Positions 1 to 64,000 of a DNA stretch of 64,000 nucleotides are shown piece after piece. This stretch comes from Acidobacteria bacterium Mor1. Lineage in GTDB: Bacteria > Acidobacteriota > Polarisedimenticolia > Polarisedimenticolales > Polarisedimenticolaceae. A program made the translations under genes and the position numbers. Under the pieces are notes generated by a model. That model saw only the letters and a list, made by a program, of their open reading frames with translations. It was not told the DNA's origin and did not search any database. The stretch covers positions 5,201,672 through 5,265,671 of the forward strand of contig CP011806.1 in the NCBI GenBank assembly GCA_001664505.1, given 5' to 3'. How positions within the stretch are numbered: the first letter of the stretch is position 1; the number at the start of each line of letters is the position of its first letter.

Positions 1-752
1 AGCGGTCCGCCGCGCGCCAACCAGCCCGGACCACGCCCCGGGGACGCTTCGACGGCGCCTCGGGCGATCAGCCGTTCGTACTCCGCCGGCCGTTCTTCCC
101 GCAGTTCGTCCAGGGTCAGTTCGCCGGAGAAGATCACCGGGTCCATCGGGAACTTTTCCGGCCGCAGATGGCCGTTGAAGAAGTGCACGGTGAAGATGAA
201 CATCATCGCCAGCAGCGCTTCCTCGCTGTGGACGATCAGGGCGACGTTGAGGGTCCAACCCGGCAGGAACTCGAGAAAGAACCCGGGGAACCACATCAGA
301 AGCCCGGACAGACCGATCACTCCCATGCCCCAGAACACCGCCCAGTAGTCGAACTTCTCCCAGTAGGTGTAGCGATCGAACTGGGGTCGGGGGCCCATAC
401 CAAGGAACCAGCGGAAGTGCTGGACCATGTCGACCAGGTCCTTGGGGCGCGGCACGAAGGAGTCGGGGCCCCACAGCAGGCGCCACTCTCCCTTGCCGAA
501 GACCCGGGCGCCGACCCGGGCCAGATGGGCGAAGAACACCACGAACATCACGACCGCCGCGAAGCGGTGAAGGGCACCGGTGACGCCGTAGCCGCCGAGC
601 ATCTCGGCCAGCATCTGGGCCCAGCGCCGGTCCGCGAAGAACAGCGGGAGTCCGGTACCTGCCAGCGCCAGGAAGCTGAACATCAGCACCAGGTGCATGG
701 CGCGGTCGACCACGGTGAAGCGCTGGACGCGAATGGTGCCGGCGGGCTTCAT
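1..752 (-). CDS. Membrane cytochrome b subunit (3' end outside window)
   Basis: The frame opens with ATG at 752 and is still open at base 1, so about 250 N-terminal residues are visible and the C-terminus is missing. Four hydrophobic segments lie near residues 18-38, 60-80, 137-160 and 168-192. Histidines at 20, 62, 76, 175, 190 and 195 sit in or beside them, as expected for b-heme ligands in the formate-dehydrogenase-gamma / cytochrome b561 superfamily. The HLRPEKFPMDP stretch after the last helix is typical of this group. The ATG overlaps the stop of the upstream multiheme cytochrome (ATGA), so the two are probably co-translated. The likely role is quinol oxidation or reduction coupled to the periplasmic heme protein. 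The electron acceptor is unknown. Confidence 0.8.
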   Translation of the reverse strand, partial: MKPAGTIRVQRFTVVDRAMHLVLMFSFLALAGTGLPLFFADRRWAQMLAEMLGGYGVTGALHRFAAVVMFVVFFAHLARVGARVFGKGEWRLLWGPDSFVPRPKDLVDMVQHFRWFLGMGPRPQFDRYTYWEKFDYWAVFWGMGVIGLSGLLMWFPGFFLEFLPGWTLNVALIVHSEEALLAMMFIFTVHFFNGHLRPEKFPMDPVIFSGELTLDELREERPAEYERLIARGAVEASPGRGPGWLARGGP

Positions 753-1909
753 GAATGCCTCGCCGCGCCCCGGCGGGCGCGCAGAGAGCGGATCAGCCAC
801 AGCGTCGTATGCACGATGAAGAAGGCGAAGACGAACAGCAGCAGCCCGTCCATGAACTTCCGCGCCCAGTACGCCTGGGGATTGCGGTTCGCGTTCTCGA
901 GGTCGACATGGGGGTCGTAGCCGGCCCAGGCCAGGGTGGCTTCTTCGTGGCACTGCCGGCAGGTATCGACGATGCGGGCCTGCCCGACCCGGGAGTCGGG
1001 ATGATCGACCGCCTGGATGTCGTGTGCGCCATGGCAGTCGGAGCACATCGCCGCCCGCTCGTAGCCCAGTTGGGTGGCCTTGCCGTGGAAGCCCTCGTGG
1101 AAGGAGTCGACCTGCGACTCGTGGCACTCACCACACTGGGCGATGACCAAGCGGCGCCATCCGGGCACACCGGCGGGAAGGGTGTCGTGGGACGCATGGC
1201 AGTCGGCACAGGTCGCGCCTTCCCCGTCGCTGGCCGCGGCGGCGTGAACGCTCGATCGGTGGGCCGGCAGCAGTCCCGCGTGGCACGTCCCGCAGGTGGC
1301 GGTGACCCTGGAACGGTGCACCGGACTGTCTTCGTTCGATGCCGGCAGCGCCGCGTGGGCTCCGTGGCAGGAGACGCAACTGGGAGCCACCATCAAGCCC
1401 GCCTTCTCGAGCGCGTGGGCATGGACGCCGTCGCGAAACCGGCTCGGCTGATCGCCCATCAGCTGATGGCATTCGGCGCAGGTATCGGAAACCCGCAGGT
1501 GGTGGAGGGGCGAGAGCGGGTCGTCGACAGGCCGGATGTCGTGGGCGCCGTGACAGGCGCTGCAAGGTTGGTCCCGGTGCGAGCCCTGGAGATGTTCCGT
1601 GCCGGCCTCGGCGTGGCAGGAGGTGCAGTCGGCCGGTTCCAGGTTCTCTCCGTGCATGCCTTCGAAGGGAACCAGGTCTGCGTGGCAATCGACGCAGCCG
1701 ATTCCCATCGAGCCGTGAAGGGATTCGGAGAGCAGGTGCAGGTCCCCGGCGACGGCACCCTGGTCGCCGCTCATCCCTTCATGGCAGGCGAGGCACTCGT
1801 CATCGCCGGTGGCGTGGGCCGGTGTGGTGCTGCCGGCGAGGCACAGGAGGCTCAGGAGGCCAGCGATCATGGCCGCGGGTCTCATCGGGTACGCGCCCCG
1901 GCGGTTCAT
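749..1909 (-). CDS. Exported 11-heme c-type cytochrome with C-terminal membrane anchor
   Basis: Eleven CXXCH heme-binding motifs are spread along about 386 residues (CLACH, CVDCH, CTSCH, CSACH, CAECH, CVSCH, CGTCH, CADCH, CGECH, CSDCH, CRQCH), several followed by GAH as in the cytochrome c3/NrfB-like multiheme superfamily. The N-terminus holds a signal peptide ending near ATPAHA-type residues. One hydrophobic helix near the C-terminus (LLLFVFAFFIVHTTLWLI) anchors it in the inner membrane with a basic tail in the cytoplasm. ATG 1909 is chosen; GTG 1939 and ATG 1885 are also in frame and none has a strong ribosome site. Paired by a 4-base overlap with the cytochrome b gene, it should accept electrons from the quinone pool and pass them across the periplasm. 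The terminal partner is not visible. Confidence 0.85.
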   Translation of the reverse strand: MNRRGAYPMRPAAMIAGLLSLLCLAGSTTPAHATGDDECLACHEGMSGDQGAVAGDLHLLSESLHGSMGIGCVDCHADLVPFEGMHGENLEPADCTSCHAEAGTEHLQGSHRDQPCSACHGAHDIRPVDDPLSPLHHLRVSDTCAECHQLMGDQPSRFRDGVHAHALEKAGLMVAPSCVSCHGAHAALPASNEDSPVHRSRVTATCGTCHAGLLPAHRSSVHAAAASDGEGATCADCHASHDTLPAGVPGWRRLVIAQCGECHESQVDSFHEGFHGKATQLGYERAAMCSDCHGAHDIQAVDHPDSRVGQARIVDTCRQCHEEATLAWAGYDPHVDLENANRNPQAYWARKFMDGLLLFVFAFFIVHTTLWLIRSLRARRGAARHS

Positions 1910-1962
1910 GTTCGTCTCGATGAGAAATGCACCGGTCACCCCGTTTCTCGAAGGGGACCGTC

Positions 1963-1968
1963 ATCATA
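1963..1968 (-). promoter_or_regulatory. Candidate -10 box for the cytochrome operon
   Basis: TATGAT read on the minus strand, about 53 bases before ATG 1909. No convincing -35 box is seen. It could serve the multiheme cytochrome and cytochrome b pair. Confidence 0.35.
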
Positions 1969-2034
1969 CGAACGTGGGGCGGGCGGTGAGAGGCGGAAAG
2001 GGGACCGATCGGGGCGGGTTGCAGGCCGCCGGCG

Positions 2035-2325
2035 CTACTCCAGGTCGAAGGGATTGCGCGGCTTTTGCTTCTTGTCCTTCTTGGCCTTCTCCTTGGCCTC
2101 CTCGAACTTCTTGTCCAGCACCTCGTCGAGGCGCTTGGTCTGATCGAAGGCCTTGTCGAAGGCGTCCTGGCGGCGCTTGGCGCCGGCCTGGAGATCCTGC
2201 CAGGCGTCGTCGAAGCTCTTGGCGTCGCCGCGGGGCTTTTCGTGGGACAGCACATCGCCGTGCTCCCGGTCGACCACGATGTTGGCGCCGCAGCAGGGGC
2301 AGTCGATCTTGAAGTTCTCAGCCAT
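2035..2325 (-). CDS. Small CPCC-motif protein with charged tail
   Basis: A 96-residue protein of unknown function. The first 20 residues contain CPCCGANIVVD, a knuckle-like cysteine pair preceded by FKIDC, resembling half of a zinc ribbon. The rest is highly charged and predicted helical, rich in Lys, Asp and Glu, with a long KKDKKQK run near the end. No signal peptide is present, so it should be cytoplasmic. It stands alone, with its own -10 box TAGAAT six bases before the ATG and no Shine-Dalgarno sequence, which predicts a leaderless mRNA. I do not recognise a specific role; metal or nucleic-acid binding are possible. Confidence 0.75.
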   Translation of the reverse strand: MAENFKIDCPCCGANIVVDREHGDVLSHEKPRGDAKSFDDAWQDLQAGAKRRQDAFDKAFDQTKRLDEVLDKKFEEAKEKAKKDKKQKPRNPFDLE

Positions 2326-2331
2326 GCCCCG

Positions 2332-2337
2332 ATTCTA
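2332..2337 (-). promoter_or_regulatory. Leaderless-type -10 box (TAGAAT, 6 bases before ATG 2325)
   Basis: TAGAAT on the minus strand, spacer of six bases, then ATG. The expected transcription start falls on the start codon. A weak -35-like TGGCCA lies 17 bases upstream of the box. Confidence 0.6.
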
Positions 2338-2377
2338 GGCTGAGCCGGTCTCCCTGGCCAGGGGGAAGCCCCCGGAG

Positions 2378-2704
2378 CTACTCGGAATGGGTGTCGCCGC
2401 TGCCCGGACGAAGCCGGACTACCGTGGCACCCCATCCGCCCCGTTCTCCGGGTGCATCGCGGAAGTCCGCCACCGCCGGATGGCCGGCCAGCAGTTTGCG
2501 CACGATCTCCCGCTGGACCCCGATACCGCGGCCGTGAATGACCCGTACCTCGCGGTAGCCCTTCTCCACCGCGGCTTCCAGATAGGACTCGACGACGTCT
2601 TTGGTCTCCTTGGGCCGGAACGGATGGAGATCGATGAAGTCCTCGATCGGCATCTCGATCTCGTCGGGGACCTCGAAATAGTCGTCCTCGGGAGTGTCGC
2701 TCAT
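2378..2704 (-). CDS. Smr-domain protein
   Basis: This 108-residue protein is essentially one Smr (small MutS-related) domain with a short acidic N-terminus. The diagnostic DLHPFRP motif lies near residues 25-31, the HGRGIGVQR motif near 58-66, and the closing GGWGATVVRL strand near 89-98. Smr domains bind or nick branched DNA or RNA in several families. Stand-alone short versions such as this are widespread and mostly uncharacterised. It is the last gene of a three-gene operon and its ATG overlaps the stop of the anti-sigma gene (ATGA), so it is probably made together with the sigma/anti-sigma pair. Why an Smr protein belongs to that unit is unclear. Confidence 0.85.
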   Translation of the reverse strand: MSDTPEDDYFEVPDEIEMPIEDFIDLHPFRPKETKDVVESYLEAAVEKGYREVRVIHGRGIGVQREIVRKLLAGHPAVADFRDAPGERGGWGATVVRLRPGSGDTHSE

Positions 2705-3936
2705 GGCTCCAGGACCTCTACGTGCTGCACCCGGCGATCGACCTCGATGGCGCAGCCATGCAGCGCATCACCGGGACTCAGGAGGACCAGGGTGAGCCGG
2801 TCTCCTTCGAGGCGTTCGACCACACCGTCGCAATCCAGCGGAGGGGTGCGCGGCCCGAGCAGCACCACGGAGTGGGTCGAGAAATCGACGCTCCAGTCGT
2901 CCCAGGCCAGCGCCTTCCAGGTCTCCTCGTCCTGGATCAGCCGCACCTCGCCGGCCACGGCGACGCCTGCGGGAAGTGGCGTTCGGCCCATGATCTCCTC
3001 GACCACGCCCTGAATGTAGCCGAGGTCATTCATCCGGGCGGCCTTCTCTCTTGCCTCTGCTTCCTTGTCCGACCGCGTGACCACCGGCTGGGCGGAAGAC
3101 GCCATCCCGGGTGTCCTGAGATTTCGGAACCGGTCCCGATTCAGACTCTCGACCAGCTCGTCGGAGGTTTCGGTTACCTCGTCGGATTCACTGGCCGCGG
3201 CGCCGCTTGCTGCCGCGGCGTTTCCGTCGGTGACCGGTGCCTGCCGGGGTTCCGCGATTTTCGCCGCGTCCTGTTTCTTCTCATCGGCCCCCGCCTGTTG
3301 GGCCGTGAGTTCCTTCGCGCCAAAGGCCTCCTGCTCGGCCATTGCGGCCTGAGTCCTCTTTCGCGGTGCGGCGGCCGTGGGGGCCGGCTCGTCGGCCGGT
3401 TCCGGAGCGACGGGAGGCGACGGTTTCGAGGAGGTCTCACGTTTCTCGAGGGCCCTGCCCGGCGCTTGTTCGCCGGCGCGCAACTCGGCATCGTCCGAGG
3501 GGGTGGTGTCGCTGTCGGCGAAGCTTTCGCTCCGGTCGGCCGCGGCGGATTCGCCGCTGAAGGCGGAAGCTTCCGAGGCGGTCGGTACCGGGGCGTTGCC
3601 TTCCAGGATATTCGTCAACTGCGGATAGAACAGCACACCCACCAGCAGCAGCGAGGCCGCGACGCCTGCGAACTGCCAGGTGGGGAAACCACGAGCCGCG
3701 ACCTTCCGCCGTGGGCTCCGGCTTTGCTCGAAGCGTTCCCGCGCCCGGGCGTGGAACCCGGCCGGGAGCGCCGCATCGGATCGCAACGCATCGCCGGCGG
3801 CCTGCAGCTCGCGGACACGAGCACGCAAGCCTGCATCCCCCTCGAGCTGCTGCTCGAAGGCCGCCCGTTCCCCGGTGTCCATCCGGCCGTCCAGGTAGTC
3901 CTGGATGCGGTTTTCGATGTCCTGGCGGTCGCTCAT
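2701..3936 (-). CDS. Membrane anti-sigma factor with PrcB-like C-terminal domain
   Basis: Layout of the 411 residues: a cytoplasmic helical N-terminus (1-80) of anti-sigma type, beginning with a YLDGRMDTGERAAFEQQL pattern but lacking the HxxxCxxC zinc ligands; one membrane helix (about 88-107); a long low-complexity linker rich in Ala, Glu, Ser and Pro (110-270); and a compact C-terminal domain (about 315-411). The last part resembles PrcB-type protease-complex domains (an EETWKAL helix, then VDFSTHSVVLLG strands) and has two cysteines that could pair in the periplasm. It sits directly after the ECF sigma gene with a 4-base overlap, the classic order. The likely job is to hold the sigma factor at the membrane until a periplasmic signal arrives. 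The PrcB match is by eye only. Confidence 0.78.
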   Translation of the reverse strand: MSDRQDIENRIQDYLDGRMDTGERAAFEQQLEGDAGLRARVRELQAAGDALRSDAALPAGFHARARERFEQSRSPRRKVAARGFPTWQFAGVAASLLLVGVLFYPQLTNILEGNAPVPTASEASAFSGESAAADRSESFADSDTTPSDDAELRAGEQAPGRALEKRETSSKPSPPVAPEPADEPAPTAAAPRKRTQAAMAEQEAFGAKELTAQQAGADEKKQDAAKIAEPRQAPVTDGNAAAASGAAASESDEVTETSDELVESLNRDRFRNLRTPGMASSAQPVVTRSDKEAEAREKAARMNDLGYIQGVVEEIMGRTPLPAGVAVAGEVRLIQDEETWKALAWDDWSVDFSTHSVVLLGPRTPPLDCDGVVERLEGDRLTLVLLSPGDALHGCAIEVDRRVQHVEVLEP

Positions 3937-4568
3937 ACGTTCTCGATCTCGATCAGGCGCCTCAGGTCGTCGCGAGCTCGCGCCAATCGCGAGCGCACCG
4001 TGCCTACCGGCACCTCGGTCATCTCGGCAATTTCCTCGTAGGAGAGCTCCTCGACCTCTCTCAACAGCAACGTCCAGCGCCGAGTCGGCTCCAGCCGGGC
4101 TACGGCGCGCCTCACCGCCTCGGCCCGGTCTCCTTCCTCCAGCGCTTCCTGCACCGAGGGCCCGGGATCGGCGAAGGCGGTCTCGAGGGTGGGGCCCTCT
4201 TCTTCGTCATCTCCCTTGCGCCCCCGAAACCAGTCGACGATTTTCGAGCGCGACCGGGAGCGCAGCCGGTTCTTCCATAGGTTGCCCAGCGCCCGGACCA
4301 GGTAGGTCGATACCTTGGCTCGACCCTCCAGCCCCTGGAGCTTGGGCAAGGCCCGGACCAGGGTCTCCTGGGCCAGATCCTCGGCGTCGGCCGGATTTCC
4401 GGTCAGCCTCAGCGCCAGCCGGTAGAGCCGCGGAGCCTCCCGCCGGGCCACCTCCTCGAAGGCGTCGGGATCTCCCCGGCGGATCCGGGCCAGGAGCTCG
4501 GCGGTCGGCTCCTCGCCGACGTCGGAATGGACACCGTCGGCGGCGTTCGGTTCCCGTCTCGGGCTCAT
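3933..4568 (-). CDS. ECF-type RNA polymerase sigma factor
   Basis: A 211-residue sigma-70 family protein with only regions 2 and 4, the hallmark of extracytoplasmic-function sigma factors. Region 2 includes NPADAEDLAQETLVRALPKL (about residues 57-76), the conserved DAEDLxQE core-binding and -10 recognition segment. Region 4 includes LSYEEIAEMTEVPVGTVRSR (about 174-193), a helix-turn-helix for the -35 element. The ATG at 4568 is chosen because everything upstream in this frame is translated repeat and low-complexity sequence. A GATAAT -10-like box lies at 4596-4601. The next gene encodes its probable membrane anti-sigma partner. The target promoters cannot be told from this window. Confidence 0.92.
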   Translation of the reverse strand: MSPRREPNAADGVHSDVGEEPTAELLARIRRGDPDAFEEVARREAPRLYRLALRLTGNPADAEDLAQETLVRALPKLQGLEGRAKVSTYLVRALGNLWKNRLRSRSRSKIVDWFRGRKGDDEEEGPTLETAFADPGPSVQEALEEGDRAEAVRRAVARLEPTRRWTLLLREVEELSYEEIAEMTEVPVGTVRSRLARARDDLRRLIEIENV

Positions 4569-4657
4569 TTCCGGGTTTTCCGCATCGCAGGCCCCATTAT
4601 CCCACCGTTTTTGCCTGTTTTTCCCACTCACCCCTCCCCGGCACATCGGGTCCTGCC

Positions 4658-4740
4658 CCAGGGGCCTGCCCTGAGCGGCCTGCCCTGAGCGAGCGCAGCG
4701 AGCCGCAGGGAGCCGAAGGGAGCGCAGCGAGTCGAAGGGT
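4658..4740. repeat. GAGCG/AGCGCAGCGAG repeat mosaic with inverted symmetry
   Basis: Between the divergent sigma and foldase genes, the segment contains two copies of CCTGCCCTGAGCG, then GAGCGCAGCGAG, a GGGAGCCGAAGGGAGCG variant, and a second AGCGCAGCGAGTCGAAGGG. Reverse complements such as CTTCGACTCGCTGCGCT can fold back on the CTGAGCGAGCGCAGCGAG part. Short intergenic repeats built from this alphabet are common in many unrelated bacteria. The mosaic ends exactly where the -35 box of the downstream promoter begins. No second copy was noticed elsewhere in the window. Confidence 0.65.
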
Positions 4741-4769
4741 TTGATGGCAGTTGATAACGGCCGTAAAAT
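4741..4769 (+). promoter_or_regulatory. Sigma-70-type promoter of the SurA-like gene
   Basis: TTGATG at 4741-4746 and TAAAAT at 4764-4769 are separated by exactly 17 bases, the best classical promoter in the window. Transcription would start near 4776 and give a leader of about 45 bases before ATG 4821. Confidence 0.65.
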
Positions 4770-4820
4770 GGCGGACTTTGGTACGGACTCCAAAGCCTTT
4801 CAACCTGTTCGGAGATGGTG

Positions 4821-5915
4821 ATGTATCGACCCACCCGCGCGACTCGATCCTGCTCGACCCTTGCCCTGCTGCTGACGGCGGCACTTCTGGCCGGCTGCGG
4901 CGGCTCCGGCGGGCAAGCTCCCGAGGAAAACCCCTTCGCGGGTATGGACGACGACATGCCCAGTGCCGAGGACATGGTCAAGCCGGTGGCCGAGGTCAAC
5001 GGTGTGCCGATCCTCGCCCGCCAGGTTTGGATCTTCTCCGAACTGGAAAAGATGAAGTGGATCGCCAACGGTCAGACCTTCGATGAGAACGCCGAGATCG
5101 GGCTTCGCCGCCTGGCCCTGCGCATGATCATCGACGACGAGCTGATGATCCAGGCCGCCAAGGCGGAATCGCTGGAGCCGACTCCCGAACTGATCGAGCA
5201 GCGGCTTCAGGACATGCGCGCCAATTTCGGTTCCGAGGCCGAGTACGATCAGTACCTGGAGCGGGCCAACCTGACCCAGGAGCAGATCGAAGAGGAGACC
5301 CGCCGGCGGGTGCTCTCCAGCGTCTGGGCTGCCGCGGTGCAGTCCCAGGTGCAGGTCGACGAGAAACAGATCAAGGCCTACTACGAAGAAAAGAAGTGGG
5401 AGCAGTTCAAGCAGCCCGAGCAGGTGCGGGTCGCGTTCATCATGACCGCGGCCGGTCCGGCCGACCCGCCGGAGAGGCGCGAGGCGGCCAAGGCCAAGAT
5501 CGAGGCGGCCAAGGCCTTGCTCGACGACGGCCAGCCCTTCCCCCGAATCGCCCGTCAGATGTCCGAGGACGCCCAGACGGCACCCAACGGAGGGGACCTC
5601 GGCTTCCATGTGCGTGGGGGCAGCCTGCTCAAGGAGTTCGAGGACCTCGCCTTCAACATGGAGAAGGGGGAGCTGAGCCCGATCTTCGAGACCCTTCACG
5701 GCTACAACATCCTGACCGTGGTCTCGAAGCGTGAAGAGCGGGTGCTGCCCTACGACGAGGTGCGTCCCACGCTGCTTTCCGCCGCGGGGCAGGTCGAGGC
5801 CAACCGGGTGCTCAACGAGAAGATCACGGTGCTGCGGGACGAGGCGGAGATCAAGTACCTCGACGACGAACTGGCGCCGCAGCCGGACTCGGCCCAACCG
5901 GCGTCCAACGGCTAG
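4821..5915 (+). CDS. SurA-like peptidyl-prolyl isomerase lipoprotein
   Basis: A 364-residue exported protein. The signal peptide ends in the lipobox LLAGC, so it is predicted to be lipid-anchored. An N-terminal SurA/trigger-like helical region follows, containing GVPILARQVW and RMIIDDELMIQAAKAE (about residues 55-115). A parvulin-type PpiC domain lies at about 205-300 with FPRIARQMSEDAQTAPNGGDLGF-like sequence and LKEFEDLAFNMEKGELS, the conserved core of that fold. It should assist folding of outer-membrane or periplasmic proteins. ATG 4821 is preferred to ATG 4815 because GGAG at 4811-4814 is correctly spaced only for 4821. It is monocistronic, with its own promoter at 4741-4769. Confidence 0.85.
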   Translation: MYRPTRATRSCSTLALLLTAALLAGCGGSGGQAPEENPFAGMDDDMPSAEDMVKPVAEVNGVPILARQVWIFSELEKMKWIANGQTFDENAEIGLRRLALRMIIDDELMIQAAKAESLEPTPELIEQRLQDMRANFGSEAEYDQYLERANLTQEQIEEETRRRVLSSVWAAAVQSQVQVDEKQIKAYYEEKKWEQFKQPEQVRVAFIMTAAGPADPPERREAAKAKIEAAKALLDDGQPFPRIARQMSEDAQTAPNGGDLGFHVRGGSLLKEFEDLAFNMEKGELSPIFETLHGYNILTVVSKREERVLPYDEVRPTLLSAAGQVEANRVLNEKITVLRDEAEIKYLDDELAPQPDSAQPASNG

Positions 5916-5936
5916 TCCGGGAGGGGACCGATCCGG

Positions 5937-6908
5937 TCAGCGGCTTCCGGCGCTACCGGGGTCGACCTGGAAGTCCTTGATCGACGGCTTGAAGAACTTG
6001 TAGGCGTCGTAGGAGCGGGTCGAGGCCTTGACCAGCAGCCGGCTGGTCGGGCTGGTTGCGCGGAAGGTGTCGTAGCGGACCTCGGTCGGGAAGGTCAGCT
6101 CGTCCTTGCGCATGCGGAACTGCACCTTCGAGCGGTAGCCCAGCGGCCGCGGTCCCAGCTTGAAGCCGATCAGGTTGAACGACTGCGCCCAGCGGTCGTA
6201 CATCTCCTTGATCCGCTCGTCCTGGGCCCGGGGCTGGGCCTGGATCTGGATCGGCGTGAAGGTTGCCGCGTCCACCGTGACGATGCCCTCCCACTGGCGG
6301 ATGTCGTCCCCGTCGGTGAACCCCAGCGTGCCGCGGAACTGGATCTCCCGCACCCAGTCGAACCCGTCGAAGCGGTCTCCCATGTCCCGGTAGCTGAAGT
6401 AGGGCTGGTGGAAGTCGCTGAACAGGAAGACCCAGGCGTAGGCCGGGGGGAACGGTTCCTTGTCCTCCGACTCGCTGCGGCTCAGTCCGCCGCTGCGTCT
6501 GACCCGTTGGCGCACTTCGCGGATCGATCCGTTGTCTTCCCGCACCAGGATGTAGCCGTAGCGGCGGATCTGTTCGTTCTCGGCCTCGCCGGCCCGGTTG
6601 TAGTTGGCGAGCCGGGCGGATTCGACGCAGTCGAAGCGGGTCGCATAGGCGGCATACTGCCTGGCCTTGTCGGCCAGCTTGGTCAGGACATCCTCTTCCA
6701 GCCCCCAGGGCGCGTCGCTTTCGGGAATCAGCCGCTCGGTGCGTGGTTTGGGAGTCGGCACCGGCTTCGAGGGGAGCGGGGGTGGCGGCGCGATGTCGGG
6801 GGGTGCGACCGGATCGATCGGCACCACCTGGGCGTCGAGGGTCGTCAGCGCCAGGGCGCCGAGGGCGAGTGCTGCCAGGGTGCGGTAGAGGGGGGCTGCT
6901 CTGAACAC
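5937..6908 (-). CDS. Exported protein of unknown function
   Basis: 323 residues starting at GTG 6908. A signal peptide (RTLAALALGALALTTLDAQ) is followed by a proline-rich linker (IAPPPPLPSKPVPTPKP, about residues 40-57) and a globular region. The latter has alternating strand-like segments and a dense aromatic patch (YAWVFLFSDFHQPYFSYRDM). The later half, with EIQFRGTLGF, DAATFTPIQIQAQP and PTEVRYDTFRAT, resembles the strand pattern of periplasmic outer-membrane-lipoprotein-sorting-like proteins, but I cannot assign it. It converges with the SurA-like gene and diverges from the glycan operon. TAGAAT six bases before the GTG predicts a leaderless mRNA. Confidence 0.7.
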   Translation of the reverse strand: MFRAAPLYRTLAALALGALALTTLDAQVVPIDPVAPPDIAPPPPLPSKPVPTPKPRTERLIPESDAPWGLEEDVLTKLADKARQYAAYATRFDCVESARLANYNRAGEAENEQIRRYGYILVREDNGSIREVRQRVRRSGGLSRSESEDKEPFPPAYAWVFLFSDFHQPYFSYRDMGDRFDGFDWVREIQFRGTLGFTDGDDIRQWEGIVTVDAATFTPIQIQAQPRAQDERIKEMYDRWAQSFNLIGFKLGPRPLGYRSKVQFRMRKDELTFPTEVRYDTFRATSPTSRLLVKASTRSYDAYKFFKPSIKDFQVDPGSAGSR

Positions 6909-6914
6909 GGCGAT

Positions 6915-6920
6915 ATTCTA
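6915..6920 (-). promoter_or_regulatory. Leaderless-type -10 box (TAGAAT, 6 bases before GTG 6908)
   Basis: TAGAAT on the minus strand with a six-base spacer to GTG. A 4-of-6 -35-like GTGCCA lies 17 bases further upstream. No Shine-Dalgarno sequence. Confidence 0.6.
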
Positions 6921-6973
6921 CCCGGAAGCGAGAACCCTGGCACCTGATTGGTTCGGACCGCCGCCTTCCCCTT

Positions 6974-6979
6974 TATGAT
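6974..6979 (+). promoter_or_regulatory. Leaderless-type -10 box (TATGAT, 6 bases before GTG 6986)
   Basis: TATGAT, spacer GAGCCG, then GTG 6986. It heads the glycan operon. TTGGTT about 20 bases upstream is a possible but badly spaced -35 box. Confidence 0.55.
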
Positions 6980-6985
6980 GAGCCG

Positions 6986-9649
6986 GTGGAGCGTGACGAC
7001 AGCAGAGCTGGGATGCCCGCGGGGCGGCCCGACGGCTTTCACGAGGCCCGGGATCGCCGCATCGCCGGACTCGAGCAGCAGGTCGCCCAGTGGCGCGAGT
7101 TGTTCGGCCTGGCCCGGGCCGACGCTCATGGTTTGAGGCGCTCCAGGGCGTTTCGCCTGGGCCACACGCTGCTCTTGCCCGCACGGGTCCTGCGTGGGGG
7201 ATGGCGGCGGCTCCGCTCGGCGATCGCGTCGCGGCCGGCCGCGGGGCGGGTGGCCCCGGCGGCCGGGTCCCGCGGGGAGCCGCTGTTCTCGCTGGTCATG
7301 CCGGTCTTCGACCCGGAGCCCCGCTGGCTCGAGGCCGCTTTGGCCTCGATCGCCGCCCAGACCTACGAGCGTTGGGAACTCTGCGCCGCCGACGACGCCT
7401 CGACGCTGCCCGAGATCGCCACGATCCTCGAGAGGTTTCGCAGCGCTCATCCCGGGCGGGTCCGTCTGGTCAGGCTCCCTGCCAATCAGGGCATCGCCGG
7501 TTCGACCCGGGCGGCGGCCGCAAAGGCCGGCGGCGACTACCTGGCCTTCCTCGATCACGACGACGAGCTGACCCCCGATGCCCTGGCGGCGATGGCGGAG
7601 CAGCTGCGGGACACGCCCGACGCCGAGCTGCTCTACTCCGACGAGGACAAGCGCGCACCCGACGGCCGGCTGATCGAGGCCTTTCACAAGCCCGGTTGGT
7701 CGCCGGAGTTGCTCGACGGCTGCAACTACCTCTGTCACCTGACGGTAATGCGCCGCGAACTGTTCGAGGCGGTCGGCGGCGTCCGCGACGGTTTCGACGG
7801 GAGCCAGGACTACGACCTGATGCTGCGAGCGACCGAGCGGGCCCGGCGGGTCGTGCACGTGCCCCGGGTGCTCTACCACTGGCGACAGACTCCCGGTTCG
7901 GCGGCGCTGGATCCGACGGCCAAGGGGGGACCCTACCGGGAGAGCTCCCGTGAAGCGCTGCGGGATGCGGTCCGGCGCCGGGGGATCGAGGCGGTCGTCG
8001 AGGATGGCAAGGTGCCGGGGACCTACCGGATGCGCCATGCCGCCGGCGATGAGCGAGTGGCGGTGATCATCCCGACCCGGGATCGGCTGGAACTGCTGCG
8101 CCGCTGCATCGAGAGCGTGCGCGCCACCGTCGACTCGGGGCGTTGTGAGTTGATCGTGGTGGACAACGCCAGCCGGGATGAAGCGACTCGCGCTTATCTC
8201 GAGGCCGCGGCTCGGGAGGGCATCCTGCGCCGGGTGCGCCACGACACACCCTTCAACTTCTCGGAACTCTGCAACGTCGGCGCCGGTGCCACCGACGCGC
8301 CGCTGCTGTTGTTCCTGAACAACGACGTTCGCGCTCTCGAGCCCGGTTGGCTCGACGCGATGGCGGAGCATGCGGCCCGGCCGGAGATCGGTGCGGTCGG
8401 CGCCAAGCTGCTCTATCCCGACGGGCGGGTCCAGCACGCAGGGATCGTCACCGGCATGCAGGGGATCGCGGGACACCTCTATCGCGGCCTTGAAGGGGAG
8501 TCCCACGGGCCTTTCGGCATGGCCGACCTGGTGCGCAACGTCCGTGCGGTCACCGGCGCCTGCCTGATGACCCGCCGCGAGGTCTTCGAACAGGTCGGCG
8601 GGTTCAACGAGGGCTTCGGCGTCGCATTCAACGATGTCGACTACTGCCTGTCGCTGGGCAGCGCCGGGTATCGGGTCGTCTACACCCCCTATGCGGTGCT
8701 GTGCCACGAGGAGTCCGCGAGCCGCGGCGCCGACGAGGGTGCCCGGGAGCCGGAGTTCGATTCGGAGAAGGTCGGCATGCTGCAGCGTTGGGGGAACGCG
8801 CTCTACGCCGATCCCTATCACCATCCGGCGAGGAGTCTGTGGCACGAAGGGGGCGGCCTCGCCGCAGCCGGAGAAGCACGGCGGCTCGAGACCTTCCGCG
8901 AGACCTTCATGCTGGATCGCCGGGAGACGGCTGCAGCGGCTGAGGCCCTCGCGGAGATGTCGGCGGCGGATCCTTCGCTAGCGACTGCCGGCGTCCGGGC
9001 CGACTACAAGCAGACCTGGGAAGAGCTCGCCGATACCCGGGAACGGGCGCAGATGCACGTGATCGGTTCGGTGGATCCCGCGGACTTCGCCGCCACGGCG
9101 GCCGAGACCCTCGAAACCCTCGAGGAGACCGTCGGGGTCGGCCCCGGCGACGTTTGCCTCGAGATCGGTTGCGGAATCGGCCGGGTCGGCGCGGTGCTGG
9201 CGCCGCGATGCCGGGAATGGATCGGCTGCGACGTGTCGCCGCGCATGCTCGGGCATGCCCGGGAGCAACTGGGTGAGCGGCCGGACGTTCGCCTGGTCGA
9301 GCTCACCGGTTACGACCTGCGCCCGATCGGCGACCGGAGCTGCGATCTGGTCTACAGCACCGTGGTGTTCATGCATCTCGACGAATGGGACCGCTACGGT
9401 TACCTGCTCGAGGCCCATCGAGTGCTCGCACCCGGCGGCCGGGTCTACATCGACAACGTCAATCTGTGTAGCGACGAGGGCTGGCAGGTGTTCGAGGCCC
9501 ATCGCGCCTTCGCGCCCGATGCCCGGCCAGCCCACGCCAGCCGGGCATCGACCGCTCAGGAACTCACCACCTACCTGCACCGCGCGGGCTTTCGCGACGT
9601 GCAGTGGCGGGAGCGGGGGCTGTGGGTCCAGTGCTGGGGTCGCCGGTGA
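6986..9649 (+). CDS. Three-domain fusion: GT2 glycosyltransferase - GT2 glycosyltransferase - SAM methyltransferase
   Basis: 887 residues without signal peptide or clear membrane helix. The first GT-A domain (about 100-320) has LFSLVMPVFDPEP and the metal-binding FLDHDDEL. The second (about 355-600) has VAVIIPTRDRLELLRRC, VVDNASRDEATR and FLNNDVRALEPGW. The last (about 700-887) is a class I methyltransferase with CLEIGCGIGRVGAVLAPR as its SAM-binding loop and LAPGGRVYIDN later. The protein should build and then methylate part of a cell-surface glycan; methylation may cap the chain. A basic coiled region at 20-80 may touch the membrane. It is the first gene of a coupled operon whose next gene starts inside its stop codon (GTGA). 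Substrates are unknown. Confidence 0.88.
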   Translation: MERDDSRAGMPAGRPDGFHEARDRRIAGLEQQVAQWRELFGLARADAHGLRRSRAFRLGHTLLLPARVLRGGWRRLRSAIASRPAAGRVAPAAGSRGEPLFSLVMPVFDPEPRWLEAALASIAAQTYERWELCAADDASTLPEIATILERFRSAHPGRVRLVRLPANQGIAGSTRAAAAKAGGDYLAFLDHDDELTPDALAAMAEQLRDTPDAELLYSDEDKRAPDGRLIEAFHKPGWSPELLDGCNYLCHLTVMRRELFEAVGGVRDGFDGSQDYDLMLRATERARRVVHVPRVLYHWRQTPGSAALDPTAKGGPYRESSREALRDAVRRRGIEAVVEDGKVPGTYRMRHAAGDERVAVIIPTRDRLELLRRCIESVRATVDSGRCELIVVDNASRDEATRAYLEAAAREGILRRVRHDTPFNFSELCNVGAGATDAPLLLFLNNDVRALEPGWLDAMAEHAARPEIGAVGAKLLYPDGRVQHAGIVTGMQGIAGHLYRGLEGESHGPFGMADLVRNVRAVTGACLMTRREVFEQVGGFNEGFGVAFNDVDYCLSLGSAGYRVVYTPYAVLCHEESASRGADEGAREPEFDSEKVGMLQRWGNALYADPYHHPARSLWHEGGGLAAAGEARRLETFRETFMLDRRETAAAAEALAEMSAADPSLATAGVRADYKQTWEELADTRERAQMHVIGSVDPADFAATAAETLETLEETVGVGPGDVCLEIGCGIGRVGAVLAPRCREWIGCDVSPRMLGHAREQLGERPDVRLVELTGYDLRPIGDRSCDLVYSTVVFMHLDEWDRYGYLLEAHRVLAPGGRVYIDNVNLCSDEGWQVFEAHRAFAPDARPAHASRASTAQELTTYLHRAGFRDVQWRERGLWVQCWGRR

Positions 9650-10902
9650 GCGGGCTCAAGGTGTTGGTGCTTGCACCGCTGCCCCTGGGGCAGCGAGCCG
9701 CGGGGCCGGTGCTGCGGGCCATCGGCCTGGCCCGGGAGTTGTCGCGGCATTTCGACGTGACCCTGGGAGATCCCGGCGGCGGCGAGATGCTGCCGGACCT
9801 GCCTCTGCAGATCATGCCCTGGAACCGGGACCACCGGCCGCCGGCGCACTTCGACGTCGTGGTTTCCCAGGGGACGGCCTATCCGGCGCGGCACAGCCTG
9901 GCCCGCAACCGGCGCAAACCCTACCAGGTGTTCGATCTCTACGATCCGTTGCTGTTCGAGAGTTGGCGAGACCCGAGGCAGTCGGCGCACCTGGCGGGAT
10001 TGACCGGACTGCTGCTGCGGCGGGCGGACTACGTGCTCTGCGCCGGCGAGCGGCAGCGGGATCTGTGGCTCGGCGGCATGTACGTCCATGGCGCCGTCGA
10101 CGGGAGTTCCCGCATCGAAGACAAGGTGGGTGTGGTTCCTTTCGGCCACGATGGGGAGTTCCCGGATCAAACCCGGCCGGTGTTGCGCGGCGTGGTGCCC
10201 GGGATCGAGGCCGGAGACAAGGTGCTGCTCTGGGGCGGCGGTCTTTGGCGCTGGCTCGATCCGGCCACGGTGATCGAGGCGCTGCGGCAGCTCGCCGGGG
10301 AGAACCCGCGCCTGCGCCTGGTGTTCCTCGGAGGCCGGGCCCCGGCCGATGCCGGTGCCGCGGATGCGACCGCCGATGCCCGCGCCTTGGCCGAGGGGCA
10401 GGGACTGCTGAACAGGTTCGTGTTCTTCAACGACGACTGGGTGCCCTGGCGCGAGCGGCACCACTACCTGGCCGAGGCGGATCTCGCGGTCTGCGCGTCG
10501 GGTGAGGGGCCGGAAAACACCTTTGCCTTCCGCACCCGGCTGGTCGACGCCGTCTGGGCAGGGGTGCCGGTGGTCACGACTCGCGGCGGGGCCATCGCCG
10601 AGTTCGTCGATCGCTATCAGGTCGGCCGAACGGTGGCCGCGGGGGATGTGGAAGGTTGGGTGCGGGTGCTTCGCGACATGCTCGACCGGGATCGGGCAGC
10701 GTCGGCCCGGCGCCGTCTGCAGAGTTGCCGGGATGTGCTGAGCTGGGAGACCTGCGCCCAGCCGCTGGTCGGTTTTTGTCGCCGGGTCGCCGACGGGAGC
10801 TATCGCCGGGCTCCCGAATCGGCATGGCGTCCCTGGTTCCAGTACGCCCAGTACAAGTTGCCGGCCCTGGTGGCCCGCTACGGCAGGGGAGAGCGGGATT
10901 GA
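9646..10902 (+). CDS. GT4-like glycosyltransferase
   Basis: About 418 residues, two Rossmann-like halves as in GT-B enzymes. The N-terminal half opens with LKVLVLAPLPLGQRAAGPVLR and holds RKPYQVFDLYDPLLFE. The C-terminal half has VLLWGGGLWRWLDPATVIEAL and LVFLGGRAPAD, and a donor-site region VCASGEGPENTFAFRTRLVDAV with GVPVVTTRGG. This arrangement is typical of sugar-nucleotide-dependent retaining enzymes, although the canonical E-x7-E is altered. GTG 9646 is chosen because it overlaps the TGA of the preceding gene and starts exactly at the conserved N-terminal strand. The middle position between two other transferases and an exporter points to O-antigen or capsule synthesis. Confidence 0.82.
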   Translation: MSGLKVLVLAPLPLGQRAAGPVLRAIGLARELSRHFDVTLGDPGGGEMLPDLPLQIMPWNRDHRPPAHFDVVVSQGTAYPARHSLARNRRKPYQVFDLYDPLLFESWRDPRQSAHLAGLTGLLLRRADYVLCAGERQRDLWLGGMYVHGAVDGSSRIEDKVGVVPFGHDGEFPDQTRPVLRGVVPGIEAGDKVLLWGGGLWRWLDPATVIEALRQLAGENPRLRLVFLGGRAPADAGAADATADARALAEGQGLLNRFVFFNDDWVPWRERHHYLAEADLAVCASGEGPENTFAFRTRLVDAVWAGVPVVTTRGGAIAEFVDRYQVGRTVAAGDVEGWVRVLRDMLDRDRAASARRRLQSCRDVLSWETCAQPLVGFCRRVADGSYRRAPESAWRPWFQYAQYKLPALVARYGRGERD

Positions 10903-11765
10903 GCGATGTGACCCTGGTGTTGAGGACGCGCACCAGCCTTCCGGAGTTGTGGCCGCTACTCGACGGGATCGCGAGCCAGCGATTGAAGCCGCGGCGGATC
11001 GTGGTGGTCGATTCCGGCTCCTCGGCGGACGTGCTCGCGCGGTTGTATGTCGCGGTGGTCTCGGGCTGGGAGGGTATTCCGCTCAAGTTGATCGAGATCG
11101 ATCCCTCGGCCTACGGAAGCGCTCATGCACTCAACGTGGGGATGCAGGCGGTCGAAACGCCTCTCGCCGCGGTCCTCTCCCAGGATGCCCAGCCCGCCGA
11201 CGACGGCTACCTGGAGGCGCTGGCCACCGCGATGGAAGACCCCGGCCGGGCGGGCTGCTACGGGCGGCAGGTGCCCCGGGGAGATTGTGACCCGTGGACG
11301 GCGCGGGACCTCGAGGCGACCTACGGGCCGGAGTCGAAGGATCAGTCCGCGCCGGACTGCTGGTTCGTCAACACCTGCTCGATGATCCGCCGGGAGTTGT
11401 GGGAGCGCTTCCCCTTCGACGAGCAGGCAGGCATCGTCGAGGATCATGCCTGGGCACGCGACGTGCAGCAGGCTGGGTACCGGGTGCGGTACGTGGCCGA
11501 GGCGGTTGTGCGCCACCACCACGACCACCGGGAGTTGGCGGCGCTCTGGCAGCGCTTCCGGGACGAGGGTGCCGGGTTGCGACAGGTCCACGGCCGCCGG
11601 ACCGGTGTGTGGGCGGCCTTGACCGGGAGCGCCCGGGAGGCGGGCCGGGACGTGGCGATGCTGGCAAAGCGAGGTGAACTGAAGCGGGCGCCCCGGGCTG
11701 CCCTGCGCCGGGCGGTCAAACATGGCGCGCTCTACTGGGGTGGCCGCCGCGAGGATCAGCCGTGA
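10899..11765 (+). CDS. GT2 family glycosyltransferase
   Basis: About 288 residues starting at TTG 10899, which overlaps the TGA of the previous gene (TTGA) and has GGGGAGAG at a good distance upstream. The GT-A fold is visible in DVTLVLRTRTSLPELWPLLDG-like N-terminal sequence, RRIVVVDSGSSADVLAR and a variant metal-binding SQDAQPADDGYLEAL. An acceptor-side motif WFVNTCSMIRRELWERFPFD and a basic RHHHDHRELAALW follow. The pattern is that of rhamnosyltransferase-type GT2 enzymes, but the sugar cannot be named. The gene is directly followed by the ABC exporter ATPase with another 4-base overlap. Confidence 0.85.
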   Translation: MSDVTLVLRTRTSLPELWPLLDGIASQRLKPRRIVVVDSGSSADVLARLYVAVVSGWEGIPLKLIEIDPSAYGSAHALNVGMQAVETPLAAVLSQDAQPADDGYLEALATAMEDPGRAGCYGRQVPRGDCDPWTARDLEATYGPESKDQSAPDCWFVNTCSMIRRELWERFPFDEQAGIVEDHAWARDVQQAGYRVRYVAEAVVRHHHDHRELAALWQRFRDEGAGLRQVHGRRTGVWAALTGSAREAGRDVAMLAKRGELKRAPRAALRRAVKHGALYWGGRREDQP

Positions 11766-12547
11766 ACGGTCCGCTGCTCGAGTTGACCGGCGTTTCCCGT
11801 AGCTACCGGCGTCAGGAGCGCCGGCCGGGCACCCTCAAGGGGGCGCTGCTGGATGGGTGGCGGAAGAGGGCGGCGCCGACGGACGGGAACGACGTTTCCC
11901 ACGGGGACGATCGGATTCACGCGCTGCGGGGAATCGACCTGTCGGTCCTACCCGGCGAGATCGTCGGGCTATGCGGCCACAACGGCGCGGGCAAGAGCAC
12001 GCTGCTCAAGTTGATCGCCGGGATCCTGCCGCCGACCGCCGGAACGGTTCGGGTTGCAGGTCGGGTGGCTCCGCTGTTGGAACTGGGAGCCGGGTTCTTG
12101 CCGGAACTGACCGGCCGGGAGAACGCCGCCCTCAACGCCGCACTGCTGGGGCTCGACGACGAGCAGATCGCCGAGCGCCTCGAGACCATCCTCGAGTTCG
12201 CCGGCCTGGGTCGTTTCGTCGACAGTCCCGTACGGACCTACTCCAGCGGCATGTACATGCGCCTCGGCTTCGCGGTGGCGAGCCACGTTGACGCGGAGAT
12301 TCTGCTGCTGGACGAGGTGCTCTCGGTCGGAGACCTGGAGTTCCAGCGGCAGTGCGCCGACTGGCTCGATCGCACCCGGGACTCCGGCGTGACCGTGTTG
12401 ATGGCATCGCATCACCTGCCGACCCTGCGGGACTACTGCGATCGTGTGGTGTGGCTGGAGCAGGGTGCGGTGGTCGATCAGGGGAACGCCGGCCAGGTGC
12501 TCGACCGCTACGAAGGGCGGCGGGCCATCGAGGCGGTGACCTCATGA
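11762..12547 (+). CDS. Polysaccharide ABC exporter ATP-binding protein
   Basis: 261 residues of the Wzt/TagH/KpsT type. Walker A is GHNGAGKST (residues 72-80), the signature region YSSGMYMRLGFAVASH and Walker B ILLLDEVLSVGD. The unusual N-terminal insert before the first strand and the EVLSVGD form of Walker B are hallmarks of glycan exporters. The protein stops soon after the ATPase domain and lacks the C-terminal carbohydrate-binding domain that long Wzt proteins use to recognise capped O-antigen. GTG 11762 overlaps the preceding TGA. It pairs with the permease in the next frame (ATGA overlap) and should export lipid-linked glycan made by the upstream enzymes. Confidence 0.93.
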   Translation: MNGPLLELTGVSRSYRRQERRPGTLKGALLDGWRKRAAPTDGNDVSHGDDRIHALRGIDLSVLPGEIVGLCGHNGAGKSTLLKLIAGILPPTAGTVRVAGRVAPLLELGAGFLPELTGRENAALNAALLGLDDEQIAERLETILEFAGLGRFVDSPVRTYSSGMYMRLGFAVASHVDAEILLLDEVLSVGDLEFQRQCADWLDRTRDSGVTVLMASHHLPTLRDYCDRVVWLEQGAVVDQGNAGQVLDRYEGRRAIEAVTS

Positions 12548-13359
12548 GCGGCTACCTGCTTCAGGGACTCGCCGATCCCTGGGCCGATCCGCGCCGGCGG
12601 CGGATGTTGCTCCGGCGGTTGACGGCGCGGCATCTGGCGGCGCGCTATCGCGGGTCGGTGCTCGGCTTCGCCTGGTCGCTGTTGAATCCGCTGCTGATGA
12701 TGGGGGTCTACACCTTTGTCTTCGCCGTGGTGCTCGAGGTCCGGCGCCCGGGGGTGCCCTATCCGGCGTTCTTCCTGACCGGCCTTCTGGCCTGGAGCTT
12801 CGTGCGGGTCGGTGCGATGAACGCGGCGACCTCGGTGCTCGACGCGGCGCCCTTGATCCACAAGACCGCCTTTCCTCGCATGCTGCTACCGCTGAGTGCC
12901 GTGCTGTCCAACGGGATCAACTACCTGGTCACGATCCCGTTGTTGCTGCTGTTCAACGCGGCCTTCGGTGTCGTTCCCGGTGCATCGATGCTCTGGTTCG
13001 TGCCGGCCCTCGCGGTGCTCGCTGCGGTGACTGCCGGGGTCGGCCTGATCGCCGCGGCGGCGGGGACCCGCTATCGGGACGTGCTGCAGCTGATGGAGAT
13101 CGGCATGACGGCCTGGATGTTCGCCTCGCCGATCCTGTATCCGCTCGCCAGGGCGGAGGAGGGTCTGGGGGATACCGGGTTCCTGGCCTACCTGCTCAAC
13201 CCGTTGGCCGGCGCCCTCGGGATGATTCATGGGGCGTTCCTGGGGCAGCGGGTGCCGCTCGCTTCCGTGGTGACCTCGACGGCGGTCGCTGTGGTGATCC
13301 TGGGCTGCGGAGTTCTCGTCTTCCGTCGACGGGCGCCGCACTTCGCCGAAGACTGCTGA
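12544..13359 (+). CDS. Polysaccharide ABC exporter permease (ABC-2 type)
   Basis: About 271 residues with six hydrophobic segments. The N-terminus has the family pattern LTARHLAARYRGSVLGFAWS followed by LLNPLLMMGVYTFVFAVVL, found in Wzm/TagG/KpsM permeases. Further helices include LLAWSFVRVGAMNAATSVLD, YLVTIPLLLLFNAAFG, ALAVLAAVTAGVGLIAAAAG and the C-terminal ASVVTSTAVAVVILGCGVLV. ATG 12544 overlaps the stop of the ATPase gene, confirming the start and the pairing. Together they form the inner-membrane exporter for the glycan. It is the last gene of the plus-strand operon. Confidence 0.93.
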   Translation: MSGYLLQGLADPWADPRRRRMLLRRLTARHLAARYRGSVLGFAWSLLNPLLMMGVYTFVFAVVLEVRRPGVPYPAFFLTGLLAWSFVRVGAMNAATSVLDAAPLIHKTAFPRMLLPLSAVLSNGINYLVTIPLLLLFNAAFGVVPGASMLWFVPALAVLAAVTAGVGLIAAAAGTRYRDVLQLMEIGMTAWMFASPILYPLARAEEGLGDTGFLAYLLNPLAGALGMIHGAFLGQRVPLASVVTSTAVAVVILGCGVLVFRRRAPHFAEDC

Positions 13360-13364
13360 TCGAT

Positions 13365-13384
13365 CGCCCCCGGGGCACGGGGCG
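13365..13384. terminator. GC-rich hairpin between convergent genes
   Basis: CGCCCC at 13365-13370 pairs with GGGGCG at 13379-13384. It lies between the ends of the permease gene and the opposing zincin gene and could end transcription from both sides. There is no clear T-run. Confidence 0.35.
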
Positions 13385-14143
13385 CTACGGTTTCAGTGGT
13401 TGCAGATAGCGCGGCGGGTTCTTGCGCAGGTGCCGCTCGGACCGTTTGAAGTATTCCTTCACGCTCGTGCTCAGGTGCTGCGCCCATTGGGGGCGGTGTT
13501 CGCTGCGCAGCCAGGCGTAGAGCGCCAGGGCGAACCCGAACTGCTCTTCGCTGAGGTAGCCGGAGCGGCTGGTCGACCAACCCTGCCAGACTTCGTCCTG
13601 ATGTTGCTCGAAGCGGAACGCCGTATTGGCCGTGAAGATCCCCAGACCATGAAAGACCGTGATGAGATCGGTCAGTGGCTCGTGGTCTTCGGTGTCCGGA
13701 GAGATCACCTTGTCGCCGAGTAGCCGCACATGCCCCAGCTCATGAGCCGCCGTGGCGACGACCGAGAGGGGGTCGGCGAGCTGCGCCTCTTCCAGGGCGA
13801 TGACCGGGTTGCCGTCCTCGTCCATGTACAAACCCACAGGTCCATCGCGCATGACGTCGGCCTGCAACAGCGGCTCGTCGCGGACGGCTGCGTCGGTGTT
13901 GACGAAGGTGTTGAGGGTGATCCTGGACGGGTCGACGCGCATGAATTCGCAGACACGGCACACCAGGTCTTCGACATCGTCCCGCTCGCCGTTGTAGGGG
14001 TTGGGGAAGTAGGCGGCGGTCGGTTCGACGACTGGCCCGCGGATGACGATGTCGGTGCCGAAGGTCTCGAGCATCCAGGAGAAGCTCTGTTCGATCCATT
14101 CCCGGGTCTCATCATCGACCGGGCAGGGCTTGGAGAAGAGCAT
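13385..14143 (-). CDS. Putative zincin metallopeptidase (HELGH)
   Basis: 252 residues, no signal peptide. Residues 130-140 read ATAAHELGHVR, a clear HExxH zinc motif (His134, Glu135, His138). A third ligand is probably supplied by the acidic DTEDHEPLTDL stretch about 20 residues later. Before it are FPNPYNGERDD, VCRVCEFMRVD and NPVIALEEAQLADP. This resembles conserved hypothetical proteins with a minimal zincin domain rather than a named protease family. The ribosome site GGGAG lies close to the ATG. It converges with the exporter operon and precedes the O-antigen-ligase-like gene, both also on the minus strand. A link to glycan assembly is only positional. Confidence 0.7.
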   Translation of the reverse strand: MLFSKPCPVDDETREWIEQSFSWMLETFGTDIVIRGPVVEPTAAYFPNPYNGERDDVEDLVCRVCEFMRVDPSRITLNTFVNTDAAVRDEPLLQADVMRDGPVGLYMDEDGNPVIALEEAQLADPLSVVATAAHELGHVRLLGDKVISPDTEDHEPLTDLITVFHGLGIFTANTAFRFEQHQDEVWQGWSTSRSGYLSEEQFGFALALYAWLRSEHRPQWAQHLSTSVKEYFKRSERHLRKNPPRYLQPLKP

Positions 14144-14195
14144 CGGGACTCCCTATCGGCTGGGCCGGGTTGCCATTGCTGAGGCCTAGACTAGC

Positions 14196-15368
14196 TCAAC
14201 TCGGGCCGGGGTGAGCTCTTTCCGATGTGTTGCGGCCTGCGAATGGGACGGCCATCAGGACGCAGAGCGGCGTGAAGATCTCGGCGTCGCCGTAGGTGTA
14301 TTCGAACAGCCCCGCCAGGTGGAAGCCGGCAACCGCGGCGAGGCTGCCGGCGAGGGCGGCCGGGTTGACCGCACCCCGGCGCCAGGCGGAAACCGACGCC
14401 CCGAGCCACGCGATCCAGATGCCGGCCCACGCGAGCAAGGCCGGGAGCCCGCGTTCCGCGGCCAGTTGCAACAGGTTGTTGTGCAGGTGCGGCGGGATGC
14501 CGTTCTCGAAGGTCGGATCGGCGACCGCTCGTTCCGGCGGATAGGCCTCGGGCAGTCTCCGGGGACCGCTTCCGAGGAGCGGGTGTTCCTGGATCATCTG
14601 GAGTCCGGCGCGGCCCATCTCCAACCGGTTGACCCAGGTCGGGTCGTCGAGGTTGCCGAACGAACGGGCACGGTCGCGTACCGGGCCGGGAGCGAGAAGC
14701 GCCACGGCGATCACTCCGGCCGGAACGATCCAGAGCCACCTGGGCCGGGTCGCGATCAGCGCGATCAGTGCTCCGGCGATCACGCCGAGCCAGGCGCTGC
14801 GGGTCTGGGTCAACAGCAAGGCGGTTGCGATCGGAAGCAGCGCGGCGCCACGCCAGCCGATCGGACGAGTCAGCACCCGCGGGAGCGAGGCGAGGAGGGC
14901 CAGCGCCATGACGCCGGCGAAGGTCATGTAGTGGGGGAGGGTGCCGTGAATGCGGTAGCCGAGGCCGTGCTCCAGGGACTGGCTCAGCCCGACCATCGCC
15001 GAGAGCGCGGCGCCGATCAGCAGTGCGTCGGCGGTTTCGTGCTCGCGGCCCGCAAAGGCGTCGGCAGCAAACCAGATCAGCAAGAAGGGGCTGAACTCGG
15101 TCAGGGAGCGCAGCCCGTGGAAGGGTGCCGGTCCGGCAAGTGCAGACATGGCGGTCATAGCGGCGAACGCGGTCAGGGACCAGGCCATCGCCCCGCTTCC
15201 ACGCGCGAACGGAAAGCCCCGCCGCGCGACCCACAGGCAAAGGATCGCCAGCGGCAACAGGGTCTGCATCAGGCTGATCGAAAAGGCGGCGCAGAAGACC
15301 GTCGCCAGCAACAGCCCACGGCCGGCGCGAAGCGGCACCCCCAAGGGGCGGGCGTCAGGCAGGGGCAT
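14196..15368 (-). CDS. O-antigen-ligase-like polytopic membrane protein
   Basis: About 390 residues with many hydrophobic helices. The sequence has the Wzy/WaaL signature layout: N-terminal helices, a run including HGLRSLTEFSPFLLIWFA, the helix LLPIATALLLTQTRSAWLGV and a large periplasmic loop with NRLEMGRAGLQMIQEHPLLG. TRSAWLG and HPLLGSG are typical of the O-antigen ligase superfamily, and the loop PHLHNNLLQLAAERG carries the conserved histidine of these enzymes. It should transfer or polymerise undecaprenyl-linked glycan on the periplasmic face. ATG 15368 overlaps the end of the upstream GT4 gene by 14 bases; no strong ribosome site is seen. Polymerase and ligase cannot be told apart. Confidence 0.85.
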   Translation of the reverse strand: MPLPDARPLGVPLRAGRGLLLATVFCAAFSISLMQTLLPLAILCLWVARRGFPFARGSGAMAWSLTAFAAMTAMSALAGPAPFHGLRSLTEFSPFLLIWFAADAFAGREHETADALLIGAALSAMVGLSQSLEHGLGYRIHGTLPHYMTFAGVMALALLASLPRVLTRPIGWRGAALLPIATALLLTQTRSAWLGVIAGALIALIATRPRWLWIVPAGVIAVALLAPGPVRDRARSFGNLDDPTWVNRLEMGRAGLQMIQEHPLLGSGPRRLPEAYPPERAVADPTFENGIPPHLHNNLLQLAAERGLPALLAWAGIWIAWLGASVSAWRRGAVNPAALAGSLAAVAGFHLAGLFEYTYGDAEIFTPLCVLMAVPFAGRNTSERAHPGPS

Positions 15369-16452
15369 CGGTTGCGGAAGCTCTCCGCTCGACACGGGCA
15401 GGGCCGCCGCGCATGGCCTCGCGATAGGCTTCGAGGGTTTGTTCGGCGCAGCGCTGCCAGCTGAAGTGGGCCGCGCGCTTGCGGCCCCGTTCACTCAGGT
15501 CTTGCCGGAGGCCGGGATCACCGAGCACCCGCAACAGCACGTGGGCCAGCGGGTGCGGGTCGCTGACCGGTACCGTCGCCGCGGCGCCGCCGCAGAGTTC
15601 CTCCAGCGCGTCGCAGTTGGAGGCGACCACCGGAGTACCGCAGGCCATGGCCTCGAGGGCAGGGAAGCCGAATCCCTCGAGGCGTGAGGGCATCGCCAGT
15701 AGGCTGGCCTCGCGGTAGTGCTCGACCAGCGCTTCATCGGAGACGAGTCCCAGCCCTTCCACGTTGCGCGCCCCACTTATGGCTGCGTCGTCGGCGTTGA
15801 CGCCGATCAGGCGCAGCCGGGCGTCCGGTCGTTCGGCGAGCACCCTGCGGAACGCGGCCAGCAGCATCGGCAGGTTCTTGTGGGGCTTCGCCGTGATCAA
15901 GGAGAGGATCGTCGCCGGCCGGCCGGCGGGCGGTTGCCATCCGCCCCGGAACTTCTCGTCGACCCCGTGGGGGATCACCCGGATCTTGCCGCGGACCGGC
16001 GGGACCAGTGCTTCGAGATCACGTCGAGTGGCGTCGCTGGGAACCACGACCCGCGCCGCGCGGTAGAGGGCGCGTTCCAGCACCTGGCGGGCGAGCCAGA
16101 TCCGCGGGCGCGCACCGGCGCCGGCGATTCGGAAATGGACCAGGTCGTGGACGGTGATCACGCTGCGGGCCGGCAGCGCCCAGGGGGCGTTGTAGTGGGG
16201 CACGTGGACCAGATCGTGGCGCCGGCGGTGGCGGGCCATGACCGTCGAGCCCGCCAGCTGTTCGCGCACGCTGTAGATCGGCGCGGGGTACCCCAACCGC
16301 GGGGCGTCCTGTTCCCATTCCAGCGGATCGGGGTCCGACGTCAGGTAGCTGATCGACACGTCCTCGCGATCGGCGAGGGCACGGCAGAGCCCGCGGATGT
16401 AGCGGCCGATGCCGCTGTGGTGGGCCATGCGGGCGTCGACCATCAAGCGCAT
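15355..16452 (-). CDS. GT4 family glycosyltransferase
   Basis: About 365 residues, GT-B fold. The N-terminus MRLMVDARMAHHSGIGRYIR is the usual opening of the mannosyltransferase-like GT4 group. The second half has VIPHGVDEKFRGG, ILSLITAKPHKNLPMLLAAF, ARLRLIGVNADDAAIS and the donor-site SLLAMPSRLEGFGFPALEAM with the E-x7-E retaining motif, then CGTPVVASN. ATG 16452 shares one base with the stop codon of the upstream GT4 gene, so the two are translationally coupled. The two neighbours look like diverged copies of one another and may add successive sugars to the same glycan. Confidence 0.9.
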   Translation of the reverse strand: MRLMVDARMAHHSGIGRYIRGLCRALADREDVSISYLTSDPDPLEWEQDAPRLGYPAPIYSVREQLAGSTVMARHRRRHDLVHVPHYNAPWALPARSVITVHDLVHFRIAGAGARPRIWLARQVLERALYRAARVVVPSDATRRDLEALVPPVRGKIRVIPHGVDEKFRGGWQPPAGRPATILSLITAKPHKNLPMLLAAFRRVLAERPDARLRLIGVNADDAAISGARNVEGLGLVSDEALVEHYREASLLAMPSRLEGFGFPALEAMACGTPVVASNCDALEELCGGAAATVPVSDPHPLAHVLLRVLGDPGLRQDLSERGRKRAAHFSWQRCAEQTLEAYREAMRGGPARVERRASATDAPA

Positions 16453-17633
16453 CAGCGAGCCCTCCTCTCGGCGACGACCCGGCGGTAGATCTCGAGGGTC
16501 TCCCGGGCGGTGCGCTCCCAGCTCAGATTGGCGACCCGTTCCCGGCCTTGCTCGACCAGGCGGTCGCGGATTCCGGGGGATGCGAGGCGGCCAACGGCGT
16601 GGGCCAGTGCGTCGGCGTCGGTCGGATCCACGGTCAGGGCGGCGCTGCCGGCGACCTCCGCCATGGCGCCATGGTCGCCGCAGATCACGGCGGTGCCGGC
16701 GGCCATGGCCTCGACGATCGGCAGCCCGAATCCTTCGGCCAGCGACGGAAAGACCAACGCCCGGGAGCGCCGGTAGAGTTCGGCCAGGGTGTCGTCGAGG
16801 ACGTACCCCGCGAAGTGGACCGAGCCGTGGAGGCCGAGGGTGCCCATCTGCTTGCGCAGGGCGCGCTCTTCGGGGCCCCACAGGCCGGTCAGCACCAACT
16901 CGGGGCGGGTTTCGGGTGGAATGCGGGCCAGGGCGTCGAGCACCACCCGGGCGTTCTTGCGCGCCTCGAGCCGGCCGACGAACAGCAGGAAGTCCTCGGG
17001 GATATCCAGCGGCACGTCGCGGCGCTCTTCCGAGGGGGCGAAGCAGGCATCCGGTGCTTCCGGAACCACCGCGATCTGCGCCTGGTCGACTCCGTACTGT
17101 CCTTGAAGTTCCGTGGCGACGTGTTGCGTGGGCACGATGACGCGATCCGCCCCGCGCAACGCACGCGGCAGAAACGTACCGACTACGGTGCGGTGCTTGC
17201 GCGAGAACCACTGAGGGTGCGTGACCGGAAGCAGGTCATGGACGGTGACCACCGAGGCCACACCCTGCGGCGCCGGCATGCCGATGTGGTCGAGGCCGTG
17301 CACCACATCGGCCCCGCATTGCCGAGCCGCTCCGCGCAAGGCGAGGAGCGAGCGCAGCGTGCTGCTGCGGAAGGGTGCCGGCCGGTGTTCGATTCGATCT
17401 CCGGCGGGCAGCACGTCGTGACAGGTCTGCGGCCCGGTCAGGAGCACAAGCCGATCGTCGTCTCCCAGCATGTCGGCCAGGGCGCGGGTCAGGCCGAGCG
17501 CGTAGCGGCCGACGCCGGTCGGGTGGCGGACCAGCAGCTTCGCGTCGAGGGCGACACGAACTCCGCCGGCCGGAGCCGTCGTGCCCGGCGATGCGGCGTG
17601 CTGATGCGAATCCATGAGCGGCGTGGTCGGCAC
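16452..17633 (-). CDS. GT4 family glycosyltransferase
   Basis: About 393 residues. It has VALDAKLLVRHPTGVGRYAL, VVTVHDLLPVTHPQWFSRK, a nucleotide-sugar region FLLFVGRLEARKNARVVLDA and RALVFPSLAEGFGLPIVEAM containing the E-x7-E motif, then AGTAVICGD. This fits the same mannosyltransferase-like branch as the next gene. GTG 17633 is chosen as the start because TATACT lies six bases upstream, giving a leaderless mRNA; ATG 17615 is the alternative and also lacks a ribosome site. It heads the minus-strand glycan unit that runs down to the O-antigen-ligase-like gene. Confidence 0.88.
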   Translation of the reverse strand: MPTTPLMDSHQHAASPGTTAPAGGVRVALDAKLLVRHPTGVGRYALGLTRALADMLGDDDRLVLLTGPQTCHDVLPAGDRIEHRPAPFRSSTLRSLLALRGAARQCGADVVHGLDHIGMPAPQGVASVVTVHDLLPVTHPQWFSRKHRTVVGTFLPRALRGADRVIVPTQHVATELQGQYGVDQAQIAVVPEAPDACFAPSEERRDVPLDIPEDFLLFVGRLEARKNARVVLDALARIPPETRPELVLTGLWGPEERALRKQMGTLGLHGSVHFAGYVLDDTLAELYRRSRALVFPSLAEGFGLPIVEAMAAGTAVICGDHGAMAEVAGSAALTVDPTDADALAHAVGRLASPGIRDRLVEQGRERVANLSWERTARETLEIYRRVVAERRAR

Positions 17634-17639
17634 GGCGCC

Positions 17640-17645
17640 AGTATA
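17640..17645 (-). promoter_or_regulatory. Leaderless-type -10 box (TATACT, 6 bases before GTG 17633)
   Basis: TATACT on the minus strand, spacer GGCGCC, then GTG. No ribosome site and no clear -35 box. Confidence 0.55.
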
Positions 17646-17673
17646 CGACGCCGGCCGCGTCACCGAGTTCGGC

Positions 17674-18963
17674 TCAGTCCATCGACCCCGGGTTGCCGCA
17701 GACGTCCAGGGCGCGCACCTGGTAGAAGGTCAGGTCGCTTCCACCGATCGCTTCTCCGGGTACGACGGTGACCGAGCGCGGTCCGGCCGTCACCGAGAGC
17801 GGCAGCCCGTCGGAAAAGTCGGCGTTCTGCGCCGAGTACAGCTCATAGCCCTGGATCAAATCGGTATTGCCGGTGATGTCGTGATTCACCGGGTTCCAGT
17901 CGAAGCTCAGGTCGTTGCCGTCGCGCGAGACCAGCAGGCCGCCGGCGTTGCCGGGCGGGCAGTCGTCCTGGGGTTCGACGGGTTCCAGCAGCCGATCGAT
18001 CAGCACGGTGTTGTCGAAGTTGAGGCCGTCCCAGAAATCGTCGGTCTGGCGCACCACCACCATCTTCAGCGAGCGGATCACGTAGAGGTACTGAGTGCCC
18101 AGGCCGATGGCCATGGCGGTGTCGCAGGGCAGCGCAGTCGTCCCGGGAAGAGGCAGCCACCAGGTGCGGCCGTAGTCATCCTTGACCGCCGAGCGATGGA
18201 ATGCCTCGTCGAGCAGCTCCTGCTCGACGATCTGTTCGCCGGTGCCGGGCCAGTAACCGCCGTTTCGAATCAGTTCGCCGTACTTGATCCATTCGGGGGC
18301 GACCCACTGGGAGCCCCAGGCGAGCAGCGGCATGTCGTCGTCGCCACGGTTCCAGTTGTCGTACGAGGCGCCGATCGGCGTGAGGATGCGATCCTGCAGG
18401 TAGTCCACCGGGTCGACCCAGGTCGGGTCGTTCTTGCGCCGCAGGAATTCGCCGAAGATCTGGTAGGGCACCGAGCCGTACTCCCAGAAGGTGCCGGGAT
18501 CGTAGAGCGCCGGGGCCAGGATCGAGTCGGCGTAGTTGGGGTCGTTGTCCGCCTCGATGCCGCTGGTAAGCGACAGCAGCTGGGCCAGGCTCACCTGGGA
18601 CTTGCGGGGATCGTCGACCCACTCGGGGATCGTGTCGACCAGCAGTTCGTCCCACGACGAGATGATGCCGTCGTCGATCGCCGCGGCGGCCATGATCGAG
18701 CTGAAGCTCTTGGTTCCGCTCCATATCTCCTGGGGGACGGTGGCGCCGCCACCGGGCCGGTAGTCCTCGCAGACCACCTGGCCGTCGACCATCACCAGCA
18801 GGGCAACCCCGCCGGTCTGGGCGTTGTAGGCCGCGGCGTCGGCGCAGGTGTCGGTGGTCACCGGCGTGGGATAGGTGCACTGGGCCAGCGCGTTGGAGCC
18901 GTTCAGCCCGACGAGTGTCAGCAGCATTCCCGTCAGCAGGCGTGCGGTGTGTCCGGTTTGCAT
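17674..18963 (-). CDS. Exported serine hydrolase (beta-lactamase class C fold) with FN3-like C-terminal module
   Basis: About 429 residues. A signal peptide (TGMLLTLVGLNGSNALAQ) precedes a penicillin-binding-protein-like domain. The nucleophile motif SxxK is SGTK, preceded by EIW and followed by SFSSIMAAAAIDDG. The expected tyrosine motif after GTFWEYG is YGS rather than YSN. The catalytic part ends near residue 345. The last 85 residues (WNPVNHDITG, YELYSAQNADF, LTFYQVRALDVCGNPGS) are an FN3-like module also seen in four other exported proteins here. ATG 18963 has a strong ribosome site (GAGGAGGGG). It may be an esterase, amidase or peptidase; the substrate is unknown. Confidence 0.86.
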   Translation of the reverse strand: MQTGHTARLLTGMLLTLVGLNGSNALAQCTYPTPVTTDTCADAAAYNAQTGGVALLVMVDGQVVCEDYRPGGGATVPQEIWSGTKSFSSIMAAAAIDDGIISSWDELLVDTIPEWVDDPRKSQVSLAQLLSLTSGIEADNDPNYADSILAPALYDPGTFWEYGSVPYQIFGEFLRRKNDPTWVDPVDYLQDRILTPIGASYDNWNRGDDDMPLLAWGSQWVAPEWIKYGELIRNGGYWPGTGEQIVEQELLDEAFHRSAVKDDYGRTWWLPLPGTTALPCDTAMAIGLGTQYLYVIRSLKMVVVRQTDDFWDGLNFDNTVLIDRLLEPVEPQDDCPPGNAGGLLVSRDGNDLSFDWNPVNHDITGNTDLIQGYELYSAQNADFSDGLPLSVTAGPRSVTVVPGEAIGGSDLTFYQVRALDVCGNPGSMD

Positions 18964-19102
18964 GTTCCCCCCTCCTCGTCCCGTGACTATACGTCGAAAA
19001 GGCGGGCCGGATCGATGGCGGAGCCGGGTTCTGCAGCGGCTCGTTCGATTTCCCGCCGCCCGGCGAGCCGGACGTCTAGACTGTGTCCAGGAGGGTTCGC
19101 CG

Positions 19103-20116
19103 ATGTTTCGTGCCTTGTCCCGATTGGCCACTTTGCCCGACAAGCTGGCGTTCGCCGGCCTCGTCCGCGGGATGTCCGGACAGATCCAGCTCACCTGCGC
19201 GTCGGCGCTGCTGCGCAGCGGAGCGATGGCCGGCTTGGGACAGCCGGCTACCCTCGATGAACTGGCCCTCGCCACCGGCGCTTCGGAGCGGGACCTGCTG
19301 CGGAGCCTGCTGGAACTCGGTGTCGCCCGCGGGTTGCTCAAGCGGCGCGGCGAGCGTTACGCGCCGCGCAGTGCGATGGCTCGCCGCCTTGCCGCCGACC
19401 CCGAGGGTCCGCTCGCCTCGATGTTGCTGGAGTTCACCAGCTATCACCACGAAGTGATGGTGGACCTTCCCGGCCGCCTCGCCGGCGAGCCGCCACGGGA
19501 CTACCTCGATCGCTACGGTCCGCTCGTCGCGCGCTCCTCCCGCATCCTCGATCACTGGTTGCGGGACTGGGTCGAACGTTTGTTCGCCGGCGGAGCGGCC
19601 CGGAAGGTGCTCGACCTGGGCTGCGGGAGCGGCACGATGCTCTGCCACATCGGGTCTCTGGGGCCGGAGTTTCGCGGGGCGGGCCTCGAGCTCGATCCTG
19701 CCGTCGCCGAACAGGCCCGGGAGCAGCTCGCGTCGGCGGACCTCGGCGATCGTTTCGAGGTCCACGTCGGCGACATGCGCGATTCGGGAAGCTGGCCCTC
19801 GGGTCCGTTCGACGTGATCACGGCCAACCAGAACGTCTACTACTTCGATGCCGGCGAGCGCGCGGCGCTTTGGCGCAGCGTGAGTGAGCGGCTGGGTCCG
19901 GGCGGGCGAGTGGCCATCGCCACCTCCACGGCAGGCGGTCCGATGTCCAGCTACTTCGACCTGGTCCTCGGCTCGACCGAGGGCTGCCGGATGTTGCCCG
20001 GCGTCGAGCAACTGGAGCGGGAGCTGGTCGAAGCAGGCTTCGCGATCGATCGCCGGGAACGGTTGATTCCGGGGGACTCGGTCTACGGCCTGGCTGCGGT
20101 TCGCGGCGAAACCTGA
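19103..20116 (+). CDS. O-methyltransferase-like SAM enzyme with winged-helix N-terminus
   Basis: About 337 residues. The N-terminal 100 residues are helical with a winged-helix look (PATLDELALATGASERDLLR, then LLELGVARGLLKRRGERYAP), as in plant-type and polyketide O-methyltransferases that dimerise through this region. The catalytic domain holds VLDLGCGSGTMLCHI (SAM loop, about residue 170), GLELDPAVAEQARE, VGDMRD, VITANQNVYYF and LGPGGRVAIAT. A small molecule or lipid is the probable substrate. ATG 19103 is selected because AGGAGGG lies seven bases upstream. It is divergent from the serine hydrolase and stands alone. Confidence 0.83.
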   Translation: MFRALSRLATLPDKLAFAGLVRGMSGQIQLTCASALLRSGAMAGLGQPATLDELALATGASERDLLRSLLELGVARGLLKRRGERYAPRSAMARRLAADPEGPLASMLLEFTSYHHEVMVDLPGRLAGEPPRDYLDRYGPLVARSSRILDHWLRDWVERLFAGGAARKVLDLGCGSGTMLCHIGSLGPEFRGAGLELDPAVAEQAREQLASADLGDRFEVHVGDMRDSGSWPSGPFDVITANQNVYYFDAGERAALWRSVSERLGPGGRVAIATSTAGGPMSSYFDLVLGSTEGCRMLPGVEQLERELVEAGFAIDRRERLIPGDSVYGLAAVRGET

Positions 20117-20134
20117 GGTCGAGAGTTCTTCTTT

Positions 20135-20165
20135 GTCGAATAAGGCCGAAGTTGGCCGGTTCGAC
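20135..20165 (+). promoter_or_regulatory. Nested hairpin in the leader of the large metal-binding protein gene
   Basis: GTCGAA at 20135-20140 pairs with TTCGAC at 20160-20165, and inside it GGCC at 20144-20147 pairs with GGCC at 20154-20157. The structure ends just before the ribosome site GGAG near 20170. Confidence 0.4.
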
Positions 20166-20178
20166 GAAGGAGAAGGCG

Positions 20179-23100
20179 ATGCGATCTCGAGTTCTGGGCA
20201 CCGTGTTGTTGTGGGTTCTCGGCGGATCGATCCTGGCGGGCATCGACGGAGACGGGGTCGCCGACGTGACCGACAACTGCCTGAACCTGGCGAACCCGCT
20301 TCAGGCCGACGGGGATGGGGACGGGATCGGCGACGCCTGTGACGCCTGTCCGCTGAGCCCGACCCCGACCGGCTCCGAGATCGACCTGTCCGGTGCGCTG
20401 AACGCGACCTCGGCGGACCTCACCCCGGACGGCCAGCGGGTCGTGTTCATCGGCGACGACTCGAATCCGCCGAGACTCTACGCGGCTCTGATCGACGGCG
20501 GGGGACCGCTGCAACTCAGCGGCAACCGGAGAGTGCGCTCCTTCGCCCTCGGTGGCGCCTCGACCACCGCCGTCTACGTGGCCCGCGACCAGAACAATCC
20601 CGCCCAGTGGGACGCGTTCTCGATTCCCCTGGGCGGCGGCACGCCGATCAACCTCAGCAATGAATCCAGCCGCAACGTGCAGACCGTCCGGGTCTCTCCC
20701 GACGACGCGTGGGCGACCTACGACCTCAACACCAATCCGACGACCCTCTACAGCGTGCAGACGGCCGGGGGAACGCCCAACCTGCTGTTCAACAACGATC
20801 TGCGGAACTTCGACGAGTGGGCCATCTCTGCCGACAGCGCCCATGTGGTCTTCGTCGACGCCTTCGACAACCTCTACACCACGCCCCTGGCGGGAGGATC
20901 TCTGGAATTCATCGACAATCAGGTTGCGCGTTGGGCGCTGACCGAGGACGGAAGCCACATCGTCTTCACGAGCCGGCAGGTCTCGGTGAACCGCCTCTAC
21001 AGCGTGCCGGCTGCAGGCGGAGCCCCGACCCTGTTGTCCAGCGCGCCGTCGAGCAGTCGAACCGTGAATGACTTCGTCATCGCCGCAGACGGATCCACGG
21101 TGGCGTTCACCGCGGACTTCGAGGTTGCCGGGCAGTTCGATCTCTACTCGGTTCCGATCGGCGGCGGAAGCCAGGAGCGCCTCAGCAGCGGCATGACCGC
21201 CGGCGGTGCGGTGGATCGGATCGCGATTTCGCCCGATAGCGCCACCGTCGTCTACGTGGCGGACCAGGACATCCTCGGGACTCATGAACTGTATTCGGTG
21301 CCGATTACCGGGGGTAGCCAGGCCAAACGTTCCGATTCGTTGCCGGCAGGCGGGCAAGTGCTGACCCGCTCGCTGCTGTTCACTTCCGACAGCTTGACGG
21401 TTCTGTACCTGGCAGACCGGGGAGTCGCAGGCCGGGAGAGCCTGCTGGCGGTGGATCTGACCGGCGGAATCGTCCGTGAACTGAGCCCCACGGTGGTTGC
21501 CGGCGATCACTTCGAGTCGGGCATCGAGGTCTCTCCGGACAACAGCCAGGTGCTCAATCGCTCGGATATCGGAAGTACCGCGACGTTGTTCCAGTCTCCG
21601 TTGTCCGGGTGGGCGACGTCGGCGTTGGGGACCTTCGATGGCGGATGGGCTCGCTTCCGTCCCGGGGCTCCGGCGACGGCGTTGTGGTTCGATCCGGACG
21701 CCGGCGACATCCTGATCCTGGCCCTGGACGCCGATGCCGACGGGGACGGCTTCACGGTCTGCGGCGGCGATTGCGGGGACGCCCAGGCGTCGGTCTTTCC
21801 CGGAGCTCCTCAGGTCTGCGGCGATGGCCTCAACAACGATTGCGACGATCCGGCCTGGCCGGTGGACGGCCAGGAGTCCGACGATGACGGCGACGGCCTG
21901 TCGGAATGTGACGGAGACTGTGACGATCAGGACCTGGCCGTGTTCCCCGGCGCCCCGGAGCTGTGCGATGGGCTCAACAATGACTGCTCGGATCCGCTCT
22001 GGCCTGCGCTGACCGACATTGAATTCGATGACGACGGTGACGGGGTGACCGAGTGTGCCGGGGACTGCGACGACTCGGCGAGTGGGGTTTTCCCCGGGGC
22101 GCCGGAGCTTTGCGACGGGCTGGCCAACGACTGTAATGCGGCGGAATGGCCCACGCCCCCCTACGACGAGCGGGACAACGACGGCGACGGTTTCGCCGAG
22201 TGCGAGTCCGACTGCATCGACCTCGACCCGACGGTGTTCCCGGGATCCGGTACTCCCTGTCCCGACGGCTGGAGCCGTGGCTACGCCAGCATTCTCAGCC
22301 CGCAGCCGAGCGCCCTGCTGGGAACGTCGGACGGCGGAATCCTGATGGTCGGCAACAGTATGGAGTTCGGTTTCGACGGTGAAGCGATCGTCCACAAGCT
22401 CGACGGCGCCGGGAACGTGCTGTTTCAGCGGGACGGAAACTCTACGTCGTGGGATTTCGATGCCGCGGCCGAGGCGCCGAACGGAGACCTCGTCATCCTC
22501 GGCGAGACCTTCTGGGATGGGGGCGTGCAGCTCTACTACCAGCGCTATGACGCTGCCGGGGCGGTGCAGCACCAGTTGCTTCATCGTCTCGACGTGCCCA
22601 GCGTGTTTGCCGCCGATGTGGAGGTGCTCAGTACCGGTGAGATCCTCGTGACCGGACGAAGCGATGTGGGGACCAACGACTGGCGCGCCTTCTCCTACCG
22701 GGTGGACGGCGCGGGGTTTGCCCTGGCCGGTCAGGAACTCGATCAGGGGCCCGGCCCGGTGGAGAGCTGCGACAGCGCAGCCGATGGCGACGGCGGATAT
22801 CTGACCGTCTGTGTCGGCGGGTTCGGCGACCTGCACTACGCCCACAAGGTGGAGAATCCGGCGACGGGAGCACTCTCCGGTTCTCATCGACGGGACCACG
22901 CCTCCGGCGGGACCGACGCGCGGGTCGTTCACGTCGACGGCGGGGGGTACCTGTACACGATGGTCACCGAGATCTCCGGGAATCTGGAGACCCTGGTGAC
23001 CCGGGTGACCGATGACGCGGCGACGACCCTCTGGGAGCGCCGCATCGGTGGGGTCGGGGATGACCGTCTGAGCGACGTGGTCGCGGTCGGCGACGGCTTC

Positions 23101-23904
23101 GTGATGTCCGGTGTGACCACGACCCATGACGGGACCCCTCAGCTCTGGCTGCTGAAGCTCGACGATTCGGGCACGGTGGTCTGGCAGCGGGTCTACGGCA
23201 GCGTGGACGGAGACGAGTGGACGACACGCATCACTGAACTGTCCGACGGGGACCTGGCGGTGCTGGCGACCCGGCCCAGCCTGGCTCCCGGGCGGGATCG
23301 GGAGTTCTGGCTGCTTCGGCTGAACGCCGACGGTCTGCTTTCGGCCTGCGAGGTGCGCAACGCGTCGATCCCGGTCGCCGTGGACTCGAGAACGACGAAC
23401 CCGACGATACCGGCCCAGTCCGAGACCTTCACCAGCGAGCCGGGGACCGGCGCATTCTCGTCCTTTCAGATTGTCGAGGACACTCTCTGCGAGTGCGCCG
23501 ATGGAGACGGGGATGGGTTCGGCTCCTGCATCGAGTGCGACGACACCGATGGGGACACCTATCCCGGCGCTGCCGAGGTCAACGACGGCCTGGACAACAA
23601 CTGTCCCGGGGATCCCGGATTCGGCGTGACCGACGAGGTGACCGGGGGCATCGAAGTAACCGGTAGTCAGGTTTGCTGGCAGCCGCAGCCCGGGGCCGGG
23701 TCGTACCAGCTCGTGCGGTCGTTGGACCCTGCGTTCAGCACCGGCTGCCTCGATACCTTCGAGACGGCGACCTGCTGGACCGAGACCGAGACGCCGCCGC
23801 CGGGGGAGACCTTCTTCTACGTGGTTCGGGCTTCCACGCCGTTCACCGGTTCATGGGGCGTGGACTCGAGCGGTAGCGAGCGCATCGTGGACTGCGTGCC
23901 CTAG
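20179..23904 (+). CDS. Very large exported protein: TolB-like propeller, MopE-type metal-binding repeats, FN3-like C-terminus
   Basis: About 1,241 residues. A signal peptide is followed at once by a thrombospondin type-3-like Asp-rich unit (DGDGVADVTDNC, DGDGDGIGDACDAC). Residues about 60-515 form repeated WD40/TolB-like blades (LTPDGQRVVFIGDD, ISPDSATVVYVAD). Residues about 518-695 contain four MopE-type putative metal-binding units (DGDCDDQDLAVFPGAPELCD and relatives). A second propeller-like region follows, then one more metal unit (YPGAAEVNDGLDNNCPGD). The end is an FN3-like module with FFYVVRAS and SSGSERIVDC. It is predicted to be extracellular, calcium-loaded and possibly adhesive. ATG 20179 has GGAG at a good distance; ATG 20152 is less likely. 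Confidence 0.85.
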   Translation: MRSRVLGTVLLWVLGGSILAGIDGDGVADVTDNCLNLANPLQADGDGDGIGDACDACPLSPTPTGSEIDLSGALNATSADLTPDGQRVVFIGDDSNPPRLYAALIDGGGPLQLSGNRRVRSFALGGASTTAVYVARDQNNPAQWDAFSIPLGGGTPINLSNESSRNVQTVRVSPDDAWATYDLNTNPTTLYSVQTAGGTPNLLFNNDLRNFDEWAISADSAHVVFVDAFDNLYTTPLAGGSLEFIDNQVARWALTEDGSHIVFTSRQVSVNRLYSVPAAGGAPTLLSSAPSSSRTVNDFVIAADGSTVAFTADFEVAGQFDLYSVPIGGGSQERLSSGMTAGGAVDRIAISPDSATVVYVADQDILGTHELYSVPITGGSQAKRSDSLPAGGQVLTRSLLFTSDSLTVLYLADRGVAGRESLLAVDLTGGIVRELSPTVVAGDHFESGIEVSPDNSQVLNRSDIGSTATLFQSPLSGWATSALGTFDGGWARFRPGAPATALWFDPDAGDILILALDADADGDGFTVCGGDCGDAQASVFPGAPQVCGDGLNNDCDDPAWPVDGQESDDDGDGLSECDGDCDDQDLAVFPGAPELCDGLNNDCSDPLWPALTDIEFDDDGDGVTECAGDCDDSASGVFPGAPELCDGLANDCNAAEWPTPPYDERDNDGDGFAECESDCIDLDPTVFPGSGTPCPDGWSRGYASILSPQPSALLGTSDGGILMVGNSMEFGFDGEAIVHKLDGAGNVLFQRDGNSTSWDFDAAAEAPNGDLVILGETFWDGGVQLYYQRYDAAGAVQHQLLHRLDVPSVFAADVEVLSTGEILVTGRSDVGTNDWRAFSYRVDGAGFALAGQELDQGPGPVESCDSAADGDGGYLTVCVGGFGDLHYAHKVENPATGALSGSHRRDHASGGTDARVVHVDGGGYLYTMVTEISGNLETLVTRVTDDAATTLWERRIGGVGDDRLSDVVAVGDGFVMSGVTTTHDGTPQLWLLKLDDSGTVVWQRVYGSVDGDEWTTRITELSDGDLAVLATRPSLAPGRDREFWLLRLNADGLLSACEVRNASIPVAVDSRTTNPTIPAQSETFTSEPGTGAFSSFQIVEDTLCECADGDGDGFGSCIECDDTDGDTYPGAAEVNDGLDNNCPGDPGFGVTDEVTGGIEVTGSQVCWQPQPGAGSYQLVRSLDPAFSTGCLDTFETATCWTETETPPPGETFFYVVRASTPFTGSWGVDSSGSERIVDCVP

Positions 23905-23944
23905 TCGTGCTCCCACGCGTTCCGGCGAGGCGCGCCTTGGGGCC

Positions 23945-25177
23945 CTACCCCCGGCTCGCCTCGCGGCGAATCGTGAGGAGCTTGCCGTAGGTCAGGCAAC
24001 GCCAGATCCACTCCATGGGGCCGTAGCGGAACCGGCGGAGCCAAAGCGCGCTCGTCAGCATCTGGGCAAGAAAGATCGCCGTCGCGATTGCGGCGACCGG
24101 GCCGGCGCCGAGCCGGCCCAGCAAGCCGAAGCCGACTCCGTAGAACAGGAGTAGATAGAGCGCGCTCTGGCTGAGATATCCGGTGAGCGCCATGCGACCG
24201 ACAGGCGCCAGGGTTCCCAGGATCTTTCGCCCCGTTGCAGTACGGAACCAGAGCGCGATCGAGAACAGATAGGCGAAGGAAAGCGCGACGACACCGAGTT
24301 CCACCGGCGCCCAGAGCAAAGCCCGATAGTCCTGCGCCGCGGGAATCCAGAACTCAGCCAGGAACGTGCTTCCCGCCAGTATTCCGTTTCCGGTCAGGCC
24401 GACCAGCCAGAGCCAGGGGAGCCAGCGCCGGAATCTGGGTGCGAAGTCCTTCACCCGTTGGAAGATCCCCTTCCGTCCGATCCAGTAGCCCAGCAGGAAC
24501 TTCCAGAGCACGCTGAGATTCCAGTAGAACAGGCCGTCCTGTTCCAGAGTCCAGTTGATGTAGGTCTCGACCTGAAACTTCCAGTGGAGGCCGATGATCT
24601 CGACGTAACTACCCGACGACATGACCACGAATCGCGAGGGAGCAGGGTCCGGGGTCTCGGCCACCGCAGGCTGGAGCCAGGCGTGGAGTGCCGGCATCAG
24701 GGCCACCAGCAGGCCGATACCGATAGCAGCACGCAGCAGGAACCGGTCGCTACGGTTCCGCACGAGCAGCAGGACGAAACCGAGTAGGGCGTAGAACTGC
24801 AGAATATCGCCGAACCAGATGAACACCGAGTGGGTCAGCCCGATCGCGAGCAAGACCGTCAGCCGGCGGGCAAAGGTGCCGGCGGCGCCCGATCCCCGGG
24901 CCTGCAGGCGGTCGAGTTGAATGGCAAAGCCGAGCCCGAACAGGATCGAGAAAATCGTGTAGAACTTGAACTCGACAAACATCAGTGACAGCGCCTCGAC
25001 GAGGAGGTTGCCCGTATGGAATGGGAGTGCGCTGCGTTGATCCTCGGTCAGGGCGAAGTGCTGGGTCGTCCAGAGGATGTTCGACAGCAGCACCCCGATC
25101 AGGGCGAAGCCGCGAAAGATGTCGACGATCTCGTGGCGCTGCTTGCCCGCCACTGGGGTGTTCGTAGGGGCGTGCAA
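23945..25177 (-). CDS. DUF418 family membrane protein
   Basis: 410 residues and about ten hydrophobic helices. The N-terminal RHEIVDIFRGFALIGVLLSN and the C-terminal GRMALTGYLSQSALYLLLFYG followed by MEWIWRCLTYGKL are characteristic of the DUF418/YeiB family, which is widespread and mostly uncharacterised. TTG 25177 is the only suitable start, with GGGAG about nine bases upstream. It begins only four bases after the acetamidase gene, so the two are surely one transcription unit. A role in transport or in acylation-like membrane chemistry has been suggested for related families, but nothing here decides it. Confidence 0.88.
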   Translation of the reverse strand: MHAPTNTPVAGKQRHEIVDIFRGFALIGVLLSNILWTTQHFALTEDQRSALPFHTGNLLVEALSLMFVEFKFYTIFSILFGLGFAIQLDRLQARGSGAAGTFARRLTVLLAIGLTHSVFIWFGDILQFYALLGFVLLLVRNRSDRFLLRAAIGIGLLVALMPALHAWLQPAVAETPDPAPSRFVVMSSGSYVEIIGLHWKFQVETYINWTLEQDGLFYWNLSVLWKFLLGYWIGRKGIFQRVKDFAPRFRRWLPWLWLVGLTGNGILAGSTFLAEFWIPAAQDYRALLWAPVELGVVALSFAYLFSIALWFRTATGRKILGTLAPVGRMALTGYLSQSALYLLLFYGVGFGLLGRLGAGPVAAIATAIFLAQMLTSALWLRRFRYGPMEWIWRCLTYGKLLTIRREASRG

Positions 25178-25181
25178 ACGA

Positions 25182-26222
25182 CTACTCCCTGACGAAGATG
25201 TCCTTCGGGATCTTCATGGTCACCAACATGTGGGGTAGGTCGACGACTTCGGCGATTTTCAAGTCGGCCGCTACCGACGCCAGGGCGTAGGCCTCGGTGC
25301 GGTCGAGTCCGCGGTCCTCGACCAGGTAGTCCAACATGTAGCGGGTGGCCTTGCGCCCGGCCTGATCCAGGTCGGTGCCGAACGCGGTCACCGCGTAGTA
25401 GCCGGCATGTTCGTACTGGGGTTCCTTGATGCTGCGGCCTCCCTTGATCACCTCGAGTTTCGCCTCGACGGTCATCGGAATCTCGATGGCGGTGCCGCAG
25501 ACCTCGCCGTCTCCCTGGGCAGCGTGGCCGTCGCCGATGGAGAACAGTGCGCCGGGCACGAAGACCGGCAGGTAGACGATGGCTCCTTCGGTCAGATCCT
25601 TGTCGTCCATGTTGCCGCCGTTGGCCCGGGGCGGAATGGTGTTGAGCCGTTCGCTGGTGTCCGGCGCCACGGCGATCACGCCGGGGAAGGGACGCAAAGG
25701 AACGCGCACCCCGTCGAGGAACCGGACATCGGGATCGTCAGGGTCGAACTCGTAGGTGCGCAGGTAGGGCTCGGTGAACTCGTCAGCCAGATAGCTGAAG
25801 CCGGGCAGGATGCCGTTCCAGCCCCAGCCACCCGCCTCGACCCGCTCGAGGGTCACCTTCAGCACGTCGCCGGGTTCCGCACCTTCGACGAAGACCGGCC
25901 CGGTCAACGGGTGCACCCTGTCGAAATCGACGGTCAGGAGATCTTCAGCCGTCGAATCGGGCGTCAGCTGGCCGTCGGTTGCTTCCTCGGTCTCGAAACG
26001 TACGGTCGTTCCCGACGGGACCCGTAGCCGTGGTTCGATATCCCGGCTGAACTTGTTGTGGGTTTGCTCTCGGGTCAGGGTCGGCAGGTCGCGAGGAGCG
26101 GCCTGAGCGTCGGAACTTTCGGCCGTCGGGCGCGCTACGTCGTCTTCGGGCGGCTGAAGGCATCCCATGGTGCAAAGCGTTGACGCGAGGAGACAACAGG
26201 AGAGCAATTCGAGATTCTTCAT
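25182..26222 (-). CDS. Acetamidase/formamidase family lipoprotein
   Basis: About 346 residues. The signal peptide ends in TLCTMGC, a lipobox, so the enzyme is predicted to be anchored in the envelope rather than cytoplasmic. The mature part matches the acetamidase/formamidase fold: VFVEGAEPGDVLKVTLERVE, GGWGWNGILPGFSYL, IAVAPDTSERLNTIPPRANG, GGNMDDKDLTEGAIVYLPVF, FSIGDGHAAQGDGEVCGTAI and EAKLEVIKGG. Such enzymes release ammonia from formamide or acetamide. ATG 26222 is preceded by TATAGT seven bases upstream, a leaderless-type promoter. It is the first gene of a pair with the DUF418 protein. Confidence 0.88.
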   Translation of the reverse strand: MKNLELLSCCLLASTLCTMGCLQPPEDDVARPTAESSDAQAAPRDLPTLTREQTHNKFSRDIEPRLRVPSGTTVRFETEEATDGQLTPDSTAEDLLTVDFDRVHPLTGPVFVEGAEPGDVLKVTLERVEAGGWGWNGILPGFSYLADEFTEPYLRTYEFDPDDPDVRFLDGVRVPLRPFPGVIAVAPDTSERLNTIPPRANGGNMDDKDLTEGAIVYLPVFVPGALFSIGDGHAAQGDGEVCGTAIEIPMTVEAKLEVIKGGRSIKEPQYEHAGYYAVTAFGTDLDQAGRKATRYMLDYLVEDRGLDRTEAYALASVAADLKIAEVVDLPHMLVTMKIPKDIFVRE

Positions 26223-26229
26223 GGTGCTC

Positions 26230-26235
26230 ACTATA
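26230..26235 (-). promoter_or_regulatory. Leaderless-type -10 box (TATAGT, 7 bases before ATG 26222)
   Basis: TATAGT on the minus strand, seven-base spacer, ATG. It is in the short divergent region with the hydrolase gene. Confidence 0.55.
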
Positions 26236-26279
26236 TCGTGCGCGCCGCGAGTATCGGTTCGTCGAAGTTGCGATGCGGG

Positions 26280-26285
26280 TAAGAT
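26280..26285 (+). promoter_or_regulatory. Leaderless-type -10 box (TAAGAT, 6 bases before ATG 26292)
   Basis: TAAGAT, spacer CCAGTG, ATG 26292. It favours ATG 26292 over the GTG three bases earlier. Confidence 0.55.
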
Positions 26286-26291
26286 CCAGTG

Positions 26292-27080
26292 ATGGACACG
26301 CAGCGCTGTACCCTGAGCATGGGGACGGTTGAATACTACCGGGTCGCCGGCGATCCGACGCGGCCGAGCCTGGTCTTCATGCACGAAGGCCTCGGGTGTG
26401 CGGCTGGATGGGGAGACTATCCTCGCAGGCTGTGTGAGGCCTCAGGGTGCCGGGGATTGATCTACAGCCGCTTCGGCTACGGCGGCTCCTCGCCGGCAGC
26501 GCTACCTCGGCCTGTTTCTTTCATGCACGACGAAGCCGAGCACGTGTTGCCGGCGCTGCTGGATCATCTCGAGGTTCGCGCCGAGGTGCTCGTCGGGCAC
26601 AGTGACGGGGGTTCGATCGCCTTGCTCCATGCCGGCAAGCATGACCCTGCAGGCCGGGTCCGCGGCCTGATCCTCGAAGCGCCGCATCTGTTCGTTGAGC
26701 GGATTTGCGTCGAGCGAATCGCGGGCCTCCGGGAGGAGTATCGGCAGGGTGCGCTGCGCGAGCGTTTGATGCGGCGTCACGGCGATCGAGTCGACGAGGC
26801 CTTCGGTGGGTGGGTCGACGTGTGGCTGCGACCTGAGTTCCGTCGCTGGAACATCGAGTCGGCGTTGCCGGGCATCCGCTGTCCCGTTGTCGCCTTCCAA
26901 GGGAACGCGGACCCCTACGGCACCCTGGAACAGGTCGAACGGCTTGCGGCCGGAGTAAGTTGCCCGATCGAGGTCATTGAGCTCGACGGGTGCGGCCACC
27001 AACCTCACCGGGAAGCGGCGGCAGTGACACTCGCCAGGTCGGTTCAGTTCCTGGCAAAGCTGCCAAGTGCCGGGGAGTGA
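26292..27080 (+). CDS. Alpha/beta hydrolase
   Basis: About 262 residues. The nucleophile elbow is VGHSDGGS with Ser104. The acid is probably Asp207 in QGNADPYG and the base His236 in GCGHQPHRE. The opening EYYRVAGDPTRPSLVFMHEG and LIYSRFGYGGSSPA are typical of small cytoplasmic hydrolases of the haloperoxidase/esterase type. The cap region, LREEYRQGALRERLMRRHGD, is short. No signal peptide. It is divergent from the lipoprotein acetamidase with 69 bases between the start codons. An ester or lactone substrate is likely but unknown. Confidence 0.87.
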   Translation: MDTQRCTLSMGTVEYYRVAGDPTRPSLVFMHEGLGCAAGWGDYPRRLCEASGCRGLIYSRFGYGGSSPAALPRPVSFMHDEAEHVLPALLDHLEVRAEVLVGHSDGGSIALLHAGKHDPAGRVRGLILEAPHLFVERICVERIAGLREEYRQGALRERLMRRHGDRVDEAFGGWVDVWLRPEFRRWNIESALPGIRCPVVAFQGNADPYGTLEQVERLAAGVSCPIEVIELDGCGHQPHREAAAVTLARSVQFLAKLPSAGE

Positions 27081-27091
27081 CCCTCGGCAGC

Positions 27092-27115
27092 GAGTGTCCT
27101 GCGGCCGGGACACTC
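27092..27115. terminator. Perfect 8-bp hairpin after the hydrolase gene
   Basis: GAGTGTCC at 27092-27099 and GGACACTC at 27108-27115 form an 8-bp stem with an 8-base loop, twelve bases after the hydrolase stop codon. There is no T-run, so it may be a terminator, an mRNA-stabilising hairpin or an operator. Confidence 0.4.
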
Positions 27116-27224
27116 CGCTCGCAAGGGCGTCCCGAGCTGCGAAAAAGTCGTCTGGTGCTTCAGGAAGCCGTTGCTTTTGGTCGAGGTGTGAAGGTAGCTT
27201 CGAGGAAACCGAAAGGGGGCGTCC

Positions 27225-30200
27225 GTGGCGCGACGACTGATCATCCTGTTGATCCTGTGTTGCTGTTCCGCCTGGACACCGGGCCGTGCCGCCTGCGGCG
27301 ATCCTCCGCAGCTGTTGAATACGCTGCCGGGAACGGATGTGTTCGATGTGGCCCTCGGACAGCTCTATTCGGTCTACCAGGCGCCGTGCCCGGGCATCCC
27401 CAGTATCCAGTGTGTCCGGGTCACGACGCTGACCGGCCAGTTCGTACTGGACTTTCCGACAGCGTCGGCAGGTGGATATCGAGATATCGAGGTGCTGGAC
27501 GACGGCACGGTTTTTCTCCAGACAAATTCCGGTGTCGAGCGCTACAGTTCGAGCGGCCTCTTCACCGGCGTGATCAATGATCCTGACCTGGGCTCACCTC
27601 GCGGAATGGACGTGGGCCCGGGAGATGTGCTGCAGATTTGGGCTCTCAGTGGTTCGCCCTCGGGAGCAGAGGTTCGCTGGTACGACTCCAACGGAGCCAA
27701 CCTTCTCTCCTACGCGGTGGATGCGGCGTCCGACGACCACTTCGCCGCGGATGTAGCCGGGGACGGCCACATCGCCCGGGGATTATTCGGCAACGCAATC
27801 GACATGGTTCGGTACGATTCCGCAGGAGCAGAGCAGGAACGCATCCGTATCTCTGATCGGCAAAGCATCGATGGTTTGGACGTCGATGCCAGTGGGCGTT
27901 TCCTGTTCAGCCTGGGGTCCGGATTCCCTGTTCGGCTGTACAACCGCGGCGGCCTGCTTGTGTGGGAATTCGGGCAGACCTCGGGTCGGGTCGTTGTCGC
28001 CGACGATGGCATCGTCTACGTGTCGACGCTGGACTCGGTTGTCGAGGTGTGGAGCGCGTTGGATCCGGACCTGGATGGAGACGGCCTTGCCGATTGCATA
28101 GACCCGGAGCCGACAGCGCCGGACTACGACCTCGACGGCGTCTCGGCGGGCGGCGATTGCGATGATCTGAACCCGAACTGTGCTCTGGATTGCACCGACG
28201 AGGATCTTGACGGCTACTGCGTCGACCAGGATTGCGATGACCTGAGTGAGGCGTGTGCCGCCGCTTGCATCGATGAAGATGGAGATGGCGTGCCGGTGTG
28301 CGAGGGGGATTGTGACGACAATGTGGCAGGCTGTGTCTTGGACTGCACGGATGCGGACGGGGATGGAGTCGCTGCGTGTGCTGGGGATTGCGACGATCAG
28401 CGGGCGCTCTGCATCACGGACTGTGAGGTTGATGCAGATGGTGACGGGGAGCCGGCGTGTAGCGATTGCGATGACCTGAACCCTTTCTGCGGGCAGGATT
28501 GCGTCGACGGAGACGGTGACGGGTTGTGTCGGTTCGACGATTGCGATGACACGGATTCGGCTTGCGGGCAGTTCTGTGGTGGTGAATGTGGAGACTTCTG
28601 CGAGTTCGAAGATTCCAGCTACGATTGGGATTCCGACGGCGTGCCGGATTGCCGAGACAACTGTCCGGTTGTGGCCAACGCGATGCAGGCCGATGCCGAC
28701 CAGGACGGTGTGGGAGACCTCTGTGATTGCCAGGTCTCGATTACCACCGGAGAGGATGGCGACGACGGTGAGTTCGAGGTCGATGTGAGCTTGCGGGAGG
28801 CGATCGCCTTCGCTCAGAACGGCTGCTCCATTCGAGTGCCGCCGGGCAACTACGATCTCGATCCTGGACTAGGGCCGGTTCTCGTCACCGGGTCGAAGGC
28901 GCTGCTTGGTGCAGGCAAGGAGTCCACCCGGATTCGAAATGGGATGCTCAGAGGCGTCGGCGCGGCTCCCTCAGGGATCTTTCTGGGAGGATTGGGAATC
29001 GAAGGTGGGCTCGAGCTCCGCGAACTCGGCCCGTTCGTGCTTGACAGCGCTGAAGTAGCCGGCGTTGATGTCGTTGAGCCGGACCTTTACGTTCAAGACA
29101 GCGTGCTGTATGGGGCCGAGGTGGGCCTGGACGTGGGCTCCGGCACGGTTCGTGTGAGTCGTTCCGTTATTCGGGACAACCAGGTCGGCGCGCGGGTGAA
29201 TTCCGGCCCCCTGGAGGCCGTGGATACCACTTTTCTGCGAAACGGAGTCGGGGTGCGCGGCGCCGGAGGCGCAGCTCTGCTGGAGCGCTCGACGGTTCGA
29301 TCTTCCAGCGAGTGTGGGATCTACACATTTTCGGGATCCATTGAACTACGCAACTCCACGGTGACTGAGAACCACGGTCTGGGCTTGGCGGGCGGGATTC
29401 ACATCAATAATCCGTTTCCTGTGGTGACGATATCGAACAGTACGATCTACGCGAACACATCCGATGGCGTAGAGGTCGGCGGCATCGGTGGGAGCGATGT
29501 CGATGTGCTGATGGCCAATTCGATCCTGGCCGCCAACGGGAATGGCGATTGCGAAGTCAACCTGGATGGGGCGTTCAGCCTGGTCCAGGATACAACCGGC
29601 TGCAACCTTATCGGTGATGGCAGCACGATGTTGCTCGGCGTCGATCCGCAGCTCGGCGCCCTGGGCGGCAACGGTGGCGACACGCTTTCGTACAAGCCGT
29701 TGATGAATAGCCCGGTCGTTGACGCGGGTAGCCCTGAAGGTTTTGAGAGTACGGCGACAAGTTGCAGACAGTTCGATCAGATCAAGTCTCGGCGTATCGC
29801 ATTCGGATGCGACATGGGGTCCGTCGAATCGGATTCGGCCTGTTCGGATTTCGATGGTGACGGTTTCGGAGGGTCTCCGCCGTGTGATCCTCTGGATTGT
29901 GACGAGTCCAACGACAGAAACTACCCCGGTGCCCCAGAGGTCAACGACGGGGTCGACAACAATTGTCCCGGCGATCGCGACTACGGTCTGATCGACGAGA
30001 ACACCGGCCCCTCGGGCTACTTCGATCCTGCGAATCGCGACGCCTACAGCTGGCCGCCCCAGGAGCTTGCGACCTCCTACGAGGCGGTGCGCGCCGACTC
30101 CGCGGACATGGTGGCCGGCTGTACTCCGATGGTCTCCGGAGATGTGCTCGGTTTCGTCGATCCGGCGATGCCGGTGCCGGGAGCGGTGTTTTTCTATCTG

Positions 30201-30371
30201 GATCGTCCGCTCACCCCCAACGCCGGCAGCTTCGGCCACAGCCCTCGCGGTGGCGATCGCATGGTCCCGTGTGCCGGCACCTGTGTCGACGGCGATGGGG
30301 ACGGCACCTGTGTCGCGGCGGACTGCGACGACAGCAACCCTGCCTGCAGTTTCGATTGCTCGGGGTGTTGA
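27225..30371 (+). CDS. Very large exported protein: Cys/Asp repeats, right-handed beta-helix, choice-of-anchor Q, FN3-like module
   Basis: 1,048 residues from GTG 27225 (GGGGG upstream). Signal peptide, then a propeller-like region (about 40-280). Next is a striking Cys/Asp repeat array (about 283-480): units of roughly 30 residues built as DxDGDGVxxC, GDCDD, four residues, Cys. A thrombospondin-3-like unit follows (DADQDGVGDLCDC). Residues about 525-800 are a right-handed beta-helix (RVSRSVIRDNQVGARVNSG, LRNSTVTENHGLG, ISNSTIYANTS). It ends in a choice-of-anchor Q pattern (GVDPQLGALGGNGGDTLSYK, SPVVDAG, CDMGSVE), another MopE unit, the FN3-like module and a final Cys/Asp unit. Probably an extracellular calcium-binding adhesin or polysaccharide-active protein. 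Confidence 0.84.
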   Translation: MARRLIILLILCCCSAWTPGRAACGDPPQLLNTLPGTDVFDVALGQLYSVYQAPCPGIPSIQCVRVTTLTGQFVLDFPTASAGGYRDIEVLDDGTVFLQTNSGVERYSSSGLFTGVINDPDLGSPRGMDVGPGDVLQIWALSGSPSGAEVRWYDSNGANLLSYAVDAASDDHFAADVAGDGHIARGLFGNAIDMVRYDSAGAEQERIRISDRQSIDGLDVDASGRFLFSLGSGFPVRLYNRGGLLVWEFGQTSGRVVVADDGIVYVSTLDSVVEVWSALDPDLDGDGLADCIDPEPTAPDYDLDGVSAGGDCDDLNPNCALDCTDEDLDGYCVDQDCDDLSEACAAACIDEDGDGVPVCEGDCDDNVAGCVLDCTDADGDGVAACAGDCDDQRALCITDCEVDADGDGEPACSDCDDLNPFCGQDCVDGDGDGLCRFDDCDDTDSACGQFCGGECGDFCEFEDSSYDWDSDGVPDCRDNCPVVANAMQADADQDGVGDLCDCQVSITTGEDGDDGEFEVDVSLREAIAFAQNGCSIRVPPGNYDLDPGLGPVLVTGSKALLGAGKESTRIRNGMLRGVGAAPSGIFLGGLGIEGGLELRELGPFVLDSAEVAGVDVVEPDLYVQDSVLYGAEVGLDVGSGTVRVSRSVIRDNQVGARVNSGPLEAVDTTFLRNGVGVRGAGGAALLERSTVRSSSECGIYTFSGSIELRNSTVTENHGLGLAGGIHINNPFPVVTISNSTIYANTSDGVEVGGIGGSDVDVLMANSILAANGNGDCEVNLDGAFSLVQDTTGCNLIGDGSTMLLGVDPQLGALGGNGGDTLSYKPLMNSPVVDAGSPEGFESTATSCRQFDQIKSRRIAFGCDMGSVESDSACSDFDGDGFGGSPPCDPLDCDESNDRNYPGAPEVNDGVDNNCPGDRDYGLIDENTGPSGYFDPANRDAYSWPPQELATSYEAVRADSADMVAGCTPMVSGDVLGFVDPAMPVPGAVFFYLDRPLTPNAGSFGHSPRGGDRMVPCAGTCVDGDGDGTCVAADCDDSNPACSFDCSGC

Positions 30372-30516
30372 TCGAATCGATGCGCGATCCCGCGGTTCCT
30401 GGACTATAGTCAGGCCGCCCGCAACGCGGTGATTTGCTTCTGGTCTACGCCTACCTGGTCACGCCGCAGAGAGCTGCTCCAATCGTCGAGCAGTTCCAGG
30501 GGCCGAAGGAGGCGCG

Positions 30517-31050
30517 ATGGAATTCCTGATCGATCACTGGTTGCCGATTCTGCTCAGCACGGTTGCCCTGTGGCTGGCGAGCTTCGTGGCCTGGGCCGTG
30601 ATGCCCCATCATTTCGGGGATCACCGCAAGCTGCCCGACGAGGATCGCGTCCGGAAGGCCCTCGAGGGGGTTCCCGGCGGCAACTACATGGTCCCGTACG
30701 CCGGCTCCGGCGCGGTGCAGCGATCCAAGGAGTACATGGAGCGCTACGCCACGGGGCCCCGGGCGACGGTCAACGTCTACGCCATGCCCAACATGGGAGC
30801 CAACATGGGGCTGACGATCGGCTACTTCCTGGTGACCGTGATCGGGATTGCCTACGTCACGTCCCTGGCTTGCCCGCCGGGGACTTCGACGATGCACCTC
30901 TTCCGGGTGTCCGCAACCATCGGGGTTCTGACCTACGCGACCAGCGGCGTGCTCCACAGGATTTGGTTCAAGGCGCGGATCTGGACCGACTTGCTGGACG
31001 GGGTGGTCTACGGGTTGATCCTCGGAGGTATCTTCGCCGCCCTCTGGTAG
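30517..31050 (+). CDS. Membrane protein of unknown function
   Basis: 177 residues. There are membrane helices at about 8-30 (LPILLSTVALWLASFVAWAV), 95-118 (MGLTIGYFLVTVIGIAYVTS), 128-145 (LFRVSATIGVLTYATSGVL) and at the C-terminus (GVVYGLILGGIFAALW). The soluble part carries MPHHFGDHRKLPDEDRVRK and the aromatic GGNYMVPYAGS. The ribosome site GAAGGAGG is excellent and fixes ATG 30517. It lies between two exported-protein genes. I recognise no named family with confidence. Confidence 0.8.
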   Translation: MEFLIDHWLPILLSTVALWLASFVAWAVMPHHFGDHRKLPDEDRVRKALEGVPGGNYMVPYAGSGAVQRSKEYMERYATGPRATVNVYAMPNMGANMGLTIGYFLVTVIGIAYVTSLACPPGTSTMHLFRVSATIGVLTYATSGVLHRIWFKARIWTDLLDGVVYGLILGGIFAALW

Positions 31051-31199
31051 TGGGATTCGGCCTCTTTTCCGGGTTCTGGCGCGGTTCGCCGGCGAAAATC
31101 CGGCCGTTCCGGCGGTTTCGGCGTAAACCTGACAGTTGCCCGGGAGGGGGAGGCCGTAGGGGCCGCCGGCCGGGCCCTAGAGGGGAAGGCCGGCTGATG

Positions 31200-33158
31200 A
31201 TGGCTCAAGAACGGGATCTCTCTGTCTGCGCGGTTCGGCGACTATGGTTATCGACAGCGCTGCTTCTGATCGCGACCGTGTTCGCCGTGACTCCCGCGGC
31301 CGCCCAGTGCGACGGGCTTTCCGGCTGCGTGCTGGTCTGGTCCGACGAGTTCGACGGCAGCGCCGTGGACCTCTCCAAGTGGACCTTCCAACTCGGTGAC
31401 GGGAGCGAGGTCGGCCTGCCCGGCGGTTGGGGCAACAACGAGCTGCAGTGGTACCGGGCCGAGAACGCCACCGTATCCGGCGGGTTCCTCACGATCACGG
31501 CCAGGCAGGAGTCCTTCGCCGGCCGCAACTACACCTCGGCCCGCATGCGGTCCCTGGCCAAGGGGGATTGGACCTTCGGCCGGTTCGAGATGCGCGCCCG
31601 CATGCCGATCGGCCAGGGCCTGTGGCCAGCCTTCTGGCTGCTTCCGTCGGATCCCTCGTTCTACGGGACCTGGGCGGCCAGCGGCGAGATCGACGTGATG
31701 GAGATGGTCGGTCAGGAGCCCGAGAAGATCTTCGGCACGATCCACTACGGCGGTCCGTTCCCGGCCAACGTCTATTCGTCCAGCGAGTACATCCTGTCGG
31801 GTGGCACGTCCCATGACGACTTTCACGTCTACGCCGTCGAGTGGGAGAACGGCGAGATCCGCTGGTACATCGACGGCGTGCTCTACGGCGTACGCGCCAG
31901 TTGGTATTCGACCAGCGGACCCTTCCCGGCGCCCTTCGACGTCGACTTCCATCTGCTGCTGAACATGGCGGTGGGCGGCAACCTGCCGGGCCCGCCCGAT
32001 GGCTCGACGGTCTTTCCCCAGGAGCTCGTCGTCGACTACGTCCGGGTCTACCAGGTGCCCAACGACAAGCCGAGCATCGTCATCACCAGTCCGACCCCGA
32101 GCGATTTCAATCAGCCCGGCGAAGACCTGACGATCACCGTCGACGCCGTCGACGACGGCTCGATGCAGTACGTCGAGTTCCTTCAGGATCAGGCGGTCCT
32201 CGGGCGTTCGACGGTGCCCCCCTTCGACTTCACCATTCCGGGGGCGATGGAGGGCTGCTACACGATCACCGCCCGCGGCCGGGACGATACCGGTCTGCTC
32301 GGTGTCTCCGAGCCGGTGGACATCACCGTCGGGACCACCTGTGCCCAGGCGCCCTACCGCATTGCTCCGGCCGCCGTGCCGGGTGTGCTCGAAGCCGAGG
32401 ACTACGACCTCGGCGGCCAGGGCCTGGCCTACAACGACATCGATCCGAGCAACAACGGGGGCGGCTACCGGCCCGGCGAAGGGGTGGACCTCGAGAACTG
32501 TACCGATATCGGCTACGGCCACAACCTCGGCTGGACCTCTCCGGGAGAGTGGATCGAGTACACCGTCGAGGCGCTCCCGGGCAGCTACGACCTCGATGTT
32601 CGGGTGGCGTCCGAGGCCGCGGGCGGAACCTTCCATATCGAACTGGACGGGGTGGATCGCACCGGTCCGGTCTCCTTCGGCACGACCTTCGGCTGGCAGA
32701 ACTGGACGACGGTGACCGCAAGCGACGTGACCTTCGACGGCGGCGTGCAGACCCTGCGGCTGGTGGTCGACTCCGGGTCGTTCAACGTCAACAGCATCGC
32801 CGCCGGTTTCGGCGGGACGGTCGGGTCGGTTGCCGATGGCGGGGGCTTGCCCTTGACCCTGGCCGCCGGCGCCGGGAACGATCTGGTCTTGAGCTGGGAT
32901 GCCTCCTGCCTCGGCTCCGACAGCGACTTCGTGGTCTACGAGGGGCTGCTCGGTAGCTTCGAGAGCCATGAGCCGGTGACCTGCAGCACCTCCGGAGCGA
33001 CCAGCTGGACGCTGACCCCGGCAGCCGACGACCGCTACTACCTGGTGGTGGCCAGCGACGGCGTTGCCGAAGGTTCCCGCGGGATCGAGAGCTCCGGAAC
33101 TCAGCGTTCGGTCGGAGCCTCGACTTGCTACCCGCTGGATATCGCTGAGTGCCCGTAG
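31200..33158 (+). CDS. Secreted GH16 endo-beta-glucanase (laminarinase type) with CBM6 and FN3-like modules
   Basis: About 652 residues. Signal peptide (LWLSTALLLIATVFAVTPAAA) then a family 16 glycoside hydrolase domain (about 35-285). The catalytic signature is GEIDVMEMVG, with the nucleophile Glu163 and acid/base Glu168. WNNELQWY-like sequence (GWGNNELQWY), GLWPAFWLLP and FPQELVVDYVRVYQV fit beta-1,3-glucanases. An Ig-like linker domain (about 295-385) leads to a CBM6 module (about 397-535: VLEAEDYDLGG, NLGWTSPGEWIEYTV). The end is the FN3-like module with RYYLVVASDG and ESSGTQR. It should degrade beta-1,3-glucans outside the cell. ATG 31197 is an equal start. Confidence 0.93.
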   Translation: MAQERDLSVCAVRRLWLSTALLLIATVFAVTPAAAQCDGLSGCVLVWSDEFDGSAVDLSKWTFQLGDGSEVGLPGGWGNNELQWYRAENATVSGGFLTITARQESFAGRNYTSARMRSLAKGDWTFGRFEMRARMPIGQGLWPAFWLLPSDPSFYGTWAASGEIDVMEMVGQEPEKIFGTIHYGGPFPANVYSSSEYILSGGTSHDDFHVYAVEWENGEIRWYIDGVLYGVRASWYSTSGPFPAPFDVDFHLLLNMAVGGNLPGPPDGSTVFPQELVVDYVRVYQVPNDKPSIVITSPTPSDFNQPGEDLTITVDAVDDGSMQYVEFLQDQAVLGRSTVPPFDFTIPGAMEGCYTITARGRDDTGLLGVSEPVDITVGTTCAQAPYRIAPAAVPGVLEAEDYDLGGQGLAYNDIDPSNNGGGYRPGEGVDLENCTDIGYGHNLGWTSPGEWIEYTVEALPGSYDLDVRVASEAAGGTFHIELDGVDRTGPVSFGTTFGWQNWTTVTASDVTFDGGVQTLRLVVDSGSFNVNSIAAGFGGTVGSVADGGGLPLTLAAGAGNDLVLSWDASCLGSDSDFVVYEGLLGSFESHEPVTCSTSGATSWTLTPAADDRYYLVVASDGVAEGSRGIESSGTQRSVGASTCYPLDIAECP

Positions 33159-33519
33159 CCGAGAGCCGCGGGGCCGGCCGCTAGCCGCCGCGTTCGGAAA
33201 AGGGCGACAGGCACCGAGGGCAGTGTTCCGCTCCCGGGACGCTCTCGGCGTCACGCCCGTGTTCATGTGTCCTGTCATCGGGACGCTTTCCGGCGTCCCG
33301 CAACGATCTCCTACCGCGGTACACGTCTGATCGTTTCGGCATCTCCGTTGCAACTCCCGACGACCAGTTCGCCGGCTTCAGCCGGAGGGAGGGAGGGATG
33401 GACAGAAGTGTCGCCGGCACCGCCCCGCGACTCGGGTGCGCTTTGTTCGGTCGCGCTCGGCCCGTTCCTGCCCCTGGTAGACTTGGCGGAACGGCCGGGA
33501 CACGGCAGGGGGTAGGGGA
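33159..33519. other. Gene-free stretch with an imperfect repeated hairpin
   Basis: About 360 bases between the GH16 and CPBP genes. It contains GGGACGC at 33280-33286 pairing with GCGTCCC at 33293-33299, and a near copy of the same unit at about 33236-33254 that pairs less well. A TAGACT -10-like box lies near 33478. An open frame on the minus strand here runs on as the complement of the CPBP gene and looks non-coding. Nothing else is recognised. Confidence 0.5.
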
Positions 33520-34920
33520 TTGAGCGAAGTTCCAGCCGATGACGGGAGTGTTTCCGCCGGTGAGGGTGGCGGGGAGAGCCTGGAGCAGCCGTCGAGTTCC
33601 AGGGGAGCAGGCTGCGCAATCGTCGGCGGCTTGCTGCTGATTCTCCTCTACTCGTTCTCGTTCGGCTTCGGAAACCGGGATGAGGCGTCGAGCCTCTGGT
33701 ACCCCCTCGATACGGTGCTCAAGGTTGCCGGGGCCGACCTGGATGCCATCGACTCCGGCCGGCTGGCGCAGGATCCCGGTGTCTGGGGGCGAATTCTCGG
33801 TATCCGCGAGGACGTCCGTCAGAAAGTGCTGGACGACTACGCCGCAGAGCTGGGCAAGCTTCCGCCGTGGTCCCTCGAAGGGTCCAGCCTCATGCTTCGC
33901 CGCGTCGTGTTGGAGTTGGAGGCGTCGGGCTGGAACTCCGAGATCACTTCGTACTTCAAGACCTACTCGCTCGGCCCGGAAAGCGAGGGGGTCTTGCGCT
34001 ACGCCTACGGCAGGGGTGGTAAGCCGACGGAATCGGAACTCGCCAACTTCAAGAGCTATATCGGTTCGGGTCACTGGTACGTCGACACGGTTCACCTACG
34101 CTTCGCCGAACGAGAAGGGCATGCTCGAGCCGTTGCGGCCGCCCGGAAGCGAATGTCAGCCCGAGTGGACAACGTCATCGCAGTCGATCGCGCGCAGCAA
34201 TGGATGTCGCTGATTCTCGGCGCGCTCGGGGTGCTGGTGCTCGGATGGTGGGTGTTGCGTGCGGGGCCCTGTGCCGAAACGCGCTGGACCTCGTATTGGG
34301 CGTTCGATTCCGGGATCGCGGTCAGCATTCTGGCCACGGTCGGGTACCTCTGGTATCCGGTTTTCTTCTCCGCGTTCCATCTCCACGTGCTCTGGGGTGG
34401 GCTCGTGGCCTTGGGGTTGATCTGGTTGCTGCGGCCGAAGGACGGGCCGGGCTTCCTCGTCATCTTCGGCTTTTCCGGACGCCCTTGGCGTTTGATCGTC
34501 GCCGTGACCTTGTGCGGAATTCTCGTCGATCAGTCTCTGACTGCACTGTGGACACTGGGCACCTGGGGGCAATTCACCGGTTGGGGGGGCTACAGTGAGC
34601 TGATCCTCTGGGGCTCGGGGGCGGCGGTGGTGGCCGCCCTGCTGAACGGCGTTCTGTTTGCGCCGCTGTTCGAGGAGCTGGTCTTTCGCGGGGTGTTCTA
34701 CGGGACGCTCCGGACTCGATTCAGCCTATGGCCGGCGCTGATCCTGAATGCGCTACTGTTCACTGTGTGGCATGGCTACAACCTTGAAGGCAGCCTTTGG
34801 ATTTTCGGCGCGGGCTTGCTTCTCGCGTACCTCTACGAGCGCAGCCGCAGCCTGATCCCGCCGATGATCGCCCATGGCTTATTCAATTTGCTGGTTTCAT
34901 TCTACGACCTGACCCTCTGA
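33520..34920 (+). CDS. CPBP family intramembrane metalloprotease
   Basis: 466 residues starting at TTG 33520 with GGTAGGGG upstream. One N-terminal helix (GCAIVGGLLLILLYSFSFGF), a soluble region (about 50-215), then a polytopic C-terminal half. The CPBP/Abi signature is FEELVFRGVFYGTLRTRF, with the Glu385-Glu386 pair and Arg390, followed by LLFTVWHGYN and PPMIAHGLFNLLVSF, which supply the catalytic histidines. The family includes prenyl-CAAX proteases and bacteriocin-immunity proteins. The soluble N-terminal domain of about 165 residues is unusual for it. The 3' end overlaps the convergent gene by 24 bases. Confidence 0.88.
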   Translation: MSEVPADDGSVSAGEGGGESLEQPSSSRGAGCAIVGGLLLILLYSFSFGFGNRDEASSLWYPLDTVLKVAGADLDAIDSGRLAQDPGVWGRILGIREDVRQKVLDDYAAELGKLPPWSLEGSSLMLRRVVLELEASGWNSEITSYFKTYSLGPESEGVLRYAYGRGGKPTESELANFKSYIGSGHWYVDTVHLRFAEREGHARAVAAARKRMSARVDNVIAVDRAQQWMSLILGALGVLVLGWWVLRAGPCAETRWTSYWAFDSGIAVSILATVGYLWYPVFFSAFHLHVLWGGLVALGLIWLLRPKDGPGFLVIFGFSGRPWRLIVAVTLCGILVDQSLTALWTLGTWGQFTGWGGYSELILWGSGAAVVAALLNGVLFAPLFEELVFRGVFYGTLRTRFSLWPALILNALLFTVWHGYNLEGSLWIFGAGLLLAYLYERSRSLIPPMIAHGLFNLLVSFYDLTL

Positions 34921-36192
34921 GTCAGGTGCCCGCAACTTTGGTTTCGAGGCGATCTCGATACTCCGGACCTCGGGCCACGGAATGTACTGGGCGGGCCCGC
35001 CGGCTACGGGAAACACGAGCATGCCGCCGTTGCCGCCGGCCAGGTCTCCCCGGGCCTCGAGGCGCAAGGGGCCGCCGTCGAGGTCGACGATGAAATGTTC
35101 ATCCGACGCCGGGTCGCGAGCGATCGAACGGATGCGTCCGAACGGGACGGTGTAGGTCACACCCTTCGCCGGCGCATCGAGGGTGTCCGTGGTTTCGCTC
35201 TCATCCAGGTCGAACACCAGCCGCCCGTGCGACGCCCCTTGCCGGGTCTCTACGCTTCCCTGTATCGCGCTTCCCGGCTTGAAGTCCGAGTAGGCGGGGG
35301 AATCGTCGCCTGGTGTGAGGTCGACCCCTTCGACCTGGTTCCAGGGGATCAGTACGCGGCCGTAGCGGGAATCGTCGACGACGAGGCCGCGGTTGCGCCG
35401 GTTCACGTCCGGCTCCCCCTCGAGGCTCAGCTCGTCGCCGACCTGAAGCCGTATCCGGCAGCCGCTGTCCCCGTCTCGTTCGATCGAGGCGATGTCGTCG
35501 AAGGGGATCGCCTGTCGGCCCTTGTCGCTGCGGCCCACCAGCCTGTCGCTGCCCAGGCGTTTCAGCCGGTTCCACTGAATGAACCCGCGAAACGAACCAT
35601 CCCCGGTGCGAACGGTTCCGTGGAGTCGTGACGTGGGAGCCGCATCGCCGCCGGGTGCCGGCCGGAACTCGATCTGCCGGATCGCCCGGGCTTCCAGGTC
35701 GACCACCCGGGTCCCGTCGACCCAGACCCGCACTCCGTCGTCGATGTCCCCGGCCTCGTGGCGATCGAGCAGCACCCGCGTGCCGCTCTTCAGCGTGACC
35801 CGAACATCCCGCCCCTCGATGTCGATGCGCGTCAGGTTGCCGAAGCGCGTCATGAACGGCCGCTCGAGTTGCGCTGGTTTCGGTGCCTCCTCCTGGCCGG
35901 AAAGATGTTCGGCCCAGGGGTTGTGCGGTTTGAATCCGTTGAATGCGTCGCTCCAGAACGCTTCCTGATCCCCGCCGAAGCGGAGATAGCCCTGGTGGTC
36001 GTTCCCTTCGGTGGTCGTGACGACTCCGTAGAGGTAGCCGGGATGCTCGGGACGAGGTGTTTGCGGAGTGATGGCGGGCCAGTGGGCGGTATCGGGCTCG
36101 AGTGCCTGCTGCACGAGCCGGTAACCCGCCAGCACCAGGACCAGAAGCAGCAGCAGGGCAGCGGCGGACCCGGCGATGACGGTCCTGGACAT
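34897..36192 (-). CDS. Membrane-anchored protein with five IPW/IPF-type repeats
   Basis: 431 residues. One N-terminal membrane helix (IAGSAAALLLLLVLVLAGY) leaves the rest in the periplasm. The body is beta-rich and built on a recurring element: LEARAIRQIEF, IPFDDIASIER, IPWNQVEGVDL, VPFGRIRSIAR and IPWPEVRSIEI, spaced by about 50-60 residues. Between them are GYLRFGG, GFIQWNRLK and similar strands. Repeats of this kind occur in uncharacterised exported proteins of Acidobacteria-like genomes; I know of no defined function. A ribosome site AGGAGCG precedes ATG 36192. It is convergent with the CPBP gene. Confidence 0.78.
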   Translation of the reverse strand: MSRTVIAGSAAALLLLLVLVLAGYRLVQQALEPDTAHWPAITPQTPRPEHPGYLYGVVTTTEGNDHQGYLRFGGDQEAFWSDAFNGFKPHNPWAEHLSGQEEAPKPAQLERPFMTRFGNLTRIDIEGRDVRVTLKSGTRVLLDRHEAGDIDDGVRVWVDGTRVVDLEARAIRQIEFRPAPGGDAAPTSRLHGTVRTGDGSFRGFIQWNRLKRLGSDRLVGRSDKGRQAIPFDDIASIERDGDSGCRIRLQVGDELSLEGEPDVNRRNRGLVVDDSRYGRVLIPWNQVEGVDLTPGDDSPAYSDFKPGSAIQGSVETRQGASHGRLVFDLDESETTDTLDAPAKGVTYTVPFGRIRSIARDPASDEHFIVDLDGGPLRLEARGDLAGGNGGMLVFPVAGGPAQYIPWPEVRSIEIASKPKLRAPDSEGQVVE

Positions 36193-36417
36193 GGACGCTC
36201 CTGGAGCCGTCCGAGGCGGATCGGGCCGCCTAGGGATCGGCTACGGTCGGTAGAAGCTCCATGATATCCGAGGCCTGGGAGCGGGGCAGGTCGATCACCT
36301 GGCGCACCGCGAAGGCAGTCTGGCTGCGGTCCTGCCCGGGATTGAAACGCAGCACTAGATTTGCCGTACCATGCGGCGAGGGGCGACGAACGGGCCGTTC
36401 GCTCGCGAGGAGGTTTC

Positions 36418-37032
36418 ATGCACCGTCAAGCTTTCCGTTTGTTTTCGTCCCTTGCTCTTTGCCTCGTGCTCGCCGCGGGCCCGACTGCAGGTCTCGCATC
36501 GGAGGGCCTCGACGGGGTCAACGTCGGCCGCTTGCTGCAACCGCACCCGGATGCTCCCGAAGAGATGAAGCAATTCAGTTTTCTGGTCGGCGAGTTCGAT
36601 TGCGAGCTGACCTTCACCCAGCAGGACGGCTCCAAGGTCAGCAGCCGTGGCCGCTGGGTCGGCTACTACACCCTGAACGGCTACGCCTTTCAGGACGACT
36701 GGTACTCCGAGCTGGGATACCGGGGCACGACCTGGCGTAGCTACGACGACGCCAAGGGGCGCTGGGTCAACAACTGGTTGATGGCCGGTACCGACGAGGC
36801 CCCCGGATTCGTCAAGGGGTTTTTCTATGGGAACATGGCCGACGGCGAGATGGTGCTGGAAGCCCAGGGCTCCGATACCCGGGGCGCCTACATCGACCGC
36901 ATCCGGTTCAGCGATATCGAGACATCCGGCTTCACCTGGTCGATGAGCCGCTCCTACGACGGCGGTGAGACCTGGCTGGAGAACGTCGCCGTCAACCGTG
37001 CCCGCCGGGTGTCGAGGACTCCCGCCGGGTAG
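36418..37032 (+). CDS. Exported DUF1579-like protein
   Basis: About 204 residues. Signal peptide (LFSSLALCLVLAAGPTAGLA) then a lipocalin-like beta-barrel pattern: MKQFSFLVGEFDCELTF, SRGRWVGYYTLNGYAFQDDW, RSYDDAKGRWVNNWLMAG, FVKGFFYGNMADGEMVLE and FSDIETSGFTWSMSRSYDGG. FLVGEF-D and the spacing of the Trp/Tyr strands match the DUF1579/heme-binding-nitrophorin-like group of small barrels. Ligand unknown. ATG 36418 follows AGGAGG at ideal distance. It is monocistronic and convergent with the LuxR-type regulator, four bases away. Confidence 0.8.
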   Translation: MHRQAFRLFSSLALCLVLAAGPTAGLASEGLDGVNVGRLLQPHPDAPEEMKQFSFLVGEFDCELTFTQQDGSKVSSRGRWVGYYTLNGYAFQDDWYSELGYRGTTWRSYDDAKGRWVNNWLMAGTDEAPGFVKGFFYGNMADGEMVLEAQGSDTRGAYIDRIRFSDIETSGFTWSMSRSYDGGETWLENVAVNRARRVSRTPAG

Positions 37033-37036
37033 CCGT

Positions 37037-37624
37037 CTAGTCTTCCCGTTCGCCCGAGTCCATCCAGGCGAGGATCGCCTCCAGCCGGCTGTGGACCTCG
37101 AGCTTGTGCAAGATGTGCTGGACGTGATTCCGTACGGTGACCCCGGATACCTGCAGTCCAGCCGCCACTTCCGCGGTAGTCGCCCCGGCTGCGAGCAGGC
37201 TGAGGATCTCCCGTTCCCGGGGAGTCAGCCGGGAGACCCGCGGATCGGGCTCGGGAGCCGCGGCCTCCCGGTCTTCTTCGGTGTCGGGGCAGGGCACCAG
37301 CACGTGAACGATTCGCGGGCCGTCAGCGCCCGGCACCACCCGGGAGTGAAGGTCGACGAGACCGCCTCCGGAGGCTTCGGGGAGGCGGACCCGATGGGTC
37401 AGCTCATCGATACCCCGGGCGGCCTGACGGCGAATGGCGCAGCGCGTGCTGCAGAATGGACGGCCGTCGGGAGCGCGGAGACCGGCGGATTCCCAGCAGG
37501 GCGCGTCCTCACCGATCCCGTCGCGATCGAGCCACTCGCGGGCACAGCGATCCTGCTGTTCGAGCCGGCCGCGGGTGTCGGTGATCAACACGCCGCAGCG
37601 GAGCGGTTCGAGTCTACGGTTCAA
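37037..37624 (-). CDS. LuxR-type regulator with Cys-containing PAS-like sensor
   Basis: 195 residues. The C-terminal part (about 128-190) is a LuxR/FixJ helix-turn-helix: SRLTPREREILSLLAAGATT, then VAAGLQVSGVTVRNHVQHIL and LEVHSR. The N-terminal 110 residues look like a PAS domain (CGVLITDTRGRLEQQD) with four cysteines in two groups: CGV at the start, PCWESAG and FCSTRCAI. That arrangement recurs in PAS-LuxR proteins and could hold a metal or sense redox state. TTG 37624 is used as the start, but a GTG eleven codons later is possible. The nearest candidate target is the hairpin-rich region just upstream. Confidence 0.83.
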   Translation of the reverse strand: MNRRLEPLRCGVLITDTRGRLEQQDRCAREWLDRDGIGEDAPCWESAGLRAPDGRPFCSTRCAIRRQAARGIDELTHRVRLPEASGGGLVDLHSRVVPGADGPRIVHVLVPCPDTEEDREAAAPEPDPRVSRLTPREREILSLLAAGATTAEVAAGLQVSGVTVRNHVQHILHKLEVHSRLEAILAWMDSGERED

Positions 37625-37796
37625 GGCTCCCCCGAAAGCAAGGCGGCCGCCCGCTGTGGACGGCCGGGGTCTTGCCGAAGAGCCTACTCCGTGGTCTTCG
37701 GGAGGGTCCAGCCGGATCGCGGACGATCCGGCTCCCCTTGATTCGGAGCCGCGACGTCAGGGAGTTCGCCGCGGCTCCCGGTTCGCGATCCGGACG
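37625..37796. other. Intergenic region with three strong inverted repeats
   Basis: A perfect 10-bp stem with a 4-base loop lies at 37710-37733 (AGCCGGATCG / CGATCCGGCT). A perfect 9-bp stem with a 16-base loop lies at 37745-37778 (GGAGCCGCG / CGCGGCTCC). A shorter GGCCG/CGGCC stem lies near 37646-37666. None is followed by a T-run. They may end transcription of the FG-GAP gene or form a regulatory RNA. Confidence 0.5.
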
Positions 37797-39077
37797 CTAC
37801 TCCTCTTCAGGAGCAGGCCGCAGCGGCCTGGTCCGGACGTCCAGCGCCATCAGGGTGTCACCGTTGGCCACCACTACCTCCATCTGAGGGTCGGCGTCCA
37901 GGTCGGCGGTGACCAGCGAGAAGCTGGCGTAGTCGATCTTGTCCAGCGGGAAGGCCCACAGCGGGTTGAGGTCACCGTCGAGGGCTCCGACGTAGTAGTG
38001 CGGCAGCGGCGACTGATCCAGCGGGTTGAAGGCTCCGATCAGGATCTCTTGCAGGCCGTCCTGGTTGACGTTGCCCAGGACATGGGTCACGACGCCGTAC
38101 ACCGACCACATCACCTCACCGGTCATCCCGTCCATCACCGTCAACCGGGTGCTGTCCCGGTCGCTGGCGACCACCTCGATCCGTTGCCTGAAGTGGAGCT
38201 CGTCATTCACCACGTCGGCAACCGAGAGCAGGGTCCCCTTATGGCGTCCGCCGCTCATCCAGTCGATCCGGCCCTCGGGACCGTAGCAGGTGGTCGGGGA
38301 GCCGCCGGAGAGCATTTCCGGGCGGCCATCGCCGCTGACGTCGGCGGCGACGATATCCGCGCCGAACCCGGGGCCCTCGACCGGCATGGTCCAGCCGTCA
38401 TCGGAGCGCACGTCGATCAGCGAGACACGGTTGGCTTCACCGACGGCGATGTCCTGCACCCCGTCGAAGGTCAGGTCGAGGGTGTCGAGGGACAGAGGAC
38501 GTCCGGCGTGGAAGGCGTGGAGGCGCTTGCCGTCCGATGCGTTCCAGACCAACACGCAGCCGCCGTAGGGGTAGGTGTTGTTGGCGCCCACGATGTCGAT
38601 CAGGCCGTTGCCGGTGACGTCGGCGTAGGCCAGATCGGTGATCTCCGCGAAGTCTCCATCGGCCGTCCAGAGTTCCCGCCCGTGACGGTCCAGGACCTGG
38701 ATTCTGGCCGGATCGGCCATGGCGGTGGCGATGACCTCGGGATGTCCGTCACCGTCGAGGTCGCGGATGTCGGCGGTGGCGTTGACCGCCTTGTCGGCCA
38801 GCTTCTGCCGCCAAAGCGCCTTGCCGGTCTTTCCGCTGACGGCGGTCACCTGCCCGTCCCGGGTACCGAAGACCACGTCCGGAGTGCCGTCGTAGTCCAG
38901 GTCGGCAACGGCGTAGCCGTCACCCCAGGAGTCGAGGTTGTAGATCCCCTGTGGAACGTCGAAGGTCCAGAGGGGTTTGGCCAGTAGTTCGCCCGCAGCC
39001 GCCACCGGCGACGCGCCGATGAGGGCAACGGTCAGGAGGGTCAACAGGGTTACGTGACTACGAGTGCGGCTGAACAC
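37797..39077 (-). CDS. Exported FG-GAP/VCBS-repeat beta-propeller protein
   Basis: About 426 residues from GTG 39077, which has GAGGAGG six bases upstream and begins a clean signal peptide (HVTLLTLLTVALIGASPVAAA). The body is a series of FG-GAP-like blades with calcium loops: VADLDYDGTPDVVFGTRDG, IRDLDGDGHPEVIATAM, YADVTGNGLIDIVGANN, AADVSGDGRPEMLSGG, GNVNQDGLQEILIGAF and TADLDADPQMEVVVANGD. A PQQ-like blade (GQVTAVSGKTGKALWRQKL) is also present. Such integrin-alpha-like propellers are extracellular and often adhesive. It follows the beta-helix gene on the same strand. Confidence 0.86.
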   Translation of the reverse strand: MFSRTRSHVTLLTLLTVALIGASPVAAAGELLAKPLWTFDVPQGIYNLDSWGDGYAVADLDYDGTPDVVFGTRDGQVTAVSGKTGKALWRQKLADKAVNATADIRDLDGDGHPEVIATAMADPARIQVLDRHGRELWTADGDFAEITDLAYADVTGNGLIDIVGANNTYPYGGCVLVWNASDGKRLHAFHAGRPLSLDTLDLTFDGVQDIAVGEANRVSLIDVRSDDGWTMPVEGPGFGADIVAADVSGDGRPEMLSGGSPTTCYGPEGRIDWMSGGRHKGTLLSVADVVNDELHFRQRIEVVASDRDSTRLTVMDGMTGEVMWSVYGVVTHVLGNVNQDGLQEILIGAFNPLDQSPLPHYYVGALDGDLNPLWAFPLDKIDYASFSLVTADLDADPQMEVVVANGDTLMALDVRTRPLRPAPEEE

Positions 39078-39210
39078 GGCGAACCTCCTCGTCTGCCGTG
39101 CGGCGCTGCGGCCGGTCTCCCTTCGCGTGCGTTGCAGCCGGGTCACGCCGCCGGCGGAATTGCGTTTGCGTCTAAGGGGGTATTTGCGTGCAAACGGGCG
39201 GCGGCGTCCA

Positions 39211-39226
39211 TGATGCGATTGCATCA
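39211..39226. promoter_or_regulatory. Palindromic site TGATGC-N4-GCATCA
   Basis: A perfect 6-bp inverted repeat with a 4-base spacer lies between the beta-helix and FG-GAP genes, about 135 bases before GTG 39077. Its size fits an operator for a dimeric regulator. Confidence 0.35.
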
Positions 39227-39255
39227 GATCGAGGATCGAGCCGGTCGGTTTTGGC

Positions 39256-40593
39256 CTACTCGCCGCAGTTGCGGGTTCGTGGCCGTTCGGTGGGGGTGGC
39301 ATCGAACCCCAGGCTGCTCTCGACGCTTCCGACGGCGGTCACCAGGTAGAAGAAGGCGGATCCGGCGGCCGGTACGTCGTCGTCGACGAGGCCTTCGGCG
39401 ATCAGGCAGCTTTCCAGAGCCTGCGGTATCGAGGCCGGGTCCTGAGTGTAGACGCCGCTGGTGCGCAGGGTCTGGAGATCGCCGCGGTAGACGTTGTAGA
39501 GCACGCCGGTTCCGAGCGCTTCATCCCAGCGAAGGGTGTCGCCGTCGAAGGTGACTCGCGTGATCCCGGTGTTCTCGACCGCACCGATATCCCGCACCGG
39601 TAGGCCGTCGAGATCCCCGTCGAGCGAACGTGGAAAGCCGGCGACGTCCAGGGCCGGGTACGTTCCGAGAGTAGCCGCATCGATCAAGGGCGAATCGCTC
39701 CGGGGTTTGAGGGACTCCTCGTCGACGAACTGCGGGTCGATGAGCGTAACGCCCGAGGGGAAACCGGTGCCGGAGGGATTGTTGGCGTAGGAGATGTTCG
39801 ACGCGTAGGTGAAACTGCTGTCGACCGCATCCAGATCCGACGGGTACGACGCGAGCCCGGTGTTGCGAAAGAAGACGTTGTTTCCGATCAGCCCGGTGGA
39901 GTTCCAGGCGTAGATGCCCGCACTGTAGAACTCGGTCGTGTTGCCGAAGAACGTATTCCCGACGATCTCGAGGTCCGCAAGGGATACGTGGATCGAGCTG
40001 CCCGTGAAGCTCGCGGAGTTACTCAGGATCAGGTTCGTGGTGATCACTGCGTTTTGTACTTGGGAGGCATGGATCCCGCCGCCGCTTTGAGTGGAGTGGT
40101 TGCCCTCGATGATGTTGCCGGAGATCGCCGGATCACCGTTCGACCGGAGATAGATGCCCCCTCCGTCTCTCGCTCGGTTGTCCAGAATCAAGTTGCGGGT
40201 GATCGTCGGACTGCCGCCTTCGATTCGGATTCCTCCGCCGTTGCCCTGGGTGAAGCCGTTTCGGATCGTGAGATCGGAGAGGCCGGTAGCGACTCCGAGC
40301 TCCGGGAAGGTCACCACGCTTCCCGACCGGCCGCCATCGATGATTGCGCAGTTCCGGTCCTCGCCCCGGACGTGTCTGCCGTTCTGCATCACGATGTTTT
40401 CGAAGTAGACACCGCACCCTACGAGCACTTCGTCTCCGAAGGCGGCGGCATGGATCGCGTCCTGAATCGTGGTGAAATCGCCATGGCCCGTGGGGTCCAC
40501 GGTCAGGGTTGCCGCACCGGCGATGCTGCCGAAGAGCAGAATCAGCAGCGCGGAGGCAGCCAGGCGTTTGGGTTTGTTGGTTGTTCGAGGCAT
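39256..40593 (-). CDS. Exported right-handed beta-helix protein with FN3-like C-terminal module
   Basis: About 445 residues. The signal peptide (LAASALLILLFGSIAGAA) leads into TLTVDPTGHGDFTTIQDAIH, the standard start of pectinase-type beta-helices. Coils follow: GGIRIEGGSPTITRNLILDN, GGIYLRSNGDPAISGNIIEG, GGIHASQVQNAVITTNLIL and LEIVGNTFFGN. A closing segment (SPLIDAATLGTYP, RDIGAVENTG) resembles choice-of-anchor Q. The last 90 residues (LRWDEALGTGVLYNVYRGDL, AFFYLVTAVG, CGE at the end) are the FN3-like module shared with four other exported proteins in the window. It could bind or cleave a polysaccharide; no lyase residues can be named. Confidence 0.87.
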   Translation of the reverse strand: MPRTTNKPKRLAASALLILLFGSIAGAATLTVDPTGHGDFTTIQDAIHAAAFGDEVLVGCGVYFENIVMQNGRHVRGEDRNCAIIDGGRSGSVVTFPELGVATGLSDLTIRNGFTQGNGGGIRIEGGSPTITRNLILDNRARDGGGIYLRSNGDPAISGNIIEGNHSTQSGGGIHASQVQNAVITTNLILSNSASFTGSSIHVSLADLEIVGNTFFGNTTEFYSAGIYAWNSTGLIGNNVFFRNTGLASYPSDLDAVDSSFTYASNISYANNPSGTGFPSGVTLIDPQFVDEESLKPRSDSPLIDAATLGTYPALDVAGFPRSLDGDLDGLPVRDIGAVENTGITRVTFDGDTLRWDEALGTGVLYNVYRGDLQTLRTSGVYTQDPASIPQALESCLIAEGLVDDDVPAAGSAFFYLVTAVGSVESSLGFDATPTERPRTRNCGE

Positions 40594-40679
40594 TAGCGGA
40601 CCTGCGCTTCCGTCGTTGCGGCGAGCATGCCAGAACCCGCCGTCAGACTCAAGAAGGACCGGATTTCCCCGGAGCACCG

Positions 40680-40685
40680 TATAAT
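40680..40685 (+). promoter_or_regulatory. Consensus -10 box TATAAT for the GT4 gene at 40697
   Basis: TATAAT ends 11 bases before ATG 40697, so the predicted mRNA leader is only about five bases. No -35 box or ribosome site is seen. Confidence 0.5.
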
Positions 40686-40696
40686 CCGCTCCCACG

Positions 40697-41917
40697 ATGC
40701 GAGTCGCCCTGATTCATGACTGGCTGACCGGCCGCCGAGGCGGCGAGAAGTGCCTCGAAGTCTTCGGGGAGCTCTTCCCCGATGCGCCGATCCACACCCT
40801 GGTGCATGAGCCGGGCGCGGTTTCCGCCGAGATCGACGCTCATCCGATCGTCCCGTCGTTTCTTCAGCGCATTCCCGGTGCGGTCAAACGCTACCGCGCG
40901 ATGCTGCCGTTGATGCCGGCAGCCATCGAGCAGCTCGATCTCGAGGGCTACGACCTGATCCTGAGTTCCAGCCACTGTGTGGCGAAAGGGGTGATCCCGT
41001 CCCCCGAGGCGCTACACCTGAGCTACGTGCACACGCCGATGCGCTACGCCTGGGATCTGCGGCACACCTACTTGCGGTCCCGCGGGCGGCTGACTCGCGC
41101 CGTCGCCCCGTTTCTGCTTCAGCGGCTGCGGGAGTGGGACGTGCATAGCGCCGCCCGGGTGGACCATTTCGCCGCCAACTCCTCCTTCGTGGCCCAGCGC
41201 ATCCGCCGCTACTACCGGCGCGACTCCGAGGTGATCCACCCACCCGTCGATACCGACTTCTTCGAACCGCCGGGAGGTGGGGAGGAGAGCGGGCAGCAGG
41301 CCGCCGCTCGGGGTGATCGCTACCTGATGGTTACCGCGTTGGTTCCCTCCAAGGGGGTCGACGAGGCGATCGAGGCGTTCAGGATCCTGGGACGTCCCCT
41401 GGATATCGTCGGCGGCGGTCCGATGGAGCGGACCTTGAAGCGCCGCGCTCCGGAGAACGTCCGCTTTCTCGGCTGGGTCAGCGACGACGAAGTGCGGCGC
41501 CGCTACGCCGAGGCCCGGGCGGTCGTCGTGGCCGGCATCGAGGACTTCGGCATCGTTCCACTGGAGGCTGCGGCCATGGGCTGTCCGGTGATTGCGCCGG
41601 CCCAGGGGGGTACCGGTGAGACGGTCATCCCCGCCGACCGGCCCAATCCGGTCGGCCCGGTCGCTGCCGGCCGTAGCGGTGAGCCCACCGGGATCCTGTT
41701 CGACCCGCCACGGGCCGACGCGCTGGTCGACGCCGTTCAGCGGTTCGAACGTCTCGAACAGGTATTCGAGCCCGGGGCATTGCGGGCTCACGCCCTCGGG
41801 TTCGGGCGAGACCGCTTCAAACGGGAGATCCTGGCGTTCATCGACCGGGCGCTGGAGGCTCGATCCTCCCGAGGGCGCAGGGTCGCCCACCTTGACATGG
41901 CCTCACGCCCGTCTTAA
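40697..41917 (+). CDS. GT4 family glycosyltransferase (WbaZ-like)
   Basis: 406 residues. The N-terminal RVALIHDWLTGRRGGEKCLE is characteristic of a mannosyltransferase-type GT4 subgroup. The middle has YVHTPMRYAWDLRHTYL, ANSSFVAQRIRRYYRRDSEV and IHPPVDTDFFEPP. The donor-site half has YLMVTALVPSKGVDEAIEAF, LDIVGGGPMERTLKR, VRFLGWVSDDEVRRRYAEAR and VAGIEDFGIVPLEAAAMGCP with the E-x7-E motif. It is isolated from the two glycan clusters but should work on the same kind of lipid-linked glycan. The consensus TATAAT lies just upstream. Confidence 0.9.
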   Translation: MRVALIHDWLTGRRGGEKCLEVFGELFPDAPIHTLVHEPGAVSAEIDAHPIVPSFLQRIPGAVKRYRAMLPLMPAAIEQLDLEGYDLILSSSHCVAKGVIPSPEALHLSYVHTPMRYAWDLRHTYLRSRGRLTRAVAPFLLQRLREWDVHSAARVDHFAANSSFVAQRIRRYYRRDSEVIHPPVDTDFFEPPGGGEESGQQAAARGDRYLMVTALVPSKGVDEAIEAFRILGRPLDIVGGGPMERTLKRRAPENVRFLGWVSDDEVRRRYAEARAVVVAGIEDFGIVPLEAAAMGCPVIAPAQGGTGETVIPADRPNPVGPVAAGRSGEPTGILFDPPRADALVDAVQRFERLEQVFEPGALRAHALGFGRDRFKREILAFIDRALEARSSRGRRVAHLDMASRPS

Positions 41918-41959
41918 CCCTGGCAATGCGGTGGGGCCCGTCCTGCTGAGCGAGAACGC

Positions 41960-42883
41960 ATGACGAACAAGGATTTCTACGAGGTGCTCGGTGTCCCGAG
42001 GGACGCCGACGAGAAGGCGATCAAGGCGGCTTACCGCAAGCTGGCCCGCCAGTACCATCCGGACCTCAATCAGGGCGATCAGGGCGCCGAGCAGAAGTTC
42101 AAGGAGGTCTCCGAGGCCTTCGCGGTGCTCTCCGACCCCGAGAAACGCGCCAAGTACGACCGGGGCGGGGCGCAGGCCTTCGGTCCGGACTTCAACCCCT
42201 TTCAGGGCATGGGCTTCGACTTCCGCACCGCAGGAGGCGGAGCTCAAGGCTTTCCCGATCTCTCCGAGTTGTTCGAGGCATTCGGCATGGGCGGGGGGGC
42301 CGGTATGGGGGGCCGCGGCCGCCCGCGGGCGCAGAAGGGGCAGAGCCTCGAACTGGAAGTCGAGGTCGCTTTCGCCGACGCGGTCAAGGGGGCGACTCTA
42401 CAGATGCAGGTACCCCGCCGGGTCTGGCGCGGCGGAGGTTTCCAACGCGTCGAGGAGCGCATCAAGGTGCGCGTCCCCGCCGGCATCGGAGACGGCGGCA
42501 AGGTTCGCCTGGCCGGCAAGGGGGACGAGGGTATGGGGGGCGGTCCCGCCGGGGATGTGTTCCTCGTGGTTCGGGTGACCCCGGATTCGACCTTCCGTCG
42601 CGAGGGGCAGAACCTGGTCGTCGACGTACCGGTAGGATTCGCGACGGCCGCCCTCGGCGGACAGGCCGACGTTCCGACCCTCGACGGCAGCGCCAAGATC
42701 AACATTCCCGCGGGAACCGCAAGTGGCCAGCGCTTCCGGCTCAAAGGCCGGGGAGTCCCCGGCCGCAACGGGAGCGCCGCCGGCGACCTGCTGGCGGTGC
42801 TGCAGATCGCGCCGCCGAAAGACCTCGACCCCAAGTCTCGCGAGCTGATCGAGGAGTTCGCGAAGCTCAATCCCGGTCCTTGA
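41960..42883 (+). CDS. cbpA: CbpA-type DnaJ co-chaperone
   Basis: 307 residues. The J domain (1-70) holds the HPD tripeptide at 33-35 in RKLARQYHPDLNQGD, the contact site for DnaK. A Gly/Phe-rich linker (about 75-120: GMGGGAGMGGRGRP) follows, then two DnaJ C-terminal beta domains (SLELEVEVAFADAVKGATLQ, VDVPVGFATAALGGQADVPT, GTASGQRFRLKGRGVPGRNG). The four-repeat zinc finger of DnaJ is absent, which defines the CbpA class. It should deliver substrates to DnaK. Its stop overlaps the start of the DUF2231 gene (TGATG). Confidence 0.93.
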   Translation: MTNKDFYEVLGVPRDADEKAIKAAYRKLARQYHPDLNQGDQGAEQKFKEVSEAFAVLSDPEKRAKYDRGGAQAFGPDFNPFQGMGFDFRTAGGGAQGFPDLSELFEAFGMGGGAGMGGRGRPRAQKGQSLELEVEVAFADAVKGATLQMQVPRRVWRGGGFQRVEERIKVRVPAGIGDGGKVRLAGKGDEGMGGGPAGDVFLVVRVTPDSTFRREGQNLVVDVPVGFATAALGGQADVPTLDGSAKINIPAGTASGQRFRLKGRGVPGRNGSAAGDLLAVLQIAPPKDLDPKSRELIEEFAKLNPGP

Positions 42884-43314
42884 TGAGCCTGCACCTGTTG
42901 CATCCGGCGATGGTGCACTTCTCCATCGCGTTTCTCGTCGCCGGCGCGGTGATCGAATCGGTCGGTACCCTCACCGAACGATCCGCGGCTTCCCGCTTCG
43001 GAACGGTGCTGCTGGCGTTGGGGACGGTGAGCGTGGTCGCGACTCTGGCCACCGGCTACCTGGCGGCCAACACCCTCGACATTCCCGCCGCCGCCCAGGC
43101 GACCTTCGATGCCCACGAGCGCAACGGTTGGATCGTGCTGGCGCTCTTTGGCCTGGGGTTCTTCTGGAAGGCGCTCTATCGGGGCACGCTACCGCCGCTT
43201 CAGGCACGGCTCCACGCGGTCTACCTGCTGGCTGCCGCGGCCTTCGTGCTCTACAGCGGCTACCTCGGCGCGGAACTGGTCTACGACCACGGAGTCGGCG
43301 TCGGCGTGCGCTGA
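42883..43314 (+). CDS. DUF2231 membrane protein
   Basis: About 143 residues and four membrane helices. LHPAMVHFSIAFLVAGAVIE at the start is diagnostic of DUF2231, in which the histidines of LHPxxVHF recur. Further helices are GTVLLALGTVSVVATLATGY, GWIVLALFGLGFFWKALY and VYLLAAAAFVLYSGYLG. Function is unknown; a heme or metal role has been considered for relatives because of the conserved histidines. ATG 42883 is coupled to the CbpA stop codon. Confidence 0.85.
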   Translation: MSLHLLHPAMVHFSIAFLVAGAVIESVGTLTERSAASRFGTVLLALGTVSVVATLATGYLAANTLDIPAAAQATFDAHERNGWIVLALFGLGFFWKALYRGTLPPLQARLHAVYLLAAAAFVLYSGYLGAELVYDHGVGVGVR

Positions 43315-43338
43315 GTCCGCCGGCCTCGCCGCTCGGAC

Positions 43339-44214
43339 TCAGTCCTCGTTGGTCAAGAGATCCCGCATCTCCTGTAGCCGGGCCTTGTCCTCGTCGGCCA
43401 GATTCGGGTAACGCAACCCCAGGGCGATCAGGTTGTCGCGCAGGATCTTCGCCACGGTCAGGCGCATGAACGGCTTGTCGTCGGCGGGGATGGCGTACCA
43501 GGGGGCCCAGGGCCGCGACGTTTCGTTGAGTGCCTCCTGGTAGGCCTTCATGTAGTCCTTCCAGTAGCCGCGCTCCTTGACGTCCGCCACCGAGAATTTC
43601 CAGTTCTTCTCGGGCTCATCGATACGCGAGAGGAAACGGCGTTTCTGTTCGTCCCGGGAGACGTTGAGGAAGAACTTGAGGATCAGCGTGCCGTTTCGCG
43701 CCAGGTGTTTCTCGTGGTCGCGGATCGAACTCATGCGGTGCTTCCAGATCTTTTCCCGGTCGACGTCCGCAGGCAGCCGCTGCCCGTCGAGAATCCCCGG
43801 GTGCACCCGCACCACCAGCACCTCCTCGTAGTAGCTGCGATTGAAGATTCCGATGCGGCCGCGTTCGGGCAGCCGCCGGGCGGTTCTCCAGAGGAAGTCG
43901 TGGTCCAGCTCCTCGGAACTCGGTTTCTTGAACGAGAAGACCTGGCAGCCGGCGGGGTTGATCCCGCTCATCACCGCGCGGATCGTGCCGTCCTTGCCCG
44001 CCGCGTCCATCGCCTGGAACACCAGGAGCACCGAATACCGGTCGTGGGCGTAGAGCCTGCGCTGGAGGTCGTCGAGCTCCTCCTGCACCTCGGCCAGCTC
44101 TTCCTTGAGCTTCTTCTTGCCTGGGGTGCCGTCGGGGGGCTCGTTGGGCCAGCGATCGATCTTGAAGTCGTCGTCGAAGGGGACCAGGTAGTCGTGTTTC
44201 AACGCGTCGCGCAT
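43339..44214 (-). CDS. ppk2: Polyphosphate kinase 2 family protein
   Basis: About 291 residues. The P-loop is [12 protein letters not shown] (Gly73-Lys74), as in PPK2 enzymes, followed by [54 protein letters not shown], the lid-module arginines in [20 protein letters not shown], and the end signature [20 protein letters not shown]. The [11 protein letters not shown] form suggests a class that phosphorylates AMP or ADP from polyphosphate. ATG 44214 has GGAGG upstream; a longer frame exists but has no support. The gene stands alone on the minus strand, after the terminator of the next upstream gene. Confidence 0.92.
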
Positions 44215-44245
44215 GCGGGACCTCCAGGATGGCCCGCATCCTAAC

Positions 44246-44272
44246 AAAAAAGGCCCCGCCGATGGCGGGGCC
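44246..44272 (-). terminator. Intrinsic terminator after the choice-of-anchor I gene
   Basis: On the minus strand a perfect 9-bp stem (GGCCCCGCC / GGCGGGGCC, 44252-44272, 3-base loop) is followed by six T residues (44251-44246). It is the clearest terminator in the window. Confidence 0.85.
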
Positions 44273-44334
44273 CCGAAGGAATCGAAGGCCGGAGGCATCC
44301 GCCGGTTCGCGCGGCACCTCCGTTCCGATGTTGG

Positions 44335-45981
44335 CTACTCGAGACCGAAGGTCTTGGCGCCGTTGCCGGTGGCCGGAGCGTCGACGCTGACCTCATCGCG
44401 GGCGGAGCGAGAGCCCTTGCCTACGACGGTGATGCCGTACACCGTGGTGGTGCCGCTGACCTCGTTGCCTACGACCAGCAGCGGGCTGCCCGTCGGGCTG
44501 TCGCCTGCGGAGATGAAGGCCAGGCCTTCGGGACCCAGGTCACCCGCATCAGGGCTCGTTTCGTCGGCCGAGAAGTCGCGGTTCTGGACATAGGTCTCGA
44601 AGCTGGGCGAGAACGGGTTGGTGATGTCGTAAACCATGATGCCGCCGACCCGCTCCAGGCCGATGAAGGCGTAGGTGCGGTTGCGGACCTTGCCGACCAC
44701 GACACCTTCAGGCTCGGGACCCTTATCGTCGCTGCGGGCGTCGAACGAGCCGTTGTCGTCGTTGTTGGAGTTGAAGTTGTCCGGGTCGCGCTCGGCGGTG
44801 ATGCGCTCGAAATCGTCGCCGCTGTCGTAGATCAGCTTGCCGCCGGCAGAGAAGATCGAGAACGAGCGGGCGCCGTAGCCGAAGAGTTCCTCGACGTAGC
44901 CGTCACCGTCGGTGTCGCCGTTGACGGTGGTGCTGTTGAGACGGCCGAGGTTCTCGTCCTCCTGCAGTTCGGCGGCGTCGGGGAAGACCATCGGGTCGAG
45001 CACCAGATCTTTGATCCGCGCTTCCTCGGAGAAACCGTCGTAGTCGCGGGCGTCCCCTTCGTTGGCGGTCACGATGTAGTTCTGCCCGCGGTAGCGGTAG
45101 AGGGCGATGGCATCGGGTTGGTAGAAGCCCTTGACCGGCCAGTTGGCGATGTTGATCGCGTCGTCCCGGTTGCTGGCATCCAGGGCATTGCCCGCCAGGC
45201 TGTGGTCCTTGGTGCCCAGGCCGAACAGGTCGGTGACGATTCCGAATCGCACGTCGATCACGCCGATGGCGTTGTTTTCCTGGCAGACCACCCAGGCCTT
45301 CTTGGAGTTCCGGGAGACCACGATGTACTCGGGTTCGAGGTCCTGGGCCACGCTTGCGCCGGGGCCGAAGATGCGGATGCTCGGATCGAGCACGGCGTCA
45401 TTGTAGGCCTCGAAGCCGACGGTGAGCACGGTAGCGTCGGCCACGCCGTGCTTGATGTCGATAATGCTGACCGAACCGACCGGGTCGACCACATAGTCGT
45501 CGTCGGGCTCACCCTCGTTGGCCACCAGGATCTTGTCGCCGTCGGGAGTGAACGTGACCATGTCCGGCAACGCGCCGGCTTCGACGGTGCCGAGGAAGTC
45601 GCCGTCGACGTTGAAGAAGGCGATGACGCCATTGTCCTGGGCGACCTCGGCCTCGATGGCCACGGCCACCAGCGCCATGCGGCCCGGCTCGGCGGGGCGT
45701 ACCGCGACACTGTTGGCGCCGCCACCGAAGGCGGTGGCGTCGATCGAGAACAGCTTGACCAGGTTTTCCGGATCAGAGGTGTCCAGCACGTCCACCGAGG
45801 CGGCGTCGGCGTTGATCACGAACAGGCGCTGAGATCCGGGCTCGTGGGCCACGATTTCGGCGGCGCCTTCGTCGAAGATGCCTGTTTCGTAGCTGCCGAG
45901 CACTTCGAGCTCGATGCCGGCGAGGGCGGGAGTGGACAGGGCCGCGAAGGCGAGCGCGGCGGTGGCAATGGCCTTCTTCAA
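44335..45981 (-). CDS. Exported choice-of-anchor I family protein
   Basis: About 548 residues. TTG 45981 is preferred over ATG 45996 because GAGGAG lies seven bases upstream and the protein then starts MKKAIATAALAFAALSTPAL, a model signal peptide. The body is a propeller of the choice-of-anchor I type: LGSYETGIFDEGAAEIVAHE, QRLFVINADAASVDVLD, GANSVAVRPAEPGRMALVAV, PDGDKILVANEGEPDDDY, SVSIIDIKHGV, PEGVVVGKVRNRTYAFIGLE and LGPEGLAFISAGDSPTGSPL. Related proteins are secreted, sometimes joined to phosphatase domains, and of unclear function. It ends in a strong intrinsic terminator. Confidence 0.88.
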   Translation of the reverse strand: MKKAIATAALAFAALSTPALAGIELEVLGSYETGIFDEGAAEIVAHEPGSQRLFVINADAASVDVLDTSDPENLVKLFSIDATAFGGGANSVAVRPAEPGRMALVAVAIEAEVAQDNGVIAFFNVDGDFLGTVEAGALPDMVTFTPDGDKILVANEGEPDDDYVVDPVGSVSIIDIKHGVADATVLTVGFEAYNDAVLDPSIRIFGPGASVAQDLEPEYIVVSRNSKKAWVVCQENNAIGVIDVRFGIVTDLFGLGTKDHSLAGNALDASNRDDAINIANWPVKGFYQPDAIALYRYRGQNYIVTANEGDARDYDGFSEEARIKDLVLDPMVFPDAAELQEDENLGRLNSTTVNGDTDGDGYVEELFGYGARSFSIFSAGGKLIYDSGDDFERITAERDPDNFNSNNDDNGSFDARSDDKGPEPEGVVVGKVRNRTYAFIGLERVGGIMVYDITNPFSPSFETYVQNRDFSADETSPDAGDLGPEGLAFISAGDSPTGSPLLVVGNEVSGTTTVYGITVVGKGSRSARDEVSVDAPATGNGAKTFGLE

Positions 45982-46107
45982 AGCGTTGCTCCTCATCGAA
46001 CAGTGTTCTTCTGGATGCTCGGAGTCCGGAGGAACCCGGCCGCGAGCGAGAGCAACATTTCAGGCGCTTGTGAAGGATGGGTGACAGGCGGGTGACCAAA
46101 CGCGAAC

Positions 46108-46127
46108 GCCGCCCCGGAGGGCGGCGT
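46108..46127 (-). terminator. GC hairpin after the TerB-like gene
   Basis: CGCCGCC pairs with GGCGGCG around a 5-6-base loop, 30 bases after the stop at 46157. The following sequence is only mildly T-rich. Confidence 0.4.
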
Positions 46128-46156
46128 CGTTGGTGCGTTCGATCCTGGCCCTCAGG

Positions 46157-46720
46157 TCAGCTGAGCACGCTCTCCAGATCGTCGAGCGTGGCCTGCTCCT
46201 GTGCGGAGACCTTCTTGCCCAGGCCGAGGAAGCCGCCGGAGGCTTCGGCGACCTTGCGGGCGCCGCCGATCAGGCTGTCCCTTACCTCGGTCCGCTGGAC
46301 CTCGGTGCAGGATTCCCACAGGGTGCGGGCGTAGCGCTTCCAGGCGTTGATCAGGCCGGGGCTCGGCTGAGTCTCGAGCCAGCTTTCCAGCAGGGTACGG
46401 GCGGAGCTGTCCGCAGCGACGCCGTGCTCGGTGGCAGCCTTGAGGATCGCCTCCCGCTCCTTGTCGGAGATCGAGCCGTCGGACCAGGCCACCACGGCGA
46501 GGGGGACCAGGGACAGCGCCAGGGCGGTCTCGGGCTCGATTCCCAGGCGGTTCAGGTGGTCGACCAACTCGTCGTCCTGGATGCCCAGTACCTCGCGCAG
46601 CATCTGGCGCTTTTCGGCGAGCTCTTCCTTGGCCCGCAGCTTGTCCAGCAGGCGGCGGTTCTCCGCCAGAAAGAACTCTTCTTCCAGGTTTCGGGCATCG
46701 GGGTGCAAGGGCTGCGACAT
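46157..46720 (-). CDS. TerB-like helical protein
   Basis: About 187 residues, all-helical and soluble. The central part, LALSLVPLAVVAWSDGSISD followed by KEREAILKAATEHGV, matches the TerB/tellurite-resistance-like domain, where the acidic DG-x-IS-x-xE loop binds metal. The N-terminal coiled region has EEEFFLAENRRLLDKLRAKE. The C-terminal GGFLGLGKKVSAQEQATLDD is shared with TerB-like family members. The ATG has GGAGG about ten bases upstream, and TATACT at 46758-46763 is a plausible -10 box. A role in metal or envelope stress is possible but unproven. Confidence 0.8.
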   Translation of the reverse strand: MSQPLHPDARNLEEEFFLAENRRLLDKLRAKEELAEKRQMLREVLGIQDDELVDHLNRLGIEPETALALSLVPLAVVAWSDGSISDKEREAILKAATEHGVAADSSARTLLESWLETQPSPGLINAWKRYARTLWESCTEVQRTEVRDSLIGGARKVAEASGGFLGLGKKVSAQEQATLDDLESVLS

Positions 46721-46853
46721 CGGGCCAATCCTCCGCTTCGATCCGTTTGAGAGCGCGAGTATAGGGCAAACCCGGGGCCCGGCGCCCGTTCCCGGCTCAA
46801 GTCCCTCCACGGCATTCCGATAGGGCCAACGGGGGTCTGTGGGTGAGGTGCGT

Positions 46854-48905
46854 ATGGATGGGCGGTATCCACGGTGTGGAGGCCCGGGTGCTTCGTCGCC
46901 GGCGCGGCGACTCCGGAGCCTCGCGGTGCTTTTTGCGGGCGTCCTGCTGGCCTGCGCCGGCGGCGGGGAGGTCTGGGCGGAGTCCGGAGCCGATGCCGAC
47001 CTGACTCAGCTCAGCCTCGAGGAGCTGATGCAGGTCGAGGTCCGCTCGGCGGCCAGGCGGGAGCAGCCGATTTCCGAGGCGGCGGCGGCGATCGACGTCA
47101 TCACCCGGGAAGACCTGGCCCGCAGCGGCATCACGACGGTGGCCGAGGCGCTGCGGATGGTGCCGGGGATGCAGGTGGCGCAGATCGCCGGCGGGCGCTG
47201 GGCGATCTCGGCCCGCGGCTTCCCCCAGCGTTCGGCCAACAAGATGCTGGTGCTCCAGGACGGCCGCAGCCTCTACACCCCCTTGTTCGGAGGGGTGTAC
47301 TGGGAGAGTCAGGACCTCTCCCTCGACGACATCGAGCGGATCGAGGTGATCCGCGGCCCCGGCGGCACCCTGTGGGGAGCCAACGCGGTAGCCGGAGTGG
47401 TGAACATCATCACGCGCTCGGCGGCGCAGACCCAGGGGGGACAGGTCGACCTGGTCGCCGGCGACGAGCAGGTGCGTACCCATTTCCGCTACGGCGCGCC
47501 TGTCGGCTCACGGGGACATCTGCGGGTGTTCGCCCAGGGCACGGCAGCCGATACCCAGGCCATGCCCGGTGGAGGCCAGGCCTTCGACGGTTGGGATCAA
47601 TGGGCGGCCGGTTTTCGCGCCGACTGGAAGACCGGGAGCGGAAACGAGATCACGCTGAGCGGAAGCGCCTCCGACGGCACCTTCGACGGGCTGGCCAATC
47701 GGGCCTCGCTCGCTCCACCCTTCAGCGAGCAGATGCCCTTCTCCCAGACGCTGGCGACCCAGCACCTGCTCGGGACATGGACCCGGGAGGGGCAGGGCGG
47801 TCGTCAGGACCGCTGGCAGTTCTTTGTCGACCGTATCGACCGGGTCGCCTTCGAGATCGATGAGGATCGTTTCACTGCCGACGTCGAGTTCCAGCAGATG
47901 CGTAGTCTGGGGGAGCGTCACAGTCTGGTCTGGGGCGGCGGCGCGCGGATGACCACCGACAGCCTGGCGGAAAGCGCGGTGATTCGAATCCCAGACCTGA
48001 AGCGGGACGACTATCTGTACAGCGCATTCGTTCAGGACGAGATTCAGCTGTCCGAGGACACCCGGCTGATCGCCGGCGCCAAGTGGGAGCAGAACGACTA
48101 CACCGGCCTGGAGTTCCAGCCCAGCCTGCGTCTGACCCACCGGGTCGGCCCGGGCAGCCTGTGGGCCTCGGCCAGCCGGGCGATCCAGTTGCCCTCGAGG
48201 CTGGTCAGCGAGACCGAGATCGATGTCGCCGCGTTCCCCGATCCCGGGGGCTCGGGAGCGGTGAACGTGATCTCGGTGATCGGAAACCCGGAGCTCAAGG
48301 CCCAGAACCTGCACGCCTACGAGGCCGGGCTGCGCCGCTGTAGCGGCCGCGAGTTCTGTTTCGACCTCGCCGCCTTCTACTACGAGTTCCGGGACGTGAC
48401 CAGCACCCAAACCCTGGCTCCGGAGGTGATCCCGGGGATTCCGGTCCGGGTCACGCTGCCGTTCCTGCTGGTCAACGGGCGGGAGATCGACGCCCACGGC
48501 GTCGAGTTGAGCGCGAACTGGTCGCCGGTGGAGAACGTGAGAGTTCGGGGTTGGTACGCCTACCTCGATCTGGGCACGCCACCGGTGAATCCGCTGCTGG
48601 CTCCCAGGGACGCGTTCCATGCCGAACACCACGCCCACCTACGGATCCAGGTCGACCCGTCGCCGCGATGGTCGATCGATCTGCTGGGCTACTACGTCGG
48701 CCGCAGGCCCTATGTGCCCCAGCCGGTTCAGAGCTTCACCCGGGTCGATGCCAACGTGCGCTACCGCGTTCAGGACTCGATGACCGTGTCGATCGCGGTG
48801 CAAAACGCCCTGGACGATCGCCATCTCGAATACACCGGGGAGTCCTTCATCGTCTCCTCCGAGATCGAGCGCAGCGCGCTCGCGCGGGTGATCTGGGCGT
48901 TTTGA
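46854..48905 (+). CDS. TonB-dependent outer-membrane receptor
   Basis: About 683 residues. The signal peptide (LRSLAVLFAGVLLACAGGG) precedes a short region LTQLSLEELMQVEVRSAARR. The plug domain (about 55-170) contains ISEAAAAIDVITREDLARSG, VAEALRMVPGMQVAQIAGGR, NKMLVLQDGRSLYTPLFGG, DDIERIEVIRGPGGTLWGAN and AVAGVVNIITRSA, all standard. The barrel ends with an aromatic residue (VIWAF). It belongs to the iron-complex/vitamin-type receptors; the LSLEELM start is common to receptors sitting beside YfiR-like genes. It is the first gene of an operon with the YfiR-like and kinase genes (TTGA overlap). The ligand is unknown. Confidence 0.93.
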   Translation: MDGRYPRCGGPGASSPARRLRSLAVLFAGVLLACAGGGEVWAESGADADLTQLSLEELMQVEVRSAARREQPISEAAAAIDVITREDLARSGITTVAEALRMVPGMQVAQIAGGRWAISARGFPQRSANKMLVLQDGRSLYTPLFGGVYWESQDLSLDDIERIEVIRGPGGTLWGANAVAGVVNIITRSAAQTQGGQVDLVAGDEQVRTHFRYGAPVGSRGHLRVFAQGTAADTQAMPGGGQAFDGWDQWAAGFRADWKTGSGNEITLSGSASDGTFDGLANRASLAPPFSEQMPFSQTLATQHLLGTWTREGQGGRQDRWQFFVDRIDRVAFEIDEDRFTADVEFQQMRSLGERHSLVWGGGARMTTDSLAESAVIRIPDLKRDDYLYSAFVQDEIQLSEDTRLIAGAKWEQNDYTGLEFQPSLRLTHRVGPGSLWASASRAIQLPSRLVSETEIDVAAFPDPGGSGAVNVISVIGNPELKAQNLHAYEAGLRRCSGREFCFDLAAFYYEFRDVTSTQTLAPEVIPGIPVRVTLPFLLVNGREIDAHGVELSANWSPVENVRVRGWYAYLDLGTPPVNPLLAPRDAFHAEHHAHLRIQVDPSPRWSIDLLGYYVGRRPYVPQPVQSFTRVDANVRYRVQDSMTVSIAVQNALDDRHLEYTGESFIVSSEIERSALARVIWAF

Positions 48906-49452
48906 TCTCTTCCGCTCCAGTTCGGGGACGGTGCGTGATCGCGCTTGCGATCTGCGTGTTGCTCTGCGTCCCGGCGTCGCCCGCGGCTGATTTCGACGGG
49001 GCGGAGTACCGGGTCAAAGCGGCCTTCATCTACAACTTTGCCAAGTTCACCCGCTGGAGTGAAGACAAGAGCCGTCTCTGCGTCGCCGTCCTGGACGCGC
49101 CCCAGTTTGCCGAGACCCTGAGCCGGACCCTGGAGGGCAAGGCGGTCGAGGGCATCCCCATCGACGTGAAGCCGGTCGCCGACCCGGAACTGCTGGCGAG
49201 CTGTGACCTCGCGTTCATCCCGGCAGCCAGGTCCTCTTCCTACGCGGCGATCGTCGAGCTGTTGCGCGACAAGCCGGTCTTCGCGGTGGGGGACGATCCG
49301 GAGTTCGCCGAGGCCGGTGGGCTCGCCGCTTTCTATCTGGCCGACGAGAGAGTGCGCTTCGTGCTCAATCGGGGGACTCATCGCGCCGGCGGATTGGACA
49401 TCAGTTCTCAGCTCCTGCGGCTGGGCCGGATGGTCGACGGAGAGAAACGTCC

Positions 49453-49456
<4 letters not shown>
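48902..49456 (+). CDS. YfiR-like (DUF4154) periplasmic protein
   Basis: About 184 residues. The sequence after the signal peptide reads [20 protein letters not shown], the hallmark of DUF4154/YfiR. It continues with [80 protein letters not shown] and LLRLGRM. In Pseudomonas YfiR binds and silences the CHASE8 domain of YfiN. Here the neighbour is a histidine kinase with a YfiN-like sensor. TTG 48902 overlaps the receptor stop codon; GTG 48935 is an alternative that shortens the signal peptide. It is coupled to the kinase by TTGA. Confidence 0.88.
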
Positions 49457-51795
<2,339 letters not shown>

Positions 51796-51825
51796 AATCG
51801 GGGCGGTCATCGTCCCGAGGTTCCG

Positions 51826-53031
51826 TTGCCCCGTTCTCTGCCGAAAACCACCCTCGACCAGGCCCGGCGCCTGTGGCTGAGCCGTCAGGGACTGCTCGAG
51901 CCCCGGGGCAGCCTGCCCTTCACCCGTTCCGTCGTCACGAAGTGGTTGGAGACCGTCGGTGCGGTTCAACTCGATTCGATCAACGTACTGGATCGCGCCC
52001 ACTACCTGACCCTCTGGAGCCGGTTCGGCGCGGCCTTCGATCGCAAGCGCTTCGATCGTTGGATCTACCGCGACCGGATCGGGTACGAGTACTGGGGGCA
52101 CGAGGCGTCGATCTTGCCCATCTCCCACTTTCCCCTGGGCAAGCGGCGGATGGCCGGGTACCCGCCGCCCCACTGGCGCACCGCTGCCTGGTGGCAGCGC
52201 TACCAGACCTCGACCGCTTCCAAACGCCGAGTGCTGCGCCGGCTCCGCGCCGAGGGACCGCTGGAGTCATCGGCCTTCGAACGGGACCCGAACGAATTCG
52301 GCGATGGGCCACCTCCGGGCGGCACCATTCCCTACCCGAAGGAAGACAAGCGCAGCCTGCAGCTCTATTTCCACGCCGGCCGGGTCGCCGTGCGGGACCG
52401 CAGGCACTTCCGGCGGGTCTACGACCTCGCCGAGAACGTCTATCCCCGGCAGCCGGCTGCGAGCCGGCGCGATTACGAAGACAGCTGGCTGCTGCAGGGG
52501 TTGCGCGGCAACGGCATTGCGCCCGAAGCCCATCTCGAGGGGTACTTCACCGCACCCAAGCTCAAGGCGGCCGAGCGGCGCCGGGTGATCGCTCGCAATC
52601 TGGCAGCCGGAAACATCGTCGAGGTCGAGGTGGAGGGGTTCGAGCCGCGCTGCTACGCGCTCCCCGAGCTGCTGGACGGGATCGAGAAGCTGAGTGCGCC
52701 CCGGGGCACCCACCTGATCTGTCCCTTCGACTCCCTGCTGTGGCAGCGGCGCCGGGCCGAAGAACTGTTGGATTTCCGCTACCGCATCGAGATCTACATT
52801 CCGTCGCCCAAGCGGGAGTTCGGCTACTACGTGCTGCCGATCCTTCACGACGGCCGCTTCGTCGGCCGCTTCGACCCCAAGCTGCACCGGGACCAGGAGC
52901 TCCTGGAGATTCGCAGCCTGCACTTCGAGCCCGGCTTCCGCCGCACTCGCAAGTTCGACCGGGAGCTGAACCGCGCATTCGAGGAGCTGGCCGCATTCGC
53001 CGGTGCTCAGCGGATCGACCGACCGCGCTGA
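51826..53031 (+). CDS. ycaQ: YcaQ-type DNA glycosylase (winged-helix family)
   Basis: 401 residues from TTG 51826. The N-terminal winged-helix part has TTLDQARRLWLSRQGLLEP and, at about residues 45-60, AVQLDSINVLDRAHYLTLWS, in which Q-x-D is the catalytic motif of the HTH_42/AlkZ-AlkX superfamily. Further conserved parts are YEYWGHEASILPISHFPL, LRAEGPLESSAFE, TAPKLKAAERRRVIARNLA, LICPFDSLLWQRRRAEELL and RFVGRFDPKLHR. YcaQ of Escherichia coli unhooks DNA interstrand crosslinks and removes N-alkyl adducts. It is monocistronic, with its own -10 box inside the end of the kinase gene. Confidence 0.9.
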   Translation: MPRSLPKTTLDQARRLWLSRQGLLEPRGSLPFTRSVVTKWLETVGAVQLDSINVLDRAHYLTLWSRFGAAFDRKRFDRWIYRDRIGYEYWGHEASILPISHFPLGKRRMAGYPPPHWRTAAWWQRYQTSTASKRRVLRRLRAEGPLESSAFERDPNEFGDGPPPGGTIPYPKEDKRSLQLYFHAGRVAVRDRRHFRRVYDLAENVYPRQPAASRRDYEDSWLLQGLRGNGIAPEAHLEGYFTAPKLKAAERRRVIARNLAAGNIVEVEVEGFEPRCYALPELLDGIEKLSAPRGTHLICPFDSLLWQRRRAEELLDFRYRIEIYIPSPKREFGYYVLPILHDGRFVGRFDPKLHRDQELLEIRSLHFEPGFRRTRKFDRELNRAFEELAAFAGAQRIDRPR

Positions 53032-53152
53032 ATTCGGGCCTCTTCGACGGTTTTGAAACCCCGGCGCCTACGATCCGTTCGACTATCGGATGGGGGTTTT
53101 GATACCGTTTCTGTTCGAGGGGTTCGGTTTTTAGAAGATCTTGGAGATGACA

Positions 53153-55126
53153 ATGCGAAACAGGGCGTGGATGTGCGGGCTTCTCGCGGTGGTGCTGGTT
53201 CTGGCCGGCTGCGCGGGCAAGGGGCCGGCGACCTCGGAGGCACCCCGGGAGGTCAAGACCTACCCGATCGACGACTTCCTCGACACGGTCTCCTTCGGAG
53301 GCTCGTCGTTCTCTCCCGACGGAACCAAGCTCCTGGTATCCAGCGACGAGACCGGTATTCGCAACGCCTATGCGCTGCCGGTCGACGGAAGCGAGCCGAT
53401 TCAGCTGACGAGTTCCACCGAGGAGTCGGTGCGCACCCGGAGCTACTTCCCGGCCGACGAGCGTTTCCTGTTCCAATCCGACCGCGGTGGGAACGAACAG
53501 GATCACGTCTACGTGCGGGAGCTTGACGGATCGGAAGTCGACCTCACTCCGGGCGGCGACCTGAAGGCCTCCTTCGCAGGCTTCGCGCAGGATGACCAGA
53601 CCTTCTTCATCGCGAGCAACGAACGGGATGCCCGCTTCTTCGACGTCTACGAGTACCAGGTGGACGGCTACGAGCGGGAGCTCTTCTACAAGGAGACCCG
53701 CGGCTTCCAGGTGCAGTCGATCAGCCCCGACAAGCGCTACGTCGCGCTGGGTAAGCCCCGCACGACCAACGACTCCGACATCTACCTGTTCGACCGGACC
53801 AACGAGGAGTTGACCCACCTGAGCCCCCACGAAGGGGATGCCTCGTACGGGATCGCCGACTTCCACCCTGACGGCAAGTCGCTGCTCTACACCACCAACG
53901 AGGGTGGCGAGTTCAGCCGCCTGATGCGCTACGAGCTGGCGAGCGGGCATCACGAAGAGGTGATGGCGCCCTCGTGGGACGTGGTCGCGGCCTCCTACAC
54001 CGAGACCGGCAAGTACCTGGTGGTGTTCATCAACAACGACGCCAAGACCGAGGTCCAGGTCATCGAGACCGCGAGCAACAAGCGGATCGCCCTGCCGCTC
54101 AAGGCGGCGGCGGAGATCTCCTCCCTCGGAATCGACAAGGCCGAGAAGCACATGGCCTTCTACATGAGCCGCAGCCGTAACCCCCGGGACCTGTTCGTCT
54201 GGGAGATCGGCGGGGGAGAGCCCCGGCAGCTGACTCGTTCGCTCAACCCGAACATCAACCCCGAAGATCTGGTCGATCCCCAGGTGGTTCGCTTCGACTC
54301 CTACGACGGCGTGACCATTCCCGGAGTGCTCTACAAACCCCACGGGGCCGACGCGGACCACAAGTCGCCGGCGCTGGTCTGGGTCCACGGTGGTCCCGGA
54401 GGGCAGTCGCGGGTCGGATACTCCGATCTGATTCAGTACCTGGTGAACCACGGCTACGTGGTCTACGCGATCAACAACCGGGGGAGCAGCGGCTACGGAA
54501 AGACCTTCTACGCCATGGACGACCAGCGCCACGGTGAGGCGGATCTCGACGACTGCGTGGCCAGCAAGCAGATGCTGATCGACACCGGCTACGTCGACCC
54601 GGACCGGATCGGCATCATCGGCGGGAGCTACGGCGGCTACATGACCCTGGCGGCCCTGGCGTTCCGGCCCGAGGAGTTCGCCGCCGGCGTCGACATCTTC
54701 GGCGTGGCCAACTGGCCCCGGACCCTGGAGTCGATTCCGCCGTGGTGGGAGTCCTTCCGCGAGGCGCTCTACGCCGAGATGGGCGACCCGGTCGAAGACA
54801 AGGAACGGCTGCACCGCATCTCGCCGGTGTTCCACGCCGGCAATATCACCAAACCGCTGATGGTGCTCCAGGGCGCCAACGATCCCCGGGTGCTCAAGGC
54901 GGAGTCCGACGACATGGTCCAGGCCGCCCGGGACAACGGCGCCACGGTGGAGTACGTGGTCTTCGACGACGAGGGCCACGGGTTCGCCAAAAAGGAGAAT
55001 CAGCGCCGGGGGTACAAGGCGATTCGTGAGTTCCTCGACGCCCATCTGGCGGGACGTGCCACCGTGGAGGACGCCGCCTCGATCGGTGGTGCGGTCGCAG
55101 CCGGTGAGGCGGCCGGAGGCGCCTGA
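53153..55126 (+). CDS. S9 family prolyl-oligopeptidase-like lipoprotein
   Basis: About 657 residues. Signal peptide with lipobox VLAGC. The propeller (about 30-385) has blades such as FGGSSFSPDGTKLLVSSDET and FHPDGKSLLYTTNEGGEFSR. The catalytic alpha/beta domain (about 390-640) has PALVWVHGGPGGQSR, GGSYGGYM with the nucleophile Ser492, Asp577 in GANDPRVL and His609 in DEGHGF, a full S9 triad. It should cleave short peptides in the envelope; the GGSYGGYM form fits dipeptidyl or acylaminoacyl peptidases. ATG 53153 is fixed by GGAG at 53143-53146. The next gene starts in its stop codon (TGATG). Confidence 0.92.
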   Translation: MRNRAWMCGLLAVVLVLAGCAGKGPATSEAPREVKTYPIDDFLDTVSFGGSSFSPDGTKLLVSSDETGIRNAYALPVDGSEPIQLTSSTEESVRTRSYFPADERFLFQSDRGGNEQDHVYVRELDGSEVDLTPGGDLKASFAGFAQDDQTFFIASNERDARFFDVYEYQVDGYERELFYKETRGFQVQSISPDKRYVALGKPRTTNDSDIYLFDRTNEELTHLSPHEGDASYGIADFHPDGKSLLYTTNEGGEFSRLMRYELASGHHEEVMAPSWDVVAASYTETGKYLVVFINNDAKTEVQVIETASNKRIALPLKAAAEISSLGIDKAEKHMAFYMSRSRNPRDLFVWEIGGGEPRQLTRSLNPNINPEDLVDPQVVRFDSYDGVTIPGVLYKPHGADADHKSPALVWVHGGPGGQSRVGYSDLIQYLVNHGYVVYAINNRGSSGYGKTFYAMDDQRHGEADLDDCVASKQMLIDTGYVDPDRIGIIGGSYGGYMTLAALAFRPEEFAAGVDIFGVANWPRTLESIPPWWESFREALYAEMGDPVEDKERLHRISPVFHAGNITKPLMVLQGANDPRVLKAESDDMVQAARDNGATVEYVVFDDEGHGFAKKENQRRGYKAIREFLDAHLAGRATVEDAASIGGAVAAGEAAGGA

Positions 55127-55677
55127 TGAGCCGGGCGCGCGCACTCGTCGTCTCGGGACTCCTGGTGGCTCTGCTGTCGGCGGGGACGCTACACGCCGGT
55201 GAGGAGCCCGCCGCGCAGGCGGATCCCTGGATCGGCAAGCCGATCGCCGACGTGATCGCGATCCTGGGCACCCCGACCAAGGTCAAGGGGTCGGAGGGGG
55301 GCCCCCGAACCCTGACCTACCGGCTGCTGCGGATCAGGCCGGGGGCGGTCCCGCCACCCGGCGTCGGGCTGGTCCAGCTCAACGGGATCGGCATGGTGGG
55401 GCAAGACCAGGTGGCCAAGTCCCCGGACCCGGATTCGATCCGCATCGAGCCGACCGAGCTGGACCGGCAGGGGCGCTCGGTGAATGTCGGCACCGGCGGT
55501 GCCCAGGTGCAGGAAGCCGGGGCGACCTACGACCTCAAGTCCAAGGAACTGAAGACGACCCCCGACCCGAACGCCGGGGTGCTGGGCAAACTCAAGGTAC
55601 GTTTTCGAGTCGACGCCGGGGGAAAGATCGTCGAATGGACGGTTTCCCCCAAGAGCGCCCTGACAAAAGCGAAATAA
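55126..55677 (+). CDS. Small exported protein of unknown function
   Basis: 183 residues. The signal peptide (LVVSGLLVALLSAGTLHAG) is followed by DPWIGKPIADVIAILGTPTK, a pattern resembling the first helix of SmpA/BamE-like small envelope proteins (GKxxxDVxxxLGxPxx). Then come RTLTYRLLRIRPGAVPPPGV and a C-terminal region with KLKVRFRVDAGGKIVEWTVS. The BamE-like resemblance is limited to the opening motif and final strands. Its ATG is coupled to the S9 peptidase stop, which suggests that the two act in the same compartment. Confidence 0.75.
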   Translation: MSRARALVVSGLLVALLSAGTLHAGEEPAAQADPWIGKPIADVIAILGTPTKVKGSEGGPRTLTYRLLRIRPGAVPPPGVGLVQLNGIGMVGQDQVAKSPDPDSIRIEPTELDRQGRSVNVGTGGAQVQEAGATYDLKSKELKTTPDPNAGVLGKLKVRFRVDAGGKIVEWTVSPKSALTKAK

Positions 55678-55840
55678 TTCCCATACGTGCAACCGGCCGA
55701 TACGTCCGGGAGCCTCCGTTCGTCTCCCTCAGGGGGGCGGCCGGAGGCCGGGTATGGGAGCGAAGCAGGAGAGGCCATCCAAGCCGGGGCCCGGAGCGGG
55801 GTTGACCGTTTCGGCGCGCGAGCCTACGCTCTTCGGTGAG

Positions 55841-56788
55841 ATGACCGAGCCGCTATTCAGCGTTGTCATTCCGACCTACAACCGCGCCCGCTACGTGGCC
55901 GAGGCGGTTCAGAGTGTCCTCGACCAGACTCAACCCGAGGTCGAGGTCATCGTGGTCGATGACGGATCCCAGGACAACACCGAGGAGGTGTTGCGCCAGT
56001 TCGGCGATCGCATCTCCTACATCCACCAGAAAAACCGGGGGATGGCCGCCGCCCGCAATCGCGGCATCGCCGAGGCCCGGGGCGAGTACGTCGGGCTGTT
56101 GGACTCCGACGACCTCTGGCAGCCGGCGTTGCTGGAACGGGTCAAACAGGTCTTCGACGAACATCCCGAGGCTGGGGCGGTGTTCCTGGCCGAACAGGAG
56201 TTCGACTGCCGGGGGAACATCGATCCCCGGGTGCATTCGAAGCGGACCCCGGGCAAGTTCTTCACCCCTGCGGGGATGATCGGCCGGGACACCGGCGTGG
56301 GCTCCGGGCGGCCTCCGGTGGTTCGCCGTCGGATCTTCGATCTCCACGGCACCTACGACGAGTCGCTCTGCGGAGCCTGGGATTGCGAGATCTGGATTCG
56401 CTACTCCTTCGACGTGCCGATGGCGCTGCTCGAGGAGCCGCTGGTGCTGCGCCGGGTCCACGACGACAACTACAGCTCGGACCAGGTCAAGGACTCCCGG
56501 GCGTGGCTGGCGATCCTGGAGCGAGTGGCCGAACGGCATCCGGAGTTTCCCGCCCAACATCCCCGGGTCTACCGGCGGACGCTGGGCAAGAATCATCTGC
56601 GTCTCGGCCGCGAACTCCTGGCCCGTAGCGCGGTCGATCCGGAGCTGCGCCGCGAGGCACGCCGGCATCTCCGGCGCTCGATCCGCACCTACCCCTGGTT
56701 CGGCCGCGCCTGGAGCTACCTCGCCTGGAGCTATCTGATGCCCGAGAGCTACGCGCTCTGGCGGCGCTACCAGTTGTCTCGCCGCTGA
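55841..56788 (+). CDS. GT2 family glycosyltransferase
   Basis: About 315 residues. The GT-A domain is clear: FSVVIPTYNRARYVAEAVQS, VEVIVVDDGSQDNTEEVLRQ, GMAAARNRGIAEARGEYVGL and LDSDDLWQPALLERV, with the DSDD metal site. The acceptor region has GAWDCEIWIRYSFDVPMALL and LVLRRVHDDNYS. The C-terminus (GRAWSYLAWSYLMPESYALW) is amphipathic and could touch the membrane. ATG 55841 is the likely start; the longer frame to 55754 adds only low-complexity residues. First gene of the second glycan group, eight bases before a GT4 gene. Confidence 0.9.
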   Translation: MTEPLFSVVIPTYNRARYVAEAVQSVLDQTQPEVEVIVVDDGSQDNTEEVLRQFGDRISYIHQKNRGMAAARNRGIAEARGEYVGLLDSDDLWQPALLERVKQVFDEHPEAGAVFLAEQEFDCRGNIDPRVHSKRTPGKFFTPAGMIGRDTGVGSGRPPVVRRRIFDLHGTYDESLCGAWDCEIWIRYSFDVPMALLEEPLVLRRVHDDNYSSDQVKDSRAWLAILERVAERHPEFPAQHPRVYRRTLGKNHLRLGRELLARSAVDPELRREARRHLRRSIRTYPWFGRAWSYLAWSYLMPESYALWRRYQLSRR

Positions 56789-56795
56789 CCGCGGC

Positions 56796-58025
56796 ATGCG
56801 GATCGTTCACACCTTCATCAAGTACCCGCCGGCCATCGGCGGCCACGAGCGCTACGTCCAGGACCTGGTCGAGGGGCTGCGCGGCCGGGGCTATGACGCC
56901 CGGGTGGTGACCAGCACCCTGCGCAAGCACATCGCCTCGCGAAAGCGGCCCCGGTTGCTGCGCCGGCTGGACGCCCTGCGCGGCACCGGTGGCGCCAACG
57001 CCGAGTTGTTTCTGGATGGCCCCTACGCCGAGGTCAACGGCGTCCCGGTGACCCGCCTGGACCCGCGGCTGCCGCTGTCCCGCAAGATCGAGCTCAAGGG
57101 CCTGCGCGAGACCCTGATCGCCATGAAGCCCGACGTGATCCACGCCCACGACATCTGGCGGGACTCCTTCGAGGTCAGCATCGACGTGGCCCGGGAGCTC
57201 GGCGTTCCGCTGCTGCTGAACACCGTCTACCACGATCTCTCGGGCTCGAAGCGGGCGGAGCGCTGGGGCCGGCACTTTCGCGGAATGGTCGAGCGGCTGC
57301 CGGCCGGGACGCCGGTGTTCTTCAACACGCCGTGGGAAGGGGAGCAGCTCGCGAAACTCGGAGTCCGCTTCCCGCAGACCGATCTGTTGCCTCCGTCCCT
57401 GGATGCCGAGGCGTTGGATGCGCTTCCCGAGGTCGAGGTGCCGGGATTGCCCGAGGGCAGGGTGATCGTCAGCTGCGTGGGGCGCATGCACGCGGGCAAA
57501 CGGATGGACCTCCTGATCCGGGCCTTCGCGGCGGCTCTGGGGAAACTTCGAGAACGGGACGAGGCCACCGCCCAGCGAGCGCATCTGGTGCTGGCCGGTT
57601 TCCGGGAGACCGACGAAGATTACCTGGCCCTGGCCGAGGCCTGCGGCATCGGCGACCGGTTTTCACTGCTGCTCGACCGGCCGCGGGAGCAGATCGTCCA
57701 GGTGCTGCGGCGGAGTTCGGTGTTCGCCCTGCCCTCGGCCTGCGAGACCTTCGGCATCGTCGTGCTCGAAGCCTGGGCCACCGGGAACCTGGTGCTGGTC
57801 AGCGACAAGTGGGCGCTTCCCTACGTCGTGCGTGACGGTGTCGATGGCCGGATCTGCAGCGACGAAGCATGGCCGGAGATGCTGGCCCAGGCCCTGCTCG
57901 ATTCCCGGCGCCCCGAGGGGCGGGCCCTGGTCGAGGCGGGGATGCAAACGGTGCGGCGGGACCATACCCGCGAGGCGCGGCTCGACCGCCTGGCCGCTCA
58001 TCTCGAACGGCTGGCTGCCTCGTAG
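56796..58025 (+). CDS. GT4 family glycosyltransferase
   Basis: 409 residues. The N-terminus MRIVHTFIKYPPAIGGHERY is the usual GT4 opening with the glycine-rich GGHE loop. VIHAHDIWRDSFEVSIDVAR follows. The donor half has VIVSCVGRMHAGKRMDLLIR, HLVLAGFRETDEDYLALAEA, RSSVFALPSACETFGIVVLE with E-x7-E, and AWATGNLVLVSD. It belongs with the preceding GT2 gene in one unit. Its last 28 bases overlap the end of the convergent GT4 gene on the other strand. Confidence 0.9.
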   Translation: MRIVHTFIKYPPAIGGHERYVQDLVEGLRGRGYDARVVTSTLRKHIASRKRPRLLRRLDALRGTGGANAELFLDGPYAEVNGVPVTRLDPRLPLSRKIELKGLRETLIAMKPDVIHAHDIWRDSFEVSIDVARELGVPLLLNTVYHDLSGSKRAERWGRHFRGMVERLPAGTPVFFNTPWEGEQLAKLGVRFPQTDLLPPSLDAEALDALPEVEVPGLPEGRVIVSCVGRMHAGKRMDLLIRAFAAALGKLRERDEATAQRAHLVLAGFRETDEDYLALAEACGIGDRFSLLLDRPREQIVQVLRRSSVFALPSACETFGIVVLEAWATGNLVLVSDKWALPYVVRDGVDGRICSDEAWPEMLAQALLDSRRPEGRALVEAGMQTVRRDHTREARLDRLAAHLERLAAS

Positions 58026-59209
58026 ACCTCGGCGGTCCGCTCCGCCAGCCGCTCCCAGCTGAAACGACTCCGGACCTTCTCCCGGCCGGCCTGGCCCATG
58101 CGATCGGCGGCGGCAGGGTCGCCGAGAAGCCGGCTCACCGCGTCCGCCAGCGGCGCGGCCGCCGGTTCGATCAGCAGGCCGTCGGTTTCGTGGTCGACGA
58201 CGCAGGCGACCGAGGGGAGCCCGACGCCGACGACCGGCCGGCCGCAGGCCCAGGCTTCGGTGAACACGCCGCCGAAGCTCTCGGCGGTCGAGGGGAGCGC
58301 CAGCAGGGCGCAACCGGCGAGCAGCGCGGTCTTCCCCGGGAGATCGACCTCGCCCAGGTTGACGATCCGCGGGTCGTCGCAGGCATCGAAGCGCGCCGTC
58401 GATTCCGGCGTGTCCGGGCCGGCGAAGACGATGCGCGCATCGGGATGGCGCTCGAGAATCGCCGGAGCCGCGTCGAGCAGGGTGTCCCACCCCTTGTAGC
58501 CCGCCTTGCGGCCGAGAAAAAGCACGTAGGGAGCGTTCACCCCTCGTTGGGCGAAAGGGTTCACGGCGGAGCCGACGGCGAATCCGTTATCGTCGAGGAT
58601 CGGCCCGATGCCGGTGACGTGGACCTTCTCGGCGGCGACACCCTTCGAGCGGATCAGGGTTTCCCGCTCGGACTCGGTCAAGGCGATCACTCCATCGGCC
58701 GCCCGGAAGATCCGGTCGTAGTGGCGGTACTTCCCGCCGTCCCAGCCGGGGTGATGCAGCGGGGTCACGACCCAGGGGATGCCCTGTTCCTCGGCGTATT
58801 GCCGGGCGGCCTGGGGCAGGTGCTCACAGCCCATGCGCAGGATGTGAACCAGGTCGGGGCGCGCGTCGACGGCCGCGCGGTAGAACGGGGCCAGCAACCC
58901 CGCCAGCCGGCGGATCGCCAGCCCGCGCAACGGACGCTGCCGGTAGAGGGATGTCCAGGGGCGCATCCGCGCCTTGGTCGCGTCGTCGAAGCCGAGGCGG
59001 TTAACCGGCACGCCGTCATGTTCGTAGCGTAGCGGCGGGTCGGCCTCGGTGGTCGAGCCCCGCAACCAGTCGGAGCGGGAGCGGGACCACTGGCAGATCA
59101 CCTGAACGTCGGCGCCACGCCGGGACATCTCCCGTACCAGCCGGTGCAGATGGATCTCGCCGCCGCCGATGCTCGGTGGATAGGCCAGCGACGTGTAGAG
59201 GATCCTCAC
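57998..59209 (-). CDS. GT4 family glycosyltransferase
   Basis: About 403 residues starting at GTG 59209, which overlaps the TGA of the upstream membrane protein. It opens RILYTSLAYPPSIGGGEIHL, very like the convergent gene. Further parts: LVHILRMGCEHLPQAARQYA, FRAADGVIALTESERETLIR, VTGIGPILDDNGFAVGSAV, YVLFLGRKAGYKGWDTLLDA, ARIVFAGPDTPESTARFDAC and LLALPSTAESFGGVFTEAWA with the donor-site glutamates. It forms one unit with the GT-C-like gene and the phosphatase upstream. Confidence 0.9.
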   Translation of the reverse strand: MRILYTSLAYPPSIGGGEIHLHRLVREMSRRGADVQVICQWSRSRSDWLRGSTTEADPPLRYEHDGVPVNRLGFDDATKARMRPWTSLYRQRPLRGLAIRRLAGLLAPFYRAAVDARPDLVHILRMGCEHLPQAARQYAEEQGIPWVVTPLHHPGWDGGKYRHYDRIFRAADGVIALTESERETLIRSKGVAAEKVHVTGIGPILDDNGFAVGSAVNPFAQRGVNAPYVLFLGRKAGYKGWDTLLDAAPAILERHPDARIVFAGPDTPESTARFDACDDPRIVNLGEVDLPGKTALLAGCALLALPSTAESFGGVFTEAWACGRPVVGVGLPSVACVVDHETDGLLIEPAAAPLADAVSRLLGDPAAADRMGQAGREKVRSRFSWERLAERTAEVYEAASRSR

Positions 59210-60531
59210 GCCTGCGGGTCCCGCCCCGCCAGCACCGCCAGCGGCAGCAGGCCGGCGATGAAGAACCAGTAGTTGGCGAAGGCGTGGGTGCCGAGCATGA
59301 ACGCGGTACCGAGGACGGCGGCCAGCGCCGCTGCGAAACCGAACGCGGTATGGGAATGCCGGCGGAGAATCACGCTCAACAGCAGCGGCACGCCGGCCAC
59401 CAGCCAGATCGGCGGGTGCCAGACGATATCGAACGAGGCCAGCAGCCCGGCGATGTTGCTGGCGTCGAAGCGGGTCGGGACCGAGGCGTGGAAGCCCACG
59501 TTGGCCCGCCACAGACCCGACGGATCCCACAGGGCGAAGGGCAGCATGGTGGCCACCCCGACGGCCCCGCCGATCAGCATCCGCCGATTGGCTTCGGGGC
59601 GTTTCGGATGGATCAAGAGCAGCACCGTCAGGGCGAAGTACTGCTTGCTGGCAAACAGCAGCCCCAATCCGGTCGCCCCAGCCAGGGGCGCGCGCCGCCA
59701 GAAGGCCAGCGCCAGGGCGGCGAGTCCCAGCCCCAGCGCCTCGGTCCAGGAAAACTCCAGCATGTAGGTCCAGCCCGGCTGAACCGCCAGGGCAAGCACG
59801 ATCCAGCTGCCGACCCGGTAGGTCTCTCCGCTGAGCCGGGCCGCCATCAGCCAGGCAGCGGTCAGCACCAGCAGCCAACCGGCGAGGCTGGTGAACCGGG
59901 GGTCGCCGCCGATCCAGGTGCCGGCGGTGTAGGCCACCGCCGTGACCGGAGGGTAGAGGTACCCCTGAATCATCGTCCCCGCCGGGACCAGCGGAGAGGT
60001 GTCCTCGACCAGCACGTCACTGTAGGGGCTGACGCCTCGGGAAAAACTGTCCGCAGCCCCGAGGTGCAGGTTGTACACGTCGATCTCGGGGTCGGGGAAG
60101 GCGAGAATCGTCCAGATGCTTCCGATCAGGGTGGTGCCCAGGATGATGGCGGCGATCGTCTTGCGGCGGTCGAAGCCGCTCCGTTGGAGAATCCAGATGC
60201 CGCCCAGGGCGGCGAGCCACAACCCGCTCCATCCGTAGGCGATCAGTTCCGGATCGGCGACGGTGGGTACCGGTTCCAGCCGTGGGTCGACCACCCCGGC
60301 CAGCCAGAGCAGCCCGACCAACCCGCGGATCGCCTTGCCTGCGCCGGGTCCTTCGCCGTCGCCGCCGAGAATGCGCGCCCAAGCGACTCCCAGCGCGACC
60401 AGACCGGCGATCACCCAGACCAGGTTGATGCCGTCGGCCTTGCGGATGGCGAAGGATAGGGCGGTGAAGCCGAGCAGGAGCGCCCATTCGCTGCGCCGGA
60501 AGTGGGGTTCGGTGCTCACCGGCCGAAGCAT
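59206..60531 (-). CDS. Polytopic GT-C-like glycosyltransferase (GT87/DUF2029 type)
   Basis: 441 residues and about ten to twelve membrane helices. The first periplasmic loop, PDPEIDVYNLHLGAADSFSR followed by GVSPYSD, has the acidic and NPY-like pattern of DUF2029/GT87 mannosyltransferases. Later helices include WTEALGLGLAALALAFWRRA and GLGLLFASKQYFALTVLLLI, where the KQ pair is also typical. It should use a lipid-phosphate sugar donor on the outer face of the inner membrane. The start is ATG 60531; GTG 60519 is an alternative, with TATGCT seven bases upstream. It is 13 bases after the phosphatase gene. Confidence 0.82.
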   Translation of the reverse strand: MLRPVSTEPHFRRSEWALLLGFTALSFAIRKADGINLVWVIAGLVALGVAWARILGGDGEGPGAGKAIRGLVGLLWLAGVVDPRLEPVPTVADPELIAYGWSGLWLAALGGIWILQRSGFDRRKTIAAIILGTTLIGSIWTILAFPDPEIDVYNLHLGAADSFSRGVSPYSDVLVEDTSPLVPAGTMIQGYLYPPVTAVAYTAGTWIGGDPRFTSLAGWLLVLTAAWLMAARLSGETYRVGSWIVLALAVQPGWTYMLEFSWTEALGLGLAALALAFWRRAPLAGATGLGLLFASKQYFALTVLLLIHPKRPEANRRMLIGGAVGVATMLPFALWDPSGLWRANVGFHASVPTRFDASNIAGLLASFDIVWHPPIWLVAGVPLLLSVILRRHSHTAFGFAAALAAVLGTAFMLGTHAFANYWFFIAGLLPLAVLAGRDPQA

Positions 60532-60544
60532 ATACCGGGGAGGC

Positions 60545-61138
60545 TCACGGAATCTCGAGGGGCCGAACCACCGCGAGATCGCCGACGAAATCGATGACGT
60601 GCACGTCGGCGTTCTGCTGGCGGTACTCCAGGGCCTCCTCGTAGCTCAGCCCGAGCAGGCGCATGATCAGCACCACGTTGGTGCCGCCGTGGGCGACCAC
60701 CAGCACGTTCCCTTCGGTGTGGCGCAGCCGGATCAATTCCATCGCCTTCATCGCCCGCCGGGCGTGCTGCTCCAGGGACTCTCCGCCGTCGAGGGTGTCC
60801 CCGGGGTCGCGGCGCCGGGTGCGAAAGGACTCGGCGAGGGTCGCGTCGGGTCCGCGCAGCTCCTTGCCCTCGAACATTCCCATGGCCTGTTCGTTGAGCT
60901 CCTCGAGCTGGGTCGTCGGCGCGCGATCGGCCAGCGGGGCGGCGGTCTCGATACTGCGCCGCAGGGTGCTGGTGTAGATGTGGTCGAGGGGGATCGATTC
61001 GAGGCGGCGGGCCAGATCGGCGGCCTGGGCGTGTCCCCGTTCGTTGAGGGGAATGTCGCTGTGCCCCTGGACGCGGCGGATCGCGTTCCATTCGGTTTCG
61101 CCGTGACGGGCCAGAAGCAGCCTGAGAAAGCCGAGCAT
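60545..61138 (-). CDS. Histidine phosphatase family protein
   Basis: 197 residues. The catalytic RHG motif is LLLARHGETEWNAIRRVQGH near the N-terminus. The second conserved parts are IYTSTLRRSIETAAPLADRA, LEELNEQAMGMFEGKELRGP, GGESLEQHARRAMKAMELIR and the distal histidine in VLVVAHGGTNVVLIMRLLGL. This fits the cofactor-independent phosphoglycerate-mutase/cobalamin-phosphatase-type clade; substrates vary. It is upstream of the GT-C and GT4 genes on the minus strand, so it could dephosphorylate a sugar-nucleotide precursor, but this is only an inference from position. Confidence 0.9.
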   Translation of the reverse strand: MLGFLRLLLARHGETEWNAIRRVQGHSDIPLNERGHAQAADLARRLESIPLDHIYTSTLRRSIETAAPLADRAPTTQLEELNEQAMGMFEGKELRGPDATLAESFRTRRRDPGDTLDGGESLEQHARRAMKAMELIRLRHTEGNVLVVAHGGTNVVLIMRLLGLSYEEALEYRQQNADVHVIDFVGDLAVVRPLEIP

Positions 61139-61178
61139 CGCCGAACCCCTTGAAGGCCCGGCCGGCCGGGCGCCCTGC

Positions 61179-61184
61179 TAAGAT
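61179..61184 (+). promoter_or_regulatory. Leaderless-type -10 box (TAAGAT, 6 bases before ATG 61191)
   Basis: TAAGAT, spacer AGCGGT, ATG 61191. No ribosome site. TTGAAG 23 bases upstream is too far for a usual -35 box. Confidence 0.55.
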
Positions 61185-61190
61185 AGCGGT

Positions 61191-62024
61191 ATGCCGCGCC
61201 TATCGCATGGCCGGGGCGCCCTCGCGCTGCTGGCGCTGATCCTCCTGCTCGGGGCTCCCTCGGGGGCGGGCGAAGCGCCGACCGACGACACCGAGGTCGA
61301 GCGCTTCCTGCGCAAGGGCAAGATCGTCTCGATCGAGCCGATCGGGACCGGTGTGACCCGCCCCAAGCGGGTGACCCTCGAACTCGACGGGGTGACCCTG
61401 CGCGCGGCGTTCAAGAACGTCGATTCCCGCATCGATCGTGCGGTGCTGCAAGACGGCACCGTGCAGCTGGCCTTCACCGACAGCTTCCACAACGAGCGGG
61501 CTGCCTACCTGCTCGCCCGCAAGCTCGGCATTCGAATGGTGCCCGTGACGGTGGTGCGTTCGATCGGCGCCGACCGCGGCGCGCTGACGATCTGGGTCGA
61601 GGATGCCATTACCCAGAAGGCTTTCCGCGAGAAGGGTGTTGAGCCCGACGAGAGCCTCGCGTTCCAGCGGGATCTGATGGCGGTGTTCGACGCCCTGATC
61701 CACAACGACGATCGCAATACGGGGAATCAGCTGATCACTCCGGACAACCGGCTGCACCTGATCGACCATTCCCGCAGTTTCCGCAATGCCGGCGTGCTGC
61801 CCGAACATTTTCTGACCGGCCGTTACCGGCTGACCCGGGAGCTGTTCGAGAGCATCGAGCAGCTGGACGGTGACGAGGTCAAGAAGCTGCTCCGGCGGCA
61901 CCTCAACGGCAAGCAGATCAAGGCGCTGATGGCCCGCCGGGACCAGGTGGTGACGAAACTGCAGGTCGATCTGCAGAATCATGGGGAAGAGGCGCTCTTC
62001 ACCGACTGGACCCACTTGCACTGA
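61191..62024 (+). CDS. Exported PI3/4-kinase-like (FAM20/HipA-superfamily-like) protein
   Basis: 277 residues. A signal peptide (LALLALILLLGAPSGAG) is followed by a compact kinase-like domain. Lys75 in LRAAFKNVD may bind ATP. Glu102 in SFHNERAAYLLARKLGIRMV matches the glutamate helix of the PI3/4-kinase and FAM20 superfamily. The catalytic loop is ALIHNDDRNTGNQL (His171 to Asn179, with Asp173 or Asp174 as base) and the metal-binding aspartate is Asp192 in LHLIDHSRSF. All key residues expected of an active enzyme are present. A secreted kinase acting on periplasmic or surface targets is predicted. The leaderless promoter lies just upstream; it is followed by the CRTAC1 gene. Confidence 0.75.
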   Translation: MPRLSHGRGALALLALILLLGAPSGAGEAPTDDTEVERFLRKGKIVSIEPIGTGVTRPKRVTLELDGVTLRAAFKNVDSRIDRAVLQDGTVQLAFTDSFHNERAAYLLARKLGIRMVPVTVVRSIGADRGALTIWVEDAITQKAFREKGVEPDESLAFQRDLMAVFDALIHNDDRNTGNQLITPDNRLHLIDHSRSFRNAGVLPEHFLTGRYRLTRELFESIEQLDGDEVKKLLRRHLNGKQIKALMARRDQVVTKLQVDLQNHGEEALFTDWTHLH

Positions 62025-62071
62025 CCCGCTCGTTAATGTTGACCGACCCACGGGGCGACAGGGACGCGAAC

Positions 62072-63856
62072 TTGAGGCAGCGACAGCGTACGGGCCGAGC
62101 CGGCCTGGCTCTTCTATTCAGCCTGGCGATTCTCGCGACCGGCTGCCCCACGGGCAGCGACGACGGGGACGACGCCGCGTCGACCGGCGGTTCCGCATCG
62201 TCAGCGGCGCCGAAGGGCCGAGAGATCTTCATCGATCGCGCCGCCGAGAGCGGGGTGGACTTCATCCATTTCAACGGGATGACCGGCAAGATGTACACCG
62301 CCGAGGTGACCGCTGCCGGGTGCGGGGTCTTCGACTACGACAACGACGGCGATCTGGACCTGTATCTGCTCCAGGGCAACGTGCTCGAGCCGGGCAAGGA
62401 ACTCTCCGACGCTGAGTACCCCTTCGCCGGGGACGGTGTCCCGCAGGATCGGTTGCTGCGCAACGACAGCGACGGCAGCCTGCGTTTCACCGACGTAACC
62501 GAGGCCAGCGGGATCGAGGCATTGGGCTACGGCATGGGCGTGGCTACCGGGGACTACGACGGCGACGGCTGGACCGATCTCTACGTGGCCAACCTGGGAC
62601 CGAATCAGCTCTGGCGAAACCAGGGTGACGGCACCTTCGAGGAGGTCGCCGACGCGGCCGGTGTGCAGGACCCTCGCTGGAGTGTGCCCGCCAGTTTCTT
62701 CGACTACGACCGGGACGGCGATCTCGATCTCTACGTCGGCGCTTACGTCCACGCGCCGCTGGATTCCGACAAACGCTGCACCCGGGTCACCGGCGCGTTG
62801 GACTTCTGCGGGCCGATGGCCTACGACGCGCTGCCCGACCGGCTGTTCCGCAACGACGGGGGCCGTTTCGTCGACGTGACCCGGGAATCCGGCATCCAGC
62901 GCGCCTTCGGTTCCGCGCTCGGGTCGACCGCCTCGGACTTCAACGGCGACGGCTGGATCGACCTCTACGTGGCCAACGACGGCCGGCCCAATCAACTCTG
63001 GATCAACCAGCAGAATGGCCGCTTCGTCGACGACTCGATGCTGAGCGGCACGGCGGTCAACGCCGAGGGGATGGCCGAGGCCAGCATGGGGGTCGAGGCG
63101 GACGACTTCGACGGTGACGGCGACGACGATCTGTTCATGACCCATCTGCTGGGCGAGACCAACACCGTCTATCGCAACGACGGCAGCGGCATGTTCCAGG
63201 ATGTCTCGGTCTCGACCGGACTGGGCGTGCCGAGCCGCTGGGCCACCGCGTTCGGCGCCGCGTCCATCGACTACGACAACGACGGTTGGCTCGATATCCT
63301 GACCGTCAACGGCGAGGTGCGGATTATCGAGGAGCAGGCCCGGCAGGACATTCCCTTCCCCCTGCGCCAACCGAACCAGCTGTTTCACAACCTGGGTGAC
63401 GGCCGTTTCGAGGAGCGCAGCGCCGAGGCCGGTGAGGCGTTCACCCGGCAGGAGGTCAGTCGCGGCGCTGCCGTGGGCGATTTCGACAACGACGGCGATC
63501 ACGATGTCCTGATCCTCAACAACAACGGGCCTGCCGAGCTGTTGATCAACGCCGTCGGCCAGGATGCTCATTGGCTGGGACTGCGGCTGGTCGGTGGGAG
63601 CCCCGCCCGCGACATGTTGGGCGCCCGGATCGAGGTCACCCTCGGCGGCGGCGGCAAACGTTGGCGCCGGGTCCGCACCGACGGCAGCTACGCGTCGGCG
63701 CGTGATCCGCGGGTCCTGGTCGGTCTCGGGAGCGTTACCGCCGTGGAGGCGGTGACGGTACACTGGCCCGATGGAAGTGCAGAGACATGGCGCGATCTCG
63801 AAATCGATCGATACACCACGCTGACCCAGGGGCAGGGCAGCCCCGCGGGCTCATGA
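62072..63856 (+). CDS. CRTAC1-type FG-GAP lipoprotein with ASPIC/UnbV domain
   Basis: About 594 residues. TTG 62072 is preferred because AGGGA lies seven bases upstream and the product then begins with a lipoprotein signal peptide (LALLFSLAILATGC); ATG 62036 is the alternative. FG-GAP/VCBS blades with calcium loops recur: FDYDNDGDLDLYLLQGN, TGDYDGDGWTDLYVANLGPN, FDYDRDGDLDLYVGAYVHA, DFNGDGWIDLYVANDGRPNQ, DDFDGDGDDDLFMTHLLGET and IDYDNDGWLDILTVNGEVR. The C-terminal ASPIC/UnbV domain shows VTLGGGGKRWRRVRTDGSYA and VHWPDGSAETWRDLEIDRYT. It is a cell-surface calcium-binding propeller. The next gene starts in its stop codon (ATGA). Confidence 0.9.
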   Translation: MRQRQRTGRAGLALLFSLAILATGCPTGSDDGDDAASTGGSASSAAPKGREIFIDRAAESGVDFIHFNGMTGKMYTAEVTAAGCGVFDYDNDGDLDLYLLQGNVLEPGKELSDAEYPFAGDGVPQDRLLRNDSDGSLRFTDVTEASGIEALGYGMGVATGDYDGDGWTDLYVANLGPNQLWRNQGDGTFEEVADAAGVQDPRWSVPASFFDYDRDGDLDLYVGAYVHAPLDSDKRCTRVTGALDFCGPMAYDALPDRLFRNDGGRFVDVTRESGIQRAFGSALGSTASDFNGDGWIDLYVANDGRPNQLWINQQNGRFVDDSMLSGTAVNAEGMAEASMGVEADDFDGDGDDDLFMTHLLGETNTVYRNDGSGMFQDVSVSTGLGVPSRWATAFGAASIDYDNDGWLDILTVNGEVRIIEEQARQDIPFPLRQPNQLFHNLGDGRFEERSAEAGEAFTRQEVSRGAAVGDFDNDGDHDVLILNNNGPAELLINAVGQDAHWLGLRLVGGSPARDMLGARIEVTLGGGGKRWRRVRTDGSYASARDPRVLVGLGSVTAVEAVTVHWPDGSAETWRDLEIDRYTTLTQGQGSPAGS

Positions 63857-64000
63857 CGGCGAGTCGATTCGCGGGCCTTCGAGTCCCGGTGCTGCCGGGT
63901 GTCGCAATCCTGGCAGCCGCGATCCTGGCTGCCGCCTGCGGCGGGCCCACTGCGGTCGACCCCGCTTCGATCGAGGTTCCCGAGCCGGATATGACCCAGG
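63853..64000 (+). CDS. Lipoprotein, cut by the right window edge
   Basis: The frame starts with ATG 63853 inside the CRTAC1 stop codon and is open to base 64000, so only 49 residues are seen. The signal peptide (VLPGVAILAAAILAAAC) has a lipobox, followed by GGPTAVDPASIEVPEPDMTQ. Proteins with this opening and this position beside CRTAC1 genes are often tetratricopeptide-repeat proteins, but the repeats would lie beyond the window. Confidence 0.65.
   Translation, partial: MTASRFAGLRVPVLPGVAILAAAILAAACGGPTAVDPASIEVPEPDMTQ

Follow-up and report, generated by a model that had tools for sequence, protein, structure and literature searches.

The window analyzed here, a stretch of 64,000 nucleotides from Acidobacteria bacterium Mor1, encodes a Fam20-like kinase with a signal-peptide-like N-terminus, and we propose that this exported enzyme probably attaches the phosphate in a write/erase phosphorylation system that operates outside the cytoplasm on ATP supplied by a transporter. 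The first-pass annotation had read the gene as an exported, FAM20-like kinase with an intact active site, and this part of the interpretation stood. It had also tied the kinase to the adjoining calcium-propeller lipoprotein and phosphatase, a link that gained no support; the recurrent partners are instead a phosphatase of the PPP family (calcineurin-like), either joined to the kinase in one protein or encoded next to it, and an ATP/ADP-translocase-like protein (PF03219).

The kinase belongs to a large family with signal-peptide-like N-termini

The features of the gene are summarized in Table 1. The ORF starts with ATG and, as the first-pass annotation had stated, encodes a signal-peptide-like N-terminus, MPRLSHGRGALALLALILLLGAPSGAGEA. 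In the window genome, which is a single contig of 5.985 Mb, the gene is present in one copy at 5.263 Mb.

Table 1. Features of the Fam20-like kinase gene in the window
Feature	Coordinates	Strand	Basis
Complete gene for a Fam20-like kinase of 277 aa, predicted to be secreted	61191..62024	+	ORF/translation, family, AlphaFold2 model, Foldseek, PDB profile searches
Signal-peptide-like N-terminus, residues 1-27	61191..61271	+	Basic n-region, hydrophobic ALALLALILLLG core, small-residue c-region
K75, predicted beta-3-type ATP-binding Lys (AAFK)	61413..61415	+	Aligned with FK of Fam20 (profile alignment)
D97, Fam20-type second acidic residue	61479..61481	+	Alignment-equivalent to hydra Fam20 Asp152 / C. 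elegans Fam20 Glu213
E102, canonical alpha-C Glu position	61494..61496	+	Alignment-equivalent to C. elegans Fam20 Glu218
Catalytic loop HNDDRNTGN, residues 171-179, with D174 and N179	61701..61727	+	Column conservation
Predicted metal-binding motif LIDHSRSF with D192 (DFG-type Asp)	61758..61781	+	Column conservation

Relatives are far more numerous than chance would give. Homologous matches numbered 28 in 13 of 60 related genomes together with the window genome, and across 396 genomes of the phylum Acidobacteriota the family was present in 81, with up to seven copies per genome. When named contigs were searched with a 9-row alignment as the query, relatives were found in Acidobacteriota, Aminicenantes, Myxococcota/deltaproteobacteria, Desulfatiglandales, and many Gammaproteobacteria, including the cultured genera Lysobacter, Parahaliea, Pseudohalioglobus, Seongchinamella, Aliikangiella, and Shewanella; a search of named genomes with a single sequence returned no relative. 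The collected loci held 138 distinct family ORFs. Using a strict, simple rule of our own rather than SignalP, we called signal-peptide-like N-termini in 103 of the 121 complete family ORFs versus 59 of 253 conserved neighbor ORFs taken as controls, and most of the 18 family ORFs failing the rule were still signal-peptide-like or had frame or assembly problems. In members fused to a phosphatase, the signal peptide immediately precedes the phosphatase part. These N-termini suggested that this large family is mostly secreted.

A second, divergent kinase copy was observed in Shewanella sp. UCD-KL21 (L122:8732-9706), convergent with and adjoining the fusion gene; the PF03219-like gene past this copy reads in two frames, possibly owing to a frameshift.

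Fold and sequence profiles place the family closest to Fam20

An AlphaFold2 model of the window protein (27 sequences) gave pLDDT 88 and pTM 0.84, with residues 1 to 24 below 50, and Foldseek bore out the expected FAM20-like kinase fold rather than an unrelated one. Against the PDB, ranks 1 to 3 were DrFam20C1/Fam20A (E values of 6e-9 to 2e-8), with PI4K-IIbeta interleaved at rank 4 (2e-8). Since the Fam20 matches had a TM-score (query) of about 0.62 and an rmsd above 6 Å, the likeness of fold is one at the superfamily level. In searches of PDB sequences with family profiles of 27 and 120 members, Fam20 proteins were matched at 5e-7 to 2e-13, with Fam20A at the top (1.6e-13 and 6.7e-13), followed by Fam20C, a Fam20B-type xylosylkinase (2e-10), and C. 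elegans Fam20, while PI4K-II was weaker (2e-2 to 2e-4, including 1.6e-4 and 3.7e-4). A profile was required, as the same search with the window protein alone yielded noise only.

The window protein scored under the cut-offs of all four domain or family models considered. It reached 11.9 bits for the Pfam Fam20C model (cut-off 26.8; best family member, E value of 0.0021), 18.7 bits for PI3_PI4_kinase (PF00454; gathering cut-off 27.1, passed by the relatives at L126 and L105), and 17.2 bits for HipA_2 (PF20613; gathering cut-off 27, passed by one fusion, L106, with 29.2 bits). PI4K type II/PF00454 and HipA_2 share a superfamily with the kinase, and their matches are local, over the catalytic and metal motifs. 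TIGR03843 (SCO1664 family), an NCBIfam hypothetical equivalog of unknown function, matched residues 100 to 257 with 55.2 bits (6e-15), far under its curated cut-off of 172.4, and matched all 27 members tested (best, 6.6e-18). The TIGR03843/SCO1664 family is cytosolic.

The family is Fam20-like, yet it lies outside Fam20 by the Pfam model, the DRHHYE loop, and the disulfides. Fam20 kinases act along the animal secretory pathway, where they add phosphate to proteins (SxE) and sugars (xylose). They are the best PDB match of the bacterial family by both sequence profile and fold, and with them (Fam20A/B/C, C. elegans FAMK-1, and hydra Fam20) the family shares predicted export, the catalytic DR loop, the metal-site Asp, and an N-lobe helix of the form [DE]-x4-E-x-A-A-[FY]-x-L-D-R-x-L, which retains the second acidic residue peculiar to Fam20. 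In contrast to Fam20, the bacterial kinase is compact (about 250 aa) and often fused to a phosphatase; its catalytic loop is DRNxxN (DRNTGN in the window protein) instead of DRHHYE, with Asn replacing the Fam20 Glu, and its metal motif is IDHS instead of LDNG. Because 111 of the 138 kinase domains contain 0 or 1 Cys (the window protein has none), the conserved disulfide pattern of Fam20 is absent.

A bacterial kinase described as similar to Fam20C is the spore-coat protein CotH (PMC12189002). CotH was not recovered with the family in the Pfam or PDB searches. CotH is not known to combine a signal peptide with a phosphatase and a transporter as partners. Fam20 itself has been treated as an animal family (PMC5865150, PMC7948968). 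In the open-access literature, which leaves out most subscription journals and preprints, we found neither a periplasmic Fam20 kinase nor an account of this family, and no paper linking the three parts described below; given this coverage, the silence is weak evidence of novelty.

The active site is conserved and carries a Fam20-type acidic residue

The first-pass annotation had listed an HNDDRN loop, a downstream IDHS Asp, a helix Glu, and a candidate Lys, and all of these were located (residues 171 to 179, D192, E102, and K75), LIDHS spanning residues 190 to 194. The loop and the late Asp proved to be conserved: D192 was present in 136 of 136 family members, D174 in 125, and N179 in 112, with D at the last position in 19 others. 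The K75 column held 95 K and 34 R (n = 138), and the E102 column 96 E and 33 D (n = 137 with a letter there). To these we add D97, an acidic residue absent from the earlier list, whose column contained 124 D and 12 E (n = 138). The complete set (K/R75, acidic 97 and 102, D174, N/D179, and D192) occurred in 112 of 136 members, including the window protein.

An important residue of Fam20 is a second acidic one, located five residues N-terminal to the canonical alpha-C Glu; it is Asp152 in hydra Fam20, where it pairs with Lys133, Glu213 in the C. elegans counterpart, and Gln in the pseudokinase Fam20A (PMC5865150). Since D97 falls at this second position, E102 falls at the canonical one, and position 97 is acidic in 136 of 138 family ORFs, the family is Fam20-like in a specific sense.

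Position 75 is R, not K, in one clade, and D174 is missing from some paralogues or clades, so not every family member need be active. The exported kinase fold could alternatively regulate the phosphatase or the transporter as a nucleotide-binding protein or pseudokinase, with little phosphotransfer, as the loss of D174 in some clades (e.g., in the phosphatase-adjoining or -fused kinase of Aminicenantes) and the precedent of Fam20A, a pseudokinase activator (PMC5865150), would allow. We judge this improbable, as the full residue set in most members, the window protein among them, is hard to explain without catalysis. We retain the reading of an active kinase, and the paralogues devoid of the catalytic Asp suggest Fam20A-like helpers in some lineages.

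Six Aminicenantes loci (L129, L132, L137, L155, L123, and L110) carry a phosphatase-adjoining or -fused kinase with Cys or Arg in place of the catalytic Asp, and nearby tandem kinases at the same loci retain that Asp. By analogy, this is possibly a pseudokinase/kinase pairing like that of Fam20A and Fam20C.

A PPP-family phosphatase is fused to or encoded beside the kinase

Fifty-five of the 138 family ORFs (about 40%) consist of a signal peptide, a PPP-type protein phosphatase domain, and the kinase. The PPP motifs GDxHG, GDxxDRG, GNHE, and HGG were found in 54 to 55 of these 55 fusion ORFs, a set itself picked by PPP motifs, and the phosphatase part exceeds the Pfam Metallophos cut-off. Among PDB sequences it is matched best (1.4e-30) by the cold-active protein-tyrosine phosphatase of Shewanella (PPP fold, 1v73/2z72/2zbm), its nearest relative of known structure, which has the PPP motifs in common; unlike that enzyme, the phosphatase here is fused to or co-encoded with a kinase. 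Modeling of the fusion protein from Lysobacter daejeonensis (L150:6849-8678; pLDDT 93.5, pTM 0.89) gave matches to the Shewanella phosphatase, PP5, and calcineurin for one part and to the Golgi casein kinase 4kqa for the other. In Aminicenantes, the phosphatase and the kinases are mostly separate, adjoining genes. A quick kinase tree showed fusion and stand-alone forms intermixed, with about 10 changes between them, and the nearest relative of the window protein was a same-order fusion (SH-aLRT 90); the stand-alone kinase of the window may thus derive from a fusion, or the reverse.

As the partner phosphatase resembles protein phosphatases, protein substrates are favored, whereas the Asp that Fam20B-type enzymes share at position 97 makes a glycan substrate conceivable. 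The kinase could accordingly be an exported Fam20B-like glycan kinase acting on lipopolysaccharide, exopolysaccharide, or peptidoglycan sugars, with the PPP partner stripping the sugar phosphates. Consistent with this, the D97 residue is Asp as in hydra Fam20 rather than Glu as in Fam20C, the Fam20C dimer motif FYFSD is absent from the alignment, the ancestor of animal Fam20 is thought to have been a glycan kinase (PMC5865150, PMC7948968), and glycosyltransferase-like genes lie just upstream in the window. However, the closest relatives of the phosphatase (Shewanella protein-tyrosine phosphatase, PP5, and calcineurin) are protein phosphatases, and no glycosyltransferase was among the recurrent neighbors in the clusters examined. 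We consider a glycan kinase rather unlikely and prefer an envelope protein as the substrate.

At L113 (4596-6734) and other Halieaceae loci, a gene joining SDF and SBP_bac_3 in one protein (sodium:dicarboxylate symporter and periplasmic solute-binding domain) was seen directly upstream of the kinase/phosphatase fusion.

An ATP/ADP-translocase-like protein is the recurrent neighbor

The recurrent immediate neighbor of the family is a PF03219 TLC ATP/ADP transporter-like protein. Of the 94 family loci, 45 contained a PF03219-like ORF, which often adjoined the family gene directly or lay less than 100 bases away; these loci come from Gammaproteobacteria, a deltaproteobacterium, Aminicenantes, and Acidobacteriota. 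A crude estimate of the chance expectation is about 0.7 loci (0.8%). Neighbor clustering by BLAST mostly returned Halieaceae synteny, and it was the listing of immediate neighbors that revealed the transporter. Thirteen of 14 partner proteins tested passed the PF03219 cut-off (21 bits), the one at L149 failing, and the nearest solved sequence relatives were ADP,ATP carriers (9e-6).

The two genes also occur together across genomes. Among the 396 Acidobacteriota genomes, 75 had both the family and PF03219, 6 the family only, 26 PF03219 only, and 289 neither, for a Fisher p of 1e-50 that ignores kinship and overstates independence, since the genomes are related. The 6 and 26 genomes in which only one of the two was detected count against the system proposed below. 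Within one taxonomic family, six genomes had both and six had neither (6/6 versus 0/6), and PF03219 was found in 0 of 14 control genomes.

The partner belongs to the NTT/TLC transporters by PF03219. The NTT-HEAT and NTT-HEAT-cNBD proteins of free-living bacteria are uncharacterized and are discussed with no mention of a kinase, and the characterized NTTs are ATP importers in parasites and plastids (PMC5381601), so the direction and the substrate of transport proposed here are guesses. On the precedent of these importers, the neighbor could bring in nucleotides or another solute for scavenging, with the kinase/phosphatase as its periplasmic regulator or a salvage enzyme and the phosphatase acting on nucleotides. 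Yet a kinase that works outside the cytoplasm with an intact ATP site depends on ATP there, the phosphatase half resembles protein phosphatases and not nucleotidases, and the sampled Acidobacteriota genomes, of about 2 to 10 Mb, are unlike those of reduced parasites. Import is in our view unlikely, and we favor a carrier that feeds ATP to the exported kinase.

Seven loci (L106, L111, L112, L116, L118, L146, and L154) have two convergent PF03219-like genes beside the fusion. A C-terminal He_PIG (Ig-like) domain is present in the second of these at L106 and in the single ones of L105 and L149.

All three parts are present in the window organism

In the window genome, a PF03219 gene is followed on one strand, at about 5.777 to 5.783 Mb, by a PAS histidine kinase gene and then by the gene for a PPP phosphatase with a signal peptide. 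This cluster lies some 0.5 Mb from the window kinase, a distance that counts against the proposed system. The PF03219 protein is a TLC-HEAT-cNBD protein of 1063 aa (86 bits) sharing the NTT-HEAT-cNBD architecture of PMC5381601, and the phosphatase, of 385 aa, scores above the Metallophos cut-off. A relative, L038, has the same gene order, but with the phosphatase fused to the kinase. With this cluster and the window kinase, all three parts are present in the organism.

Several Polarisedimenticolia-type loci (L167:6749-7933, L038:11525-12715, L052, L042, and L031) share a conserved PAS-type histidine kinase, possibly a regulator, close to the PF03219 transporter and the phosphatase gene.

The genes that flank the kinase in the window did not recur as partners. 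The histidine phosphatase at 60545-61138 had a counterpart in 0 of 93 other family loci. It resembles the MSMEG_4193 family, which we take to be a neighbor of SCO1664 genes, and we judged its position beside the kinase a coincidence because it is absent from all the other family loci. The ASPIC/FG-GAP (ASPIC-UnbV) lipoprotein at 62036-63856, the calcium-propeller protein of the first-pass annotation, had an ASPIC-type counterpart in only one other locus (L156); as its gene starts 11 bases after the kinase gene, the two may be co-transcribed. Further upstream, several glycosyltransferase-like genes at 55754-60531 (one GT2-like, two GT4-like, and one for a GT87-like membrane protein) may make up a cluster for a surface glycan.

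A proposed write/erase system outside the cytoplasm

We infer that the kinase would leave the cytoplasm by Sec export for the periplasm or the outer surface, where K75, D97/E102, and D192 would enclose ATP together with Mg or Mn. D174 would serve as the catalytic base in transferring the gamma-phosphate to an envelope substrate, most likely a protein. The signal-peptide PPP-family phosphatase, separate in the window genome, would take the phosphate off, and the NTT/TLC-type carrier, often HEAT fused and in the window genome also cNBD fused, would feed the kinase by exporting ATP through the inner membrane in return for ADP.

More tentatively, free-living bacteria of several phyla may combine NTT-type ATP/ADP export, a secreted Fam20-like writer, and a secreted PPP eraser, the last two often in one polypeptide, in a dedicated system. 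Such a system would parallel the kinases of the animal secretory pathway and would possibly be related to their origin. A bacterial family whose best PDB match is Fam20 bears on the origin of the Fam20 kinases, which have been discussed as animal proteins (PMC5865150, PMC7948968). Gene order and co-occurrence with an exported kinase and phosphatase yield a concrete, testable hypothesis for the role of the NTT and NTT-HEAT proteins of free-living bacteria, and the PF03219 partner offers a testable answer to the question, raised by the first-pass annotation, of how ATP would be supplied outside the cytoplasm. ATP-dependent phosphorylation beyond the bacterial cytoplasm thereby becomes an experimental question in culturable bacteria, among them Lysobacter, Parahaliea, Aliikangiella, and Shewanella.
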